Below, in pieces: positions 1 to 64,000 of a DNA stretch of 64,000 bases (its first letter is position 1; each line of letters begins with the position of its first letter). The translations under genes were made by a program, and so were the position numbers. The DNA comes from Tetraselmis striata (taxonomy: Eukaryota > Chlorophyta > Chlorodendrophyceae > Chlorodendrales > Chlorodendraceae). The DNA lies in assembly GCA_006384855.1 (NCBI GenBank), contig VCJN01000653.1, positions 41,840-105,839 on the forward strand. The letters run 5' to 3'. The notes under the pieces were generated by a model. That model was not told the origin of the DNA. It did not search any database and saw nothing but the letters and a program-made list of their open reading frames with translations.

Positions 1-3000
1 TCCACAGCAGCCAGCTCCGGATCAGAGCTGTCTGCACGCGCGATGACTTTCCAGGCATCGTCACACTTGTGCTCAGGCTCTGCACCAGCCTCATGCTGGA
101 CCTCCTCGCTGCCAGCAGCCACGGGAAGACTCCCCCGTTTGTTTCGCAAAGTATGGTCTCCGCCCAGAACTGATGGAGGAGGTCTGCTATCTGAGGGAGG
201 AGACCCTTCCTTGCAGTCTCCTGGCTGAGCAGCGACTGCCTCTGGCTCTGGCTCCTCCTCGGCTCCGCTGGCATTGCTGCAGGCGGCGTGCGGAGGCAAG
301 CTCGGCTGCTGCTGGCGCAAGGTAGCGCCCGAGCCATCATCACAAGGACTCGATTGCTTTGAAAGGGACGGGCGCTGCTGATGGCGCCCAGAATCCAGGT
401 GACTCAGCTCCGCGTCCGCAATATAGCCGCTTTCAGAACCCTCGGCGCCATCCAGCAGCGCGTGCACCGCTGGTGGCGCCTCTTCGATGTATTCTAGCTC
501 GGCTTGAGATGGTTGAGAAGACGTCCTCATTGGCGGCGGAGCAGCGTTGGGCGAGCCATTGCTTAGCTCACTCACATCCAGCATGCACGACTCGGACAGG
601 ACGGACGTATCAGGCAGAGGCCCGGGCTCCCCGGGCAAGCTGCCCTGCTTCAGGGTCGCGGGGTCCGTGGCATTCGCAGGTGGTGCGTGGCCGAGCACAC
701 GCTGCGCCTCCTTTCCACCAGCGCTCAGTTGAGACGCTGAACCCGCGACAGGAGCCTCCTTGGCTTGCTTGCCAGAGCTCGTGACATCCTCGCTTTCCCC
801 AACAACCCGGGCGTCTCTGCCTCCTTCGTTGCCAATGGCCAGCGCAGTGCTGTCCTCAGGGGTGGTTGCACAGGCCAGAGTGCTGCCCAGGGAGGGGGCC
901 TTTGCGAGGGAGGGCGGCGGTGATGCTGCGTTGGCCGCCGACTCCCGAGCTGACTGGTTCCACCGGGCCATGCAGCAAGGGCACTCCAGCCACTGCGGGT
1001 TGCCCAGCTCCGCTCCGGGGCTCCTGTTGGATTCCACACTGTAGGCAGTAGGACAGAGCATGGACGCTCAGCTCTTGTCACACCTTAGGCCCCCCTCCGC
1101 ATAATGGATCCCGAGGTATGCACTGATTTCAACACCTCGATGTGATGTCGCGCAGGTCGCTGCTGCCTGATTCGCAACGGGTTGGCACACATACCTGTCC
1201 GTTCCAGTGTTGCCTGTGATGATGTCACACTGCACGCCACACTCTGCCGTCTTGAGGGGGGAGGTGCTGCTCTGTTGTCTCTTGCTGCTGAGCCCGCGCA
1301 GCAGTGCAAGGTACTCCTGCAGACAGACACAGCGACCAAACTGTGTCAGGCCTTTGATGCCCCAACTAAGTATGCTGAAACACACCGGGGCCGACCACAA
1401 TCACTCAGTGCCACAACGGCGCAGCCAGGGGGCAGCCGACCTTGGTCTCGCCATCAAGAAATGACGCCTCCTGACTGTGCCAGCTGTCAAGACAAGGGAT
1501 GACTTTCACTGTTCTTTGCGGCGATTGGTTGCTTGAAGGTGTCACCGCGGGGTCTGACCGCCCCATGGCGCCACTGGCAGGCTCATTGTCGCTCGCAATG
1601 GCCACGTGACTGGCATTGCCCACATCATCAGAGCCATCGGGCGAGTGTTCGATTGCGGGCCCGCGCCCAGCGGCTTCGCTCACACGAGCCGCCAGAAGCT
1701 GCAGCAACCTGTGTTTTGGCGGCATGGCAATTGTGGGGTATTCCATAATAGGTAAGTAGCACAACACCACTGTGCAGCATGAGGCAGGCGGCAGCTGGCA
1801 CGCTTGGGATGCATTACGGCTTTGAGGCAAGCACCCTCAATGGGAAGTAAGGATCTCTATAGATAAGACATCTACAATGATCTACCGCCCACCGCTTTCA
1901 ATCAATGCGGCTGCACTGGCATGGGAACCACCTGCGCAGTGTGGGGCTGCTGGCCACCTCGGCACCGCCCTTTGTTGCCTGCTCCAGCACGTTTCGGAGC
2001 GAACGCCCAGGATTCTGCTCCGCGGTGCCAGGGCTCCCGCGAGGGGCAGAGTGTGGGCACTTGGCGGATGCTTGGTCTGCAGCCCGCAGACATCAAACAG
2101 CCAGATAAGTAGAGCTTCCTGAGCTTCAAGCTTCTTGCCAGCGGCCGCCTCACAAGCTGCTGTTGCACAACATGCAACAGTTTCCTGCAGCGACATTCAG
2201 TCCATCGGGGGCCAGGGGGGATCTCACCTGCTGTCCATCGGCGTCTGCCTCCGGTCGGCTCTTGTTCTCTGGCAGCAGTAGCAGCACCAGCACGAGGGGA
2301 CGAAAACGCAATAGTGTGGCGCCGTGGGGAGGGTGCTTCCCGCCTGCTGCCTCTCCCATTATCCCAAGCACCTAAGTGATGTGTTGCCCCCTGCTGCCCG
2401 TGCCCCTCGTTCCACATCCGGTCGAACAACTTCTGGAAGCCAGGTGAGGGGGTCCGCTCTCGTGAGGAGCACAGGCTGCTGTCGGCCGATCCTGGCAGTG
2501 GCATGCGCCAGTGCGAGGGGGTGTTTGGGCTGTCGTGCGGCGCACCGCATCGAAATGGCGGGCTCTCTGCCAGGTCCACCATTCGCTGCCTCCGCGCCTG
2601 GGCCCTGGGCGAGCTGCGCCGGAGAGGCGTAGTCTCTGCGAAGCTCTGCGCGTGATAGTGCGCAGTCTTGGTAGTCGAGTCGAGCTCAAGCGTGTTTGAG
2701 ACGACGTGCAGGGAGCCAACATCGCCTGACACGCGTTTCGGCGAGGCGTTGCTGGTGCGCCTCGAGGGCGGCTTAGACCTGTTCGCTCCTATTGTTTTCG
2801 TGGAGCCCGTCGGCCGCCAGGCAGGACGACGTTCAGCTGACGAGACGGCTCGAGCCGGCAAGCCGGCCGTCGCGGGCGAGCCGCCCCGCCTCTCGCCGCT
2901 CCTCGCCATCGGCGAAGGGCTCCGCCTCGCGGCAGCGTAGACTTTGTGCCGGGGCCTTTCGTCCGGGATGATGAAGTCATCCACTGGATCCTCGTAGTAC

Positions 3001-3005
3001 GCCAT
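1..3005 (-). CDS. Hypothetical multi-exon protein (3' incomplete)
   Basis: I do not recognise this gene. The model in transcript order is 3005-2372, 2268-2228, 2184-1932, 1769-1441, 1316-1195 and 1038-<1. Every junction keeps frame; donors include GTGAGA and GTATGT, acceptors TGCAG, CACAG and TACAG. The last exon is open for more than 1 kb to the window edge, which is strong evidence that it is coding. The start is ATG at 3005 (MAYYEDPVDDF...); an in-frame ATG at 3125 is the alternative. The N-terminal 200 residues are basic and Ser/Pro/Arg-rich, so probably disordered. A short hydrophobic stretch (ALLIWLFDVCGL) follows, then EYLALLRGLSSKRQ, and then a possible zinc-binding CPCC in the context NPQWLECPCCMARWNQS. 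The rest is acidic, Ser/Pro/Glu-rich and low complexity. A regulatory or scaffold role is only a guess. The donor at 1440 (GTCGGC) is unusual. Confidence 0.7.
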
Positions 3006-3125
3006 CCCGCCATACACCCGCCAGGAACTCCCCCCACCCCCGCAGTCGGTGGACGCCGAGTGACCCGGTCGGGCGCTCCATTCTGCCCCTGTCTGCGTCC
3101 TGCGCGCGTTGTCATCGCCAAACAA

Positions 3126-4024
3126 AGCAGCAGAACTTCAGCAATAGTCAATTTATTCAAAAACTTTCGTCTGCTATATAGCCCGCCCTGTCGGTCGCAG
3201 CGGCCTGTCGTGATAGAGCAGTGGCGGTGGCGGAGTAAAATCCCCTCGAGCGCGTTTGGTTGCGAACTGAGTGTGGCACGAGTGGTGGCGCGTGGAGTGT
3301 GTCGGAGTGGATGGTATTTGTGTGCTGATTGGCAGATTTTCATGCGGGATAGCATATTGCGAGGGAAATGTTAAGAACTCGACTATCCCACTTGGCTTGA
3401 CAGCCGGGAGACCCGCTGGCAGGGTTACCGGTACCTGTCGACGGTAAGGTGCGTTGTCGGGGAGGGCGAGCGCCGGAGGCCGGTAGCCCATACCGCCGTC
3501 AGTTCGCGGTCACACATCGGAACCGCGGCGCCCGAGTTGACCTTCACCGGCACCAGTGCTACACGCGCGGGTGCAGTGCGCAGTTTCCTGCGCCGCTTCG
3601 GCTCCCCAGTCGAGAACGAGCTGGTTGGCGTGGTCGGCGGCGGCTCAGCTCAAAGTTATTCGGGTACGACCGTTGGTTGTGTTTGGCAACACGCTCGCGA
3701 CACTCCAACGGCGAACCGCAGTTGTGAGCAGCGCAAACCCAAACGGCTTGCTTTGCAGAGATCACGCGTGGCAGCCTGAACCCGCGGCTTCGCTCTGATG
3801 GCGCTGCAGGTCTAATCGTGGCCAGCGGTTCGCGCGGCTCGTTGTGCTGTCGAGACGCTGAGGCTCGCGCTTGCCGATTCGACCCTCGACTGCAGGTTGC
3901 ATGCATCGGCGTGCCCGCTTCGTCGAGTAGTAGTAGTTGTCATCGGATGTCGTCGTCGGAGCGATCGTCGCCGATCAGCATCATACTACCGGTAAAAAAA
4001 AAAAAAAAAACTACCGGTACAGGT
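3126..4024. other. Upstream region of the leftmost gene; no gene seen
   Basis: About 900 bp between the first gene and the DIRS element. ORFs here are short and lack convincing coding character. A run of 17 A lies at 3993-4010, bracketed by the inverted motif CCGGTA/TACCGG, and may mark an old retroposed end beside the DIRS left repeat. The promoter of the leftmost gene should lie at about 3010-3400, but no clear TATA box was identified. Confidence 0.5.
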
Positions 4025-4330
4025 TCGCAAAGCAGGGGGCTCGCAGTTTTGCCAAACAGGTTTCAGATCTCTTACAACATTTGGCAGAGGGGCTCAGGCC
4101 CCAAAGCCCGCATAAAAGGGTTGGGAAGGATGGGTTGCGCTAGCTGGAAGCTGGCGCAAAGGCAGAAGGTAGAGACACCGCCGCGTCGCGGGGCGTCATA
4201 TCGGGGTTAGGGATGGACGTGGGCACACGGCAGTAGCGTACTAGCCGCGTATGGCGGAATTGTAACGTCGGGTACCACCCGTCGTACTTAGCCCCGTGCA
4301 ATTCAAACCTCTATAATTCTCAATATGACC
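4025..4330. repeat. DIRS inverted terminal repeat (3' copy)
   Basis: About 306 bp that match 6639-6936 in reverse complement with scattered substitutions and small indels. The outer part starts near CGCAAAGCAGGGGGCTCGCA; the inner part ends CTCTATAATTCTCAATATGACC-like at 4330. It lies downstream of the recombinase in the element's own orientation. Confidence 0.85.
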
Positions 4331-4362
4331 ATTAGCAACGCACGGGGCTCGCAGTTTTGCCA
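4331..4362. other. Internal complementary region of the DIRS element
   Basis: GGGGCTCGCAGTTTTGCCA occurs at 4344-4362 and again, exactly, at 4036-4054 in the outer end of the adjacent repeat. The preceding TTAGCAACGCA resembles the outer end of the other repeat (TTAGCAGCGCA on the minus strand near 6946). In known DIRS elements a segment just inside the 3' repeat duplicates both outer ends and serves as template for joining ends into a circle. Position and content fit that model. Confidence 0.6.
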
Positions 4363-4439
4363 TCATGTCGCCATTTGGCGTGGCACCTCTTTGGCTGGAT
4401 GATCGCCCCAGGGTCATCCACCCTGGGACACGGACACGG

Positions 4440-5338
4440 CAGCACTGTTGGGTCGATGTAGTCAAGCACCATGCATGCTGGACTCCATCGCCAAGCCGCC
4501 GAAGTACTTGATCTTCTGCATCGTCACGCCGATCACGTACGCGGCTGTTGTGGCCCCCCTTTCGGAGGGAGTGGGACGTCCACGCGAACCCCGCGGGGGA
4601 GGGGCTCTTGCACTGCTGTCAGCACCAGTTGCAGCCAGCTGGTGAGGGTGCCCGCCGTCCATTTGGCCTGCCCCTCGCGCTGGCTGATGGCCCATCGCGC
4701 CGCTGGCACGCGGCCGCCGGCGAACACCTGACGGGCGGCATCAAAGTAGTGCAGCGGCTCCGCGATGTCGGCATGCGCTGACGCTGGCAGCTGACACAAC
4801 AAATTCTTGCTTGCATCCGCGCCACGCTGGCCTTTCCGGTCGCGATGGTGTAGGAGGATTCCGCCGTCCGGGCCGACCGTGAGGTCGCCCGTACGACACT
4901 CCACCCCCACTCCTCCGCGGCAGAAAAACAGACAAAGCACGATGACTGCCAGGCTGGCGCGGAACAGCTCCACGCGCACCACGGTACTTGGGTCCTGCCC
5001 CAGGTAGGTCCCATCTCCAGCCGTAGGGCTATTGCCAAGGTCAGGGCTTTCAGCACCACACGCGCCGGCAATAGGGCCCGCATTAGCTCGGGGTTTAGCG
5101 TCACCTGCGACGCCGCAAGGCCCTTGCGGACCCTGCTCACCAGATTGCCCAGAGCCATCGGCTCCCGGCCGTGGTCCTTGAAGAAGTTGTTGACGGCCGA
5201 CATGTAATAAGGCTTCGAGCTGGAGGCTTTGATCGTCCCCATGTTGCCCAACCACGTGACGTACCGTGCCACAGTCCCGGGGTCGGCAGCCAGGGCCGGT
5301 CGCCGCTCCTCTTCGCAGAAACGGAAATATTGCTTCAT
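4440..5338 (-). pseudogene. DIRS tyrosine recombinase, frameshifted
   Basis: The N-terminal core-binding part begins MKQYFRFCEEERRPALAADP and continues through MSAVNNFFKDHGREPMALG. Catalytic-domain pieces lie in other frames: CLFFCRGGVGVECRTGDL (first Arg region), ERGATTAAYVIGVTMQKIKY (the second Arg box, usually HxxRxGAA) and VLDYIDPTVLP at about 4440-4466, with the nucleophilic Tyr. All landmarks of a YR of the DIRS/Ngaro type can be seen, but at least two frame changes separate them. It would have catalysed integration of the circular cDNA. Confidence 0.75.
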
Positions 5339-5573
5339 GCAACTGGCGTAAGACGCCGCAGTGGCCGGCGCCCACGCAGCTGATAGGAGCTCCAGGGCTG
5401 GGACGCCAAGGGTGTATGTCAGACCCTAGAACCCGTGTCATGTACGGGCGCATCGAATCAGCCCATGGTGTCGGACAGCTCGACGCGGTACTTCACCGCT
5501 GCAGTTCGTACTGGTGCCGCACGTACAACCGGTAGTTGGTGGCCGTTGCCGGGAAACATGGATAGCGTAGCAC

Positions 5574-6501
5574 TTACGGCCCCTCGGCGCAGGTAGACCC
5601 ATGCCGCAAGGAAACGCGGAATACAGTCATGGGCCAGTGAGGCATGCCGATCATACCTCGCCCGTCCTGCCGTCCCGGCCGGAACAATCCGGTGCACGGC
5701 ACCACCGTGAGCTCCTCCACTGCCATCTCGGTGAGTGCATGGTGCCACGCCTTGTCCTCCCATCGCGGGGCGACGACGGTCGCCACTGCGCCACTCTGCG
5801 CAGCTTCTGCACGAGGTCGTGTAGCATGGGCCAGGGTGCGTTGCACCAGTTGTGCACAAGATGAGCCGGGTGGCCTGCCGGGAGAGCCGGTTCAGCTTGT
5901 CTGCCGGTGAGTAGAACATGCCGGACGCTGAGTCGATGTCCACCCCCAGGTGCCTGCCGATTTGGCAAGGCTCCCAAAAGCCCTTTGTGGGGTTCCATTG
6001 CAGCCTCGAGGCGTCGAGGAGGCTGGCGAGCCGTTGACGGAGGTGGAGCGCCTGCTCCATCGATGGGGAGAAGAGGAGGAAGTCGTCCACGTAAGGTAGG
6101 ATGCACGCTTCCTTCCACATGGTCCGCCGGAGGCAACGCTTGCTCCGTGTGGGCTGCCTAGACGATGAGGGGGGCTCGGGCTCGGGTTTCCGCAGGTAGG
6201 TGATGAATACTTGGGTGAGCGTGACGAAGTAATAGGGCGAGAGGCTCCAGCTCATTGGCAGACCCGCAAGCATGTAGAGCTGACCTCGGACGTCCACGGT
6301 GAAGTAGTCTCGGTCCGCCTCTGCGATGCCTAGAGCATAGAAGCCGTCTTGGAGGTCGAAGGAGAGCATGCAGTCTCCCTTTTTGGTGAGGTGGCGCACT
6401 CCCAGTAGGGTCTCCATCTTGAGCCGCTTGCGCACACAGTAAGAAAAAGATGCTGCTACTGAGTGCATTTTTCTAGTACTATATGCAGAAGTTGTAGTCA
6501 C
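5574..6501 (-). pseudogene. DIRS reverse transcriptase / RNase H, frameshifted
   Basis: The main frame runs from 6501. It holds RT motif A (MLSFDLQDGFYALGI), then MLAGLPMSWSLSPYYFV, then the catalytic box YVDDFLLF with both Asp, and LGVDIDSASGMFYSPADKL from the thumb region. At about 5850 coding continuity shifts to another frame (VVAPRWEDKAWHHALTEMA), which matches the end of the RNase H/connection part of DIRS polyproteins. Fingers motifs upstream of motif A are missing. No start codon can be trusted, because the N-terminus is deleted. Confidence 0.75.
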
Positions 6502-6638
6502 AAAATATACGAATGTAATACGATGTAATTACGAATTTTTGGTTGAACACTTGCAGTTAATCTTTTTGGGCAAGTAGGGGGTGATATACCCTAGCACCCT
6601 CTGTTTCCGCACGGTCGTCTGACGACGACTGTAGTTTT

Positions 6639-6936
6639 GGTCATATTGAGAATTATAGAGGTTTGAATTGCGCGGCGTTAAGTACGACGGGTGTTACCCG
6701 ACGTTACAATTCCGCCATACGCGGCTAGTACGCTACTGCCCACGTCCATTCCTCACCCCGATATGACGCCCCGCGACGCGGCGGTGTCTCCACCTTCTGC
6801 CTTTGCGCCAGCTTGCAGCTAGCGCAACCCACCCTTCCCAACTTTTTCAAGCGTGCTTTGGGGCCTGAGCCCCTGTGCCAAACGTTGTAAGAGATCTGAA
6901 ACCTGTTTGGCAAAACTGCGATCCCCCTGCTCTGCG
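6639..6936. repeat. DIRS inverted terminal repeat (5' copy)
   Basis: Reverse complement of 4025-4330. The inner edge reads GGTCATATTGAGAATTATAG and the outer edge AAAACTGCGATCCCCCTGCT. Homology may continue a few bases further, to about 6946, where GCGCTGCTAAC is partly echoed at 4332-4342 in the internal segment. Confidence 0.85.
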
Positions 6937-7027
6937 CTGCTAACCGCCGTGATGCTGATGGGGCGCAGAGGACAGCGCAGCGCCCGCGTACCAGTACGGG
7001 TACCTGTACGGCTAGGTTCGTGCCCTC

Positions 7028-7221
7028 TGTTATAGTACATTAGTACTAGCGCAGCGACAGCAGTATCTTGGGCGCTCGCCAGGTGCGCGCGCCGCTACAT
7101 GGCGGCGCGGGCGCTGCGGGCGCCACACACTTTCTTTAACCTCACCGCATCCTCCTGCCCCTCCCACTCGGCTGCCCCTCGTCAAGGGCCTACGCCCGTG
7201 CCCTGCACCAGGGCTATAAGA
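7028..7221 (+). repeat. 5' LTR
   Basis: Starts TGTTATAGTACATTAGTACT and ends GGGCTATAAGA. It differs from the 3' LTR by a 4-bp gap (ATTA) and a handful of substitutions. Confidence 0.85.
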
Positions 7222-7264
7222 GGTTATGGTGCCCTCCTAGCCTCACAGCGTCGCTTCCCGCTGT

Positions 7265-8335
7265 GTGCTCCGTCTCGATGCGCCGCGCCCGCCTGCACGG
7301 CGCGCTCTCCTGGCCATGTCGCCCGGTTTCTCCGTGAGCGTTTGTATGTCCAACCTCATGCCTGCCCCGCCGCCGCCATGCGCCGGCGGATCCTCCGACC
7401 AATGGCCCGCACTTGGCCAACCCTTTGGCCCCCTATCCCCTGCCTCCCGGGGACAAGTCAGCTCTGCAGCGGTCCAACACGCCGTGCAAATGCAACAAGC
7501 TGCCTCAGCCGAACTGAAGTCTCAGCTGCTCGCGCTGATGCGAGACATCGCGCACGATGCTGCCACGGCCGCCGCCCGCGCGGTTCTGCAGGCACATGAC
7601 CTGCCCCGGCTCTCTCTCCAGCACCAAACGGCGCAGCCGGAGCCCGCGCCTCCGCCGCCTGCCGCCCCCGTGCAGCCGGAGCCAGTGCCTCTGCCGCGTG
7701 CCGCCCCCGTGCAGCCGGAGCCCGTGCCTCCGCCGCCTGCCGCCCCCGCGCAGCCGGAGCCCGTGCCTCCGCCGCCGCCGCCGCCCGCGCAGCCGGAGCC
7801 CGTACTTGTCGCCCCCACCTCAGCGCCCGCCGCTATCCGGCACGCCGCTATCCGCGCAGCCAGAGCCCGTGCCTCTGCCGCCTGCCGCCCCCGTGCAGCC
7901 GGAGCCCGTGCCTCCGCCGCCTGCCGCCCCCGCGCAGCCGGAGCTCGTGCCTCCGCCGCCTGCCGCCCCCGCGCATCCGGAGCCCGTATCTGCCGCCACC
8001 ACCTCAGCACTTGCCGCTATCCAGCACCCAGCCATCCCTTCAGTCGCCGCCATCTCGCCAGCGCCAGCGCCACCGACAAGGCCCCGTTCTCCCGAGAGGA
8101 CTATGAACCGTATCGGTGCTGGTTCCTTGGGCTCTGTCAACTTCGTCACGATGTGCACCGGACTGGACCTCGCCTTCGCTGTCAGCGTGCTCAGAAGGTT
8201 TCAGTCTGCCCCGCAGAACACCCTGCCACCTCATGCGTGCTCTGCCATCTCGAAGGCACCCCTGGCATGGGCATCACCTACGGGGCCACTGCACCGGGGG
8301 GGGCTCGCCTCGTAGTCTACTCAGACTCCGACTGA
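7265..8335 (+). CDS. Proline-rich Gag-like protein of the LTR element
   Basis: Single 356-residue ORF filling the internal region. Residues of about 80-120 look helical (AVQHAVQMQQAASAELKSQL, then LLALMRDIAHDAATAAARAV), as in Gag-like coiled segments. The next 100 residues are tandem copies of PPPAAPVQPEPV-type units encoded by a 39-45-bp GC-rich repeat (about 7637-7990). The frame changes character at about residue 185, from PEP repeats to Ala/Arg-rich, while a second open frame (7557-8315) keeps the PEPV pattern there. A repeat-unit frameshift is therefore likely, and the original protein probably switched frame. Function is inferred only from position between LTRs. Confidence 0.5.
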   Translation: MLRLDAPRPPARRALLAMSPGFSVSVCMSNLMPAPPPPCAGGSSDQWPALGQPFGPLSPASRGQVSSAAVQHAVQMQQAASAELKSQLLALMRDIAHDAATAAARAVLQAHDLPRLSLQHQTAQPEPAPPPPAAPVQPEPVPLPRAAPVQPEPVPPPPAAPAQPEPVPPPPPPPAQPEPVLVAPTSAPAAIRHAAIRAARARASAACRPRAAGARASAACRPRAAGARASAACRPRASGARICRHHLSTCRYPAPSHPFSRRHLASASATDKAPFSREDYEPYRCWFLGLCQLRHDVHRTGPRLRCQRAQKVSVCPAEHPATSCVLCHLEGTPGMGITYGATAPGGARLVVYSDSD

Positions 8336-8503
8336 GCAACTGACACCAGCAACCGGCGCTCTCAGTCGGGTGCTATCAGCATGCTCAATGGTGCCGCCAT
8401 TGGATGGGCTCATCAAAGCCCTGCCAGAACCTACTCACACCCTGCTGCTTAGACAAGCATCGGCACTAGTCAACTGTATGACCGGCCTATGCTTGAGAGG
8501 GGC

Positions 8504-8701
8504 TGTTATAGTACATTAATTAGTACTAGCGCAGCGACAGCAGTATCCTGGGCGCCCGCCAGGTGCGCGCGCCGCTACATGGCGGCGCGGGCGCTGCGGG
8601 CGCCACACACTTCCTTTAACCTCACCGCATCCTCCTGCCCCTCCCACTCGGCTGCCCCTCGTCAGGGGCCTACGCCCGTGCCCTGCACCCGGGCTATAAG
8701 A
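8504..8701 (+). repeat. 3' LTR
   Basis: Near-identical copy of 7028-7221, followed directly by CCCTC, the target duplication. The shared CTATAAG could serve as a TATA-like element near the LTR end. Confidence 0.85.
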
Positions 8702-9109
8702 CCCTCAGATTCCCGCCGCCGCCTGCGTGCTGGCGCTGCTAACGGTACAGGCCAAAAAAAAAAAAAAGGTACAGGGTACCTGTACCAGCCCATCACATCA
8801 GTTCTAGGGAACAGCCTTTTTTGTAATTCACACCAGCCCATCTTCTGATTGTTAGAAGTACAGCAGGTAAATCCTTACTGGTACTTTGCTTTGCGGTCGA
8901 TTTGCTACTGGCCTTTTGTAATTCATACTAGCAAGTACCTGGCTGGCTGCCTGCGCGCTACTGCTCACCTACTTGTTCCGCTGTCCGGGTAGATCTGGCT
9001 CGTCCTTATGCGTGCCGAGAAGCAGCCCGCTGACAACTGCCAAAGCCCCGACGCGATCGGCGCATCCTGAAAAACCAAGCCCCCTCTGCTTGACATCTGC
9101 GACACTGCC
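8702..9109. other. Upstream region of the cyclophilin gene
   Basis: Contains an A run (about 8755-8768) bracketed by GGTACAGG-type motifs like those at 3993-4020, and a duplicated phrase (CACACCAGCCCATC at 8829, echoing 8785). The promoter of the cyclophilin gene should lie here. No gene seen. Confidence 0.4.
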
Positions 9110-10389
9110 ATGCTGTCTGCGCAGCCCACCTCCGCGCTTGCGCGGCGCGGAACCCTTGCCGGCGCGGCCTTCGTTGCCGTCGTGCTCCTGGCCGCCTTCT
9201 CGCTCGGGAGCGCCAAGCCCGACTTGACCTACACCAGCAAGGTACGGCCAGCCCAAATTTCGACCCAGGCGCTGGCCTCTCCTGAATATGGAACGCATCC
9301 CAGATCGAGCACGTTCTGCGCTGCTGCTGGTCTCCCACCAAACTCTGCATCACGCTCGCGTACCAAAGCCCGTACCGTGCTTGCCCCGACCTGTTTTTTG
9401 TCACGCGGGCCAGCGCGGGCAGTGCCTTTCTGCGCTCTGCACACATTTTTCCAGTGCTAAGCACTTCTTAAGCTTCATGTACCTCACATAGGCACACCAA
9501 GCGCATTGCAGAGGTTAGGCCAGGCGGCCCACTTATCCTTCAGCTGCTGGCTGCCTGAGGCGCTTGCGAACTGTGTTGCGGCGCAGGTCTTTTTTGACAT
9601 TGAGATCGATGGGTCACCAGCAGGTGCGATTTTGCTATCGCTGCCCTCATTCCAGCCTTGGATGCCCGAGCTTAAACCCACTTGGCAGGGGGTAAACTGC
9701 TTCTAAGCCTGGATGATTTTGCGCTGAAACTGCAGGCCGTGTCGTGATGGGCCTGTACGGAAACGTGGTGCCAAAGACTGTGGAGAACTTCCGCGCGCTG
9801 TGCACTGGTGAGAAGGGCGTGGGCAAGAGCGGCAAGGAGCTGACCTACAAGGGGTCCAAGTTCCATCGCGTCATCCCCAAGTTTATGCTTCAGGGCGGCG
9901 ACTTCACCCATGGCACTGGCACCGGCGGCGAGTCCATCTACGGCATGAAGTTCAAGGTACGGCGTGGGAGATGGTGGTTTTCAAAGCCGCGCCGGTATCA
10001 CCCATGACAACACTGACAGCATGCTATGCCCGGTGCAGGATGAGAACTTTGAGCTCAAGCATGAGGGACCCGGCTACCTCAGCATGGCCAACGCTGGTCC
10101 GGACACCAACGGATCCCAGTTCTTCATCACCACTGTGAAGACCGAGTGGCTCAACGGCCGCCATGTTGTGTTTGGCAGGGGTATGCAGCCTTTACTTGCA
10201 GCACGCTTTCATCCGCTCACGGTTCGACTTGCTCTCAGGTGCATGATGCGAGGCATGGAACTGACACTTCTGCCCCCCGGTCTCACAGTTATCGAGGGCA
10301 TGGATGTTGTGTACGCTGTTGAGGCCGTCGGCTCGGGCAGTGGCAAGACCTCCAAGACCGTGACCATCGCTGACAGCGGTGAGCTGTGA
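9110..10389 (+). CDS. Peptidyl-prolyl cis-trans isomerase, cyclophilin type, with signal peptide
   Basis: Five exons: 9110-9241, 9587-9623, 9736-9956, 10039-10180 and 10289-10389, giving 210 residues. All junctions are in frame. The N-terminus carries a hydrophobic signal ([20 protein letters not shown]) followed by a complete cyclophilin domain. Active-site residues of the family are all visible: Arg and Phe/Gln in [14 protein letters not shown], Gln/Phe in NGSQFFITT, and Trp/Leu/His in [11 protein letters not shown]. It should catalyse proline isomerisation in the ER/secretory pathway, like cyclophilin B. The C-terminus ends ADSGEL, not a canonical KDEL, so retention is uncertain. The start was chosen because it gives a clean signal peptide. 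No polyadenylation motif is seen close by. Confidence 0.93.
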
Positions 10390-12009
10390 GCAAGCTTCTT
10401 CATAGCTGCAGCCCTTGCTTCGCTGTTTCGCCATTGCCTATGGGCAGTATCACTGATGGTGTTGCCTTGGCGCCTCGCTATTGCGACTGGTTTCTTGGCT
10501 GGCCATTTTAAACAGTCAAGTGAAGTGCCCACCTGCTTGCCCGACAAGGCAGCCGGCAAGGTGATCAGGCCGGCACTCGTGATTCGGATGGTACGGGTGT
10601 TTCCTTAGTAATCCTTAGTGATGTATCTCCATGAAATTTTATATGGAGTATGGGCTGATGTACACTACAAAAAATGTATGGTTGATGTTATTTTCGTATA
10701 TGTGTACATAGCTGAGTATCAGGATGCATTAGGAGGATTGCAACTGGTGGAGCATTCCATTGTTCTATAGACTTGCACTCGTGATTGCGTGCGATCATTG
10801 TGACAGTTATGATATCTACAGACGCTACAAGACAGTGTACGGTGTGGACCTGGGGTTGCGAGTTTATACGATATCAAGCTGCCGTGTGGCAACTGTTGTG
10901 CTTTTAACGGATGTCCCCTCGATTGTTACACTGGTTATCGGAGCTTGTGTTCTCGATCCAGGGACCTAGAGAACACCGCTTCCATCCCAGATGAAATTGA
11001 AATCTGATGTCTTGCGGAGGGAGGAATGTAGTGTGACAATTCAGATACCTATACCCGCTACGAGTGTGTACGGCGGTCACGTGTATGCGGCCGGACTGGC
11101 GCCCCTGTACCCGCGCGATCCCCATGTCTATAGTCGCGCACCGATATCGGTGATGCGAAATTAGTACCAGCAGTGCAACACAGCTACGTTGGCCTTCTGA
11201 GGTCCCGCCCTACTTGCTTTGATTAGCGGATCCCATGCGGGTTGGTCAGGGGCGGGCCCTTCCCTAATGTTGGCGGGTAAAGACGTAAGACAGCGTGTAA
11301 GAGAAAGAGCACATATTTGTAACAAATTTCAAATTCAAGTATGTGTACCAGAGGTTGCGAATATATATCTCCAGATATATACGATATCACACCGCCGTGT
11401 GGCAAGCGTTGTGTTTTTGAGGAAATTGGAATTGGTTAGAACATGCTACTGTGCCGCTCTCCACTGCTCAGACTGAGTTGAGAGGCGGGCTGCGGCAGCT
11501 CAATGCCAACGGCTCAAAGGGGTGGGGGTGGGGGAACCATGCTGGCGGCCGCACTCCGGAGACCTTATCCTATCCTGTCGAAAGACTGAGTAAAGTAATA
11601 CTTTCCTCAACACCGTAAAAAAGGAGGCGGAAAAGTATGAAATGTGTGTCGCAACAGTATTACCGGCGCCGCGCATTGTTGCGGTCGCCGTGCGTCTTGG
11701 CTCCACCCGTCGTCATTGCAAAACATATCCCGCACGTCGCGGCGCTGATCGCTCCGCCGCGCCGGCTGTGGCGGTCCAATGGCCTCGGCCGCGGTCTGCC
11801 GATGCTGCCGCCATCGCCCCCGCCGGAGCTCCTCGCGGTAGGGTCCCCAAAGGGGGCGGGAAGGGGGATGAAGGGCGAACACCAAATCCCCCCCACCCCC
11901 CCCCCATCCCCCCTCCCAACGTCCGCGCGTCATCACTCTCTGACCGGCTGGCTGGTCATGATCGCCATCGCGCCGCTTGCTTCCGCAACACGCCTCGTCG
12001 ATGTATAAC
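10390..12009. other. Gene-poor region with a diverged direct repeat
   Basis: No gene can be supported. Two segments share a pattern: 10856-10910 (GTTGCGAGTTTATACGATAT, then GCCGTGTGGCAACTG) and 11354-11425 (GTTGCGAATATATATC, then ATACGATATCAC and GCCGTGTGGCAAGCG). They look like remnants of one repeated element. A C-rich, low-complexity stretch lies at 11889-11915. Confidence 0.4.
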
Positions 12010-13620
12010 CGCCTATCAAAGGTCAGACCGCGATGGCCGCCAGCTCACTCCTCCTGCTGCTTGGCCCCGACACCCTGAGAGCACTCCGGCTCCTGTCTCT
12101 TGGTCCCCAAGTCGCTGCCGGCACTCCTGGTAATCATTTGCCGCCATATCTCGGTGGCGATGGGCTCCGCCCTCTCGGAAAACATCACGTCGGACAGCGC
12201 CGTCTCCTTATATCTAATCCAAGGCATGATGTACCGACCAATAACTTTGAGATGACACACACAACAAATTGTTTCGGGAACACATACTTCAACTCGAATA
12301 TTGGGCAGCTGCCGGCCTCCGAACAATCATTCAAAACGCCAAAGCACACATAATATGGGTAATCGGCAACGAGCAGGCCGGCACAACTGCGGGCGAAGTG
12401 ACCAACGGCGGGACGACCCTACCTCACAACATGGCTTCTACATAGTAGGCGCACTTTCGGAGGCAGCCGATGACGTGTGGTTGACCTACTGCCAAGGGGC
12501 GCCAACAAGTTGCCGCACCCCCACAACCTGAAAAACGCCTTCGAAAACATGCTAATACCGCATGTGTGGGCTCCAACGCCACCGACGAAATCCTTCACTC
12601 CCAGGACCTCATCGACATGGCGCTAGCCACAATACATGAGCACTAGCCACATGAGCGCTGCCGGACCTCATCATGCCCTCAGACATCACCACCTCATAGA
12701 GAATACACATACCGGAATTCATATGGAGAGCACACTCCAATAAAAAAGACGCAAAGGCTAGCCATGATCCTTCAGCACCTTCGGGAAGTGCGGAGAAAAT
12801 CTCAACACGGCCACATGCCTGGCAACTTCCCGTCGATGGCTCGATGTCCGACCTAACGACGGATAGGCACAAGATCACACTTAAAGTACTCATCGGAGAA
12901 CCGGAAACCCTAAACGGCGGACGATGGAACAGTATGTCGGCATACGTCGCCAACCAACTTGTGGCCAACTTCTCCTCAAGGACAGAGACACTCTCATCTC
13001 CGACCTCATAGACCGAGTCCGACACACGCTCTCCCTCGTCAAGAACACCGACCTTGGCAGATACCAAGGGGAAAACCGAAGTGAGTCCCCAAACCGGTGA
13101 AGCGGTACCAATGCTACTAAGTAACCTCGACCATGCTAGCCCCTCATCTGCACCCAAAACCATGCAAGCCTGACATCATAGTACTTATCGTCGGATATGA
13201 ATGGGACCCGGCCACCGAAACCATAGCAATACAAATAATACAGATAATCGAATTCCAATACTGTAATTCAAAACCTCCACCATCATGCCGCCATACACAC
13301 CCTCATCCACAGAAAATATCAACCTCTAGTGGAGGCCCTCAAAACGCAAGCATGGACATTTCCGATCGGAGATGTTCCCGTCACCCTTTGCCAAAGCGGC
13401 TCCATACACAAATTCACTCTAGAAACCATCCAACGCCCCACGGTCCTCCGCCCCAGGAAACACCCCTGGACCAACCCCCTCCGCCCCCCGTGCCGCCGCG
13501 ATCCGCTTTGCAAAAAATGAAATAAAGGACAATCGATAGGATGGCTGTACACCCCCCCGCATATCGAAGCAGTCCCTCAAACCCACCAAGACTGAATCCA
13601 TTACCTCTCACAACCCAACC
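12010..13620 (+). pseudogene. Decayed retroelement polyprotein fragments
   Basis: Base composition is more even than in the genes nearby, and short coding-like pieces change frame often: LEYWAAAGLRTIIQNAKAHI (about 12280-12340), DTLISDLIDRVRHTLSLVKN (about 12985-13045) and RKYQPLVEALKTQAWTFPIG followed by DVPVTLCQSGSIHKFTLE (about 13310-13425). The last resembles the tail of reverse-transcriptase ORFs of green-algal retroelements, where a KY-PL-V-AL--AGW pattern recurs; this is from memory of the families, not a search. Many stops are present. Confidence 0.35.
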
Positions 13621-15675
13621 TCACACCGCCGACGTTAATAACAACCACGCTTCAACATATCACCGTGCACAACATTCCCGCGCCCCGACAAGATAGCTAG
13701 GGCGGGGGGGGGGGGGGGGGGGGGCAACTCTGAGCGAAAGGAGGAGGGGTGCGGACGATGAACGAAACGAAGGAGGCCGGCCGGAAGCTGCATCCGTGAT
13801 CCCAACGGTTCCCACAGCAGTTGGATAAAGCATGTCCTGAAAGCAACTCGGCTTGGGCAGTGGAGAGCAGCAAGACAACACTACGTATTTAATTCATAAT
13901 TTTTTTCATTTTCATACTGATATGTATGGCTCGCAATCACCGGGGCAATCCATGGGCTATGCGCAAGAAGAAGTACCCGGCAGCGACCTCCCGCAACTCA
14001 TGCGGAGTCGTGACTGTCCTCGAGATGGGGATGGTCACCGTCCACATGCCAGACGCCACGTCGAGTTGACCGAACTACAAGATATGTTGTCCACTTGTGA
14101 CAAGGAGAGTGCCCACTTCGTTCGGAAGCCTAGAGTTGTTGGCATAGTCCAGGAAAGCCGCCAGATCATTCTGTGAGCCCGACGCAGCCTCCGCCTCCCG
14201 CTCCATCGCACGGACGTCCCTATCGCCGAGGTGGCCGGGAGGAGCCGCTAGAAGGCGCCCCCACGCCTCGCGCACCGCGGCGGCGTAGCCGCGTAGGTGG
14301 CCGACCGGCGACCGCTGACCCGTTGAGTACTCGTAGCGCCTACGATGACAAATCCTTAGTAATCCTTATATACCTGTTAAAGTACGAGGTCGAGAAACAG
14401 CGCGCAGCGACGCGCGCGGGCGAGACGATGATATGTTCGATGAGTCCCGGATGAGTCATCGAGTCGCGATGACATCAGCATACTGACGACCTAGCAGTCG
14501 CTCTTTATTGACCGCCAAAAGCTTTTTAAACATACCTTATGCATGACCCCCTAAACCAGTGATTTCCCGCCGGACAGCAGCGCAGATAAAGCTGACGCAA
14601 TCGCGAGGCACCTTCTACTTGGCTCGAGTGGCAGCGCTCATCTGGCGCTACTGCAGCGGAGTTCGGCGCACCTACTCCCACCCCCGACCAAGCCCACGGG
14701 GTAGTCGGTTATCCATCTCCTCGTCGCCGTGCCTCCCTGACTGCAGCTCTGTCGTGCCTTCAAAAACTTCAGGTATGAAAAGCCTCCCCGACCGAGCTCA
14801 TTCCAACCATGCGAGTGCGGGCGCAGATATTTCGAAAGAAAGTTCCCGCATTTGTAACGGGTATGCGTTTGTCGTGCCCCGCGCCAGCCCTCCCCGGCAG
14901 CTTTTCGCGTGTCAGTCTCACGCCGTTCAGTCTTGGCGCTTCTGGCGGGGTGTTGGTTGTCCCGCCGGGTGTATGCCCGTTATCCGCGGGTACGCTTGAA
15001 TGGACACGTAAAACTACGGCTCACAAAGGGGCGCCGGCGAAAGTTGCGGGGGAGCTCGGAGGCATGCCGACCAGAAGCGTCGCCTTATTACTCGTCCGCA
15101 GCACTCTTTTGGCATTTCCAGCAGGCGCTAGAGCGCACGATTGTTTTATGGCTATGCGAGGCCTGCACAGTAGCTCCGGCCGTGCCGTGCATGACTGGAC
15201 AGCGCCTCCACCGAGGTCTTCGCAGCCCTTTCGAGTTCCGGTCACAACCGGGGGCGGGGGGGGGGGGGGGGGGGGGGGGGGCATCCGTGCGCATTCGTTC
15301 GCATGGATAACGGGCTGAACAAGTTCGACAGAGGTATAACTAACGCACGGGGGAAAGCAGGCTGCATCCCACTCAGCTCCCGGTCGTACCCCCGCGCTCG
15401 AGCCTCGCTTACCCTTCGGCAGCCTAACTGACCTTTGAAAACCTTCCTCGGCGGCAACTTCTTCGTGCTGCCCCACTGTCCCCTACGTGCTGCCCCACAT
15501 TATCTATACGTCTCAGTCAAACCCGCACTCGCCACAGCTTGAGGCTTGCATGCCCTCCATATCACAGCTTCTCCCCGCCTGGACGCGGAAGCTAATGCCT
15601 GTGCTGGGCTGTTCTCATGCAGGAACCTGTGCCAGCTCTTCAGAAGCCTGCCTGTAGCGGAGCATCTCTGACACC
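13621..15675. other. Intergenic region upstream of the SURNod19 gene
   Basis: No supported gene. Contains poly-G runs at about 13700-13722 and 15250-15281 and scattered ORFs without codon-usage support. ORFs at 14559-15318 overlap each other in different frames and have no recognisable domain. Confidence 0.4.
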
Positions 15676-18538
15676 ATGAAGCCCGCTGTGATACTTTGCG
15701 CGGTCCTACTTGCAGCGGCCACGATAGCCTGTGCGGCATCTACCGATAGGTGCAAACTCCTTCTACCTAGTACTGTAAGTATGACGGCGCCGCTTGCGAG
15801 CGGGTTGTATGACCACCTCTGACAAGTGACGGCATCGTGTGCGTGCAGCCGTAAGAACTTGGAGGAGTTAACACCACTCGAAGTCACTCGGTGAGCCACT
15901 GACACCAGCCCATCCCCATTAAACCCATTTTCAGCAGTTGCATGGTCACGACCAGTGATCGCGGATCGCCCGCCTCCTGAACCCAACAGTCAGCACCGCC
16001 TCTGAAATGTGGCCACCCCTCCTTTGTCCTGTCTTGCGCCGCAGCTCCGGCAAGCTGATTGTCAAGTACTCAAGCGAACCCAAGAAGGCTTCCTGGCCGG
16101 AGAAGTACAAGATCGCCAACCCGCTTGAGGGCGAGGCCGAGTGGTGGCCATACCGGGGCGAGTCTTTCGAGATTTACTCAAACCCCATCCCGCTGAAGTA
16201 CGCACAGGTCGCCTACCAGTTCCATACGGGCCTGCTGCTGCCGGAAGACTTCAGGAAGAGGTGCGCGCGCCCATGCAACCAGCCTTGACTCTACCGTTGG
16301 CCCAGCCTGCGGCATACTTGAATAAACATATATGTAACTCCCCTGCCCTGCGGAACTCACCGCCAGGTTCCACGGGAAAGACGTTGCGTTCACGGGCTAC
16401 GAGATCAACGTCGTGCGCTTTGATGAGGACGGCAATGAGGAGTCCGTGCCCAGCTTTGATGCGTACAATCATCACTACGTCATATACATGAAGGGCGCCA
16501 ACTGGACGGTGTGATGCCCCCCTCCACCCCTTTCCAGCATGACGTGCGCCAACAGGGCAAGCGCACTGCCTCGCTTGTACTGATATCACGGAACTGGCTC
16601 GCTGCACAGGATGAATGCACTGGGCGGTGGTGCCCTCCGGGCGGCCTCCCAAGTGGCGAGGCAGCCAATCTGGGGCAGGTTCTGCGGCGCTCCAGCAATG
16701 ATCACCTCAACATCCAGATGTTCAGTGAGGGCAATGGCAACGAGCACCGTGGATCCTTCCATGGCTACCCAAAGGGCTTCTCCCAGGTGAGCTGCCTATC
16801 GGCTACGTATTGGGATAACAATAGGTAGTCGTAGTCGTACAGGGATCATGACAATCTGTGTCTCCCCAACTGACACCCTGCTGCCTGCCCTTCTTCCGTC
16901 CATCCCACGCCCACCCTCCCACAGATCCTCCACTCCCCGCACTCTCTGGACCCCTTCTTCCACCTCATCAACACCAGGTGTGTATTATCCAGGCTGCCCG
17001 CCATGCCGCCAGCTGTGCCCGTGAGTGGGCAACGTGGATGACAGTGCCTTGCCGTGTTCTGCAGGGGTGGGGGTGGCCGCGGTGGGGTCGGCAGCTCCCT
17101 GCTGCCAAGGTCAAGCAATGCCAAGCCAGATGCGAGGTGAATATGGCCGCTGAATGCAAGTGTCTTGTGCATCAGCTCCTTCTGCTATGCTACCCCACAC
17201 CTGCCTCGAACCCCCCTCCCCTGCAGACAGAGCGCCCCATCTTTGATCCCTCCCCCCCCTGCTCCATTGCGGTCCTGTTAGATCACAACTCTATGCTTGG
17301 CGCAATGCTGGACGGCAGGTACTCTGGGCTGATTGAGTGCCCATGCACCACTCGTCGCCAGTTCGACCTCGAGAAACTCACCATCGACGGCAAGGCCCCA
17401 GAGATGGCCTTCGGTGCCTGCCGGGTGAGCTGTCCTGCGTGACATGCTGCAGGGCTCATTTGACATGGTCGAGAGAGGCTATCGTCTGCCATCCGAACTC
17501 GATTCCCTGCCCCTGACCTTGCACGTGCTGCCTTGGGACCGCGCAGCAAGAGATTGCGCACCAGAATAACCCTTCCTGCGAGCTGGAGACATATCGTGGG
17601 GGGCTGCGATGCTGCGGCGACCAGATGGTTCTGCTGGACGAGGACCAAGAGGTGAGCTATCGTGATCAGTAATGGCCCATTGTCTGATGTGCTCTCTCTC
17701 TCTCTCTCTCTCGTTCTTTCTCCATATGCACAGTGTAGGTAGACACCCTTGCGGGGTGTGAGGGAGTGGGCCTGTCTGCTAGGATGCGCCCGGCCTGGAC
17801 GTCTTCTACTTCAAGATGCGTTGGTGGTTTGAGGACCCCGCCAAGGTCCCCTCCAAGAACCTCTTCCGCATGTTTTGGGAGACAGAGGACCGCAACAACG
17901 AGTACGACATCCCGCAGTGCGCACCAAAGTCCAAGTCGGTGAGCGGCTGTGCTGAAGGGCAGAGACTTTCTGTCACTATGTACTGCGCCGGTAGGTGTGC
18001 TGCCCAGTCTGGTGCTGAACCCTCCGACGCTTTGGTTCGTCAGTGTGTGCACACCCTCATCAATCGCTTCACCGTCAAGGAGCTGTGCGAGGTCTGGACC
18101 TGCGGCGACAGGCCGGTGGGCGAGGAGGGCTTTGATCTGATCTTCGCCGGCCCGCACCTGCACGTCGGCGGCATCTCCATGGAGCTGATCAACGCCGACA
18201 CAGGCGAACAGCTGTGCATCGGCGCGCCCGAGTATGGCGACAGTGACGAGGCCAGGAATGAGGAGGGGTGAGTGTTGTCCGGTCCATCCGCTGCGCTTGC
18301 CACTGCCAGGGGTGGTCGCATGGTGCCATTGCTGACGTGTGCATCGGTGGTGCGACGCAGGTATGTGACGTCCATCCCTCCGTGCCTCTGGAGCCACGAG
18401 GACCCCGGCTTGCCCAGTCCCCCGCGCCTCTTCAACGAGACACGCCTCATCTCCATCGCCAAGTACAGCACCGACCCCCAGCGCTGGGGCGCGATGGCGC
18501 TGTGGCAGATGCGCGGCGTCTACGTCGATGAGGAGTGA
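15676..18538 (+). CDS. SURNod19-domain secreted protein (stress up-regulated Nod19-like)
   Basis: Eleven exons: 15676-15749, 16045-16260, 16367-16508, 16610-16786, 16925-16977, 17065-17136, 17319-17424, 17547-17651, 17783-17938, 18044-18267 and 18361-18538. Together they code 500 residues with every junction in frame. A signal peptide is obvious (MKPAVILCAVLLAAATIACA). The C-terminal half has hallmarks of the SURNod19 family: CELETYRGGLRCCGDQ, LDVFYFKMRWWFED, HLHVGGISMELINADTGEQL, then CIGAPEYG and YVTSIPPCLW. Conserved Cys pairs suggest a disulphide-bonded extracellular or vacuolar protein. The biochemical role of the family is not established; in plants it is named for induction by rhizobia and stress. 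Exon 6 (Gly-rich) is the least certain. Several Cys and His sites could bind metal. An intron at about 17695-17712 holds a CT microsatellite. Confidence 0.85.
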
Positions 18539-19452
18539 TCAGCGCGCCGCGTTGCATGTATCAATGCCTGTATATAAAGATGGCAGGGCTCCGCACCTGT
18601 CACAGCGAGCCTGCAGAATGAATGAGCTGGTTGTTGCAGGCCTCATGGCGTGTATTTGGGCAGCAGCAACTCTCCTAGAACTCGCGGAAAAAGGCAGATG
18701 AAGGTGATGATAGAGGAGCATTTCCGCCGACCATTGGCTGCCGGTGATGCTGTGCCGCCCACCGGGAGCGGCCAGTGTCTGCAGGTGGCAACAGATGTAA
18801 TATCCATGGATTCAGCCGTTGTGTTCACGACATGAAACCCCGATTCATCATAAAGTGGCGCATGTATGCCATGGAATGAGCTGATGAATCTGGTAGGCCT
18901 TGCCATTTGATGGAAACTACAGCAGCAGCTCCAATTGTTCAGTGGCGGTCCTCAGCGTGGACCCCTCCGAGATGTCAGCCCCACATATTGGTCGACTGTG
19001 GAATTGTACTTCGGCACGCACAGGGGTGGCAAAGCCAACACATCATGACGCCCACAAAACGTTCAAGATATTACATCTCTCCAATCAGGTCAGACTCGAA
19101 TGAAAAAAGTCAGTTCGAGCGACAACTAGCGACAAGTACCTCCTGTAGCGATAAAGCCGACAAGTAGGTATGTGATTCTTGCAGGTTCGCAGTTTTTTCA
19201 TAGTAGTGAACTACATAGAACCTGCCCAAGCATCGTCCATACGTACCTGTACTAATATATCTGTATATGAGGATTGCATGACCTGGCTGCAAGAGATGTT
19301 AAAAATCACCTCCTGCCTCGGGCAGTAGGCACTAGACAGGCAGTCCTTGCTGCAAAGTCCTCACGACGACAGGATATGTAGGTTTTATTTGGCGCAATCA
19401 GGCGCAACGACCGATCCGTCTCCGTCCGCCCGCGCTACTCCTGTACTGTACG
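18539..19452. other. 3' region of the SURNod19 gene and spacer
   Basis: A TGTAA motif at 18796-18800 may be the polyadenylation signal of the preceding gene (258 bp past the stop). Nothing else coding is supported up to the LINE insertion. Confidence 0.4.
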
Positions 19453-19467
19453 AGAAGTTATCGTCGC
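19453..19467. repeat. Target-site duplication, left
   Basis: AGAAGTTATCGTCGC, identical to 20320-20334. Confidence 0.9.
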
Positions 19468-20319
19468 CTGTACTCTTCGGATGGCTCGAACCGGAGCGCT
19501 ACGGATTTCATCGTGGATCATCTACCCATATGCCCCGTAGCGAACTACAAGCACCGCATGCATACCGCTTTGAAGAATCTGTGGGCATCTGTGGCAATTG
19601 ATGCGGGGCGGTGCTTGACCGGGACCGCTCGGGAGCCGGCGACTTGACCCTTGAGCCGAGTGGGCTGCGCCCAGCGGACCGCTCGCGGCCGTCGGACCTG
19701 ACGCTGGCGGGGTGGGGGGGGCGGCGTGCGATTACGTGATCGACTTCGCGTGCGTGTCCTCCACGACCCCCACTTGGAGCAACGACCCCCGCTGGTGCAC
19801 CCCAGGAATCGCGGCGACCGAGGCGGAGCATGCTAAGTTGGCAGCGGACCGGGCGTCTTCCGCCCCAGTGCAGGGTGTTCACCGGTACTACCCGTTTGTG
19901 GTTGAGGACCGCGGCCGTCTCGGGAAGTCCGCTTTGACGGTGGTCTACATCATCGCGGTGCTGTTGGCTGTGCGCAACTTCCCTGGCGGTCCTTCCGCCC
20001 CGACCTCTTGCTTTCTTCGTGGTCAATCCGTTCAGGCACTTCGAAACTTTGTCGCCAGCCAACCTGCTGAGTTCCGCCGTCACCTATCGCGCACACGGCG
20101 GGGGCTGTTGCAGCGGGTCTCGGCTTGCGTGCATGGTACCCTGGGCGGCATTCTCTCTGCCGGTGTGCATATGGCCAAGTCTGATGCGTGTGCTCGTGCC
20201 CACTCTGCGTCTTCTCATGTTACTGCTTCCACCCCGCAGTCGCTGTAGAGGACCTTTCTGATTGCCTTTTATTTTGGTGATTTCCGATATCGCCTACTGC
20301 TGCTAGCTCATGTAAATAT
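19468..20319 (+). mobile_element. 5'-truncated LINE (family B) with perfect target duplication
   Basis: 852 bp bounded by the exact 15-bp repeat AGAAGTTATCGTCGC at 19453-19467 and 20320-20334. It encodes the 3' end of a non-LTR retrotransposon ORF. Readable pieces are CDYVIDFACVSSTTPTW, ATEAEHAKLAADRAS and VHRYYPFVVEDRGRLG, ending with TPQSL and a stop at about 20248. This region corresponds to the C-terminal restriction-like endonuclease domain (D...D...E/K core) seen intact in the element at 26.9-30.1 kb. The 3' end is TGTAAATAT with no poly-A tail. Related copies lie at 53.4-54.3 kb (-) and 56.1-56.4 kb (+). Confidence 0.88.
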
Positions 20320-20334
20320 AGAAGTTATCGTCGC
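20320..20334. repeat. Target-site duplication, right
   Basis: AGAAGTTATCGTCGC, directly following the LINE 3' end TGTAAATAT. Confidence 0.9.
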
Positions 20335-20827
20335 GCCGCGCGAGAGCTTGAGGGTCCACTTCATCCACTAGTCATCCCTGGAACAAACACAGGAAATAAG
20401 CGGATGTATTGCGATATTCAAGTGATCATCATCATGACGGCGACGATGAGCGACGAGCGCCGCAGCGGCAGGCGAACTATACAGGGTAGTCGCTACCGCC
20501 CCCAATATCCGGCTATCAGCATTTCATCGACAGCATCTACGCGGGCCGCGGATTGTTCGCCCACCGCGCAGCAGCCTCTGCTGTGCGGTAGTTCCTCATA
20601 CCGGCACGAGTAAGAATAAGTGGTGGATCCGACTACACGAAAAGTCTTTACCAGCCAGGTAGCACGTGGTATGTGAGCGGAGGATTATACGCGCGCAATA
20701 ATAATCGCGCGCGTCACCGACTGCCCCGACCCTGGGCCCTCCCCCAGGGCGTTGACGGCGGGTGTGGAACCGCGCTGTCCACAGCTGCTGCAGGCTCACA
20801 CCTGTCTCTGCGACTGGGCGAGCAGGG
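20335..20827. other. Upstream region of the GT29 gene
   Basis: About 490 bp without a supported gene. The presumed promoter of the gene starting at 20828 lies here; no clear core element was identified. Confidence 0.4.
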
Positions 20828-23402
20828 ATGCCGCGCTGTGGTCGCCGCCGTGGCGGGGCCCGGGGGCCGCTGATGGCGGTGCTGGCGCTGTGTGCGACGG
20901 TGCTGGGTGGCCCGGTCCGTTGCTGCGCGGCCGGGGGCTCGGCGGTGCCTCAGCCAGGTTAGCGCTGCCTTATTGAAAGGGAGAGTGTGTTGGGGGGCGG
21001 GGGGTGTCCTGCACTGTGCTGCACTGGGCTCGGTGTGGCTGTGCTGGCCGTCGCCGCCTTGCCGCACTGCACGCCATGGCTCCCTACTCCCTGGGCTCTC
21101 ACAGCTCCGCACCAACCAATCAACTGACCACCCCCTTCGCTTATCCCCCGCGCGCCTCCCCTCCATCTCGATGCAGTGATAGCAACAGAGGTCCGTGGCG
21201 ATTCGGCAGCCTGGCATCGAGGTGCTGAGCGCGATCGGGCGGGCGCGGGGAGCAGCGCGCGGCGACAGTTGCGGCTGGTGGGGGGCAGGGTGTGGTCGCT
21301 GCCGCGATCGCCGCAGGGGGATGGCCCCGACTGGGATGAGACGGCGGACAGGCCGCTCGAGATGGGCGCACAGGAGGGGGGGCGCGCCAGCTGGAACCTC
21401 CCCGCCCCCGCCGGGCAGTGTGGGGGCATGCCAGCGGCCTGGCTGCCCTCGCCCGCGGAGGCCTCAGCAACGCCACTGCATCGTGCCCTGCTCGGCAAGG
21501 AGCCGGGCCCCCGCCCGCACGTGCGCTCTCGCCGGCGGATGCTGGGCTTCACCGCCATGGGCGCCGGGTGCGGCAAGGCCAAACAGTACCGTGTGCCGCA
21601 CGAGAACGACGGCGCGGGGCCGCAGGTGCGGAGGAACCCCAAGGCGTCGGAGAGGCCACTGGTGGAGTGCCTCAAGGTGGGGCGCCTGCCCCGCCACGCT
21701 GGCCTGCATGCAGTGCGCAGCCCCTCCGTGAGCGCGGGGCTGACGCCGCGCCATCGCTGCGCGCAGGACATCACCAAGTGCAACGCCCCCGCCCGGGCGG
21801 CGGCCCGCCAACTGCCCGGCGTGAAGCTGCTGATGAGCAAGCGCGGTGAGCGCCCCGGCTGCCGAGCCAGTCCCTCCCTGCCAGCAGCGATGTGCCGGTC
21901 CTGTGCGTGCGGTGCAGCAGGAGGGATGCCAGGCAGGGCGTTTGTGGACGAGAATATGTAGCCAACTGCGCGTGAGATGAATACCGCACATGCAAGGGTC
22001 GTGGTGCTCTTCTATTGGATGACCGCCGCAGGGCACCATGTACCGTCCATGCTATGTCAGAGCGCAACGCGATCCTGGGTGTCATTCCCCAGTTTACCTG
22101 TTTATACATCTAGAGTGGTTGCGCGAAGCCAAGCCGCCTGAGGGTGGCTGGTGTCACCACGCTGCGGCCGGGGTGTGCGAGCGGCAGGCATGCTCAAGGT
22201 GGCGGGGCTGGAGCGGAGCTACAGCAGCTGCGCGATGGTGGGCAACGCGGGCCACCTCAGCAAGCGCAAGTACGGCGAGTACATCGACGCGCACGAGGAG
22301 GTGGTGCGCTTCAACGTGCAGAAGACGTTTGAGTTTGCGGAGTACGTGGGCAACAAGACCATGCTGCGCGTCGTCAACCACCGCCGCTCGCTCGCCATGT
22401 GCTGCCGCGGCAACTGGCCGGAGGCCAAGGCGGGCCTCACGCACTCGGGGATGATGGTGCGCCCGCCACCCCCAACCCCCCCCCCCCCCCCATCCCCCTT
22501 CGCCCCCTCATTTCTCTGCCCCAAGACAACATGCCCTAGTCCGAGGACCAGCAGCAGTTGTCTTCCATCGCGCCCCAGCCTGGGCAGTTTACCGGTTAGC
22601 AGGTCATGCCTGCGTGCTGCCTGGCGGGAGGGCGGACCCTGGGGTCTGCCGGCGTGGTCATCCTGATGTCACCACGCCCTGATGCGAGGTACCACGCTCA
22701 GGAGGGGGTGGTGATGCTCGTTACTCACCCCTGACCCTGCGGGCTGGGAGCATGTCACCTTCATACCTGGCATGATGAACATCATTTGCTTGGCGGGGCT
22801 GAGCAGAAGGCAGTGGACCATCGCATGCCATCGGAGCACCGCCCGTGTGTGCATGATGACTGATTGGACACGCTTCTGGGCCTGGTATCCTCCGTGCCCT
22901 GCTCACAAAGCGTGTGGCCTCTGCGAGACCTCACTTTCGGCGGCATGGGACGTGGGCGCAGGTGTGGTTCCCCGCGGCGCAGCAGGAGATCATGGGCGAG
23001 TGCGCCAAGCGCTTCCCGGACAACCCGCGCATGTCGCTCAGCCAGGGCGTCATCCGCACCGAGGTGCAGGCGATGTCGATGATGCGGCGCGACCTGCAGC
23101 GCCTGGGCTTCGGCCCCTTTGGCCCTTGGCGCCAGATGACGAGCGGCTCGCACGCGGTGCTGCTCTTCGCCACGCTCTGCGACAGCGTCAGCCTCTTTGG
23201 CATCACGACGTACGGCTCGCAGTCGTCGGGCGGCGCGGACCAGTACTCGGCCGCCATCCTGCAGAACCAAGGCGTGGCCAACACCAAGATGGGCGCCACC
23301 ACCAAGGCGCGCTCCGGCGTCAAGTGGCACGACTGGAACGGCGAGAAGATGGTGTTCCGGTTGCTGCACGCCGCCGGACTGGCCAACATCTGCTCCATGT
23401 AG
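20828..23402 (+). CDS. Sialyltransferase-like glycosyltransferase, family GT29
   Basis: Four exons: 20828-20957, 21177-21845, 22188-22456 and 22962-23402, giving 502 residues with all junctions in frame. An N-terminal hydrophobic anchor (PLMAVLALCATVLGG) fits a type II Golgi membrane enzyme. The large sialyl motif is SSCAMVGNAGHLSKRKYGEY followed by IDAHEEVVRFN. The small motif region is SGSHAVLLFATLCDSVSLFG, and the C-terminal His-containing motif is KWHDWNGEK. These are the conserved boxes of GT29 (L, S and VS/III), so it should transfer a sugar from a CMP-activated donor. Whether the donor is sialic acid or Kdo in an alga is unknown. Residues 45-265 are Pro/Arg-rich and poorly conserved, a likely stem. 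Intron 3 holds a C tract near its donor. An in-frame upstream ATG exists at 20762. Confidence 0.87.
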
Positions 23403-24242
23403 CTGACGACCGGGTCCCAACAGGCAGTGTGAACTACAGGGCGGCGATTCCCACAGTAATGACATTACACCCCGTCGCGCGTACTGCTACAGCCTGGCCG
23501 CCCCTCGGTACCTACGTTGAATTGTGTGGCGAGATGCGCGGGGCGTACTGGCATGCCACCAGAAACAACGTACGCGGCCATGTCGACGATGCATTCATAA
23601 TCAGCGGATGACCCGACGTCTGCCCACGTGGGCATGACATCCGCACGCATGCATATCTATGACGAGTTGCGGTCCCAATTCTGCATCAGATTCGCACCAC
23701 CTTAACAACCCATTTTGCCGGCATTCAGCTCTGCGAGTACCCGAGACGCGTAGTTTCGCAAGTGCGCTCGTTTGCGCAGTGGGGACCACCTGCATTAACA
23801 AGCAAACAGTCGGTACACTGCTGCCCCTTTCTGCATGTCGCGTTCTGTCAAGTCAGGCAGCGCTATTCTGCTACAACTAGCGGACTGATGGCAGGACGCC
23901 AAGCTCGAAGCGAGCAAGCAGGGCGGATGCATGCAGCATTGTTGATATTTTGAGGAACCCTTTTGGCTGACGAAACGGCACACTCGCACACAACATTCGC
24001 GTCCCCATCCGGTTATGTGGCATCTTGGCATGCATGTCACCGCCACGCACCCAGCCATGCAGGGAGCTAGGACCACCCGACGGCTCGCCGACACTGCGCT
24101 TCGGAAGGCAGACGGCGGCACAGCGCAGGGGGTCGCAGGCAGGCGGGCGCGGCGGCCTGTGAGTTGAAGGTGTTGCTGGGTGTGGTTACAGCGGCTGGGG
24201 CGCCATCCAGAGCGAGCCAGGGTCAGCACCAGCTGGCTAAGT
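23403..24242. other. Spacer between convergent genes
   Basis: Separates the stop of the GT29 gene (+) from the stop of uL13 (-). Small ORFs here have no support. Only the TGTAA signal for uL13 at 24186-24190 is of note. Confidence 0.4.
24186..24190 (-). promoter_or_regulatory. TGTAA polyadenylation signal of uL13
   Basis: TGTAA on the minus strand 53 bp after the stop codon, the distance and motif expected of chlorophyte mRNA 3' ends. Confidence 0.55.
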
Positions 24243-26228
24243 TTACACAGAGGCGGCGGCCTTGGCGCGCATGGCGGTGAGCTTCTTCTTCTCGGCGTAG
24301 TAGGCCTCGGACTTGACCTTGCGGGCAGCCTCCAGCTCCGCCACTGTCTCGCCGTGCTTCCAGCCGACCTGCCGGGCGCACAGACACACAGTCAGTCAGC
24401 CGCCCGAAACATGGTTGCTTACAGGCATAGCTGAGCATGGTCAGGTGCCACACGTGGAAGAAGGGGGGGGGGGGGGGGGGGGGGGCACCGAGGTGGAGAG
24501 GGCCTTCAGGGTGCAGTACTTGTGGCCGGCCGCCAACCGCAGCACCTTCAGCGCGTCGGGGATGACCATGCGCTTCTGGGTGTCGTAGGGGGTGGGGATA
24601 CCCTCGAAGCACTTCAGGCGGTCCAGGGCGGCCTGGCCGCGCTTGGTCCTCTGCGGCAGCATCCTGAAGGGGGGGGGGGGGGGGGGCAGAGGGTTCAGCA
24701 CCTGCCACAAGCAGATGCCGCCAAGTGGACGTAGGCAGACAGTTTCTCGCTTAATTCCTGAAGAAGCCGCCAGTCCCAAGTCACGATGGAGTGCAGCAGG
24801 GTATCACGCCTGCCTGCCAGTGAGGAACCTTAAGGCGGCGGCATAGTACACCATATAAAGCATTTACCTTTCAGTCCCCCAGACTAATCTATTGTTTGGC
24901 AACACGATATAGATAATTATTCGGTGTTGGTGGTGTATTCAGATCCTTTTCACTACTTCTTATGGGTTCCCCCCCTTTGCGGGCAGACAACAGCATGAAT
25001 TACACGCAAACTTATGATGCATTTAGGTTTGACATGCTCGGAAAGGCAGGGCGGCATGAGGAAAGCAAACTCAGGTTGACACAGTGCTGGGTGGAGGTCG
25101 CCGGGGCTGGGCGGCGGGGCGCACCCGCGGATGGTCCTCCAAAGGATGCGGGAGGGGGCGCGGAAGTGGAAGGGGCCCTTGCAGGGGTTGGTGCTGTGCC
25201 TCTTGCGCAGGAAGCGCTCGTACTTCATGCGCTGGCGCACCAGGCCGCCGGAGATGGTGATCTCCTCGCTGCGGACGGCCACCTGCAGGGGAGCGGGAAT
25301 GGAAGGGCGGACCGGCATGCCTGAGCACCTACCAAGCATTGACCCCCCCCCCCCCCCCCCCCCCCCCCCCCACAACACTCAATAGCCCCATCTGGATAAT
25401 GTGTCAACTCAACAGTGCAAACGAACACGACGGCACGGCCAGCCTCTGATACTGGTGTATAGTGCACCAAAGTTACATAGGGGGGGGGGGGGGGGGGGGG
25501 GGGCGCACCACATGCTCGCCGTTCAGTAGCTGCTTGGCGATGATGCTGGCCAGGCGGCCGAGCATGTGCCCACGGCAGTCCACGATCACGGGCTGCACGA
25601 GGCACAGGCGGTGACAGTCAGCTGTGGCGGAAAAGCCCTGTTTGGGGAAAACTGGGGAAAGGGAGAGGGGGGGAAGGCAGCTGTAGATGGGAGGGGGAAA
25701 GGGGGTTGGCGGGGTTGGCGGGGGATCGTCTAAGACCTTTCCCCAACATTAGGGGCGCCTTGGTGAGCAGAAGGGGGCCAGCCACAGCGCAGACGAACCG
25801 AATCTTATCTACGCTGCCGCTGTCCGTGGTAGAATAACCCCAGAATACGAGAGCGGAGGGCGTCAGGAGGGTTGGGGGGGGGGGGCGGGGTTGCAGCAGG
25901 CCGGCCGGAGTCTCAACCAGCGCCCAGCGAGCGAGCCGTCATGCCCCGGCGACCCTGGACAGGGCACGCTTCCGAGCACGCGGTTGCCCAGATTCCCTCC
26001 TCCTCAAAGGCGCAAAGAGCGCCCCCACATCTCGCAGCCGTGGAGGGCGCCGCCCCCCCCCCCCAAGCTTTCGGTACTCGCGCGCCAGCCGCCGCACTAA
26101 CGTCCCCCTCCTGCTCGCGCGTATCCCGCGCCGCGCGGACGCCGCCACACCCGGCTCGTCCCGGCCCGGCCAACCACACCCGAACCCGCACGCGACCACT
26201 CTCGCGGTACGCGCCGCACCTTGGTCAT
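24243..26228 (-). CDS. RPL13A: 60S ribosomal protein L13a (uL13)
   Basis: Five exons in transcript order: 26228-26220, 25592-25509, 25282-25125, 24663-24489 and 24368-24243, giving 183 residues with all junctions in frame. The first exon carries only ATG ACC AAG (Met-Thr-Lys). Diagnostic stretches are [20 protein letters not shown] then [47 protein letters not shown], then [13 protein letters not shown]-type [15 protein letters not shown] and a basic C-terminal helix ([19 protein letters not shown]). It is a structural protein of the large cytosolic ribosomal subunit. It is slightly shorter than plant and animal homologues (about 200 residues), mostly at the N- and C-termini. Homopolymer C tracts (sense strand) lie within a few bases of the donors of exons 2 and 4 and the acceptor of exon 4. 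Confidence 0.95.
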
Positions 26229-26694
26229 CTTGACGAGCGGCAGGGACAGGACCCGCAGCTGGACGTGGAGGGAGGAGGAGAGGGATCAGTTGGAGGCGGC
26301 TGCCAGCATCTTGAGGCGCCAGGGCGCTGGCGGCGGCGGCGGCGGCGCGCGGCCGGCGGGAGCTCCCGGTACCGGTACCGAGCTCGCGAGGGAAATACTA
26401 AGCTCAGAAGTATTGCTGTCGTGTACCATCAACAGTATATAACACGAGTGTATTTACATACGGGTGTGGTCTTGTCTAAAGTACTACGTGGATCGCACGG
26501 GATAATATCGTTTAAAAGGGGGAGGCTCCCCTCAGTACCTACCTGTACTGAGCTGCTTTGTGCTCGTAAAGCCCTCCGACATCATAGGAGTTTGCAAAAC
26601 GACCTGCCGTGTTGAGTGTCTAGGGTATTAAAAGCCCTAGTCCATGACTGTGCTGGCGCGCGCCCTCCACGGCTGGCTCTGCTATACTGTATAT
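26229..26694. other. Upstream region of uL13 and LINE flank
   Basis: GC-rich near 26230-26380 (probable promoter of uL13), then AT-richer DNA up to the LINE tail. No gene supported. Confidence 0.4.
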
Positions 26695-29600
26695 ATTTTT
26701 ATTTTTTTTTTTATTACATAAGGGCTTTCACAAAAGCGCACTACAAACAGAACTAACTTCAACTGTGAAAGGTTGCCAACAAAAGAGAGACATAAGCCTG
26801 AAACCAAGGTCGAGCAGGAGGACAGGGAGCCAAGAACCAAGAAGGAGCCAAGGGAACCACGAAGTCACTTAGCTGCCAGGGACCAAAGGGACCCCCGCCC
26901 CGGGGTAGGCTATCAGCCGCGGCGAGGACGCTTGCAGCCAATGACCCGGGTCATAGCAACACATGCCGACGAGCGACGCGACGCAGGCGCAGGAGTACCA
27001 TCACGTGCCGCACGCGCGGACGCGACCCCGCCAAGAACGTTGTCCGCATGTGCCATGTTGATGAGCAAGGAGAAACGGCGGCGCCACGCAGACAAGAGGT
27101 GGCCGATTTTTTTGCCAGTGTGTGTGTGGCTAGCTTTCGCGAGCTCCACCAAGAAAGCCTCGGCGTGCGGGGCCAGCGAGCCAAACTCGGAAACGGCGAA
27201 AGGAACAAAGCGAAGCATGCCGGCGGCGTTTCGGACACCCTCGTCATACTTCTGGATTTTGTGGCGCTCTGCAGCCCTCAAAGCAGTCGTTGGATCCGAG
27301 CTTGACACGCCGAGGATGGGGGCAATGGTGGTATCGATAGCAACCGTGTTTCCGCGGATACCGCCATACCCGAAAAGCCCAACATCGGCCGGCCGGCCGT
27401 CGGTGCCCTTCGGGAGAGAAACAAGCACCGACGGGTCCGTGAGGATCTGGACACCCACGCCCAGCGCGGACTTCACGTCGTGGCAAATGTCGGAAAGGCC
27501 ATGTGCGGCCCACTCGTGTGCGGCGTGATTGGAGACACCCCCAGAGCAACGTGCCACGTGATCAGCGTATGCGACCGCCCAAGTTGAAGGAGTGAACTCC
27601 ACGCCAGCGTCCTCAAAACGGGCCAGCATACCTTGTACCGAGAAGGAGCAAGAAGCACAAGGGCATGGCTCGCCAAGGGAGAGGACAGGAGCCGCCGGAA
27701 GGCCAAATGGGCGGCAAGCGGCAACACGGAACATGGAATCGTAGTACTCAGGGGAACGCTCACGGACTTCACCAAGGCGACCCTCGCTTGGAGGATCAGT
27801 CACCAGGAACGCTGTCGCAGCGCGTAAGAGGCGGCCTCGGAAGCGGTTGCTGTCAGGGCCACTTGTAGGCATACGCGCAACGAGCTTTGCGAAACGGACC
27901 GTGTGAATGCGGTGGCTCAGGGTTTCCTGTACTTTCCGCATGGAGTGCAAGGGGAAGTCCGAGTAATGCGGGATAGCTCGGAGGTCGGCTGCCGAGCGCA
28001 TTGCAGACGCCGGCTCGGCCCCGGCGGCCGAGCAGCCGGCACGGGCAACGTGGGAGCGCTTGGAGGGGAGCAGCTTTAGGGCAGAGGCCAACGGCCCCGC
28101 TAGATCTTCGAGTACCGCGTCTCCACACTCCTCAACGACACGGGTATGGGCGGCGCGAAGCTCGACAGCCCACATCGGTGCCGACGCGTTGGCGCCGGCA
28201 TCGAGCTCCAACGTTGGGGTGGCCATAGCCTGGTGGATCGAGGACGCCCCAACAAGGTAGAGGCTATGAGGGCTGGATACGCCGGACGGGTCGGAAAAGA
28301 ACGCCCCGGCGTCGCACAGGGTGGCGTGTTGAGCACGGAGGAAAGTCACAGCTTGGCCAACCACGAGGGCGGCAGCGCCGATGTGGGAGGCATCTGCTAT
28401 GACCACATTATCGCCGATGCCGAGGCCCCCAAATTGGACCGGGAGGGACAGCTGCGTGCGCATGGAGGGCGTATCCAAGAGGTCGGGGCTAACACCCCAT
28501 ATGCCGGCAAGCGTTGAAAATGCGGCGGCGTCTGCATCTTCGAGGAAAGACGTAATAGTGTCGCCATACCCCTCGGATCGACCCAAGCCCCGAGGCGTGG
28601 AGCGGAGATGGTGGCCAAAACGACGGCCGCAAACTTGCAGCAAGCGAGTAGCAGTGTGGGAGTGGAAGTGGTCTGCCAAACCGACAAGGCGGGAGCCGAA
28701 TTGGTGAAATCTTTCGACCGTTTTGTCCAGCAGTTCCCGGGCGAAAGTGGCCGAGCCCACAGGGGCCCCAAGCACCTTGATTCCGGACGAGGAGACTGCA
28801 ACACCATGCAACAAATGCCCAAATGGAAGGGCGCCGAACGGAGACGAAGAGCCAAGCTGACAATACGCCTGTCGTTTGCGAATGGTGACGCTCAACCCAA
28901 CGGCGGCAAAAGCGGAGGGGGCCACCCACGTAGCAAGCGCAAGTCCATCACCAGTGCCGACCAGGTTGACGTCGTCAGAGAAAGCCGCCAACACTGAGTG
29001 ACTGGGGGCAGCCGCGCCGATGCGAGCGTACACTCGGGCAGCGACGGCGGCGAACAGGATGAGGCCGAGGACGCAACCCTGGCGGGCCCCTCGACGGCTT
29101 GGAATCCGGAGAGAGGGACCGGGTTGGGAGCCGTCGAAAACGTACAGATTGGACTCTTGACCATAAAGCATGATCGCCGAACGCAATAGAGGCTGCCAAA
29201 CAGGGTCCTCGAGCAGTGTGCGGAACATTTCGGAGCGGTAGAAGGAATTGAACGCGTTTTCGGCGTCAAGCTGCACCAAGACGAGGGATGGGTCCGAGTC
29301 TAGGAGAGATCGCACAAGGAATTGAACTAGTTCCACGCCACCCTTAACGCCAAAACCGAACTGGCCGCGGGCGGCAAGCCATTGGGCGATGGGCTCGCCA
29401 TGAGCGCGCAAGAGGACGCGCATAGCGAACCGGACAAGCACGCTGCCGATGCCAATGGGTCGAACGGACCCCTTCATGTCTCCGGCACTTAGTTCCAACG
29501 CATTGCGCTCCGCCGGCGTGAGCTTATCTAGGGGAACCAAGGTAGCGGAGGAAAGGAAATGGGCAACGCCAGCAGGGACCTCCGCATTCGCGATGGCCTC

Positions 29601-30113
29601 GGCTATGCCACGGAGGTGGGAGCGCGAGCAGAGGGCACGGAGAGCCTCAAAGCGGATGCCATCGAGGAATGGGGCAGAACCATTGGGGCTGCTGGACAAC
29701 ACCTCGCAAACGTCCACCGAAGCCTCAGGGAAAGTGAGGCGGTCCAACGAGAACGGGTCCGGGAGCGCGCAAGGAACAGGGTCCGGGGTCTGGGGATGCA
29801 AGCGAAGGAGCTCTTCGTGAAGCCGCGGGCCAGTGGGCGCGAGCGGGACTGAGTGAAGGGCGGCAGCTGCGCGGCTGTACTCGCCCACCGCGGCCAAAGC
29901 CGAGGCCCGAGCAGCTTGGCGTTTGCTTACCGGCGGTGGGTCCTCACAATTGGCCGACGCCGGAGCCGCGTAATCATGAGGAGTAGCCCGAACAGATGCA
30001 TGCGTACGCGCGAGGGCGAACAACGCGTCTAGGTCACCACGCTCCCAATGGGACAGACGGTTGTCACGGTAGTCTGCCACCGGGTCGGGGGGTATGTATA
30101 TTTTTATATACAT
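26695..30113 (-). mobile_element. Non-LTR retrotransposon (LINE family A), 5'-truncated
   Basis: The element reads on the minus strand. Its 3' end carries TATGTAATAAAAA (on that strand), combining TGTAA with a short A-rich tail at about 26700-26720. Its coding part is the long ORF described separately. AT-rich flanks are similar on both sides (TAAAAATATATACAG at the 3' side, TAAAAATATACAT at the 5' side). They look like a target duplication with a 2-bp difference. No 5' UTR or N-terminal nucleic-acid-binding domain is present, so the insertion is truncated. Confidence 0.8.
26913..30113 (-). CDS. LINE reverse transcriptase with restriction-like endonuclease domain
   Basis: Uninterrupted 1066-residue ORF. 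Residues of about 190-420 form the RT: VRPIGIGSVLVRFAMRVLLR, LVQLDAENAFNSFYRSEMF (motif A), RRGARQGCVLGLILFAAV (motif B) and LAAFSDDVNLVGTG (motif C). Motif C has Ser-Asp-Asp in place of the usual Ala-Asp-Asp; both metal-binding Asp are kept. A Cys/His cluster (CPCASC ... HVARC) precedes a C-terminal PD-(D/E)xK-like core: RPADVGLFG, TVAIDTTIAP and RHKIQKYDE. This is the layout of R2-type and related LINEs that nick DNA with a restriction-like enzyme. The first nine residues (MYIKIYIPP) come from the AT-rich flanking DNA, so the annotated start is not the ancestral one. The intact frame suggests a young copy. Confidence 0.88.
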   Translation of the reverse strand: MYIKIYIPPDPVADYRDNRLSHWERGDLDALFALARTHASVRATPHDYAAPASANCEDPPPVSKRQAARASALAAVGEYSRAAAALHSVPLAPTGPRLHEELLRLHPQTPDPVPCALPDPFSLDRLTFPEASVDVCEVLSSSPNGSAPFLDGIRFEALRALCSRSHLRGIAEAIANAEVPAGVAHFLSSATLVPLDKLTPAERNALELSAGDMKGSVRPIGIGSVLVRFAMRVLLRAHGEPIAQWLAARGQFGFGVKGGVELVQFLVRSLLDSDPSLVLVQLDAENAFNSFYRSEMFRTLLEDPVWQPLLRSAIMLYGQESNLYVFDGSQPGPSLRIPSRRGARQGCVLGLILFAAVAARVYARIGAAAPSHSVLAAFSDDVNLVGTGDGLALATWVAPSAFAAVGLSVTIRKRQAYCQLGSSSPFGALPFGHLLHGVAVSSSGIKVLGAPVGSATFARELLDKTVERFHQFGSRLVGLADHFHSHTATRLLQVCGRRFGHHLRSTPRGLGRSEGYGDTITSFLEDADAAAFSTLAGIWGVSPDLLDTPSMRTQLSLPVQFGGLGIGDNVVIADASHIGAAALVVGQAVTFLRAQHATLCDAGAFFSDPSGVSSPHSLYLVGASSIHQAMATPTLELDAGANASAPMWAVELRAAHTRVVEECGDAVLEDLAGPLASALKLLPSKRSHVARAGCSAAGAEPASAMRSAADLRAIPHYSDFPLHSMRKVQETLSHRIHTVRFAKLVARMPTSGPDSNRFRGRLLRAATAFLVTDPPSEGRLGEVRERSPEYYDSMFRVAACRPFGLPAAPVLSLGEPCPCASCSFSVQGMLARFEDAGVEFTPSTWAVAYADHVARCSGGVSNHAAHEWAAHGLSDICHDVKSALGVGVQILTDPSVLVSLPKGTDGRPADVGLFGYGGIRGNTVAIDTTIAPILGVSSSDPTTALRAAERHKIQKYDEGVRNAAGMLRFVPFAVSEFGSLAPHAEAFLVELAKASHTHTGKKIGHLLSAWRRRFSLLINMAHADNVLGGVASARAARDGTPAPASRRSSACVAMTRVIGCKRPRRG

Positions 30114-31215
30114 ATATACTAAGCGGCGCTTCGCGCCGGGGATCTGTGGAGGTGCCCCTACCTCTTGGGTTGAGCGTGGTGCGGGATGCGGGCCGCTTTT
30201 AGCCGGCTTGCAGTGTTGATCTTGTAATAATACTGTTGTTTCCGGGTAATAATGCTTTTAGCGTTAGATTTGTCAGTAATTTATTTTTCAAAAGAGACGT
30301 ATTATTTTGTAAAACAGATTAAATCTGCGCAAGCCGCGTAACAGCGGGCCGCTGACCACTGGTGTGCATTACAAAAAGGCCGGTACCCAACCCAAAAAAA
30401 AAAAAAAAAACAGCACTGCAAGATCAGCAATACAGTACAAGCCGCCTACAGGCGGCCCGCATCCCGCACGAGGCCGCGCAGGTCGGGCCGGTCGTCAGGT
30501 CTACGGGGCGGGCACGCCGCGAATCGCCACGCCCGCCGCCTGTACGAGCACCGGACGCCGGACGCCGCCGTTCGACCGTCGCCCGTCCGTCGACGGACGC
30601 CGGGCCCCGGGTCGGCGGACTGCCCCCGCACCGCGGCGACCCCTTTTTACAGCACCATACTTGGACTACCGTGTGTAGGTAAGGAATAGTCGCTGAATAT
30701 AGTCTCGAATGCTGATTCAGCAATAAAAACGCGCTGCGGTACCGCGTTATTTTGGCGTTTTAGACGAATACATGACGTGCCTGAGCTAGAATACACGCGC
30801 ATCCATTCAGAATCTTGCCGTCTTCGGAGGTGTGCCTAGAAATCAAACGAGCACAAATCGAACATATGACGGTTCATACGCGAAGACGCAGCACAGGAGG
30901 ACGGACGGACGGAGGACGGAGGACGGACGCCTAAAAATCCGTGATAAAACCGTATTGTTACCGGTATCGATTCTCACGTATTCCAGGCGATTTCGGACGC
31001 GGCTCTCCTTTTCCTCCGCTCAACCCAAGAGGTAGGGGAATAGGGAACCCGGTTCACAACAGTACATTATATGTTCTTCAAAAATCAGTACTTTTGACTG
31101 ATGTTCCCGGCGCACACGCCGCGCGTAGCTCGCGCGCGCTGCCGCCGCGCGACGGTCGGCTCGGTGGAGACCTCGCGATCATGCCGGTGTCCTGCTACTA
31201 CCCTTTGACATAGCT
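30114..31215. other. Spacer with foldback and poly-A tract; no gene
   Basis: Contains the inverted repeat described below, a run of 17 A at about 30394-30410, and short GGACGGA repeats near 30898-30925. No coding region supported. Confidence 0.4.
30180..30470. repeat. Foldback (imperfect inverted repeat)
   Basis: TGCGGGATGCGGGCCGC at 30180-30196 is matched by its reverse complement at about 30452-30468. The arms can be extended imperfectly to about 60 bp. The loop holds the poly-A tract. Possibly a small MITE-like insertion. Confidence 0.5.
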
Positions 31216-31457
31216 TTCCGGCTAACGCTTGATTGGTGTACCCGGGTTCACTAAACAGATACATGTCGTCGACCGGCCATATCACACTCAAGGTTAAATC
31301 GTTTTTCCTCGTCCTTCCAGTATGTCGATGCTAACTCATCTCTCTAGCTGCGGTAGAGAATAGAAACCCTAATAGGGTTTCTGGACCGTCATCTGGAAAC
31401 CCTAAAATCGGGATATCGGCCAGATTTCGGCGATAATCTCAGCGAAAAACTTTATGC

Positions 31458-31478
31458 GCTGATTCCTCTATCACCCAG
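31458..31478. repeat. 21-bp repeat, outer copy
   Basis: GCTGATTCCTCTATCACCCA(G), exact match to 32672-32692. Confidence 0.75.
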
Positions 31479-31721
31479 GGGGAGTGCCGCACCCAAACCA
31501 CCATGATTCCCGGGCCTTTTGGTCCCTATTGGCCATGGAAGATGGGATGTTGGTACAGTGGGCGGGGTGGCGGCCATCGTCGGGGTCGACGGCGGCCGAT
31601 AAATTATCGACAAAAGACAGAAAAATGCAAAAAATACGTAAAATATTTCTGAAAATGCAAGACACTCATATAATGATAACCATTAATGCCCAGAAAGATA
31701 GGATTACACAGAGGGATGAGT

Positions 31722-33626
31722 TTACATGTCCAGTACACGGTTGGTGTTGATGGTGGGAGGGTTGGCGGGTCCAATCTTGGCCCATCCATCCGCCTGCAGG
31801 TGGGCTGCAACATGCCTGGCGAAGCATGGGCGGGTGCAGAGGGATGAGCACACAGGGGCGCCGCAGTCAGAGCAAATGCTACGGACCAGGTTGCGGCGGC
31901 ATTCCACACACTGCCTACACTTGGCGCGTTCTTTGCCATCCTTGAACTTGCTGGGGGTGTTCTCAGGGTTGGGAGCGGAGTACATCGTAGCTGTGCGCTT
32001 GGTGCCTTTTGTGCGCCAGCCCTCATCAAACGCGCGGGGCACTCCAGAGGGTCCGTCACCTGTCTCAGTATCAAAGGGACTAGGAGCACTGCAATGAGAG
32101 CTCTTTGAGCTGCGGGTAGTTGCACGGCTGCGGGGGACAGGCGAGGTGCTGTGCAGGCCAGATGCAGAGCCCATCATCTCAGCCCTCCCCTCCGCAACCA
32201 GCGCGTCCGCCATGGCGCACTTCCACTCATGACGCGTCATGTCCTTGTTGTTGGTGAAAGAAGTGTAGCACAGGTAGGCGTTGGATTCGGCCACTGCAAC
32301 GGTGTACAGCCAGAACCAAAGCACAGCACTACGGGGGCCCCAGCCAGTGGCAACAGAGTGGGGGCCCACACTCAGCTTGTTGTTGATGTCCACCGCGTTG
32401 AAGTGCTGCCGATAGGTGGCGTGGCTCTCCCGTTGCTCCACCTCGTAGCGGTACTTGTGTACGTGGCCGTCCTTGTACTTGGACTTCAGTCGCTCCACAG
32501 GCGGTGTGATAGCATCACTGCAGCATGTATGCACAAGGAGCATGGGTTGGGTATCCTGCCAGGCCGAGGCATAGACCATGCAGCGCTCACCAGGCTTGCC
32601 AGGAACATCATGCTCCCTTTGCAGTGACGCGAAGTTGATGCGCGCTCCTGCCACAGCACTAATGAGGCGTTGCTGATTCCTCTATCACCCAGTCCTGGCA
32701 TGTCTCGCTCTAATGACTGTCAGGCAGGTCCCCAGGGTCGCCCCAGAAGCGAAAGTAGGCGCGCCACTCGTTGAAGCGGCGCTGTGTCATCAGCGCAGCG
32801 AAGCCATAGCGGGTGGGCATCGCCTTGATGGAGGGCACTGCAGGGTTGTCCCACAGCTCCTCCAGCGACACCGTCGATGAAGCGTCATCGCGAGTAGAAC
32901 CGCCAGGAAGACCTTGAACTCCGCCAGGGAGAAGGGGACGACACTGCTCCCCCCCTTCTCGGTGTGGCGGCGCTGGTTCATGGCATCGACGGCGCGCGAC
33001 ATCGCCCTGAGGGGGAACCACTGCCAGAAGTGCCATGCCACGCCCGCCTGCGCCGCCTCACTGTGGTTGCGGCGGTAGTGGCCGGAACGTGGGGGGTACG
33101 CTCTGGCCTGCTCACGCTGACAGCGGTAGCAAGAGGCGGGTTCCCAGTCAGGCGGCGGAAGCTCGGTGGGGGTGGGGCGAAGGGTTGGTGCCGTGGGATA
33201 TTCGTCGGGTTCGGCGGAGTCACCAGCGGGCTCGGCATCGGCGTCCGCAAACGCATCCCGCAGCTGCTGGTTGGCCGCCTGCACCTCCTCCAAGTCAACG
33301 GTGGTCGGACCCACCCGCCTGTGCTCCGCGGGGGCCGCTGCTGGGGCGGGGGGGACGAGGGCGGCAGCCTTGAGGCTGACCTCACGCTCTATCTCAGGGT
33401 GATCTTTGGCGAAAGTGACGCGATGCCACGCGCCAGAGTGGCCACAGACGACGCCGCGCAGCGTGACACCCGCCACGGGCTCCCCTGGGTGGGCAGCAAC
33501 CCATACCTTCTTGGCGGCGTCGGTTATATCACCGAAACGGACAGTAATGGCCGTTCCGAGGGGCAGCCGCATGGTGGGCAGGTGGTGGTGGTGGCGGCGG
33601 CGGAGCCCGCGATCTGCTGGGCCCAT
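31722..33626 (-). pseudogene. piggyBac-like transposase, internally deleted
   Basis: The N-terminal part (33626 downwards) has a Gly/Pro-rich leader. It then has FSLAEFKVFLAVLLAMTL and, after a frame change at about 32880, MPTRYGFAALMTQRRFNEWR with YFRFWGDPGD. These resemble the N-terminal part of the piggyBac transposase domain. The C-terminal part (32654-31722) is open: KYRYEVEQRESHATYRQHF, NAVDINNKLSVGPHSVATGW and NAYLCYTSF, ending in a Cys-rich finger (CRQCVECRRNLVRSICSDCG). The central section with the catalytic Asp residues is missing; the junction lies near 32655-32710. An inactive relic or a non-autonomous derivative. Confidence 0.7.
32672..32692. repeat. 21-bp repeat at the piggyBac deletion junction
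   Basis: Identical to 31458-31478. It sits in the short stretch that joins the N- and C-terminal transposase parts. Confidence 0.75.
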
Positions 33627-33918
33627 CGCACGCGCATTGTGGGTATCTGGCCCACCCCCGCCGCGAAAACTATATCCCAGCTGCCTTGGGGTGTCAGCTA
33701 CGAGGCCTGACTGTTGGTTACGGTTGGGACGACCTCCGTTGCTCAGAAATTCTATTTAACTATTTAGTGCACCAAGGTGCACTATAGGTGTACCGGGGTT
33801 CACGTCCGTTAGCCGGAAAGATAGACCACGAAAGCGCATCCGTTGACCAGGACGACACTCTTGCCTACCCCCTACGCGCGTGCCCGCTGCGTGAGTGGGT
33901 TCCGATTGTGGCCTTCAT

Positions 33919-36646
33919 CATGGCCCACGACTCGGATCGTCCCAGCGGGCAGTGTGCGTACCCGGCGTGCCGCCATCCCGAGCTACCTTCGTGCCGTTTG
34001 TGCGTGACTTGCCAGTTACCGGCGCACCATATATGCCAGATCGCTTTCGAGGCGGTACACAACTTCGAAAACACGTCCATACCTCTTTCCTGCACTCGCT
34101 ACTGTTTGGAGAAGAGCATACCGATGCCGGCAGGCGTTCCTGAGCAGGCTGACCTCTTTCAATTCCAAGGACATCAAGAACATCGGTGGCATGCCCAAGG
34201 GTGAGACACATGATTCGCACACTCTGCTATCCACCCTGCTAGCAAGTGACATGGCGACCAGTGGGTGGTGGTTTACATAGTGGACTGCAATAACAGGCTG
34301 AAACATCTATTATGGATGTCCCCAAAACAACGAAAGTGAGCCGCAGACATTCTTTCTTTGCTCATCCACGACAATACCTACCTGACCACCCAATTCGGGC
34401 CCTAGGCCTCGTCACGGCTCTGGACAAGTTCCTAGCATGCAATTGTGTGTTGCCACACCATTGTTTGTCTTTGTTGAAAACAAGCTTATGCGGTAATGCA
34501 CATGTGACTAACATACATCGTTTGCGTAGGAATGGACATACTGTCACCCTCGCGCAAGGTTAGGCGCTACGTGAGGGGACTGTGGACTACGAGTGGCAGT
34601 AAACCTTTCTACGCAGCACTGATATCTGCCTTGGTGTTATCTTCATCGACGCTGACTTTGGAGCAACAGCTGCCGCTGAGCTGGTGTTCAGACATGCATC
34701 CATCCAGTGGCGCATCTGGCACATTTACAAGAACCTTTGCAAGAATCTCGCTGCTCGCCTTGGCCAGCGCAACAAGCAGCTCTCCAGGGACTTCGCCATC
34801 GCGCGTGCTCAGATTTCTGAAGGGACATTCGAGGCGCTGTATCAGTCCCTACAGCAATGCTACCCCGAGTGCGCATTGTATCTAAACAAGGAGCTGACCG
34901 ACAATGCAAAGTACTGGGCCAACGTGTCTTCACTGCTGGATGCCGGTCCACGCAGCGCGGAAAAGCACCAAACTTTTTGATGAAGCGGCACCGTCGCAAC
35001 CTTCGCAAGAACACTCCCCTCCACAAGCTTCTTAGGGAGGTAATGCTGCTCAATGAGCAGTGGGAGGAAGCGAGAACCGCTCATCCCGATGCGCGCACCA
35101 GCATGAACCCCCAGCTGGCAACAAACTTTGCGAAGACGGTCATCCCGGCAGTAAACGACAAGTTGCGCTCCAACCTGACAAACTATGTTTTGAACGAGGC
35201 ATTGAAGCAGGTGCAAGCATCTGCTATTTACGGCGTCGCCCTTTGCAGCATGAAACAAGACCGCCCATGCGTCCCATCAGGTAGGCCCCACCCCTTGCCT
35301 GCACGACGCCCATCGCCACATGCATGATAATATATATCTGGCGCCCACCAGTCCGCGCCCCCGCGCACCGCTCCAAATACGTATACTGCGCGTCTGGCGC
35401 CCACCGGCTTCATCAATTCACCACCAGCGTGGTTATATATATCTGGCGCCCACCAGTCCGCGCCCCCGCGCACCGCCCCAAATACGTATACTGCGAATCT
35501 GGCACACACCGGCTTTATCAATTCACCACCAGCGTGATAATATACATATCTGGCGCCCACCAGTCCGCGCCCCCGCGCACCGCTCCAAATACGTATACTG
35601 CGCGTCTGGCGCCCACCGGCTTTATCAATTCACCACCAGCGTGGTAATATATATATCTGGCGTCCACCTGCCCGCACCCCCGCGCATCGCCCCAAATACG
35701 TATACTGCGCCTCTGGCACACACCGGCTTGATCAATTCACCACCAGCGTGATGATATATATCTGGCGTCCACCTGCCCGTGCCCCCGCGCACCGCCCCAA
35801 ATACGTATGTGACGTCCGCCCGCGCCCCCTCTGCCTTGGATATGTTGTATGGATTATTTAGTAACAGCATGGAAAGTGCAATAGCCCTCCATCGCCCATG
35901 TACTCAAGTATGTGGGTGCGATTTCTGGGAATATATGAAGCATAATCATGCGCCCTAATGGTGCAGGTCACACCATCGAGCTGGAGAGGGGCGCAGACTT
36001 GGCCGGCCTTCCTCGCTTCAGAAGCATTACAGAGGCACTTGCGGACCTACATTTGACATCCGCGGCCTCAGCAGCGCACGCGCTCTACGTCATCTATACC
36101 GAGTGCACAATCAACAATGGGCGCAGCAACCCCCCTTTTTGTCCTCCAAAAAGACAAAGTGCAGGACCAAGATTGCTTACCTCCCTGTGGCCAACCCCCC
36201 TCTTCTCCAGCACAAGGGCAGGCCTTAGGGAGCCCTCGGCGTCAAACGCCGTATGCAACTCTCGCGGGCTACGGCTCCACCTTATACTCCACGCGACAGG
36301 GCAAGGCGACAGCTGGGAGCAGGCAGGCAATAACCGACCTGGGCAGCATACCGAGGCCTCGGCGGAGTCCAGCCTCCCGTCACATCAGCCAGAGGAGACC
36401 CGCCAAGCTCCGTCGCGGCAACCCTTGGCCGAGTTAGTGCAGCAACACGCTGCCGACCCCGTGTGCAGCCAGGCGGCCAGCAGCTACGGCGCAACGTCGC
36501 AGCCTCTGACAGGAGCTTCACGGAGGCCTCCGTTGGCTGGGCCGCCGACCAGCAAAAGGACGGCCGCCAAGTGCGGGGCATGTGATGCTTTGGGACATCG
36601 CGCCACCTATGGGTTGTGCCCCGTGTATGGCACTCCGTGTGAGTGA
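33919..36646 (+). pseudogene. MULE-like transposase, decayed or complex gene
   Basis: Several coding pieces fit a Mutator-like transposase. An N-terminal Cys/His finger reads CAYPACRHPELPSCRLCVTC then QLPAHHICQ (from 33919). The piece FNSKDIKNIGGMPKG ends at a donor near 34200, and the next coding piece begins at about 34530 (NGHTVTLAQG). The DDE-like core is CLGVIFIDADFGATAAAELV then WRIWHIYKNLCKNLAARLG (about 34625-34770), which matches the D-x-D...W-H-KNL pattern of MULE/FAR1 enzymes. A helical C-terminal part follows in another frame (LLREVMLLNEQWEEA). A probable intron 35280-35966 contains a minisatellite. The last exon ends with a zinc-knuckle-like CGACDALGHRATYGLCP. At least two frame changes are not explained by obvious introns. 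Confidence 0.55.
35331..35808. repeat. Minisatellite, about 4.5 units of 105-107 bp
   Basis: Units begin ATCTGGCG(C/T)CCACC at 35336, 35441, 35548, 35655 and 35760. Each contains CCAAATACGTATACTGCG and ATCAATTCACCACCAGCGTG. Period-length changes come from a variable TA-rich stretch between units. Confidence 0.9.
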
Positions 36647-37540
36647 GGCTCGCGAGTCCTTTGTCCCCAGCGACAGCAACTCAACCTGTCGTCTTGTGCG
36701 GACGTCTTGCGAGATTGCCGTCCTTTGCGCCCGGCATCCCTCGGGCAGACGGGCAGGTGCTGTTGCCCTCAGCATCGGCGCGCGGCGCGGCCGCCGGACC
36801 GCGCAGCATGTTCGCGTCTCCTTCCCCAGTACTTTGCGTGCATTCTCTGGACGCTCTCCCTGTAACCAAAAAGACATACTCGCGTCTCTACGATGACGAG
36901 TTTTAGCGGCGCTTACAGTACTTAGCGATAGTTCTTGTAATTAGTACTTTTCCACTGTACAACCTCCAGGTGAACCGGGTTTATCATGAACCTAATAACC
37001 GCCGCTTATATATATATGTACTGTAAGGATTATATCATCGCTTGATGTTTTTCTTTCCCGCCCCCGGGACAGGACTAGCGGCTAGCAACATTCCCTTGAC
37101 GCTCTCCCTGTAATAAACCAAAAAAGACTAGCAACATCGGTAACATTAGCAACATATCGCGCGCAATGTTGGGAGTCGGGAGCGACGCGGTTTTGAATGG
37201 GCTGAACCCGTCGCCGTTCATCCCGCAGCAACACGGGGGAATAGTGACGGCTCCGCAGTGGACAGCGAGCACAGCATCCTGGCAGGTAAGAAACGCCTTT
37301 AACCCCTCAGCCAAGGCCGCATCAACAAAAAAGCAGCTCGACGGAGCCATCCCGTGGCAGCTCCTATGCATCCTACCGGCGGTACTGACTAAGGCGTCCG
37401 ACAACAGCCCTGGCAGTGGGCCCAGCCGGCGCGGGCTCAGCCCTCTGCAAAAAGGTGGTGGGTGGCACGGGAGACCTGGGGGAAGCTGGGCGGTGAAGCC
37501 TGCCGATCCAGGCTAGGAGATCTACTGACGAGAGGGGGAG
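36647..37540. other. Spacer with a short duplicated motif
   Basis: GACGCTCTCCCTGTAA followed by ACCAAAAA and GAC occurs at about 36850-36873 and 37098-37125, with small differences. This may mark ends of a small insertion about 250 bp apart. No gene supported. Confidence 0.4.
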
Positions 37541-39083
37541 ATGGCATTTCCGGATGATTATGAGTTTCCGGCACCCCCAAGCACCCCGCTGGAGCTCAGC
37601 TTCCGACGCCTTCTGCGCAAGTGCGAGGCCAGGGCTCAGGGGGCAGAGGAGGGCTGGAGGACGGACCCCGTGTTCCATAGCGTGAGCCTCTTCCCCTTGC
37701 CTCGGAGCAGTCAGCCTGATGTTCTCTGCCAGCCCTAAGGGCTGCCATCCCTTCATTCACACCTGACCGCCTGCGCTGCTGTCACGGACGTACGCTGCAG
37801 TACATTGGCACACTGCAGGAGTACCTGTCAGACCTGGTGAACAACAACGCCGCTGGGTAGGCTCCTGTCCGCGAAACACTCCCTCACATAATCGCTTGGC
37901 TCGAGCAGCACCCCTCCCCCCCTCTCCCTCCCCGCTGCCTCTCCTCCACCGTCTTATCCCTTGGCCGCCACTATGCATGTACCAGGCTAGAACCGCCGCT
38001 GCTGGAGCAGTACCGCATCCACGTGACGATGCTCGCCAAGGCGCTGCAGCCGCCAAACCTGCCTGCATATTGCCTGCAAGCATCCAAACTGGATCGTATC
38101 ACACGCAAGGGCGTTGCCGGCGCACGCGGTGCGGAGCTTCGATCCGGGCTGGCTGCCGCCAACCCTGGGCCCACGCCCAGCGCTGAGCCACCACGGGAGG
38201 GGGCGGGCTCAGCTGGCGTGCGGGAGCGGCTGGACATGCACCGCAACCTGCAGGATTCGCTCATCGAGGACCTGTCCGACCTCACGCGCGGCCTGAAGGG
38301 CAACACCCTGGCGGTGGAGGAGCAGCTGCGGGTGCGGCCGGGCGCCTGGGTCTCGCTGGCGGACCGCCCTGGTTGGGAGGGAGCGCGCAGCTGCCCCCCC
38401 CCCCCCTCACCCTGCCTTCACTCACTCACCGCTGCATGTACAGAGACGGGCGGCGGTGCTGGATGAAGCAGACCGAGGGCTGGAGCGCAGCACAGACGCG
38501 ATGAAGAAGAACGCCGCGCTGGCAGGCAAGGTGGAGCAGAAGTGAGTGGGCCCTTAACCCGCCATGCACCCCCTGGCCGGCATTGGCTTCACTCGTTCCT
38601 CCCCAAATTCTGCCACGAGCAGATGGTCATTTGTTTGTCTTATGCTTTAGTGCTGTATGGTCGCTATGCTGCATTTTCGTACTCTTATGTCATCAGTATT
38701 ATGTACTGGGGCTCAAGCCAGGATCCCGCCAATTATTGTTGGGGCCAGGTGCTGCCCCTCAGCCACCCATCCACAAACCAGTGGGGTGAGCGTGAGGTAC
38801 TCGCATACAGGCCAGCTGGGCGGCAGGGATGCATGTAGCCACAAGGGAACTGTCAACTGCAGCTGCGACAAAGGCGCCGCCACTGCACCACTGCTGTGCA
38901 AGTGAAATCCATCCTGGTCTGAGCGGCTCGGCGGCTGTGCCGGCGTGCAGGTCACGCTCGATGACCTGCTACACGCTGCTGGTGCTCTGCGGGGTGATGG
39001 GCATCCTCATGGGCATGGCCGTCTTCATCAAGCTGACCTCCATTGCGGGCTATCGCGCACCCACCGGCCGCACAGAGCTATGA
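37541..39083 (+). CDS. USE1: USE1-type SNARE (ER-Golgi retrograde transport)
   Basis: Five exons: 37541-37681, 37801-37856, 37986-38331, 38444-38541 and 38951-39083, giving 257 residues with all junctions in frame. The N-terminal part (LELSFRRLLRKCEARAQ, LQEYLSDLVNNN) matches the helical region of USE1. The SNARE helix runs from LDMHRNLQDSLIEDLSDLTR through GLKGNTLAVEEQLRRRAAVL to DEADRGLERSTDAMKKNAAL. A single C-terminal membrane anchor (YTLLVLCGVMGILMGMAVF) follows. Tail-anchored topology and the LK-NTLA phrase are typical of USE1, which acts in fusion of Golgi-derived vesicles with the ER. A C run lies near the end of intron 3. The linker at about residues 85-125 is Pro/Gly-rich and variable. 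Confidence 0.82.
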
Positions 39084-39401
39084 CAGCATTGGCCGCGGAG
39101 AGGGTCAGCACATGCCGGCCCCTGGCTGTGGGCAAGACACCCAAGAGCCGTGCTGTCGGCTCTCGTATGCCCGTCATCTGGTGAAGGCAGCCATAGGAGC
39201 AGCAACCCGTTGCCACATTCGACCATAGCCATTGAGGTGAGCCATGTCACTCTGCAAATCCTTGCCATACTGCAAATAAGTTTTTAAGAAAGCTTTAAGA
39301 AAGTTTTCCCTGCGGTCCCCGCTTTGAAGGGGGGGGGGGGGGGGGACTGGGCCCCACCATGCCCTCGGCATTGCAATCGTCCATCGACTTATTGTTTGGT
39401 T
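39084..39401. other. Spacer between convergent genes
   Basis: 318 bp with a G run at 39329-39345. No gene. Confidence 0.4.
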
Positions 39402-40591
39402 TTACTTGAAGGCGAGGGTGGTGAGCCGTGGGCCGCCATCCGCTGCCCCCTCAAAGCCGCCCGCCTGCAGCGCCGCCACCGCGGCCGCGGCGCCTTTGCT
39501 GCCGCCCTCCGCCACGGCGCGCAGCAGCCCCAGCAGCGCCTCCTCGCCCGCGGCGCCCTCCCCGGTGCGCAGCAGCCTCGCCGCCACGGGCGCCGGCAGA
39601 GAGCGCAGGCTACCTGCCAGCGCGGCCAGCATCGCGGCCTGGCACGCGCCTGCCCGCTCGGCCGCTATTGTGCGCAGCATCTCCGTCGGCAGCGTGGCCG
39701 CTCCCCACAGGAACTGCCCCGCCTCCCCGCAGAACAGCCGGCTGGCCACACGCAACGCGCCCTGCACCGTGGGCAGGCGAAGCAGGCCGGCCGGTAGCCG
39801 CCGCAGCATGACGGCGACCTCGAAGCTGTCCGGCTTGGGCAGGATGCACGAGAAGTATAGGATGTGCGCTGCCGTGAACTCCGGCAGCCGGCCCAGCTCC
39901 TCCTCCCGCAGGCCTGCCCCACTGTCCTCACCCTATCACGCACACCGGTGGCAGGTGGGTACCGGTGCTCCCTGCTTGCTGGGTCGGGGAACGGAGGGCC
40001 GATGAATGCGCACCTGAAGCTGCGTTTGGAATGCCTGTGGGAAGAAGCGCGGGTAGATGGGGTCCAGCAGCTGCTGCACGCACTTGAGGAATTCGCCCCA
40101 GTCTCGTGCGCGCCAGCAGCAGTCCGCTGCCAGCTCGTACGCCTGCAGGCTACCAGTGGCGGGCGTTGCAGACAGCGGCGAGCCGTCAGGGCTGCCCGTC
40201 ACCGCCAGCAGCAGGACGGCGCGCAAAGCACCGCTTCATCACACCCCTGCCGCGCTCAAGCGTCGCACCTGAACGGCCCTCGCTCGTCCAAGTGCACGAT
40301 GGACTCGCGCAGCGCTCGGAAGCGCGGCACCATGTCCGCCCACACCGCACGCGGCGCCGCCGACTCGCCTGCGCCAAACGGACGGACCCAGTTGACTTTA
40401 ACAGGGCGCGCTGGTCCGAAGGGAGAAGAGGGGTGGAGGGGGGGGGGGGGGGGGGGGGGGTGCGCACTTGCCAGCGCGTCTGTCACCCGGCGGTACAGGT
40501 CAGCATATGTGCGGTGACACGCAGCGAGGTCGCCCACAAGCAGAGTCGGCCGCGGCGGGGACGCCTTGCGGGCAGACAAAGACGACGGCAT
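39402..40591 (-). CDS. PCI-domain protein of the SAC3/GANP-RPN12-like group
   Basis: Four exons in transcript order: 40591-40468, 40368-40269, 40149-40014 and 39932-39402, giving 296 residues with all junctions in frame. The core reads FRALRESIVHLDERGPFSLQ, then AYELAADCCWRARDWGEFLK and CVQQLLDPIY, followed by EFTAAHILYFSCI and VQGALRVASRLFCGEAGQFL. The pattern (Y-E-A...D--EF--C--QL, then repeated helical pairs) fits the SAC3/GANP/RPN12/eIF3k helical repeat fold. Members act in mRNA export complexes, the proteasome lid or translation initiation; I cannot tell which. The C-terminus is Ala/Gly-rich. Intron 1 begins with a donor followed by more than 20 C on the sense strand. Family assignment is tentative; the gene model is firm. 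Confidence 0.6.
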
Positions 40592-41227
40592 GCTGCGTAA
40601 GCGCGCGGTCAGGATGTGTTCCGCAGCAAGGCTGGCTCCGGTAGTGCTGGTCCGTCACTCCTTGTGGCGTAGAACAAGCTGGTAGACGACCGACCGACTC
40701 ACCGACTTGTGCCACTCGCAACTGGTCGCAGCGGTCAGACCACACAGGAGAGTGGCTGTGATGATGGCGCACCGGTACCAGGTACTGGTGTGGAAGCGCA
40801 AGCAAACTACCGTACCCGTACACCATTACGGATTTATACGGCGGGCAACTTTTAAAACCCCGTGACGGGAAATCCCTAAAACCCTAAAAGCTGCATGAGG
40901 CCCACCCCAAGGCTGATGAGTATGATCTAAACTAGTTTATGGGTTTTCCTCCCTTGACCTGACCGCTTTTCAGCTACAAGTGCTGCTCAGTGGTACGGGA
41001 ACTAGGCACCTGTCGTTGTGCCCCTTTTTGGGTGCAGCACGAGTAGACATGAAAGCAGCCATAACAGCTGACTCAGAGCCTGCCATCTTCCAGTTTTCGC
41101 TGCGTTACACGCAGCTATGTTAAAACTGTCTCGTAACCTGTTGCGAGCAAGGTCACCCGATCGTTCAAGATCACACCCGGCTCACCCCCCATGTGTGCTA
41201 GTCTCATCCGTACGTCCGTGCGTTACC
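40592..41227. other. Spacer before the Gag-like remnant
   Basis: Contains CCCTAAAACCCTAAAA near 40870, telomere-like but too short to count. No gene supported; presumed promoter of the PCI gene at about 40600-40800. Confidence 0.4.
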
Positions 41228-42110
41228 ATGCCAGATGGAGAAGAACCCGTCGTTGAGCTGACGCTCGAATCGCTACACGCAGACGTGAAGGCCCAGTCTA
41301 CATTGCTGCGCGAGCTTGCAACAGCGTTGGCCCAATTGACGGCTCGTGACCGCGTTGTTGATGGAGATGGGGCATATGGCTCCGGTTCCGGGCAGCGCAT
41401 CGCGGGACAGCCGACAGGCATCGGGGGAGCCGCAGAGCGCCCGGACTTGCTAGAGCTAGCCCAGAGCGGCCGTGTCGGAGCAAAATCCGTGAGTGACGAG
41501 GATGACTACCTCGCGGTGCCAGAGCTACTGCAGCGAGCAGAATCTGGTTTCGAGGCCGTTCGCTCGACCGGTCAGCCGAGTGCCTTGACTCTTCCCCCTG
41601 AGCACCGACCTAACGAACGAGTACCTCAAGCAGGATGACCGGCGTCTGCCGGCCCAGCAGGAGGAGTATTTATGGATGTCGTGTTTCGGCGCCCGCATGG
41701 CCGCACTTCTCGTGGCTCTCGACGAGCTGCTGCCCTATGTCCATGCTGCCAGTCAGGACTTCACCCCCTACCTCGCGAGAGCTCGGAACCACGCCGAAGC
41801 CATCGACAAGGCGTTTCGCTTTCGTTTGGCCTTCCTATACGGAGGCTTAATGAGGTCAAGCGCGTACACGGTGACCAAGGTGTTCTGGACGTGCTGCGAG
41901 CCCAGCACTTTCAGGCTGCTTCCAAGCATCTGGGTTCCGCGATTTTTGGGGACCTCATGAGGGACTACGAACGTCGCGTCTTCGAGGCGACAGTTGCCAG
42001 CAGCGCAAAAGCAACCGCTACTGCTCGGGTAGCGGGCAGCGGCTGCAGGGCGCGGGCGCGGACGAGGACGTGGTGGTGGACGCGAGCGTGGCCGCGAAGG
42101 TGAGCACGAG
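41228..42110 (+). pseudogene. Gag-like ORF of a retroelement, frameshifted
   Basis: Coding pieces in three frames read in order. MPDGEEPVVELTLESLHADV (41228) continues to about 41600. EYLWMSCFGARMAALLVALD and PYLARARNHAEAIDKAFRFR (41660-41840) follow. Then comes LDVLRAQHFQAASKHLGSAI with FGDLMRDYERRVFEATVASS (41888-42005), and a Gly/Arg-rich end. The helical, Arg-rich character with a basic tail is like Gag/ORF1 of algal retroelements. No RT, LTR or terminal repeat was found nearby, so element type is open. Confidence 0.4.
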
Positions 42111-43692
42111 TGACGGTAGGTGTGGGGCGCCTTTCGTCGGAGCTGCTGGAGCTTTGCGAGGCCACCTTTCGGTGACCGCCGCAAAGCGCACCCTAGCAGC
42201 TCAACGACAGGATGAGCGCTATGTGTCAGGACCTAATTGACCCCCCCACCTTACATACTTCATTTAGACCTTCCTCGGTCCGGCGCTTCTTATAGCTACA
42301 GCCGAGTGCGGCTCAACCATCCGCACACATGCACACGGCGGCTCAACCAACCGCCTCTCGTACCATCTCATCACTGCGTCCGTCGGTTGTCACACTGCGT
42401 GTTACAACTGGTTCGCAACGACCAAGCTTCGCGCGTGTACGTTACGCGCGTGACATGCTCTACGAGCGAGCGCGTAGGGCGCGCGGAGCGGCCCTCTTAC
42501 ATGAACCTAGCCCCGCAAACCCGTTCTGGTGCTGCTGTAAACCCGTCCAGCAACTACCGGCCAACCGCCGGGAACCTAACCGCTGCTCGTAGCGCATGTC
42601 ACGCGCATTGGTAGTCCCGCATGACGACTCGGTGCCGTCATCCCAACTGATGCGGAATTTGTTGTTGGCGGCCGACTCGACAACGTTGCCAAACTTCAAG
42701 GCCCTCTATCTGTTGGCGTACTCTGCCGTGGACAGCGGGTTAAAATGGCCCACAACGGGCGGCCACACGGCTGTTGATCTCGATAGATTTCCTCATGGTG
42801 GATGGTGTGAGTGGGTTGTGGGGACCGCCTTGTGCTGGCCGATATGAGGACTTCAACGGGCCCGGGTCAACTTAAGTATCCTATTTCGCGCTCTGCGCAC
42901 CTCCCATGCTGGCGCCCTTGTGGTCATCATGCCAGTTTTGCCCAGAGTACTGGGCCCATACTTTCTGTTGTATACATGCAACATGAGGCCGAGGCACAAG
43001 TCGCTATCTAAACTCGCTGTTGGTCCAGCATTAGGGCTGTAGGGGTACAGGTACAGTACGAATCCTTACCGCGCGCGTTTGTGCGGACGGGCGACTTGCG
43101 GTGGTGATGTAACATTTATTTGAGGAATTCGTGTGAAAAATTAAGATAATACGCGCGCACGGGGGCTATGATGTCGCCATATTTGGCCGAATGATGTCAG
43201 TCACAGTGCTGACAATTCGCGTTATTCATTCGCGCGGGCTGTAACACATTTCAAAAATATATCACCATCACGGACAACCTGGCATCCTGATGATGATATT
43301 TCAATAATATTGAGGATTTTAACACCGCTGTAGCGACTACAAGCGACCACTCGCGCGGCACTGCGCTACTCGCTCGCGTCCGCCCGCCGTACTCGTACAG
43401 TTAATCCTTAGGTGTATAGCAGCGCGCAGCTACCCGTAGGTATATATACCTGTAGCGACCAGCAGCTCGCGCGCCGGGCCGCAGGCACCTCGAGCGGAGC
43501 GGCAGCGCCCCTTGTCATCAGCATGGGGGAGGCTGGGAGGGTGCAACAGTCACTGGAGCCACAAACAGATCTCTGACACGCCCAGCCAGGAGCTGCGCTA
43601 CTTGAGCTTGTACTCTCAGCAGCGCGATAGACGCAGGAGTCTTGCACGGGTTACTGAGTTAGCCAGCGGTCGGTCGGGACAGCAGCAGCGAT
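42111..43692. other. Repeat-rich spacer upstream of proteasome beta1
   Basis: No supported gene. AT-rich stretch at about 43100-43320. On the minus strand near 42600-42700 a short phrase (FRISWDDGTESSCGTTNARD) looks like the tail of a transposon protein, but too little remains to name it. Confidence 0.35.
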
Positions 43693-44872
43693 ATGGATCT
43701 GGGCAGCGGCTGCGGGCTGAGCGGCCCGTTGGACGGGGCGGCGCCACACACCGGCACCACCATCGTCGCCTGCCTCTACGACGGCGGCGTCGTCATCGGC
43801 GCCGACTCGCGTGTCAGCACCGGAACCTACGTCAGCAACCGCGCCTCGGACAAGATCACGCCGCTTTGGGATAACGTGTACCTGCTGCGTTCCGGCTCCG
43901 CCGCGGACACGCAGGTGGTGTCCGACTATGGTGAGCGCGCGCCACTCTACCCCCCCGGCCCCCACCCAATGTCCCTCTTCCTTCGCGCCCGATGTCTGAC
44001 CCTTACCCCCCCCCCCCCCCCCGCCCGCCCCCACGCTGCCGTGATTCGTGCAATAGTGCGCTACTTTGCGGAGCAGCACGTGAGGGAGGTTGGGGAGCAG
44101 CCGACTGTGAAGACAGTGGCCAACCTTGTGCAGCAGGTGGGTGCGACGATGCCACAACCAATGTCCCCACCCCCCACCCCCCCCCCCCCTCCCCCTCCCC
44201 AAATCTGCCACCCCATCTTTTCCCAAGGCGGTTCCCTTCCATCTGTCTGGCCAGCCGTCACTGACGGCCCCACCCAACTGGGCCGCCAACCCCACACGGC
44301 GCGCAGATTAACTACAACAACAAGACCAACCTGATGGCGGCCATGATCGTGGCAGGCTGGGACCGGCATGAGGGCGCGCAGGTGTACTCCATGCCCATCG
44401 GCGGCGCCATGGTGGCGGAACCCTGGATCACCGACGGCTCCGGCAGCTCCTACATCTGGGGCTACATGGACTCCGAGTTCAGGTGGGCGCGGGAGGGCTG
44501 CAGTGCCCTGTGCGCGGTGGCGGCAGTAGGGCAGGGGGCGGGGTGGCATGGCCGCAGAGGGAGGCGGCGCAGGGATGAATGAGGAACAGCAGGGCATCTA
44601 GGGGCTAGAACCCTTGAATCATGCGGGGAGCACGCCACGCCGGTCTGATGTGGTCGCACCTGCTCGCGCCCACCAGGCACAACATGACCCGGGAGGAAGC
44701 GGAGGCGTTTGTGGTGGAGAGCGTGGGGCTGGCCATCTCGCAGGACGGCAGCAGCGGCGGCGTCATCCGCACCGTCACAGTCACCGAGGCGGGCGCGGAG
44801 CGTCGGCTGTATCGTGGCCCGGAGGTGCCTCTGTTCCAGGAGGAGGCCGCCCCGCGCGGGCTGCTGCTCTGA
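43693..44872 (+). CDS. PBA1: 20S proteasome subunit beta1 (caspase-like)
   Basis: Four exons: 43693-43930, 44057-44136, 44307-44482 and 44677-44872, giving 229 residues with all junctions in frame. A short propeptide ([21 protein letters not shown]) is followed by the catalytic Thr1 in [20 protein letters not shown]. Counting from Thr1, Asp17 and Lys33 (ASDKI) are present, and Arg45 ([10 protein letters not shown]) marks the caspase-like beta1 pocket. [12 protein letters not shown] and [14 protein letters not shown] complete the family signature. The protein is an active-site subunit of the core proteasome in cytosol and nucleus. C runs lie in introns 1 and 2 and just after the stop. Confidence 0.95.
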
Positions 44873-44949
44873 GCAACGCACCCCCCCCCCCCCCCCCCCC
44901 GCCTTCAATCCCCCGCCGCCCCTTTCTGGCAGGCAGGCAGGCACCGCTC

Positions 44950-44954
44950 TGTAA
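44950..44954 (+). promoter_or_regulatory. TGTAA polyadenylation signal candidate of beta1
   Basis: TGTAA 78 bp after the stop; a second TGTAA follows at 45007-45011. Either could direct 3' processing. Confidence 0.45.
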
Positions 44955-45541
44955 CCTCACGCAGTCTGAACCACAGGCGCCGGCGCTCTTTCAAGTTATC
45001 TGCTCTTGTAACTCACAGAATCGAGGCGCTGGCGAATGATGCGCCACATGCAAGATCATGTGCAAAATACATTTGGCTTATTCTATTATAACTTTTCCCC
45101 TTTACTGCTGCAGTGCTAAGCATCAAGCCGCGTGTTACCCCTTTTCTCCTCCTTCAACTCCGCCACCTCCTGTCTTTCCGGCTAACATATATATGCTACA
45201 TCCATCAAGAGCTAGAGAGAGAGAGAGAGAGAGAGAGAGTTTAAGGGGGGGAGGGGAGGGGGTGGGGGGGGGGGGGGGGGGGGGCAGGAGCATGCATAGG
45301 GGGCCAGGAGCGGGTTATGTGTATAGCAGTAACTCTCACCTGCAAGCGTGTCATTTCTCTGTGTGATCTGCCGCCAGTGGGGTGATGTCTCCTGCCACCG
45401 GCTGCAAAGGGGCTCACGGTGCACGACCTACGTCTGCCGTGCATAGTGCAATGACCACGTGCTGAACCACAATGGCCAATGACGCCCCGCCAGTCGGATT
45501 ACCGAGCTGGCTGAGGAGAGAGGGAGGAATAAATGGCTGAG

Positions 45542-45546
45542 TTACA
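45542..45546 (-). promoter_or_regulatory. TGTAA polyadenylation signal candidate of the EGF/methyltransferase gene
   Basis: TGTAA on the minus strand 69 bp past the stop codon of the 14-exon gene. Confidence 0.5.
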
Positions 45547-45614
45547 TTTGCAGGGAGCTGGCTAGTAGTTTGGGAGGCAGAGGAGGGGGGGGAGGGAGGG
45601 GGGGAGGGGGCTCA

Positions 45615-48600
45615 TCATCTCTTGCCATGCGGCCGGTGGCGCTGCATGCCCTCGCCCGGGCGGGCTTGGAAGTTGAGGTGGTGCTTGGGGAAGGGCGCGT
45701 CGCTGTGCCGCTCCTTGATGTCACCAAACTCGCGCTTGAGCGAGCCCAGGTCGAAGGGTTTGTGCGGCAGGTTGGCCAGGCGCTCGCGCTCCGCCGCCGC
45801 TGCCTTGATGTGCTCCGGCATGGCCTCCTGCCGCTGCTGCTCCAGGTGCTCCGCGTGCGACTTCATGTTGCCGCCTGTGTGGCACACGCGGTCACACGCG
45901 TCATCATCGATAGATAGACCTTTAAAATGCGGATGTAGGAGCAAACCGCAGTATTGCCGAATTATCCAACACAAGGCCACTTATATGGATGATAAGCACC
46001 CCGGTGAAAGCCAGTCGGCAACTGGCGCCACCCGCACCAAGCAAGTACGGCAAGGATGGGCCCCAATCGCTATGGACATGGCAGTAGGCAACGAGGGAAA
46101 TGTCGCAGTAAGGACCGCCTCTGGCGCGACCGAGCCCCGCGGGCGCACCGTGGATGCCGTGCTTGGCCATGAACTCCTCGATGGGCAGCTCCTCGTCCGA
46201 GCCGCGCTGCGCGATGAGGCGCGCGCGCTCCGCCGCGTCCAGCCGCTCACTGCGCCGCTGGCGGTGCTCCTCGGTGGAGCCCTCCAGCTCCATTTTCTTG
46301 TCCTGCGCAACGGCCGAGTGCAGAGCTCAGCCACCGGAGTCCGTGGTTTCCTTTTGCTTGATTGATACACAGCATGCCAGCGCAAGTGCCGCTTGAAGGG
46401 AGGGCATGATAGTACAGAAACGGTTCCATCACCGACATCGTGGAACATTATGCGTCGGATGTCACAAAGGTAAGGAATTGGAAGGTTAGATACTGAGAAA
46501 GAAGGCATGAGATACCCCCCACACACGCATAAGCAGATGTGCATAGCTCATGCAGGTGTACCTAGGCTGGTATATATGAACGATGTATGGAAGATGTACA
46601 TGTTCCGGGGATGGTGGGCTCACCAAGAGGCGCTCTTGCACCGCCGCATGGCCGCCATCCGGCCGCATGCGCTTGCCGAGGCCCTGGTTGGCTCGGTACG
46701 CTTCCTGCGCAAGCATGTCCTTCGTCCTGCTGCCCCTCTCCTTCTTCTCCTCCTTCTTGGACTGCTGGCTGACGCCTTTCCAGGTGTAGCCGGCCGCCTG
46801 TAGGCACGGAAGGAAGGGTGTGACGGGGAGATTAGGGGGTCATACGCTGCGAGGCATGACGACAGATGACGTGGCCGATCACCCGATCACCGGCCCAGGC
46901 GACAGGTAGGAGGGGGGGGCGAGCGGGGCGGGCGGGGGGGGGGGGGGGGAGGGGGGGGGCGTTCATGAATTTGTGGCTAAGAATAATATACCCTGTGTTT
47001 CTCCATGCGCGGCGACGCATCAACTGAAGCGCCAAGCAACGCCCTCTCCACGCAAATCGCAGCATCCACGCCGCCAACGCACCGATAAGATCCCCACAAC
47101 CTTAGCCTCAAGCTGGGTTTGCATGCTGCCCATGGGAACACCCGCTATGGTTCTGCAGTTGTTTCATCCGTAATTGACCTCTGATAAGTTGTGCGGCTCT
47201 TAGTTTCGGGGTTCTTATAACTGCATCGGCACTCGCCGCGGGTGTGGACAAGGTGAGTAATGCCAATTGGAGTCTTATCATAAGCGTATAAAATAAGGTT
47301 TGCGGTGGAAGGCGTTGGCAGGGAGAGGGGCGAAGGGACTGGCAGGTAGCAAACGGGGAGGGGGAGCCCCCTCCCGGGGGGGGGGGGGGGGGGGGGGGGG
47401 GTCACCTGCCCACGCATGGCGCTACGAGGCGCAGGGGGTGCCGCCTGCCGCCCCCGGCCCATCTGTGTCTTGGGGAGCGGGATGTTTGCCGGGTCCAGCC
47501 GCTGGCGGGGCGCAGGCGGGATGGCCGCCACCGCCCACGGCGCGGCCTCGTTGACCGGCCGCACCCGGCGCGCGCCCGGGGGCCGTGGCGGCGCGGGCGC
47601 GGCCACAGCGCTAGCTTTTGTGAGCGCAAAGATGTTGCGCTGCGACAGCTCGGAGCTGCCCTCGAAGCGGAAGTGCTCGAACCAAGAGGGGCAGATGGTG
47701 CGGTCTGGGAACTTTGGGTTGATCTCCTCCGGCAGGCAGCGCCGCTCGCTGAAGATGTGCGACAGCGCCTGCGGCTCCAGCCCCTCCTCCTGGAAGAGCT
47801 GCAAGTGGCACGGGCATACGGCGACTCAGTGTGGTCAGCCCATTGCCCCTGGCCTGCAACCCACTGGTGTCTGTATGAGTGTTAGCTTGGTATATGCACA
47901 ATTCAGCGCTGGCACAAGTGCATGCAGTAAACTGCTACCAGAATAGCAGCACCGGCATAAAAAAAGCAAAGGCACTTGGCGCTGAGCAATGAAACGTTCT
48001 TGAGACGGGTGCTCCAGAGGGATTCCTTTGGTTTGTGTATAAAGGCACCGTCAGGGCTACATGCCGAGCGCCGTCTCTAGGCAGGGCGAGGAGCCCTCAC
48101 CTTCAACCACCAGACGTTGGGCTGAACGATCTTGACCCATGGGTGGCGCCGTGCCTCGCACTCGGACGCCAGCGTCGTCTTACCGCACGCCATCACTAGC
48201 ACAAACACGTGACGCCGGCTGATGCGCACCGCCTCCCGCAGCGCCAGTCGTGCCTGGGCCTCGTCCATTGCCTGCGAGCAGTCGGCTGTCCGTCAGGCGC
48301 TGCATTGACAGCAGCGCCGAAATAATGTCGACGCTGACTGGTCGACGGCGTGTCGAAGACTCGCCATCGACGACTTAACGTGTCGGCGGGTCGACCCCTG
48401 CAGGGTCGACGCTGCCGGACCACACGCTGGCATCGTGAGCAGTCGTGGGGATCGGGGTTTGGGATCAGCGTGTTGTGGCGACGTCACCTCGAGGTGGTGC
48501 ATCAGCATGACGAGGTCCTGGCTGTCGTCCGCCATGCCCGGGAGCGGCTGTCCAGGAGCCGGCGCCGCCGATACCGCGCCCGAGTATATTAGCTCCGGGC

Positions 48601-50580
48601 AGTCGCGTTCCATCGTGAAGGGGTCCATCTGAAAGCCGCTGTAAGCCTGTGCGGATTGAAGAGATGGGGGAACGTCGCCGGGTAAGCGACGAGCGCGGGG
48701 ATCGGCAACTGCCGTGTCGGGGCGCGCAACAAGGACGAGATAGAACTTTACCGACAGCGCGCCAGGCCGGCGGGCCGCGACGGGCGCCGCGGCGCCGCGC
48801 TTTGTGCATGGTTCGATTTATTTGCCTTTTCGATGCGAGTATGTAGTGACAGGAGCGACCAGTGGAAACAGCAGATTTTTTTGGTCTGGTATGATCGCGA
48901 TAATTATTTGTGGTTTGCTGTATGTCATAGATAAATATTCTTTGTGGCATACTGTATTGCAGTGCCGCGCTTGCTGCAGCAGATACATATTCGCGTACTA
49001 TATTTTCATGGAAAAGTATGTCGAGAACCATAAAGACGGCTTTTTAGGGCTGTAAAAACTGATGTATCTATACATAATCTACCATATAATAACTGCTATA
49101 TAAAGACGACTGCTAGACACATAAATAATACGTGACGATAATATTACAAGACATGTACACCGGTATATACACGTAGATATATGTAGCGACTATATAACAT
49201 TTTTCACCATATATTAAGATTATTATTACATTGCATTATATTTCTGCAAGGCTGGATGCTTCATATTTATTGGATGCTGCGCGCTGCTGCGGCGCGCGAT
49301 GAAGCACATCACTACGACGACGCGATGCTATAAACATCCGCCGGAAGCTGCTAGTCCGAAAACGATATGGCGACAGCCCAAGTCAGATGGCGGAGAAGCA
49401 GAATGATGGACCGTGCGGTGGGTGCTAAGCGGCTGGATGGGCCGAGGTCGCACCTTCAGGCTGCTCGGCCGCGTCTCCTCGATGCCACGAATGATGTTGC
49501 AGGCGGTGGGGCTCATCACGGCGACGTGGCCCAACTCATAAAGCCGGTGGTTGATGAGCTTGCCGACGCCGCCTGCGGAGAGGGCCGACGGGTTCAGCAA
49601 CTCAGTCGCCCACGAGGCGCGCCCAGCGTGCCGCAGGACCTGGCCGCCAGTTGTCGTCATTTTCCCTCGTCGGCGAACGCGGTGACTCCTCGGCGACGTT
49701 GGCCGGGGCGTTTTTCACTTTACGACGTGGCCGACACAATAACGCTAAATCGCATGGCGCTCGTCGAGCTCATGCGAGTAAGAAAAATGTCAATACCGTA
49801 CTGCTCCATAGGTGCCGTATCTACTCATGTGCCCTGAACATGTGGCGCAGCAGGGCGAGGCACCGGCGCCAAAAAGTTGGAGCCTGAAGCCCCCCCAACC
49901 CCCCTGCTGATTACCGAAGGCGTGCACATGAGAGGGTGGTAGGTATAGGAGAGGGAAGGGGGAGGGGGCACCTGGCGGGTTGTAGATGTAGTACACCAGC
50001 GGCATGTAGTCGCACGCCAGGCACAGGGGCTCCAGGCTGAGCAGGCCGCTCGGGCTGTCCGCCGCCGGCTCCTTGGCCAGAGCAAACATGCCATCCTGCG
50101 CGCTCGCTCCGCTTACCTTGTGCGCCTTGTACGCGGCCATCATCATCTTCTGCCGGCTCACCATGTTGGCCAGCCCATTGGCCGCCAGCTTCTCGCTCCA
50201 CCAGCCCGCCTGCCGTAGCCCCAGCCAAGCGTACTGTCATAGACAACCCGGGCAATCCCCCTCCTCCACGTCCAATCCGCCCTCTGCCCGTGCGATGTCT
50301 ATGCGATCCAGAGCCTAAGCGAAAGCTGCATGCTTGCCCAGGCAGCAGTTCAATTCATTACCCCCAGCTGGTATTAGAAGCTACCAGGGAGATTATGATA
50401 AGATAGGATAGGGGGGGGGGGGGAGGGGGCTCGAATAGGCATAGCGGGGGACGAGGAGAGGCATGCCAAAGGTACAGATGGGGAAGGCGCCATGCAAGAC
50501 TGTTTGCTCCCATGGCAGACAGAGCGAGAGGGCCATTAGAGTGGCATTACTAGGGACGAGGTCGGAGTGGGAGGGTCGGT

Positions 50581-50615
<35 letters not shown>

Positions 50616-52909
50616 GAGTGATGTGTCCTTATGTGTATGTAGGTAGGTACCAGTGGATGGGATGATGCACAGGGCAGGGAGGGGGAGAAAGGGGGTCGGC
50701 ACATACCGGGAACAGCGTCTCGGGGGTAATGCCAAAGTGGGAACCGCCCAGGCCAGGCTTGCTGGGGTCCGGCAGCTGCACAGTGATCACCACGCGCATG
50801 CGGCTCACACGACGCATCTCTGTCAGCACGCCCTGCAGCGCATCACGTGGGAGGTACTCCAGCACGTGCGTCGCAATCACCAGGTCGAAGGAGTTGTCCT
50901 GCGTCCAGGGAAAGGGTAGAGAGGGTGGTGGTTGGGGTGGGGGGGGGGGGGGGGGGGGAGGGGGGGTGAAGGAAGAGATACTCAGCAGGATGTGCCTGGA
51001 TGGGTATCATATGCGGTGAGATTGTTGGAGGACCTGCGGGGAGGGCCCACCTCAAAAGGCAGCTGGTCCAGCTGCGCCTTCTGCACCACCTGCGCGTCCA
51101 GCAGGTCCTGGCATTTGTCCTCCAGCGGGAAGGAAACCGCCTCTACACCCATCACCTGCAGCCACGCTGCCCCTCAGCCCGGCCACCGGACAGTCTGACA
51201 CACTATGCGCCTGCCTGCGCCGCTGTCATTGCGACCCGCTTGTGGCACACAGGGTGGGGAGGAAAGCATGAAGTGGGGAGAAGAGGGGGAGGGGGGCTCA
51301 CGTCCAGCCCGCCGTCGCGCAGCTGCCGCAGCATCTGGCAGGAGCCGGTGCCGAGGTCCAGCACGCGGGGCACAGTCTCGCGCTGAAAGGCGCCCAGGAT
51401 GGTGGAGACGTACTTACAGCCCCAGCAGCGGTTCAGCCCAAACAGCTCCTCCAGGTAGAGGGTGTTTTCGTCGCGGCACTTGTCGGGGCCGCTGGAGTAG
51501 GGGTTGCCCCTGGAGAGGAGGGGGGGGGGTGCAGCGGGCAGGAGGCCGCCGCTCAGCTCGCGCATGGGGTACTGGGGAGCCTATCAGAAGGAGGGGATTT
51601 GGCACACATATTCTAGCACATCCCCTTGTTTCCTGGCACGCTCATATAGTCCACGGCCAGAGCTAAATGTGGCCCTCTGTCTCTGGTCCCTGAGGCCCCA
51701 GTAGAGTGCTGGCAGCACTGTCACACCTGAAGCCCTCCACGCACTTGCACTGGAACCGCGGCGGCCGCAGCGGCGTGCACTCCGCATTGAGGCCGCAAGG
51801 GCTGTCCGCCACGCAAACGTTGGGGGGCGGCGGGGGCGGCGGGGAGCCCGGCGGAGTTGGCGGTGGGGAGGGCGGCGGGCTGGGGGAGGGCGGCGGGGAG
51901 GGGAGGGGTGGCGGCGGGGAGGGGCTGGGCGGCGGCGGGCTGGGGGAGGGCGGCGGGGGCGGGGACGGGGGCGGGCTGGGTGGCAGGGGCGGGGGAGGTG
52001 GGGGCGGGGGGGAGGGTGGTGGCGGCGGCGGCGGCTCTGGCGCAGATGCCCAGTGCGCCAGGTCCTCCTTCATGCGCTCCCCCTTTTGATGCAACGCAGC
52101 CTCCCGGCCTGCTTGCTTGCGCCGCTTGTCCAGATCGCGTTTCTGAACGGCAGACCCGCCAGCATTATCCTCTGTCTGATGGTGTCCCTCCCATGTTCCT
52201 TCATCTGACATCCAATGGCAGTTGAACCCCCCCCCCCCCCCCCTCCCCCTATCTTTCCTTCTCACATGCACATGTACACAAATACTTTACCCATATACCT
52301 GGTCCGATTGCGTTCGTGATGTGTGGGGAGTGGTGAGCAGGGTGTAAGCAGGATTCTCCCGGGGCAGAGGATTCGCGCTCACCCCACCGCCAGCCACGAA
52401 CTCGTCCACCGAGATGTGGGCGCCGTGCTGCCCCTCCGGTGCTGGCTGCCGATTTGTCGCCACCGGCTGCGGATGCGTTGACGGCGAGCTGCGCTGCGAG
52501 AAGAAGAAGAGCGCCTAGCGAGAACAAGAGTGCGGTCCAAGTGTCAGCGGATCGCTGGGTAGAGGGAGTGGGGATGAAGAGTGACTGCGAAGTGGGCACA
52601 AGGGTGAAGTCGGGGCGAGCCAGGAGGCGCGTCCCGAGTCGGAGGGGGCGTTCCAGCGTCGGAGTCGGCTGAAGCCAACAAGACGCGCCGAGCCCCCCCC
52701 CCCCCCCCCCCCCCCCCCCGCCCCGACGACAGCCGTCGCGCCCGGATCGATGGCATGTCGCGCTGCCCCGGCACGGGAAGCCGGCGGGCGCGGGTCAGGT
52801 TCCGGAAGCGGGGGTGGCGCACCAGCAGGAAAGCTATGCCGGCGGCCCAGAGGCTCCACATAGAACGCGCCCGCGACTGCCCCCGCGGCGGCCGGCCGCG
52901 CATCGCCAT
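45615..52909 (-). CDS. Membrane-anchored EGF-like / double methyltransferase-like protein
   Basis: Fourteen exons in transcript order: 52909-52823, 52514-52383, 52142-51727, 51509-51302, 51155-51051, 50898-50707, 50233-49972, 49572-49454, 48646-48488, 48271-48101, 47798-47406, 46797-46624, 46302-46149 and 45874-45615. The model codes 943 residues with every junction in frame. Order of parts: signal anchor created across intron 1 (LWAAGIAFLLALFFF); charged linker; long Pro/Ser tract; EGF-like module (CVADSPCGLNAECTPLRPPR followed by FQCKCVEGF); first class I methyltransferase (VLDLGTGSCQMLRQL, VMGVEA, DNSFDLVIATHVLEYLP); a second related segment without a clear glycine motif (SQDLVMLMHHLEAMDEAQAR); then a charged helical tail. 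A type II lumenal membrane protein is inferred; the substrate is unknown. Alternative: exons 11-14 belong to another gene, but no start codon or break is seen. Exon 9 may start 18 bp later. Confidence 0.75.
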
Positions 52910-53439
52910 CGCGCCTTACGCGTATTAGCTACTACGGTAGGTACCTGCGCCCCGGCGGCCCGTTCGCCGAAGCGTTGACGATTCTGCGGTAGCGCCGCCC
53001 GAAGGCAGGCTACAGGGTAGGCTGCACCTGAAGCCACTGTTTTGCCGCGCAGCCGTGTCTGTGCCGGCCCACTGCCGATCGCGCAGCCGAAATTTGCGCT
53101 GCAATGGGGGACGATGCCGTTGCTGGCTAGCGGGCGGGCCGCGGCTCGCCGCGCGACGGAAGAAGCAGCAGCGCGGCGGAGCAGCGCAGCAGCAGCAGCA
53201 GCAGGCCGCCGATCAGGGCGGCATCAGAAGTTCGCTAATATCCACCCGCCGATATGGCCGATAGTAACGGTATCGTAACCGCCACTCGTAGGACGTACCA
53301 TATATGCACATAAATAGTCGGCAATGATTCTGACCCATACGACATACGTCGATACTTTGGCGGCACGTGATGGTACTCGTAGTAACGCGCAGTCCGCGGG
53401 AAATATATATATATAGCGCTGATATATACTTACACGAGC
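52910..53439. other. Upstream region of the EGF/methyltransferase gene
   Basis: Presumed promoter region. Contains a CAG-type repeat (about 53187-53205) and a TA microsatellite at 53405-53416 next to the LINE 3' end. No gene supported. Confidence 0.4.
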
Positions 53440-56107
53440 TAGCAGCAGAAGGCGATATCGGAAATCACCAAAATAAAAGGCAATCAGAAAGGTCCTCTAC
53501 ATCGACTGCAGGGTGGAAGCAGTAACATGAGAAGACGCAGAGTGGGCACGAGCATACGCATCAGACTTGGCCGTCTGCACTCTGGCAGAGAGAATGCCGC
53601 CCAAGGTACCATGCACGCAAGCATAGACCCGTTGCAACAAAGGACCCCGCCGTGTGCGCAACGGGTGATGGCGGAACTCAGCAGGTTGGCTGGCGACTCA
53701 CAAAATGCCGAAGAGCCTGGACGGACGGATAACGAAGGAAGCATTAAGTCGGGGCGGAAGGACCGCCATAGAAGTTGCGCACATCAAGCAACACCGCGAA
53801 GATGTAGACCACCGTCAAGGCGGATTTTCCGAGGCGGCCGTAGTCCTCAACCGCAATGAAAGGGTATTACCGGTGAACACCCTGCACCGGGGCGGAAGAC
53901 GCCCGGTCCGCTGCAAATTTACCCTGCTCCGCCTTGGTCGTCGCAATCTCCGGGTCCACAAGCGGGAATCGTTGCCCTAAGTGGGGGTCGTGGAGGACAC
54001 GCAAACGAAATCGATCATGTAATAATCGCATGCGGCCGCCGCCGGCCCCCACCCCGCCAGCGTCCAATCTGACGACCGCAAGCGGTCCGCCGGGTGCAGC
54101 CCACTTGTCTCAAGGGTCAAGTCGCCGACTCCCGAGCGGTCCCGGTCAAGAACCGCCCCCGCTTCAATCGCCACGGAAGCCCACGATTTCTCAGAGCGGT
54201 ATGCATGCGGTGCTTGTAGTTCGTCTCGGCGGGGCAGATGGGCATATGATTCACGACGAAATCCGTAGCATTCCGGTTTGAGCCATCCGTAGAGCGAAGC
54301 CATAAGGGATCAATACCACACGTCGGGCCAGGGCATGTGACAAGCGTGGAACCCCCTTGCGGGCGAAGGCCCGGCACCCGCGCAGCGGCGGCCGGATAAG
54401 CAGCATGGGAAATCTTGTGGGTTGACTTGTGATCCGACTGGAAAAGCAATAGGGAGCCCGGCCCGCACGCGATGTACATGCGCAGAGTATCAAGTCGAGA
54501 GGCTGCGGCACCCACACGTTGAAAGCCAAGATCGGGGGCAACAAAGCCACGCAAGCGAATCGCATGGCTGAGGTGGCGCTGGACAACCATGGTTGTGTCT
54601 GGGCTAATCATCGGAGGCAGCACATGTACCCGTATCCGAGGGTGGAGCGGTAGTACATGGCTGCGAATCAAGTAGGGAAGGAGTTGTTGCGGACGGCGGG
54701 GGTGCCACTAAATCGCCGGGCGACGGTATCTTGAGAGCTACAAAAACGAATGCAGTAACGGTATTGGCAATACTCGTACCACCGATAGGAAGCAGTTGAT
54801 GGACAACAGAGGCGGCCTCACCAGCCAATACTAACCTCAAGAAGACTGGGCGTAAAAGGAGATGTGTTGACGCGCAATCCCCGCTAGTGCTCGTACTCAT
54901 ACGGGCCGTAGTACCAGCTGTTGGATTCGATGCAGCGGTGGTCGTAGCATTACCGACCGTAAGTAGCTCGAAGATCTCGTGGGCATGCCCGTACGCGGCG
55001 CGTGCGCGCCGCACATCTTCCTGCGGTAACTTGGTAGTGAGAGCCGTACCGTCTCGTACACACGGCGCGTCTCGCGCGCCCACGGCAAAGCACTCGTAGC
55101 CACGGACGACACCTCGGCGCGGACCGCCTCGTACAAGGGGCCAAGCGCGGGCCCGTACTCCCGTACCAGCTTCGGCAAGACAACCGATTGCGCGAAATAA
55201 AGCGCCGCAAGGGCCTGAGACTGCAGTAGCAAGGCGATATTCAAACCGCCAAAATCCGCGGGCATACTCATATGAACGATCACAGTCTCCATGCGCGGTG
55301 TAGACTGGTCGCAAGCGTCTAGATCAAGCAGCGAAAACGCAGCCGAAATGTTGGCGGCGTCCACGGCCTCCAAGAAAGGGTCCAGCTCCGACGGTGGCGT
55401 CACGCGGCTGAGGAAGCCGGGTTGCCGCACCGCGCATACGAGCAGGTGCCGAATGGAACCATGGTAGCAACCGTGTCCCGACGTGACAACGTGGAGGCAA
55501 TGCGCTCCAACAGTCCGGCGTGGGGCTCCGGCTTCCCGGCGCCGCCCCAAAGCACCGGTCATCCACCTCGGTAATGGCTAATAGGAGCACCCGCCAGGTA
55601 CACAGCGCCATCCTGGACAGGGTCATCGGCCGGGGTACAAACCCTGCCGGGACCAACTTCTCCCGTATTGCCCGCAACTCGGCCTCGTTGTCACCGGGTG
55701 ACGAACGTACATCGTCCTACGGTCTTGTACCACTAGTCCGATTTTGAAAAAGCTCCGTACAATCCGTACTCGTCGAAACACACGGAACGTGAGCCGCAGC
55801 AGTGGCCGCGCCGCAATCAGCCGCAAAACTTTGGCAGAAAGTATCAGTATCAGCGGAGGTGTGAGCAAACGCTTGCACGGGGCCCGTGATAGCGAGGCAA
55901 AAATATGGCTTGGCTATTACATCACCCTGGCGCACACCCGTACGAGACTGCAAGGTGGCGCGCAAAGTACCGAGCATATTATCTTCCGGCGCATAGTAGT
56001 ACATGTCGCTAGGGCGGCCTTACATCATCTAGAACGAAAAAAGGGATCATGCCATGTAAGCGCGGGTGCTGATGCAAGCCGTATAGTATCGCACGCCGGG
56101 ATACCTC

Positions 56108-56450
56108 AACTTTCCTGGCAGTCCTTCATGCGACTTCATGCTTCCTTCGTGGTCAGTCCCTCCATACTCTTCGGAACTTTGTGAGTCGCCAGCCTGCAGC
56201 TAAGTTCCGCCATCACTTGTCGCGCACGCGGCGGGGGCTGTTGCAACGAGTTTCTGCTTGCGTGCATGTTCCCTTGGGCGACATTCTATCTGCCGGAGTG
56301 GAGATGGTTAAGTATAATGCGTATGCTCATCCTTACTCCGCACCCTCTTCTGTTGTTGCTTCCACCGCGCTTCCACCGTTGCTTTAGTAGACGTTTCCTA
56401 TTGCCTCGGGTGATTTCTTGATCGCCTTTTGCAGCTAGCTCATGTAATTA
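56108..56450 (+). mobile_element. LINE family B 3' fragment, opposite orientation
   Basis: About 340 bp related to 19980-20318 (for example CTTCGTGGTCAGTC and GGCGGGGGCTGTTGCAACGAG-like text), ending in AGCTCATGTAAT, the family's 3' end. It lies inside the long family B copy but on the plus strand. No clear target duplication was seen. Confidence 0.7.
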
Positions 56451-57480
56451 TTCAGCGAAGTGTCGATTTTTCGGCGGTGAGCTTTATTGCCGTACGGGTA
56501 CCCGTATAGTGCAGCGGATCGGACCTATAGGTGCATGACTAAGGCGCTTATCTACTGGCATGTACTACTAAGTACTATGAAGTAACTTGACAGTTGAATC
56601 AGCGATGCGTCGATTTTTCAGAAAATTTCAAAATAACGGGTTCTATATCACTAGCCTACAGTTCCATGAATTGCATTGCCAACGCTTTGAAGTACTACCA
56701 GCAGCGAGCGTTCGCATTGCCAGCGCTTTGAAGTAAACGATTTTTTTTCCATTACTAGCAGCGAGTAGCGAGTACAAGTACTCATCATAGCCTCCCAACC
56801 GTGAGATCGTAATCGGACGGCTGTGTAATTAAGGACCGTGGGTGGGTGGGCGGGTGGGTGAATTATAGTACTTAGTAGTACATGCCAGTAGATAAGTGCT
56901 TTAGTCATGCACCTATAGGCCCGATCCGCTGCACTCTACGGGTACCCGTACGGCAATAATAAAGCTCCGCGCCGTAAAATCGACGCTTCGCTGGATAGTC
57001 CACCCTCTACTCACCCGCCAACGGTCCTTAATTACACAGCCGTCCGATTACGATCTCACGGCTGGGAGGTACTGGTACTGGTACTCGCTACTCGCTGCTG
57101 GTCATGGAAAAAACACTATGGTAGCGACTACTTCAAAGCGCTGGCAATGCGAACGCTCGCTGCTGGTAATCCTTTTGGATACTGGTACTCGCTACTCGTT
57201 GCTGGTACTGCTGGTACTGGTGTGAATTACAAACAGGGCAGTTCCCTGGAACTGCTGGTACTGGTATTGGTACTCGCTACTCGCAGCTGGTATTAATGGA
57301 AAAAAAAAACTCTTGTACGTCAAAGCGCAGGCCATGCAAACGCTCGCTGCTGGTACTTCAAAGCGTTGGCAATGCAATTCATGGAACTGTAGGCCAGTGA
57401 TATAGAACACTTTCTTTTACAATTTTCTGAAAAATCGACGCATCGCTTATTCAACTGTCAAGTTACTTCATACATACCTC
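56450..57480. repeat. Interleaved inverted repeats (arms A-B-A'-B')
   Basis: Arm A, 56450-56570, is matched in reverse complement by A', about 56865-57000 (shared ATGACTAA, CCTATAGG, ATCTACTGGCATGTACTACT). Arm B, about 56572-56850, is matched by B', about 57010-57475. Shared blocks are GAAGTAACTTGACAGTTGAA, ATTGCATTGCCAACGCTTTG and GTGAGATCGTAATCGGACGG. B' carries extra (GGTACT)n-like text near 57075-57290. The order A, B, A', B' cannot come from one simple hairpin. Confidence 0.8.
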
Positions 57481-59214
57481 ATTGAAGGTATTCCGAATAT
57501 GCAAGAGCAATAGCCCTTTCCCGCTAGTACCACGCCCGTCGAACAGTTGCAGCGCCACCCGCATGCTCATATACGCCGTCTCACAGCCAACTCCCGACTA
57601 GAAGCTGCGTTGCACCGGGCCCATGGCCTCCCGCCCATCCGCACCCACATGCACCAGAGCGTGGGCGGAGGCCAAGTGCACCAGCGCGGAGCCGACGCCA
57701 AGCGGGCGTACTCGTAACGGCTCACCGCTCTTCGCCCGCTCCTCGCGCGCGGCGGGGTCGTCCTTGTCAAGCGCAAAGGCAGTGCCACTCGCCAAGAAAG
57801 CCGCAGTGCGCGAGTGGCACCGCCCCGCCATGCAGCGGTTCACCCACATGCGCCACGAAGGTACGACGTCTAGGTCCTTGATTTGCTCCCAACGCACGCC
57901 ACTAGTCCACATGCCCAGAGAAAACGCGAGGATCGCGGCGCAGAGCCCGCCGTTGGTCCTCTCCCCAGCGCCGAACCTCACCCGCATTGCCACCCCACGA
58001 CGGCGGCGACCGCCGCAAGTCGAGCGGTTCTCGGGGGGCGGTGGAGTACTCCGGGTCGGTGGGATCAGGAGGCGGATGGAGGGCTTCCATGGCAGGGAGC
58101 GCCGCAGCGGCGTCGGACACCATACCGAGGTCGGCAGTGTCCAGAGCATGACGAGCGCGGCGCAGGTCATGCATAGCTGTGAGTTCGCCGCCCGGAGGTG
58201 AACATCTCCCCCGCCGGCTGCACCTCATCCGCCGCAGCATCGGCGATCCCTTCCGCGACCTCTGCAAAAGCCGCCCGCGCCCTCGCATACCGCCGGCGGT
58301 TCCGCCGGCGGGCACTCCGAGACGTGCCCGTCGGCAGCTCCCCCGCCTCCACCGGGGACGGAGCGGTATGCGAGGTAATTGTGTAACTCGCTGCCATCCC
58401 GCAACTCTCGCCACAATTGCTGCATCCCGCACACCGAGAAGCCGGCGCGCACAGCATCCCCCGCCTCCCACATCCGCAATTGTCGCTCCGCCAATGAATT
58501 TCCGCGCAATTGCGGGGCTGCTGGATGGGTGGGGTCGCAGTAGTAGCCCCTCAAACACGCAGACAACGCCTTCCTCCCCGTACGACCGGTCGTTGGTAGG
58601 AGGGAAGTGGTCAACATAGGCATGCGTACGGTATAGCAGGGGGAAGAGGAGGGGCCAAGCCGCGGAACATACGCCGACAGCTATACTACCCCGCAGATGC
58701 GTACGGGGCAACATGCGGTAGACGTGAGGGCGGCATCGCGGGCGGCTGCGGTAGCAGCCGGCGCGTGCTGGCGATGCAATGCCCACACGCCCGCCGCCGA
58801 CGACAGGAGAGCCACACCGGGGGGCGGAGCCGTACGTGGGAGGGGGGGGTTGTAGAACTCGTATGTTGCGGCACGGGCCGCCGCTCGCGCGCCATGCAAC
58901 ACGTGGTGGCCCGAGCGCGGGCAGCCGGCTCGGGGGGCGCACCGCACATACACATATGAGGCGTCGAAAGTCGCAGTGTAGGCGAGGTGCGTGGCAGCTA
59001 CCGCCGGGACGTCGGACTCCATCCCGTGGTCCACATGCTTTGTGAGGTACAGTAATGCCCTAATGCAATTACATGCAAGAAGGCAAAGGTTGTGAGGAAA
59101 CAGTATCGAATGTTACAGGATCATCAGCTGGTTCAGCTATTTATCGGCCGTCAGCAGCACATAGGCAGAGCAGCGGCAGAGCAGTTCAGCGGTCAGTCTT
59201 GGGCATAGCGGCAA

Positions 59215-59320
59215 TATAGCATCGGGGAATGTCAGTAACAGCATCGGGGAATGTCAGTAGCAGTATCGGAGAATGTCAGTAGCAGCATTGGGGACTGTTA
59301 GTAGTAGCATCGGTGATTGG
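59215..59320. repeat. Short tandem repeat, about 22-bp unit
   Basis: Four to five imperfect units of GCATCGGGGAATGTCAGTA(AC/GCA), degenerating toward GCATTGGGGACTGTTAGTA. Confidence 0.8.
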
Positions 59321-60032
59321 GATTGATAATGATAAATTGTATGCGTACATGTTACAGTACAAGTTACAGAAGTACGGCAGGTAGTGATATGATCTAGGAA
59401 ATGATAATAATATAAGTGGTTATGTGGGTATAGTGCAGGGTTAGGTGTAGTCCTAACATGCTTGCACATGGGGCCGGGCCGCTGGTAGGTGCGTCCGCAG
59501 CCGCCGTCGCAACACCGGAACTGCCAGTCAGCGTTCCCGCCGGGCGTCGACGACTGCAACCGCGCCATCGCTGCGCCGCGCGCCCACCACCACCACCGCC
59601 CCCGCCGGAACCGCGACCCACACGGCAGACGCCCTAGCACAAGGCCATGGGGAGCCATAGGACGTCCCACGGTACTGGACCCCCACCGGCCACGCCACAG
59701 CCAGAAAGCCGGGGGTCGAAGGGGGGTCGTTGTCGTCCCCCGACTACGATTGCTACTACGAGCCCGCGGGGAATGAAAGCTCGTAGTGGTGAATACGATG
59801 TACTTATTGATTCATATATGTTAAGACCCATGTACAACAGTAATTTAACCTATTTTGCGCCGTGGAATTCACTTTGCACCGTAGGGTTTGTGTATACCCT
59901 AGTTCCCGGGTTTACTATCAGTACTTAAGACTCACTGGTGATGTAGCTTGGGTTTGTAGACCTTGGGTGCAGTGCAGCATTCATTAGCATGAAGGCCAGC
60001 CGCGACGCATATCCAATGTTGGTTTTGGAGCA

Positions 60033-60053
60033 TTTTGTCCAAAATGGGACAAG
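60033..60053. repeat. TTTTGTCC...GGGACAA palindrome (left)
   Basis: TTTTGTCC, a 5-bp spacer, then GGGACAAGA. The same palindrome type recurs at 60705-60727 and 60756-60777. Confidence 0.6.
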
Positions 60054-60128
60054 ATGAGGCAATGAAATCAATATTTAATATGATTATTACATCCAGCGGC
60101 TAGCTAGCCACAAGACGTTGCTAATAGT

Positions 60129-60985
60129 TTATTCGTTGAGCATCCCCAACTCAAGCAAGTCCTTCTTCGTGGCTGCGTTAAACTTGACGACTCCGCCGGG
60201 TTTGCGTTGCGCTGGGGTGGTTGACATAACGTGGACGCAGTTGTTTCGTGGCTGGCTGATTTGCCACCCAGTTTGCGCATATGTCTTCACGACTTGGACG
60301 CTTTCACCGTACCACTTCTTTCTGACCATGGTGCCGTTCTCGTTGAACACCTCTCGACTTCCCGACGCGTCGTGGATGGCCTTCGCGTACGATAGGGGGA
60401 CGGCTTCAACAAGCTTCAAAGGAAGCGTCAGGCACTTCTCCCAGCTTGTGTCAACTGGCTTCTTCCCTCCTTTTGTCTGCGCGTACAACCATAGGGGCAT
60501 GAGGGGTTTGCCCTTTGCATCGGCATGGAAGGGCTCGTATACGGCCACGGTCAACGTGTCTTCGGTAGTCTCGCGCGACTTCACAAGCCCGATGACGAAT
60601 CTCGACTCCCAATCACCAAGAGTTTCGGGACACTTGTCTTCCTCATGCACCTGACGATGGCCAAGACCGCGAGCTATGTTAGTCCCGAGCGAGACACCAC
60701 GCCATTTTAGTCCCAGTTGGGACAAAATAACAAGCAAGGTAGATGAACCAAATTGTTTTGTCCCGTAAAGGACAAAAATGACAAACAATGGGACTCAGAT
60801 CGGAGACGTCGATGACAACGAGGTTCGAGCCCTTTGCATCGCTGGGCGATGTGTTGTCATGAAGCCTCTCCTTGGCGCCGGCGTGAACTCCCCGGAAGGC
60901 GCTGTCATCTTGAAGCACTTGAGCACGAACCTCGGCTTCAACGCGAGCGGCTTCGGCATTGTTGAGGTCTGCGTTGGTAGCCATC
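60129..60985 (-). CDS. Unrecognised gene, moderate GC
   Basis: Two coding blocks on the minus strand. The upstream one starts at ATG 60985 (MATNADLNNAEAARVEAEVR, then AQVLQDDSAFRGVHAG) and ends somewhere before about 60790. The downstream one probably begins after an acceptor at 60651 (VHEEDKCPETLGDWESRFVI, then GLVKSRETTEDTLTVAVYEP) and ends at 60129 with KKDLLELGMLNE. The second block has alternating beta-like strands and Trp-rich phrases (SWEKCLTLPLKLVEAVPLSY, MVRKKWYGESVQVVKTYAQT), a little like BAH/chromo-type or transposon C-terminal domains, but I cannot name a family. GC is lower than in the host genes. Palindromes of the form TTTTGTCC/GGACAAAA flank the second block, so it may be part of a mobile element. 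Confidence 0.5.
60705..60727. repeat. TTTTAGTCCC...GGGACAAAA palindrome
   Basis: Imperfect palindrome centred on CAGTTG. It lies just upstream (in gene orientation) of the second coding block of the unrecognised gene. Confidence 0.6.
60756..60777. repeat. TTTTGTCC...GGACAAAA palindrome (right)
   Basis: TTTTGTCC, spacer CGTAAA, GGACAAAA. Confidence 0.6.
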
Positions 60986-61211
60986 GTTTGACGTGCCTCG
61001 GCGGGCGCGCGCGGTCTGCCCGTGCTCGCGCAAGAAGTCGTCAACTTCCTCTTTCCGTTGCGGCCAGAACCCGGAGAAAGCTGCATGTAGGTTTTGCATG
61101 TAGCCATCATACTATTAGACCGTTGCCTCGTTCGAACTCCGAGGGGCTAATGCATCCACCGGGTAAACCCGGGACACATACGGGTCTGGACGATATTGGA
61201 ATGCCCTGAAA

Positions 61212-61275
61212 TAACAGAGCCGGGACGAATCGAACCGGGGACCTCCGGAGTAGGAGATCACCGCTTTATACCGGG
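61212..61275 (-). other. tRNA-like sequence (3' half), probably a relic or SINE piece
   Basis: On the minus strand GGAGGTCCCCGGTTCGATTC then GTCCCGGCTC looks like the variable loop, T-arm and 3' acceptor side of a tRNA, including the GGTTCGATTC B-box. The T-stem pairs poorly, and no matching D-arm or 5' acceptor strand was found, so it is not called as a tRNA gene. Confidence 0.35.
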
Positions 61276-61940
61276 CGGACAGACAACGAGGTAGTGTAGT
61301 ACTGTAGTGCGACTAGTAGTCCTCGTGCCTGTAGTTCTCGCGTAGTGTGGCAGCGACTAGTAGTCCCATATTATGGACTGGGGATTGCTACCCGCGTAAA
61401 AAATAAGAAAAATCATTAGTCGCTGTATGGGCTATCCGCAAAACCACCCAAAATGGCACTAGGAAACGCCCACCTGTGGTAAGAACTCTACAGAACAGTT
61501 GCGGGTTTACCGCTCCGGGTACTTCAGGGTTTAGTCGCTAGCAGTCGCGCAATACGAGCTATATTTTACATGCTGAGCAATCCTTTTAGTCGCGCCATTA
61601 ATAATAAATAGCCGGCTGTCGTGATATTACTGTCGTGATATGCTCGTCGCAATCCTTAGCGCTATCACACTAATCCTTGGCGGTAGCGCCTGGAACCCTT
61701 CTTCTACTTGCTGCACATGGGTACCTGAGTCGCTACTCGCTACTGCGACTCGCTACCAGAGGCTAATCGCTCTTGTGGTCGCTTTATTTTACCGCCTGGC
61801 AGTCGCGCCATTGTAGGAGCCGTATTTTACATAGCGAGCGATCCTTATTATACGCTGATTAGCACCATTAGTAGCTGATTCGTACGTGCAGTCGCGCGGG
61901 CGCGGGCGGCAGGTCGGGGAGCGCCCGCCTCTTGCGTGTG
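61276..61940. other. AT-richer spacer; no gene
   Basis: Repeated short phrases such as CGACTAGTAGTC (61308 and 61358), AGTCGCGC and TGTCGTGATAT (61618 and 61631) point to decayed repeats. Nothing coding. Confidence 0.4.
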
Positions 61941-61946
61941 TGTGTG

Positions 61947-62080
61947 TTAAGAAAAAGGGTGTTACGGAGACATTTTTGCCCGGGCCCTCTCGGCCCTGCC
62001 GCCGACGTCGGCCCGCGAGGTAAAATCGCGTTTTCCCTTATGTAGGCGATATTCCGCGGCTCGCCAAAATGTCTCCGTGG
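61947..62080. repeat. Hairpin with GGAGACATTTT arms
   Basis: GTTACGGAGACATTTTTG near 61960 is answered by CCAAAATGTCTCCGTGG near 62063. A direct copy of AAAAGGGTGTTACGGAGACA occurs again at about 62228. Small MITE-like unit likely. Confidence 0.65.
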
Positions 62081-62254
62081 ATTTCTCCGGTTTGCACGTC
62101 GACTGTACATTATCCCTCATGTTGGTACTCGCTGTGGTACCGCTCCGTACCGTGTCGGAGGATGTCGGCCCCAAAATGGGGCCGTGGGGCTGGCATCCTC
62201 CGATGGGGGTGGGGCGGAGCCATTACGAAAAGGGTGTTACGGAGACATTTTGGT

Positions 62255-62697
62255 CCGTCGGCACGGCGGGTTCCTCATCGGCGTCGGCACGGCGCATTCC
62301 TCATCGGCGTCGGCGCGTCCCCTGTCGGCACGGCGCGTCCCCTGTCGGCACGGTGCGTCCCCGGGCGGTGCGTCGGCGCGTTCCTCATCGGCGTCCCCGG
62401 GCGTTGCGTCGGCGCGTCCCCTGTCGGCACGGTGCGTCCCCCATCGGCACGGCGCGTCCCCTGTCGGCACGGCGGGTTCCTCATCGGCGTCGGCGCGTCC
62501 CCTGTGAGTCGGCACGGTGCGTCCCCTGTCGGTACGGCGCGTCCCCTGTCGGCACGGCGGGTTCCTCATCGGCGTCGGCGCGTCCCCCATCGGCACGGCG
62601 CGTCCCCTGTCGGCACGGCGGGTTCCTCATCGGCGTCGGCGCGTCCCCTGTCGGCACGGCGCGTCCCCCATCGGCACGGCGCGTCCCCTGTCGGGTG
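62255..62697. repeat. GC-rich minisatellite
   Basis: Irregular tandem array of CGGCACGGCGCGTCCCCTGT and CGGCACGGCGGGTTCCTCAT with CGGCGT units, about 440 bp. All frames on both strands stay open through it, which explains the long ORFs there. Confidence 0.9.
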
Positions 62698-62846
62698 ACG
62701 CCCCGGAACGACGTCTATGAGCCCGTATGACGCCCCGGAACGACGCATCGCCCAATGGCGGCGGCGAGTAGGGGTGGCACGGCGTTTCCGACACCGGCGC
62801 GAGCGTTGGTCACACCGGCGGGCAAAATGTATGCCCGAGGGAAGCA

Positions 62847-64000
62847 TCAAAGCAACACAAGCTCATCCAAGGTCGCCCTATTCCCGTCATGAGCAAGCAC
62901 GTACAATCGATAGTTTGAGTAAGAGCCAGGGCTCGTTACAGTACCTTCAAACACGTAACAATTGTCCGCACTTGTGTTGTTTTCCGAATCAAAATCAACT
63001 TGAAAGAGAGTACTTGTTGCTTTGTCCGCTGCGGTAATCGTTGTGTACGACATGTCGTTGAATGTAGCTAACAAGGACCAATTCGTACCATCGTTGCTAC
63101 CCTCGAAACGCGCAGAAGTGATTTTCAGACTATCCCACGCTTCTGTGCTCCAGACCCTAATATTACGCACCGTGGCAGCCGAGGGCAGTTGAATTGCTAA
63201 ATATTCAGGCCCAGGACTATTTACATTGGCCGACCACCCTCCTCTGTAAAACCCGTGTATACGACTGAAAGCGTAGTAACCCTGGTAATTTGAGTTCGCC
63301 TCGGATGATGTTGTTACGGTGTATCCTTGGTCGACGCTTGCCGTGAGGGCGGGAACGATCCGGAGAGGCTCGTAAAGAACCACCTCGACGATGCTAATGA
63401 TCGCGCTCGAGTTCGCGCTCAGCGGCATACAAAATATTGAATAATTGGTTGCCGATTGCGGGTTGGTAAAATATATATCGACGTAGTCGTTGCGTAGGCT
63501 AGCCGCACCGGGATTGGTTGCCCCCGCCCGGTAGTCGCTGGCCTGCAACGACTTGCTCGCGAGCACCGTACCATCCCGAGAGAAGGATATCAATCCGGGG
63601 AAGCTGTGCGGCAGGCCGTCCACAACCTTTGCGGCGGAATACAAACGAAATCCTACTATCCGCTTTGGCGAACTCAGCGTAAAATTGATCGTAACCGGAG
63701 GGGTGTTTGCCGGGCTCGCGAAAACATCTCCGATCCATCCGTATTGGCCGTCGAAGATATAGCTTGCGCTGAAATCCGGTGAAAACACGGGATTGCTGGA
63801 TGTTACGGTTGCAAGCGCGCCATCGATTGCGACTACGGGGTTGGTGTTATGGCTGCCGAGGCTGATAATCCCGGATGTGTTCCCGGCGGTATCAATGAGC
63901 TCGATCCACAGCCAATACTGCGTCCCCGGTTGGAGGCCCGTTACGGTGACCTCCCCGTTGTCGTAGTCGTAAATCACGTTGGGGGTGACGCTAGCCGTCG
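62847..64000 (-). CDS. Partial surface/fibre-like protein with FN3 and discoidin-like domains
   Basis: Open to the window edge, so the N-terminus is outside; the stop is at 62847. About 384 residues are visible. First comes the end of a fibronectin-III-like domain (VTVTGLQPGTQYWLWIELID, then TAGNTSG). Then come two discoidin/F5-8-type-C-like modules. The first has SASYIFDGQYGWIGDV and RIVGFRLYSAA. The second has QGYYAFSRIHGFYRGGW, LAIQLPSAATVRNIRVWST and RFEGSNDGTNWSLLATF. GC is near 50%, below the host genes, and no intron is visible. Such domain chains bind carbohydrate or cell surfaces, and similar wording occurs in fibre-like proteins of large algal DNA viruses; that link is from memory. 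A bacterial or algal cell-surface origin is also possible. It could be a recent insertion. Confidence 0.65.
   Translation of the reverse strand, partial: TASVTPNVIYDYDNGEVTVTGLQPGTQYWLWIELIDTAGNTSGIISLGSHNTNPVVAIDGALATVTSSNPVFSPDFSASYIFDGQYGWIGDVFASPANTPPVTINFTLSSPKRIVGFRLYSAAKVVDGLPHSFPGLISFSRDGTVLASKSLQASDYRAGATNPGAASLRNDYVDIYFTNPQSATNYSIFCMPLSANSSAIISIVEVVLYEPLRIVPALTASVDQGYTVTTSSEANSNYQGYYAFSRIHGFYRGGWSANVNSPGPEYLAIQLPSAATVRNIRVWSTEAWDSLKITSARFEGSNDGTNWSLLATFNDMSYTTITAADKATSTLFQVDFDSENNTSADNCYVFEGTVTSPGSYSNYRLYVLAHDGNRATLDELVLL

Follow-up and report, generated by a model that had tools for sequence, protein, structure and literature searches.

Positions 61940-64000 of the window (the whole 64,000-nt stretch of Tetraselmis striata DNA that we analysed) are very probably one end of an endogenous polinton-like virus (PLV) that has spread in the genome, a latent virus with recombining fibre tips; we put the probability of this reading at roughly 0.9. 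The ORF at the window's right edge is the terminal gene of this ~17.9 kb element, not a giant-virus gene, and its appearance is that of an attachment-fibre gene from a small polinton-like virus with many insertions in this genome. Elements of this kind are already known, and the exchange of fibre tips between copies is the new part.

The fibre gene and the edge of the element

The gene is an intronless ORF on the minus strand (62847-63998, 383 aa) which is open at the contig end. The last base of the window is also the last base of its contig, C510, whose assembly probably broke off within a repeated element, and the ~34 N-terminal codons that lie beyond it can be read on contig C1356, which has the full frame (12133-13383). 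Pfam places F5_F8_type_C in two stretches of the protein (E 4.4e-11), the best being residues 228-331 (63006-63317, minus strand), which is within the exchangeable tip discussed below; its fn3 match (E 0.023) is below the Pfam cut-off. The first-pass annotation had described an intronless, fibre-like protein with FN3 and discoidin-like repeats, and the ORF, its discoidin repeats and its fibre-like character all hold up, with FN3 left as a sub-threshold match. It had also noted a lower GC content, which is true of the gene (52.3%, against 60.1% in window 1-61939) but not of the element, the rest of which is host-like at ~62%, so low GC is a mark of the fibre gene only.

A structure predicted from the single sequence of the window's fibre fragment had a mean pLDDT of 36.9, and the fibre has weak PDB matches to fibronectin, to neuropilin and to a bacterial protein. 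These matches, and the fact that many cellular proteins contain FN3 and discoidin domains, could be counted towards a host gene family for cell-surface or matrix proteins that transposons had captured. However, the gene lacks introns, lies inside the terminal repeats and keeps a constant order with polymerase-ATPase elements on several contigs, so we give a host origin next to no credence.

The outer edge of the element, where host DNA ends, is at ~61940. To the left of it (1-61939), nothing matches the pieces of the element on contig C1647, and the matches of nine contigs (C1290, C1356, C138, C1455, C1647, C1993, C2110, C2337 and C776) all end at window 61934-61947. The terminus, (GC)GTGTGTG-TTAAGAAAAAGGG (61940-61959), is found beside unrelated flanks on other contigs, i.e., the DNA outside the edge differs from copy to copy.

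From this edge, a terminal repeat (61940-62845, 68.4% GC) runs up to the stop codon of the fibre gene, and an inverted copy of it lies at the far end of the element. Its outer 317 bases are 99% identical, inverted, to C1647:50345-50663, and the right end of the C1647 element matches window 62845-62257 inverted at 93% and the outer 64 bases at 100%. Inside the repeat, 62257-62694 is minisatellite-like, with many overlapping, shifted self-similar matches, and 62715-62845 (minus strand) corresponds to the final 131 nt of the C5-methyltransferase gene at the element's opposite end, 100% identical to nt 839-969 of that gene on C1647 (at the protein level, aa 270-322 at 83%, with one stop). The inverted repeat inside C1647 is ~0.77 kb, and the window end matches the far end of C1647 further than this because the window copy also carries those 131 nt. 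The repeat-dense zone had been proposed as the border of a viral insertion: a border is indeed there, at ~61940, but the repeats are the element's own terminal repeat.

The neighbouring host DNA has repeats of its own. Window 59865-61084, which holds a 219-aa ORF with no Pfam match, is 84.5% identical to C1647:25553-26801 and is near a PLV terminus in both places. Window 61630-61897, in the flank near the edge, has a 96.3% copy at C1356 26415-26683, which lies ~12 kb away from that contig's element; the flank must therefore be repetitive in its own right. Two reverse-transcriptase ORFs lie on the minus strand further left, at 26916-30257 (RVT_1 1.3e-6, just below the cut-off) and 5461-6528 (8.8e-12).

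A complete element with no integrase found among its main genes

Contig C510 stops at position 64000, and the window has just one gene of the element besides its terminal repeat, but C1356 is 99.9% identical to the window over 62834-64000 and 99.8% over 61940-62832, and it continues into viral-type genes rather than into spliced algal genes, which bears out the earlier suggestion that an endogenous viral element extends to the right. Inwards from the fibre gene, C1356 carries a SLATT protein (SLATT_4, E 1.8e-15), an FN3 protein, a 297-aa ORF, a capsid-like ORF (8302-9552), a 192-aa basic ORF and an A32-type packaging ATPase (Pox_A32 PF04665, E 1.7e-15). Past the ATPase, on the opposite strand, are a 284-aa ORF, a collagen ORF (E 2e-16) and a 366-aa ORF, and then a polymerase whose match to DNA_pol_B_2 (PF03175, E 2.3e-6, positions 3-220 of 468) is above the cut-off. 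The PF03175 profile is unspecific for protein-primed enzymes, and we infer from context that this polymerase is protein-primed (pPolB). The 192-aa ORF matches PHROG endonuclease VII (2.7e-4) over 36 residues, a match we distrust.

A capsid gene, packaging ATPase and polymerase had been suggested as the genes to look for to the right, and on C1356 and C1647 the last two are present. The capsid-like (412-aa) ORF has no convincing match in Pfam, PHROG, NCBIfam or PDB, and tblastn with its protein found nothing in phage records. The 297-aa, 284-aa and 366-aa ORFs likewise have no convincing family or PDB match, the best for the 284-aa ORF being DUF5901 (E 0.008, below the cut-off). We take the 412-aa ORF to be the capsid protein and the 284-aa ORF to be a minor capsid (penton-like) protein; both identities are presumed from gene order and size.

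A complete copy occupies C1647:32799-50663 (~17.9 kb), with the terminus at 32799 (plus) and 50663 (minus) and a C5-cytosine methyltransferase (PF00145, E 2.9e-45) at the far end. Its size and inverted terminal repeats are those of a PLV (about 14-40 kb). The first-pass annotation had instead raised the possibility of a giant virus (NCLDV), i.e., a fibre from a large algal DNA virus with the insertion continuing rightward. There are tip-related discoidin domains elsewhere in the genome that would suit it: long frames (836-929 aa) on C2385, C2605 and C613 have discoidin domains 46-51% identical to the tip (42% for a third on C2385). DDE_3 transposase frames are also numerous on C2385 (at least eight matches) and C2605 (at least six), and C2385 has a methyltransferase at 32% identity. 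These three contigs possibly contain giant-virus-type stretches. The complete copy, however, is a small polinton-like element, with pPolB, an A32-type ATPase and the fibre at one end, and its ~17.9 kb size and inverted-repeat ends rule out the giant-virus reading for the element in the window, making such an insertion most improbable here. A genome search with the NCLDV capsid profile (PF04451) gave no match, but neither did the controls, so this negative carries no weight.

A canonical Polinton/Maverick transposon would also have pPolB, a packaging ATPase and inverted terminal repeats, but it would bring an rve integrase and 5-6 bp target duplications. Among the 14 main genes (counting the 117-aa and 147-aa ORFs of C1647), Pfam finds no integrase, transposase or protease family, including no rve and no Ulp1-type cysteine protease. 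Genome-wide, none of the rve (PF00665) matches among the best 150 of 1289 candidates is inside the C1647 element, nor is any of the DDE_3 (PF13358) matches listed. Tyrosine recombinase (PF00589) has at least seven matches in the genome (best 150 of 1091 candidates), none of those listed being inside the C1647 element or on a contig with a listed capsid-like match, and there is none among the element's ORFs. Read by eye, the six contigs with both ends available show no direct repeats of at least 4 bp, though some of these end pairs may not be two ends of one element. We therefore consider a canonical Polinton very unlikely and keep to an integrase-less PLV. One rve match does lie between PLV ends, at C1230:40233, in a 1561-aa frame that we took for a retrotransposon from its length only.

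The PLV has a preference for TA, which is directly outside the terminus at 13 of 24 junctions, compared with a frequency of 3.7% in flanking DNA (P about 4e-13 if the junctions were independent; not all are, since three C1230 junctions are alike, giving 13/22, and two C1455 flanks are inverted copies). On C1647 and C1496, TA is on both sides. This TA could reflect a 2-bp duplication, or it could belong to the element as its outermost bases, which some copies would have lost. At C1455:112801-154129 the flanks of the element ends are mutually inverted, i.e., an inverted duplication or an assembly fold-back. At C776:56703 and 82694, the flanks on both sides contain degenerate TTTAGGG/TTTTAGGG repeats, which we take to be of the green telomere type and the insertion to be in telomere-like DNA.

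Copies are numerous. In the genome (224 Mb, 2903 contigs), the window-edge stretch has 44 matches (65-100% identical, window included), pPolB has 70, and the capsid-like protein has at least 102 (best 100 of 132 candidates), some being fragments of one gene; at least 44 of the last have no stop and span at least residues 8-415 of 417. The listed capsid-like matches fall mainly into identity classes of 95-100%, 66-75%, 58-62% and 36-41%, with a broken lineage at ~80% on C1190. In comparison with C1851, the fibre N-part has a dN/dS of 0.09, the tip 0.22 and a portion of the capsid-like gene 0.14; against the 40% lineage (C2696) the capsid-like gene has 0.37, all rough values because synonymous sites are near saturation. 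IMG/VR protein scans found no relatives, but there were no hits there to a degenerate pPolB motif pattern either, so these negatives say little.

Some copies are rearranged. Pieces of pPolB occur in tandem units on C206 (~6988 bp apart), C266 (6961 bp) and C335, apparently an amplified, defective derivative. Beside the full-length element, C1647:27009-32798 holds two head-to-tail short deletion derivatives (spacing 2895 bp), each running from the left end through 374 nt of tip B straight into the methyltransferase's last 213 nt and the right end, so the two element ends can be joined. On C776, a frame that we read by eye as a copia polyprotein lies within the collagen gene. Separately, C1257, C211 and C1788 have a 437-aa DDE_3 transposase frame in tandem units of ~2680 bp.

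PLV insertions in green algae are documented in PMC10675990 and PMC10120064 (for further work, see PMC7805220 and PMC11071308). As described in the former, PLV2 of Cymbomonas tetramitiformis and prasinophyte PLVs of 14.6-15.6 kb resemble our element: they encode pPolB, an A32 ATPase and capsid proteins (presumed in ours) but neither a recombinase nor a transposase; ours differs in its ~17.9 kb length, the C5-methyltransferase at one end and the FN3/discoidin fibres. Gezel/PgVV-type chlorophyte PLVs, again compared by the descriptions in both papers, also have many endogenous green-algal copies and in some cases pPolB, but they reportedly encode a tyrosine recombinase, rve or DDE enzyme, and we found no such gene in the element. 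Cryptophyte and other protist PLVs share its collagen, discoidin and SLATT genes, and those with a tyrosine recombinase, which we did not find in our element, mostly lack target duplications (PMC12220804). The PLV of the dinoflagellate Oxyrrhis marina is similar in its terminal inverted repeats (230-860 nt), collagen-like protein and lack of target duplication, but it has a tyrosine recombinase, a helicase-pPolB fusion and an N6-methyltransferase, whereas we found no recombinase and a C5-methyltransferase (PMC12721341).

Apparently exchanged tips on near-identical copies

C1647 and C1356 are 98.3-100% identical at the DNA level in nine gene segments (with 695 of 1239 bp compared for the capsid-like gene), but only 65.1% identical in the last 176 codons of the fibre. 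C1993 and C1356 are 98.3-99.7% identical in nine segments, and only 71 bp of their tips align. In 20-codon bins of the fibre gene, identity stays at 0.97-1.0 as far as codon 220 in C1647 and codon 240 in C1993, drops to 0.82-0.83 in bin 241-260 and is 0.40-0.72 in later bins. The break is therefore near codon 250, and the tip's other side ends at the terminal repeat. In the window, the exchangeable tip so delimited is of type A and covers approximately 62850-63353 (minus strand).

Within the window copy's lineage (95+% capsid identity), tip A is carried by the window, C1356 and C1290, tip B by C1647, C138, C2110 and C2337 (twice), and tip C by C1993 and C776, while C1303, C1435, C1455 and C38 have C-like tips that are 65-67% identical to C. 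The mixed tips may come from chimaeric contigs, an explanation weakened by the fact that A, B and C were each found on two or more contigs. Tip A is 59% identical to B and 55% to C in amino acids (pS 0.74, dN/dS 0.10-0.12), and all pairs of the three fall within 52-59% protein identity, pS 0.73-0.74 and dN/dS 0.10-0.16. By their sequences, the tips thus appear to be old, constrained variants.

Since no other part of the element diverges as fast as the tip, one could suppose that the tip has changed by rapid point mutation in place, not by exchange. However, its synonymous sites are near saturation when those of the neighbouring half of the same gene have a pS of 0.03 or less, its protein sequence is conserved, and related tips sit in distant lineages. 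These three observations rule out point mutation in place, which we regard as highly improbable.

The related tips were found by pairing each tip locus with its nearest capsid-like match. Genome searches gave 123 matches for tip A, 118 for tip C and 93 for the fibre N-part, and the pairing used 61 of the at least 102 capsid matches and 46 tip loci, each called A-like or C-like when the two scores differed by at least 3 points. Excluded from the pairing were fragments, loci lacking either tip score, fibres that carry two tips in tandem, and the window, whose contig has no capsid gene. All 46 loci paired within 13 kb. A-like and C-like tips numbered 6 and 5 in the 95+% capsid lineage, 3 and 15 in the 66-75% lineage, 0 and 4 in the 58-62% lineage, and 11 and 2 at 41% or less. 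Both kinds are therefore present in three of the four lineages, although mixing is not universal, as the 58-62% lineage has C-like tips only. Related tip types occur with capsid-like proteins that are just 38-41% identical; for example, C1860 combines a capsid-like protein 39% identical to that of the window's lineage with a tip 68% identical to tip C. With near-identical copies that differ in their tips and distant lineages that have related ones, tips seem to have been exchanged between lineages. We saw no report of tip exchange in PLVs in the open-licence PMC literature on fibres, receptors and discoidin, which is not proof of absence, and exchange between near-identical copies is not described in the available part of PMC12220804.

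How a tip might move, and what it means

Judged from its genes, the element would be a latent virus. Its pPolB would copy a linear genome from the repeated ends, the ATPase would pack this genome into the capsid, the methyltransferase would mark viral DNA, and the discoidin fibre would bind a sugar on the host surface. Fibres in general anchor by their N-terminal part and bind by their C-terminal part, and it is the C-terminal part that varies here. We infer virions and receptor binding on this basis. Recombination could move a tip if a crossover fell in the conserved N-part of the fibre gene and the exchanged stretch ended, on its far side, in the common terminal repeat; what the virus binds would then change. 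Exchange between ends would also agree with the methyltransferase sequence that lies beside the fibre gene in the window copy. Phage tail fibres and adenovirus fibres also have a conserved N-terminal and an exchangeable C-terminal part, so the PLV fibre may follow the same working plan, with no claim of common descent.

More tentatively, and at less than even odds, the PLV lineages in one genome might share a pool of receptor-binding tips, with the integrated copies serving as a tip archive. An integrase-less virus would enter at TA by borrowed machinery, and, as the tip immediately adjoins the terminal repeat, a single crossover in the conserved half of the gene would be enough to change binding.

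PLV copies are abundant in protist genomes, and it is often hard to say whether they act as infectious viruses or as transposons. Something that meets cell surfaces would be expected to have just such a constrained attachment domain, swapped between copies that are otherwise near-identical. With its sharply defined terminus and its preference for TA, this integrase-less PLV is also a useful addition and a good case for the question of how such viruses enter chromosomes. The swapped domain makes the choice between virus and transposon directly testable, as the natural tips can be expressed and their binding assayed.
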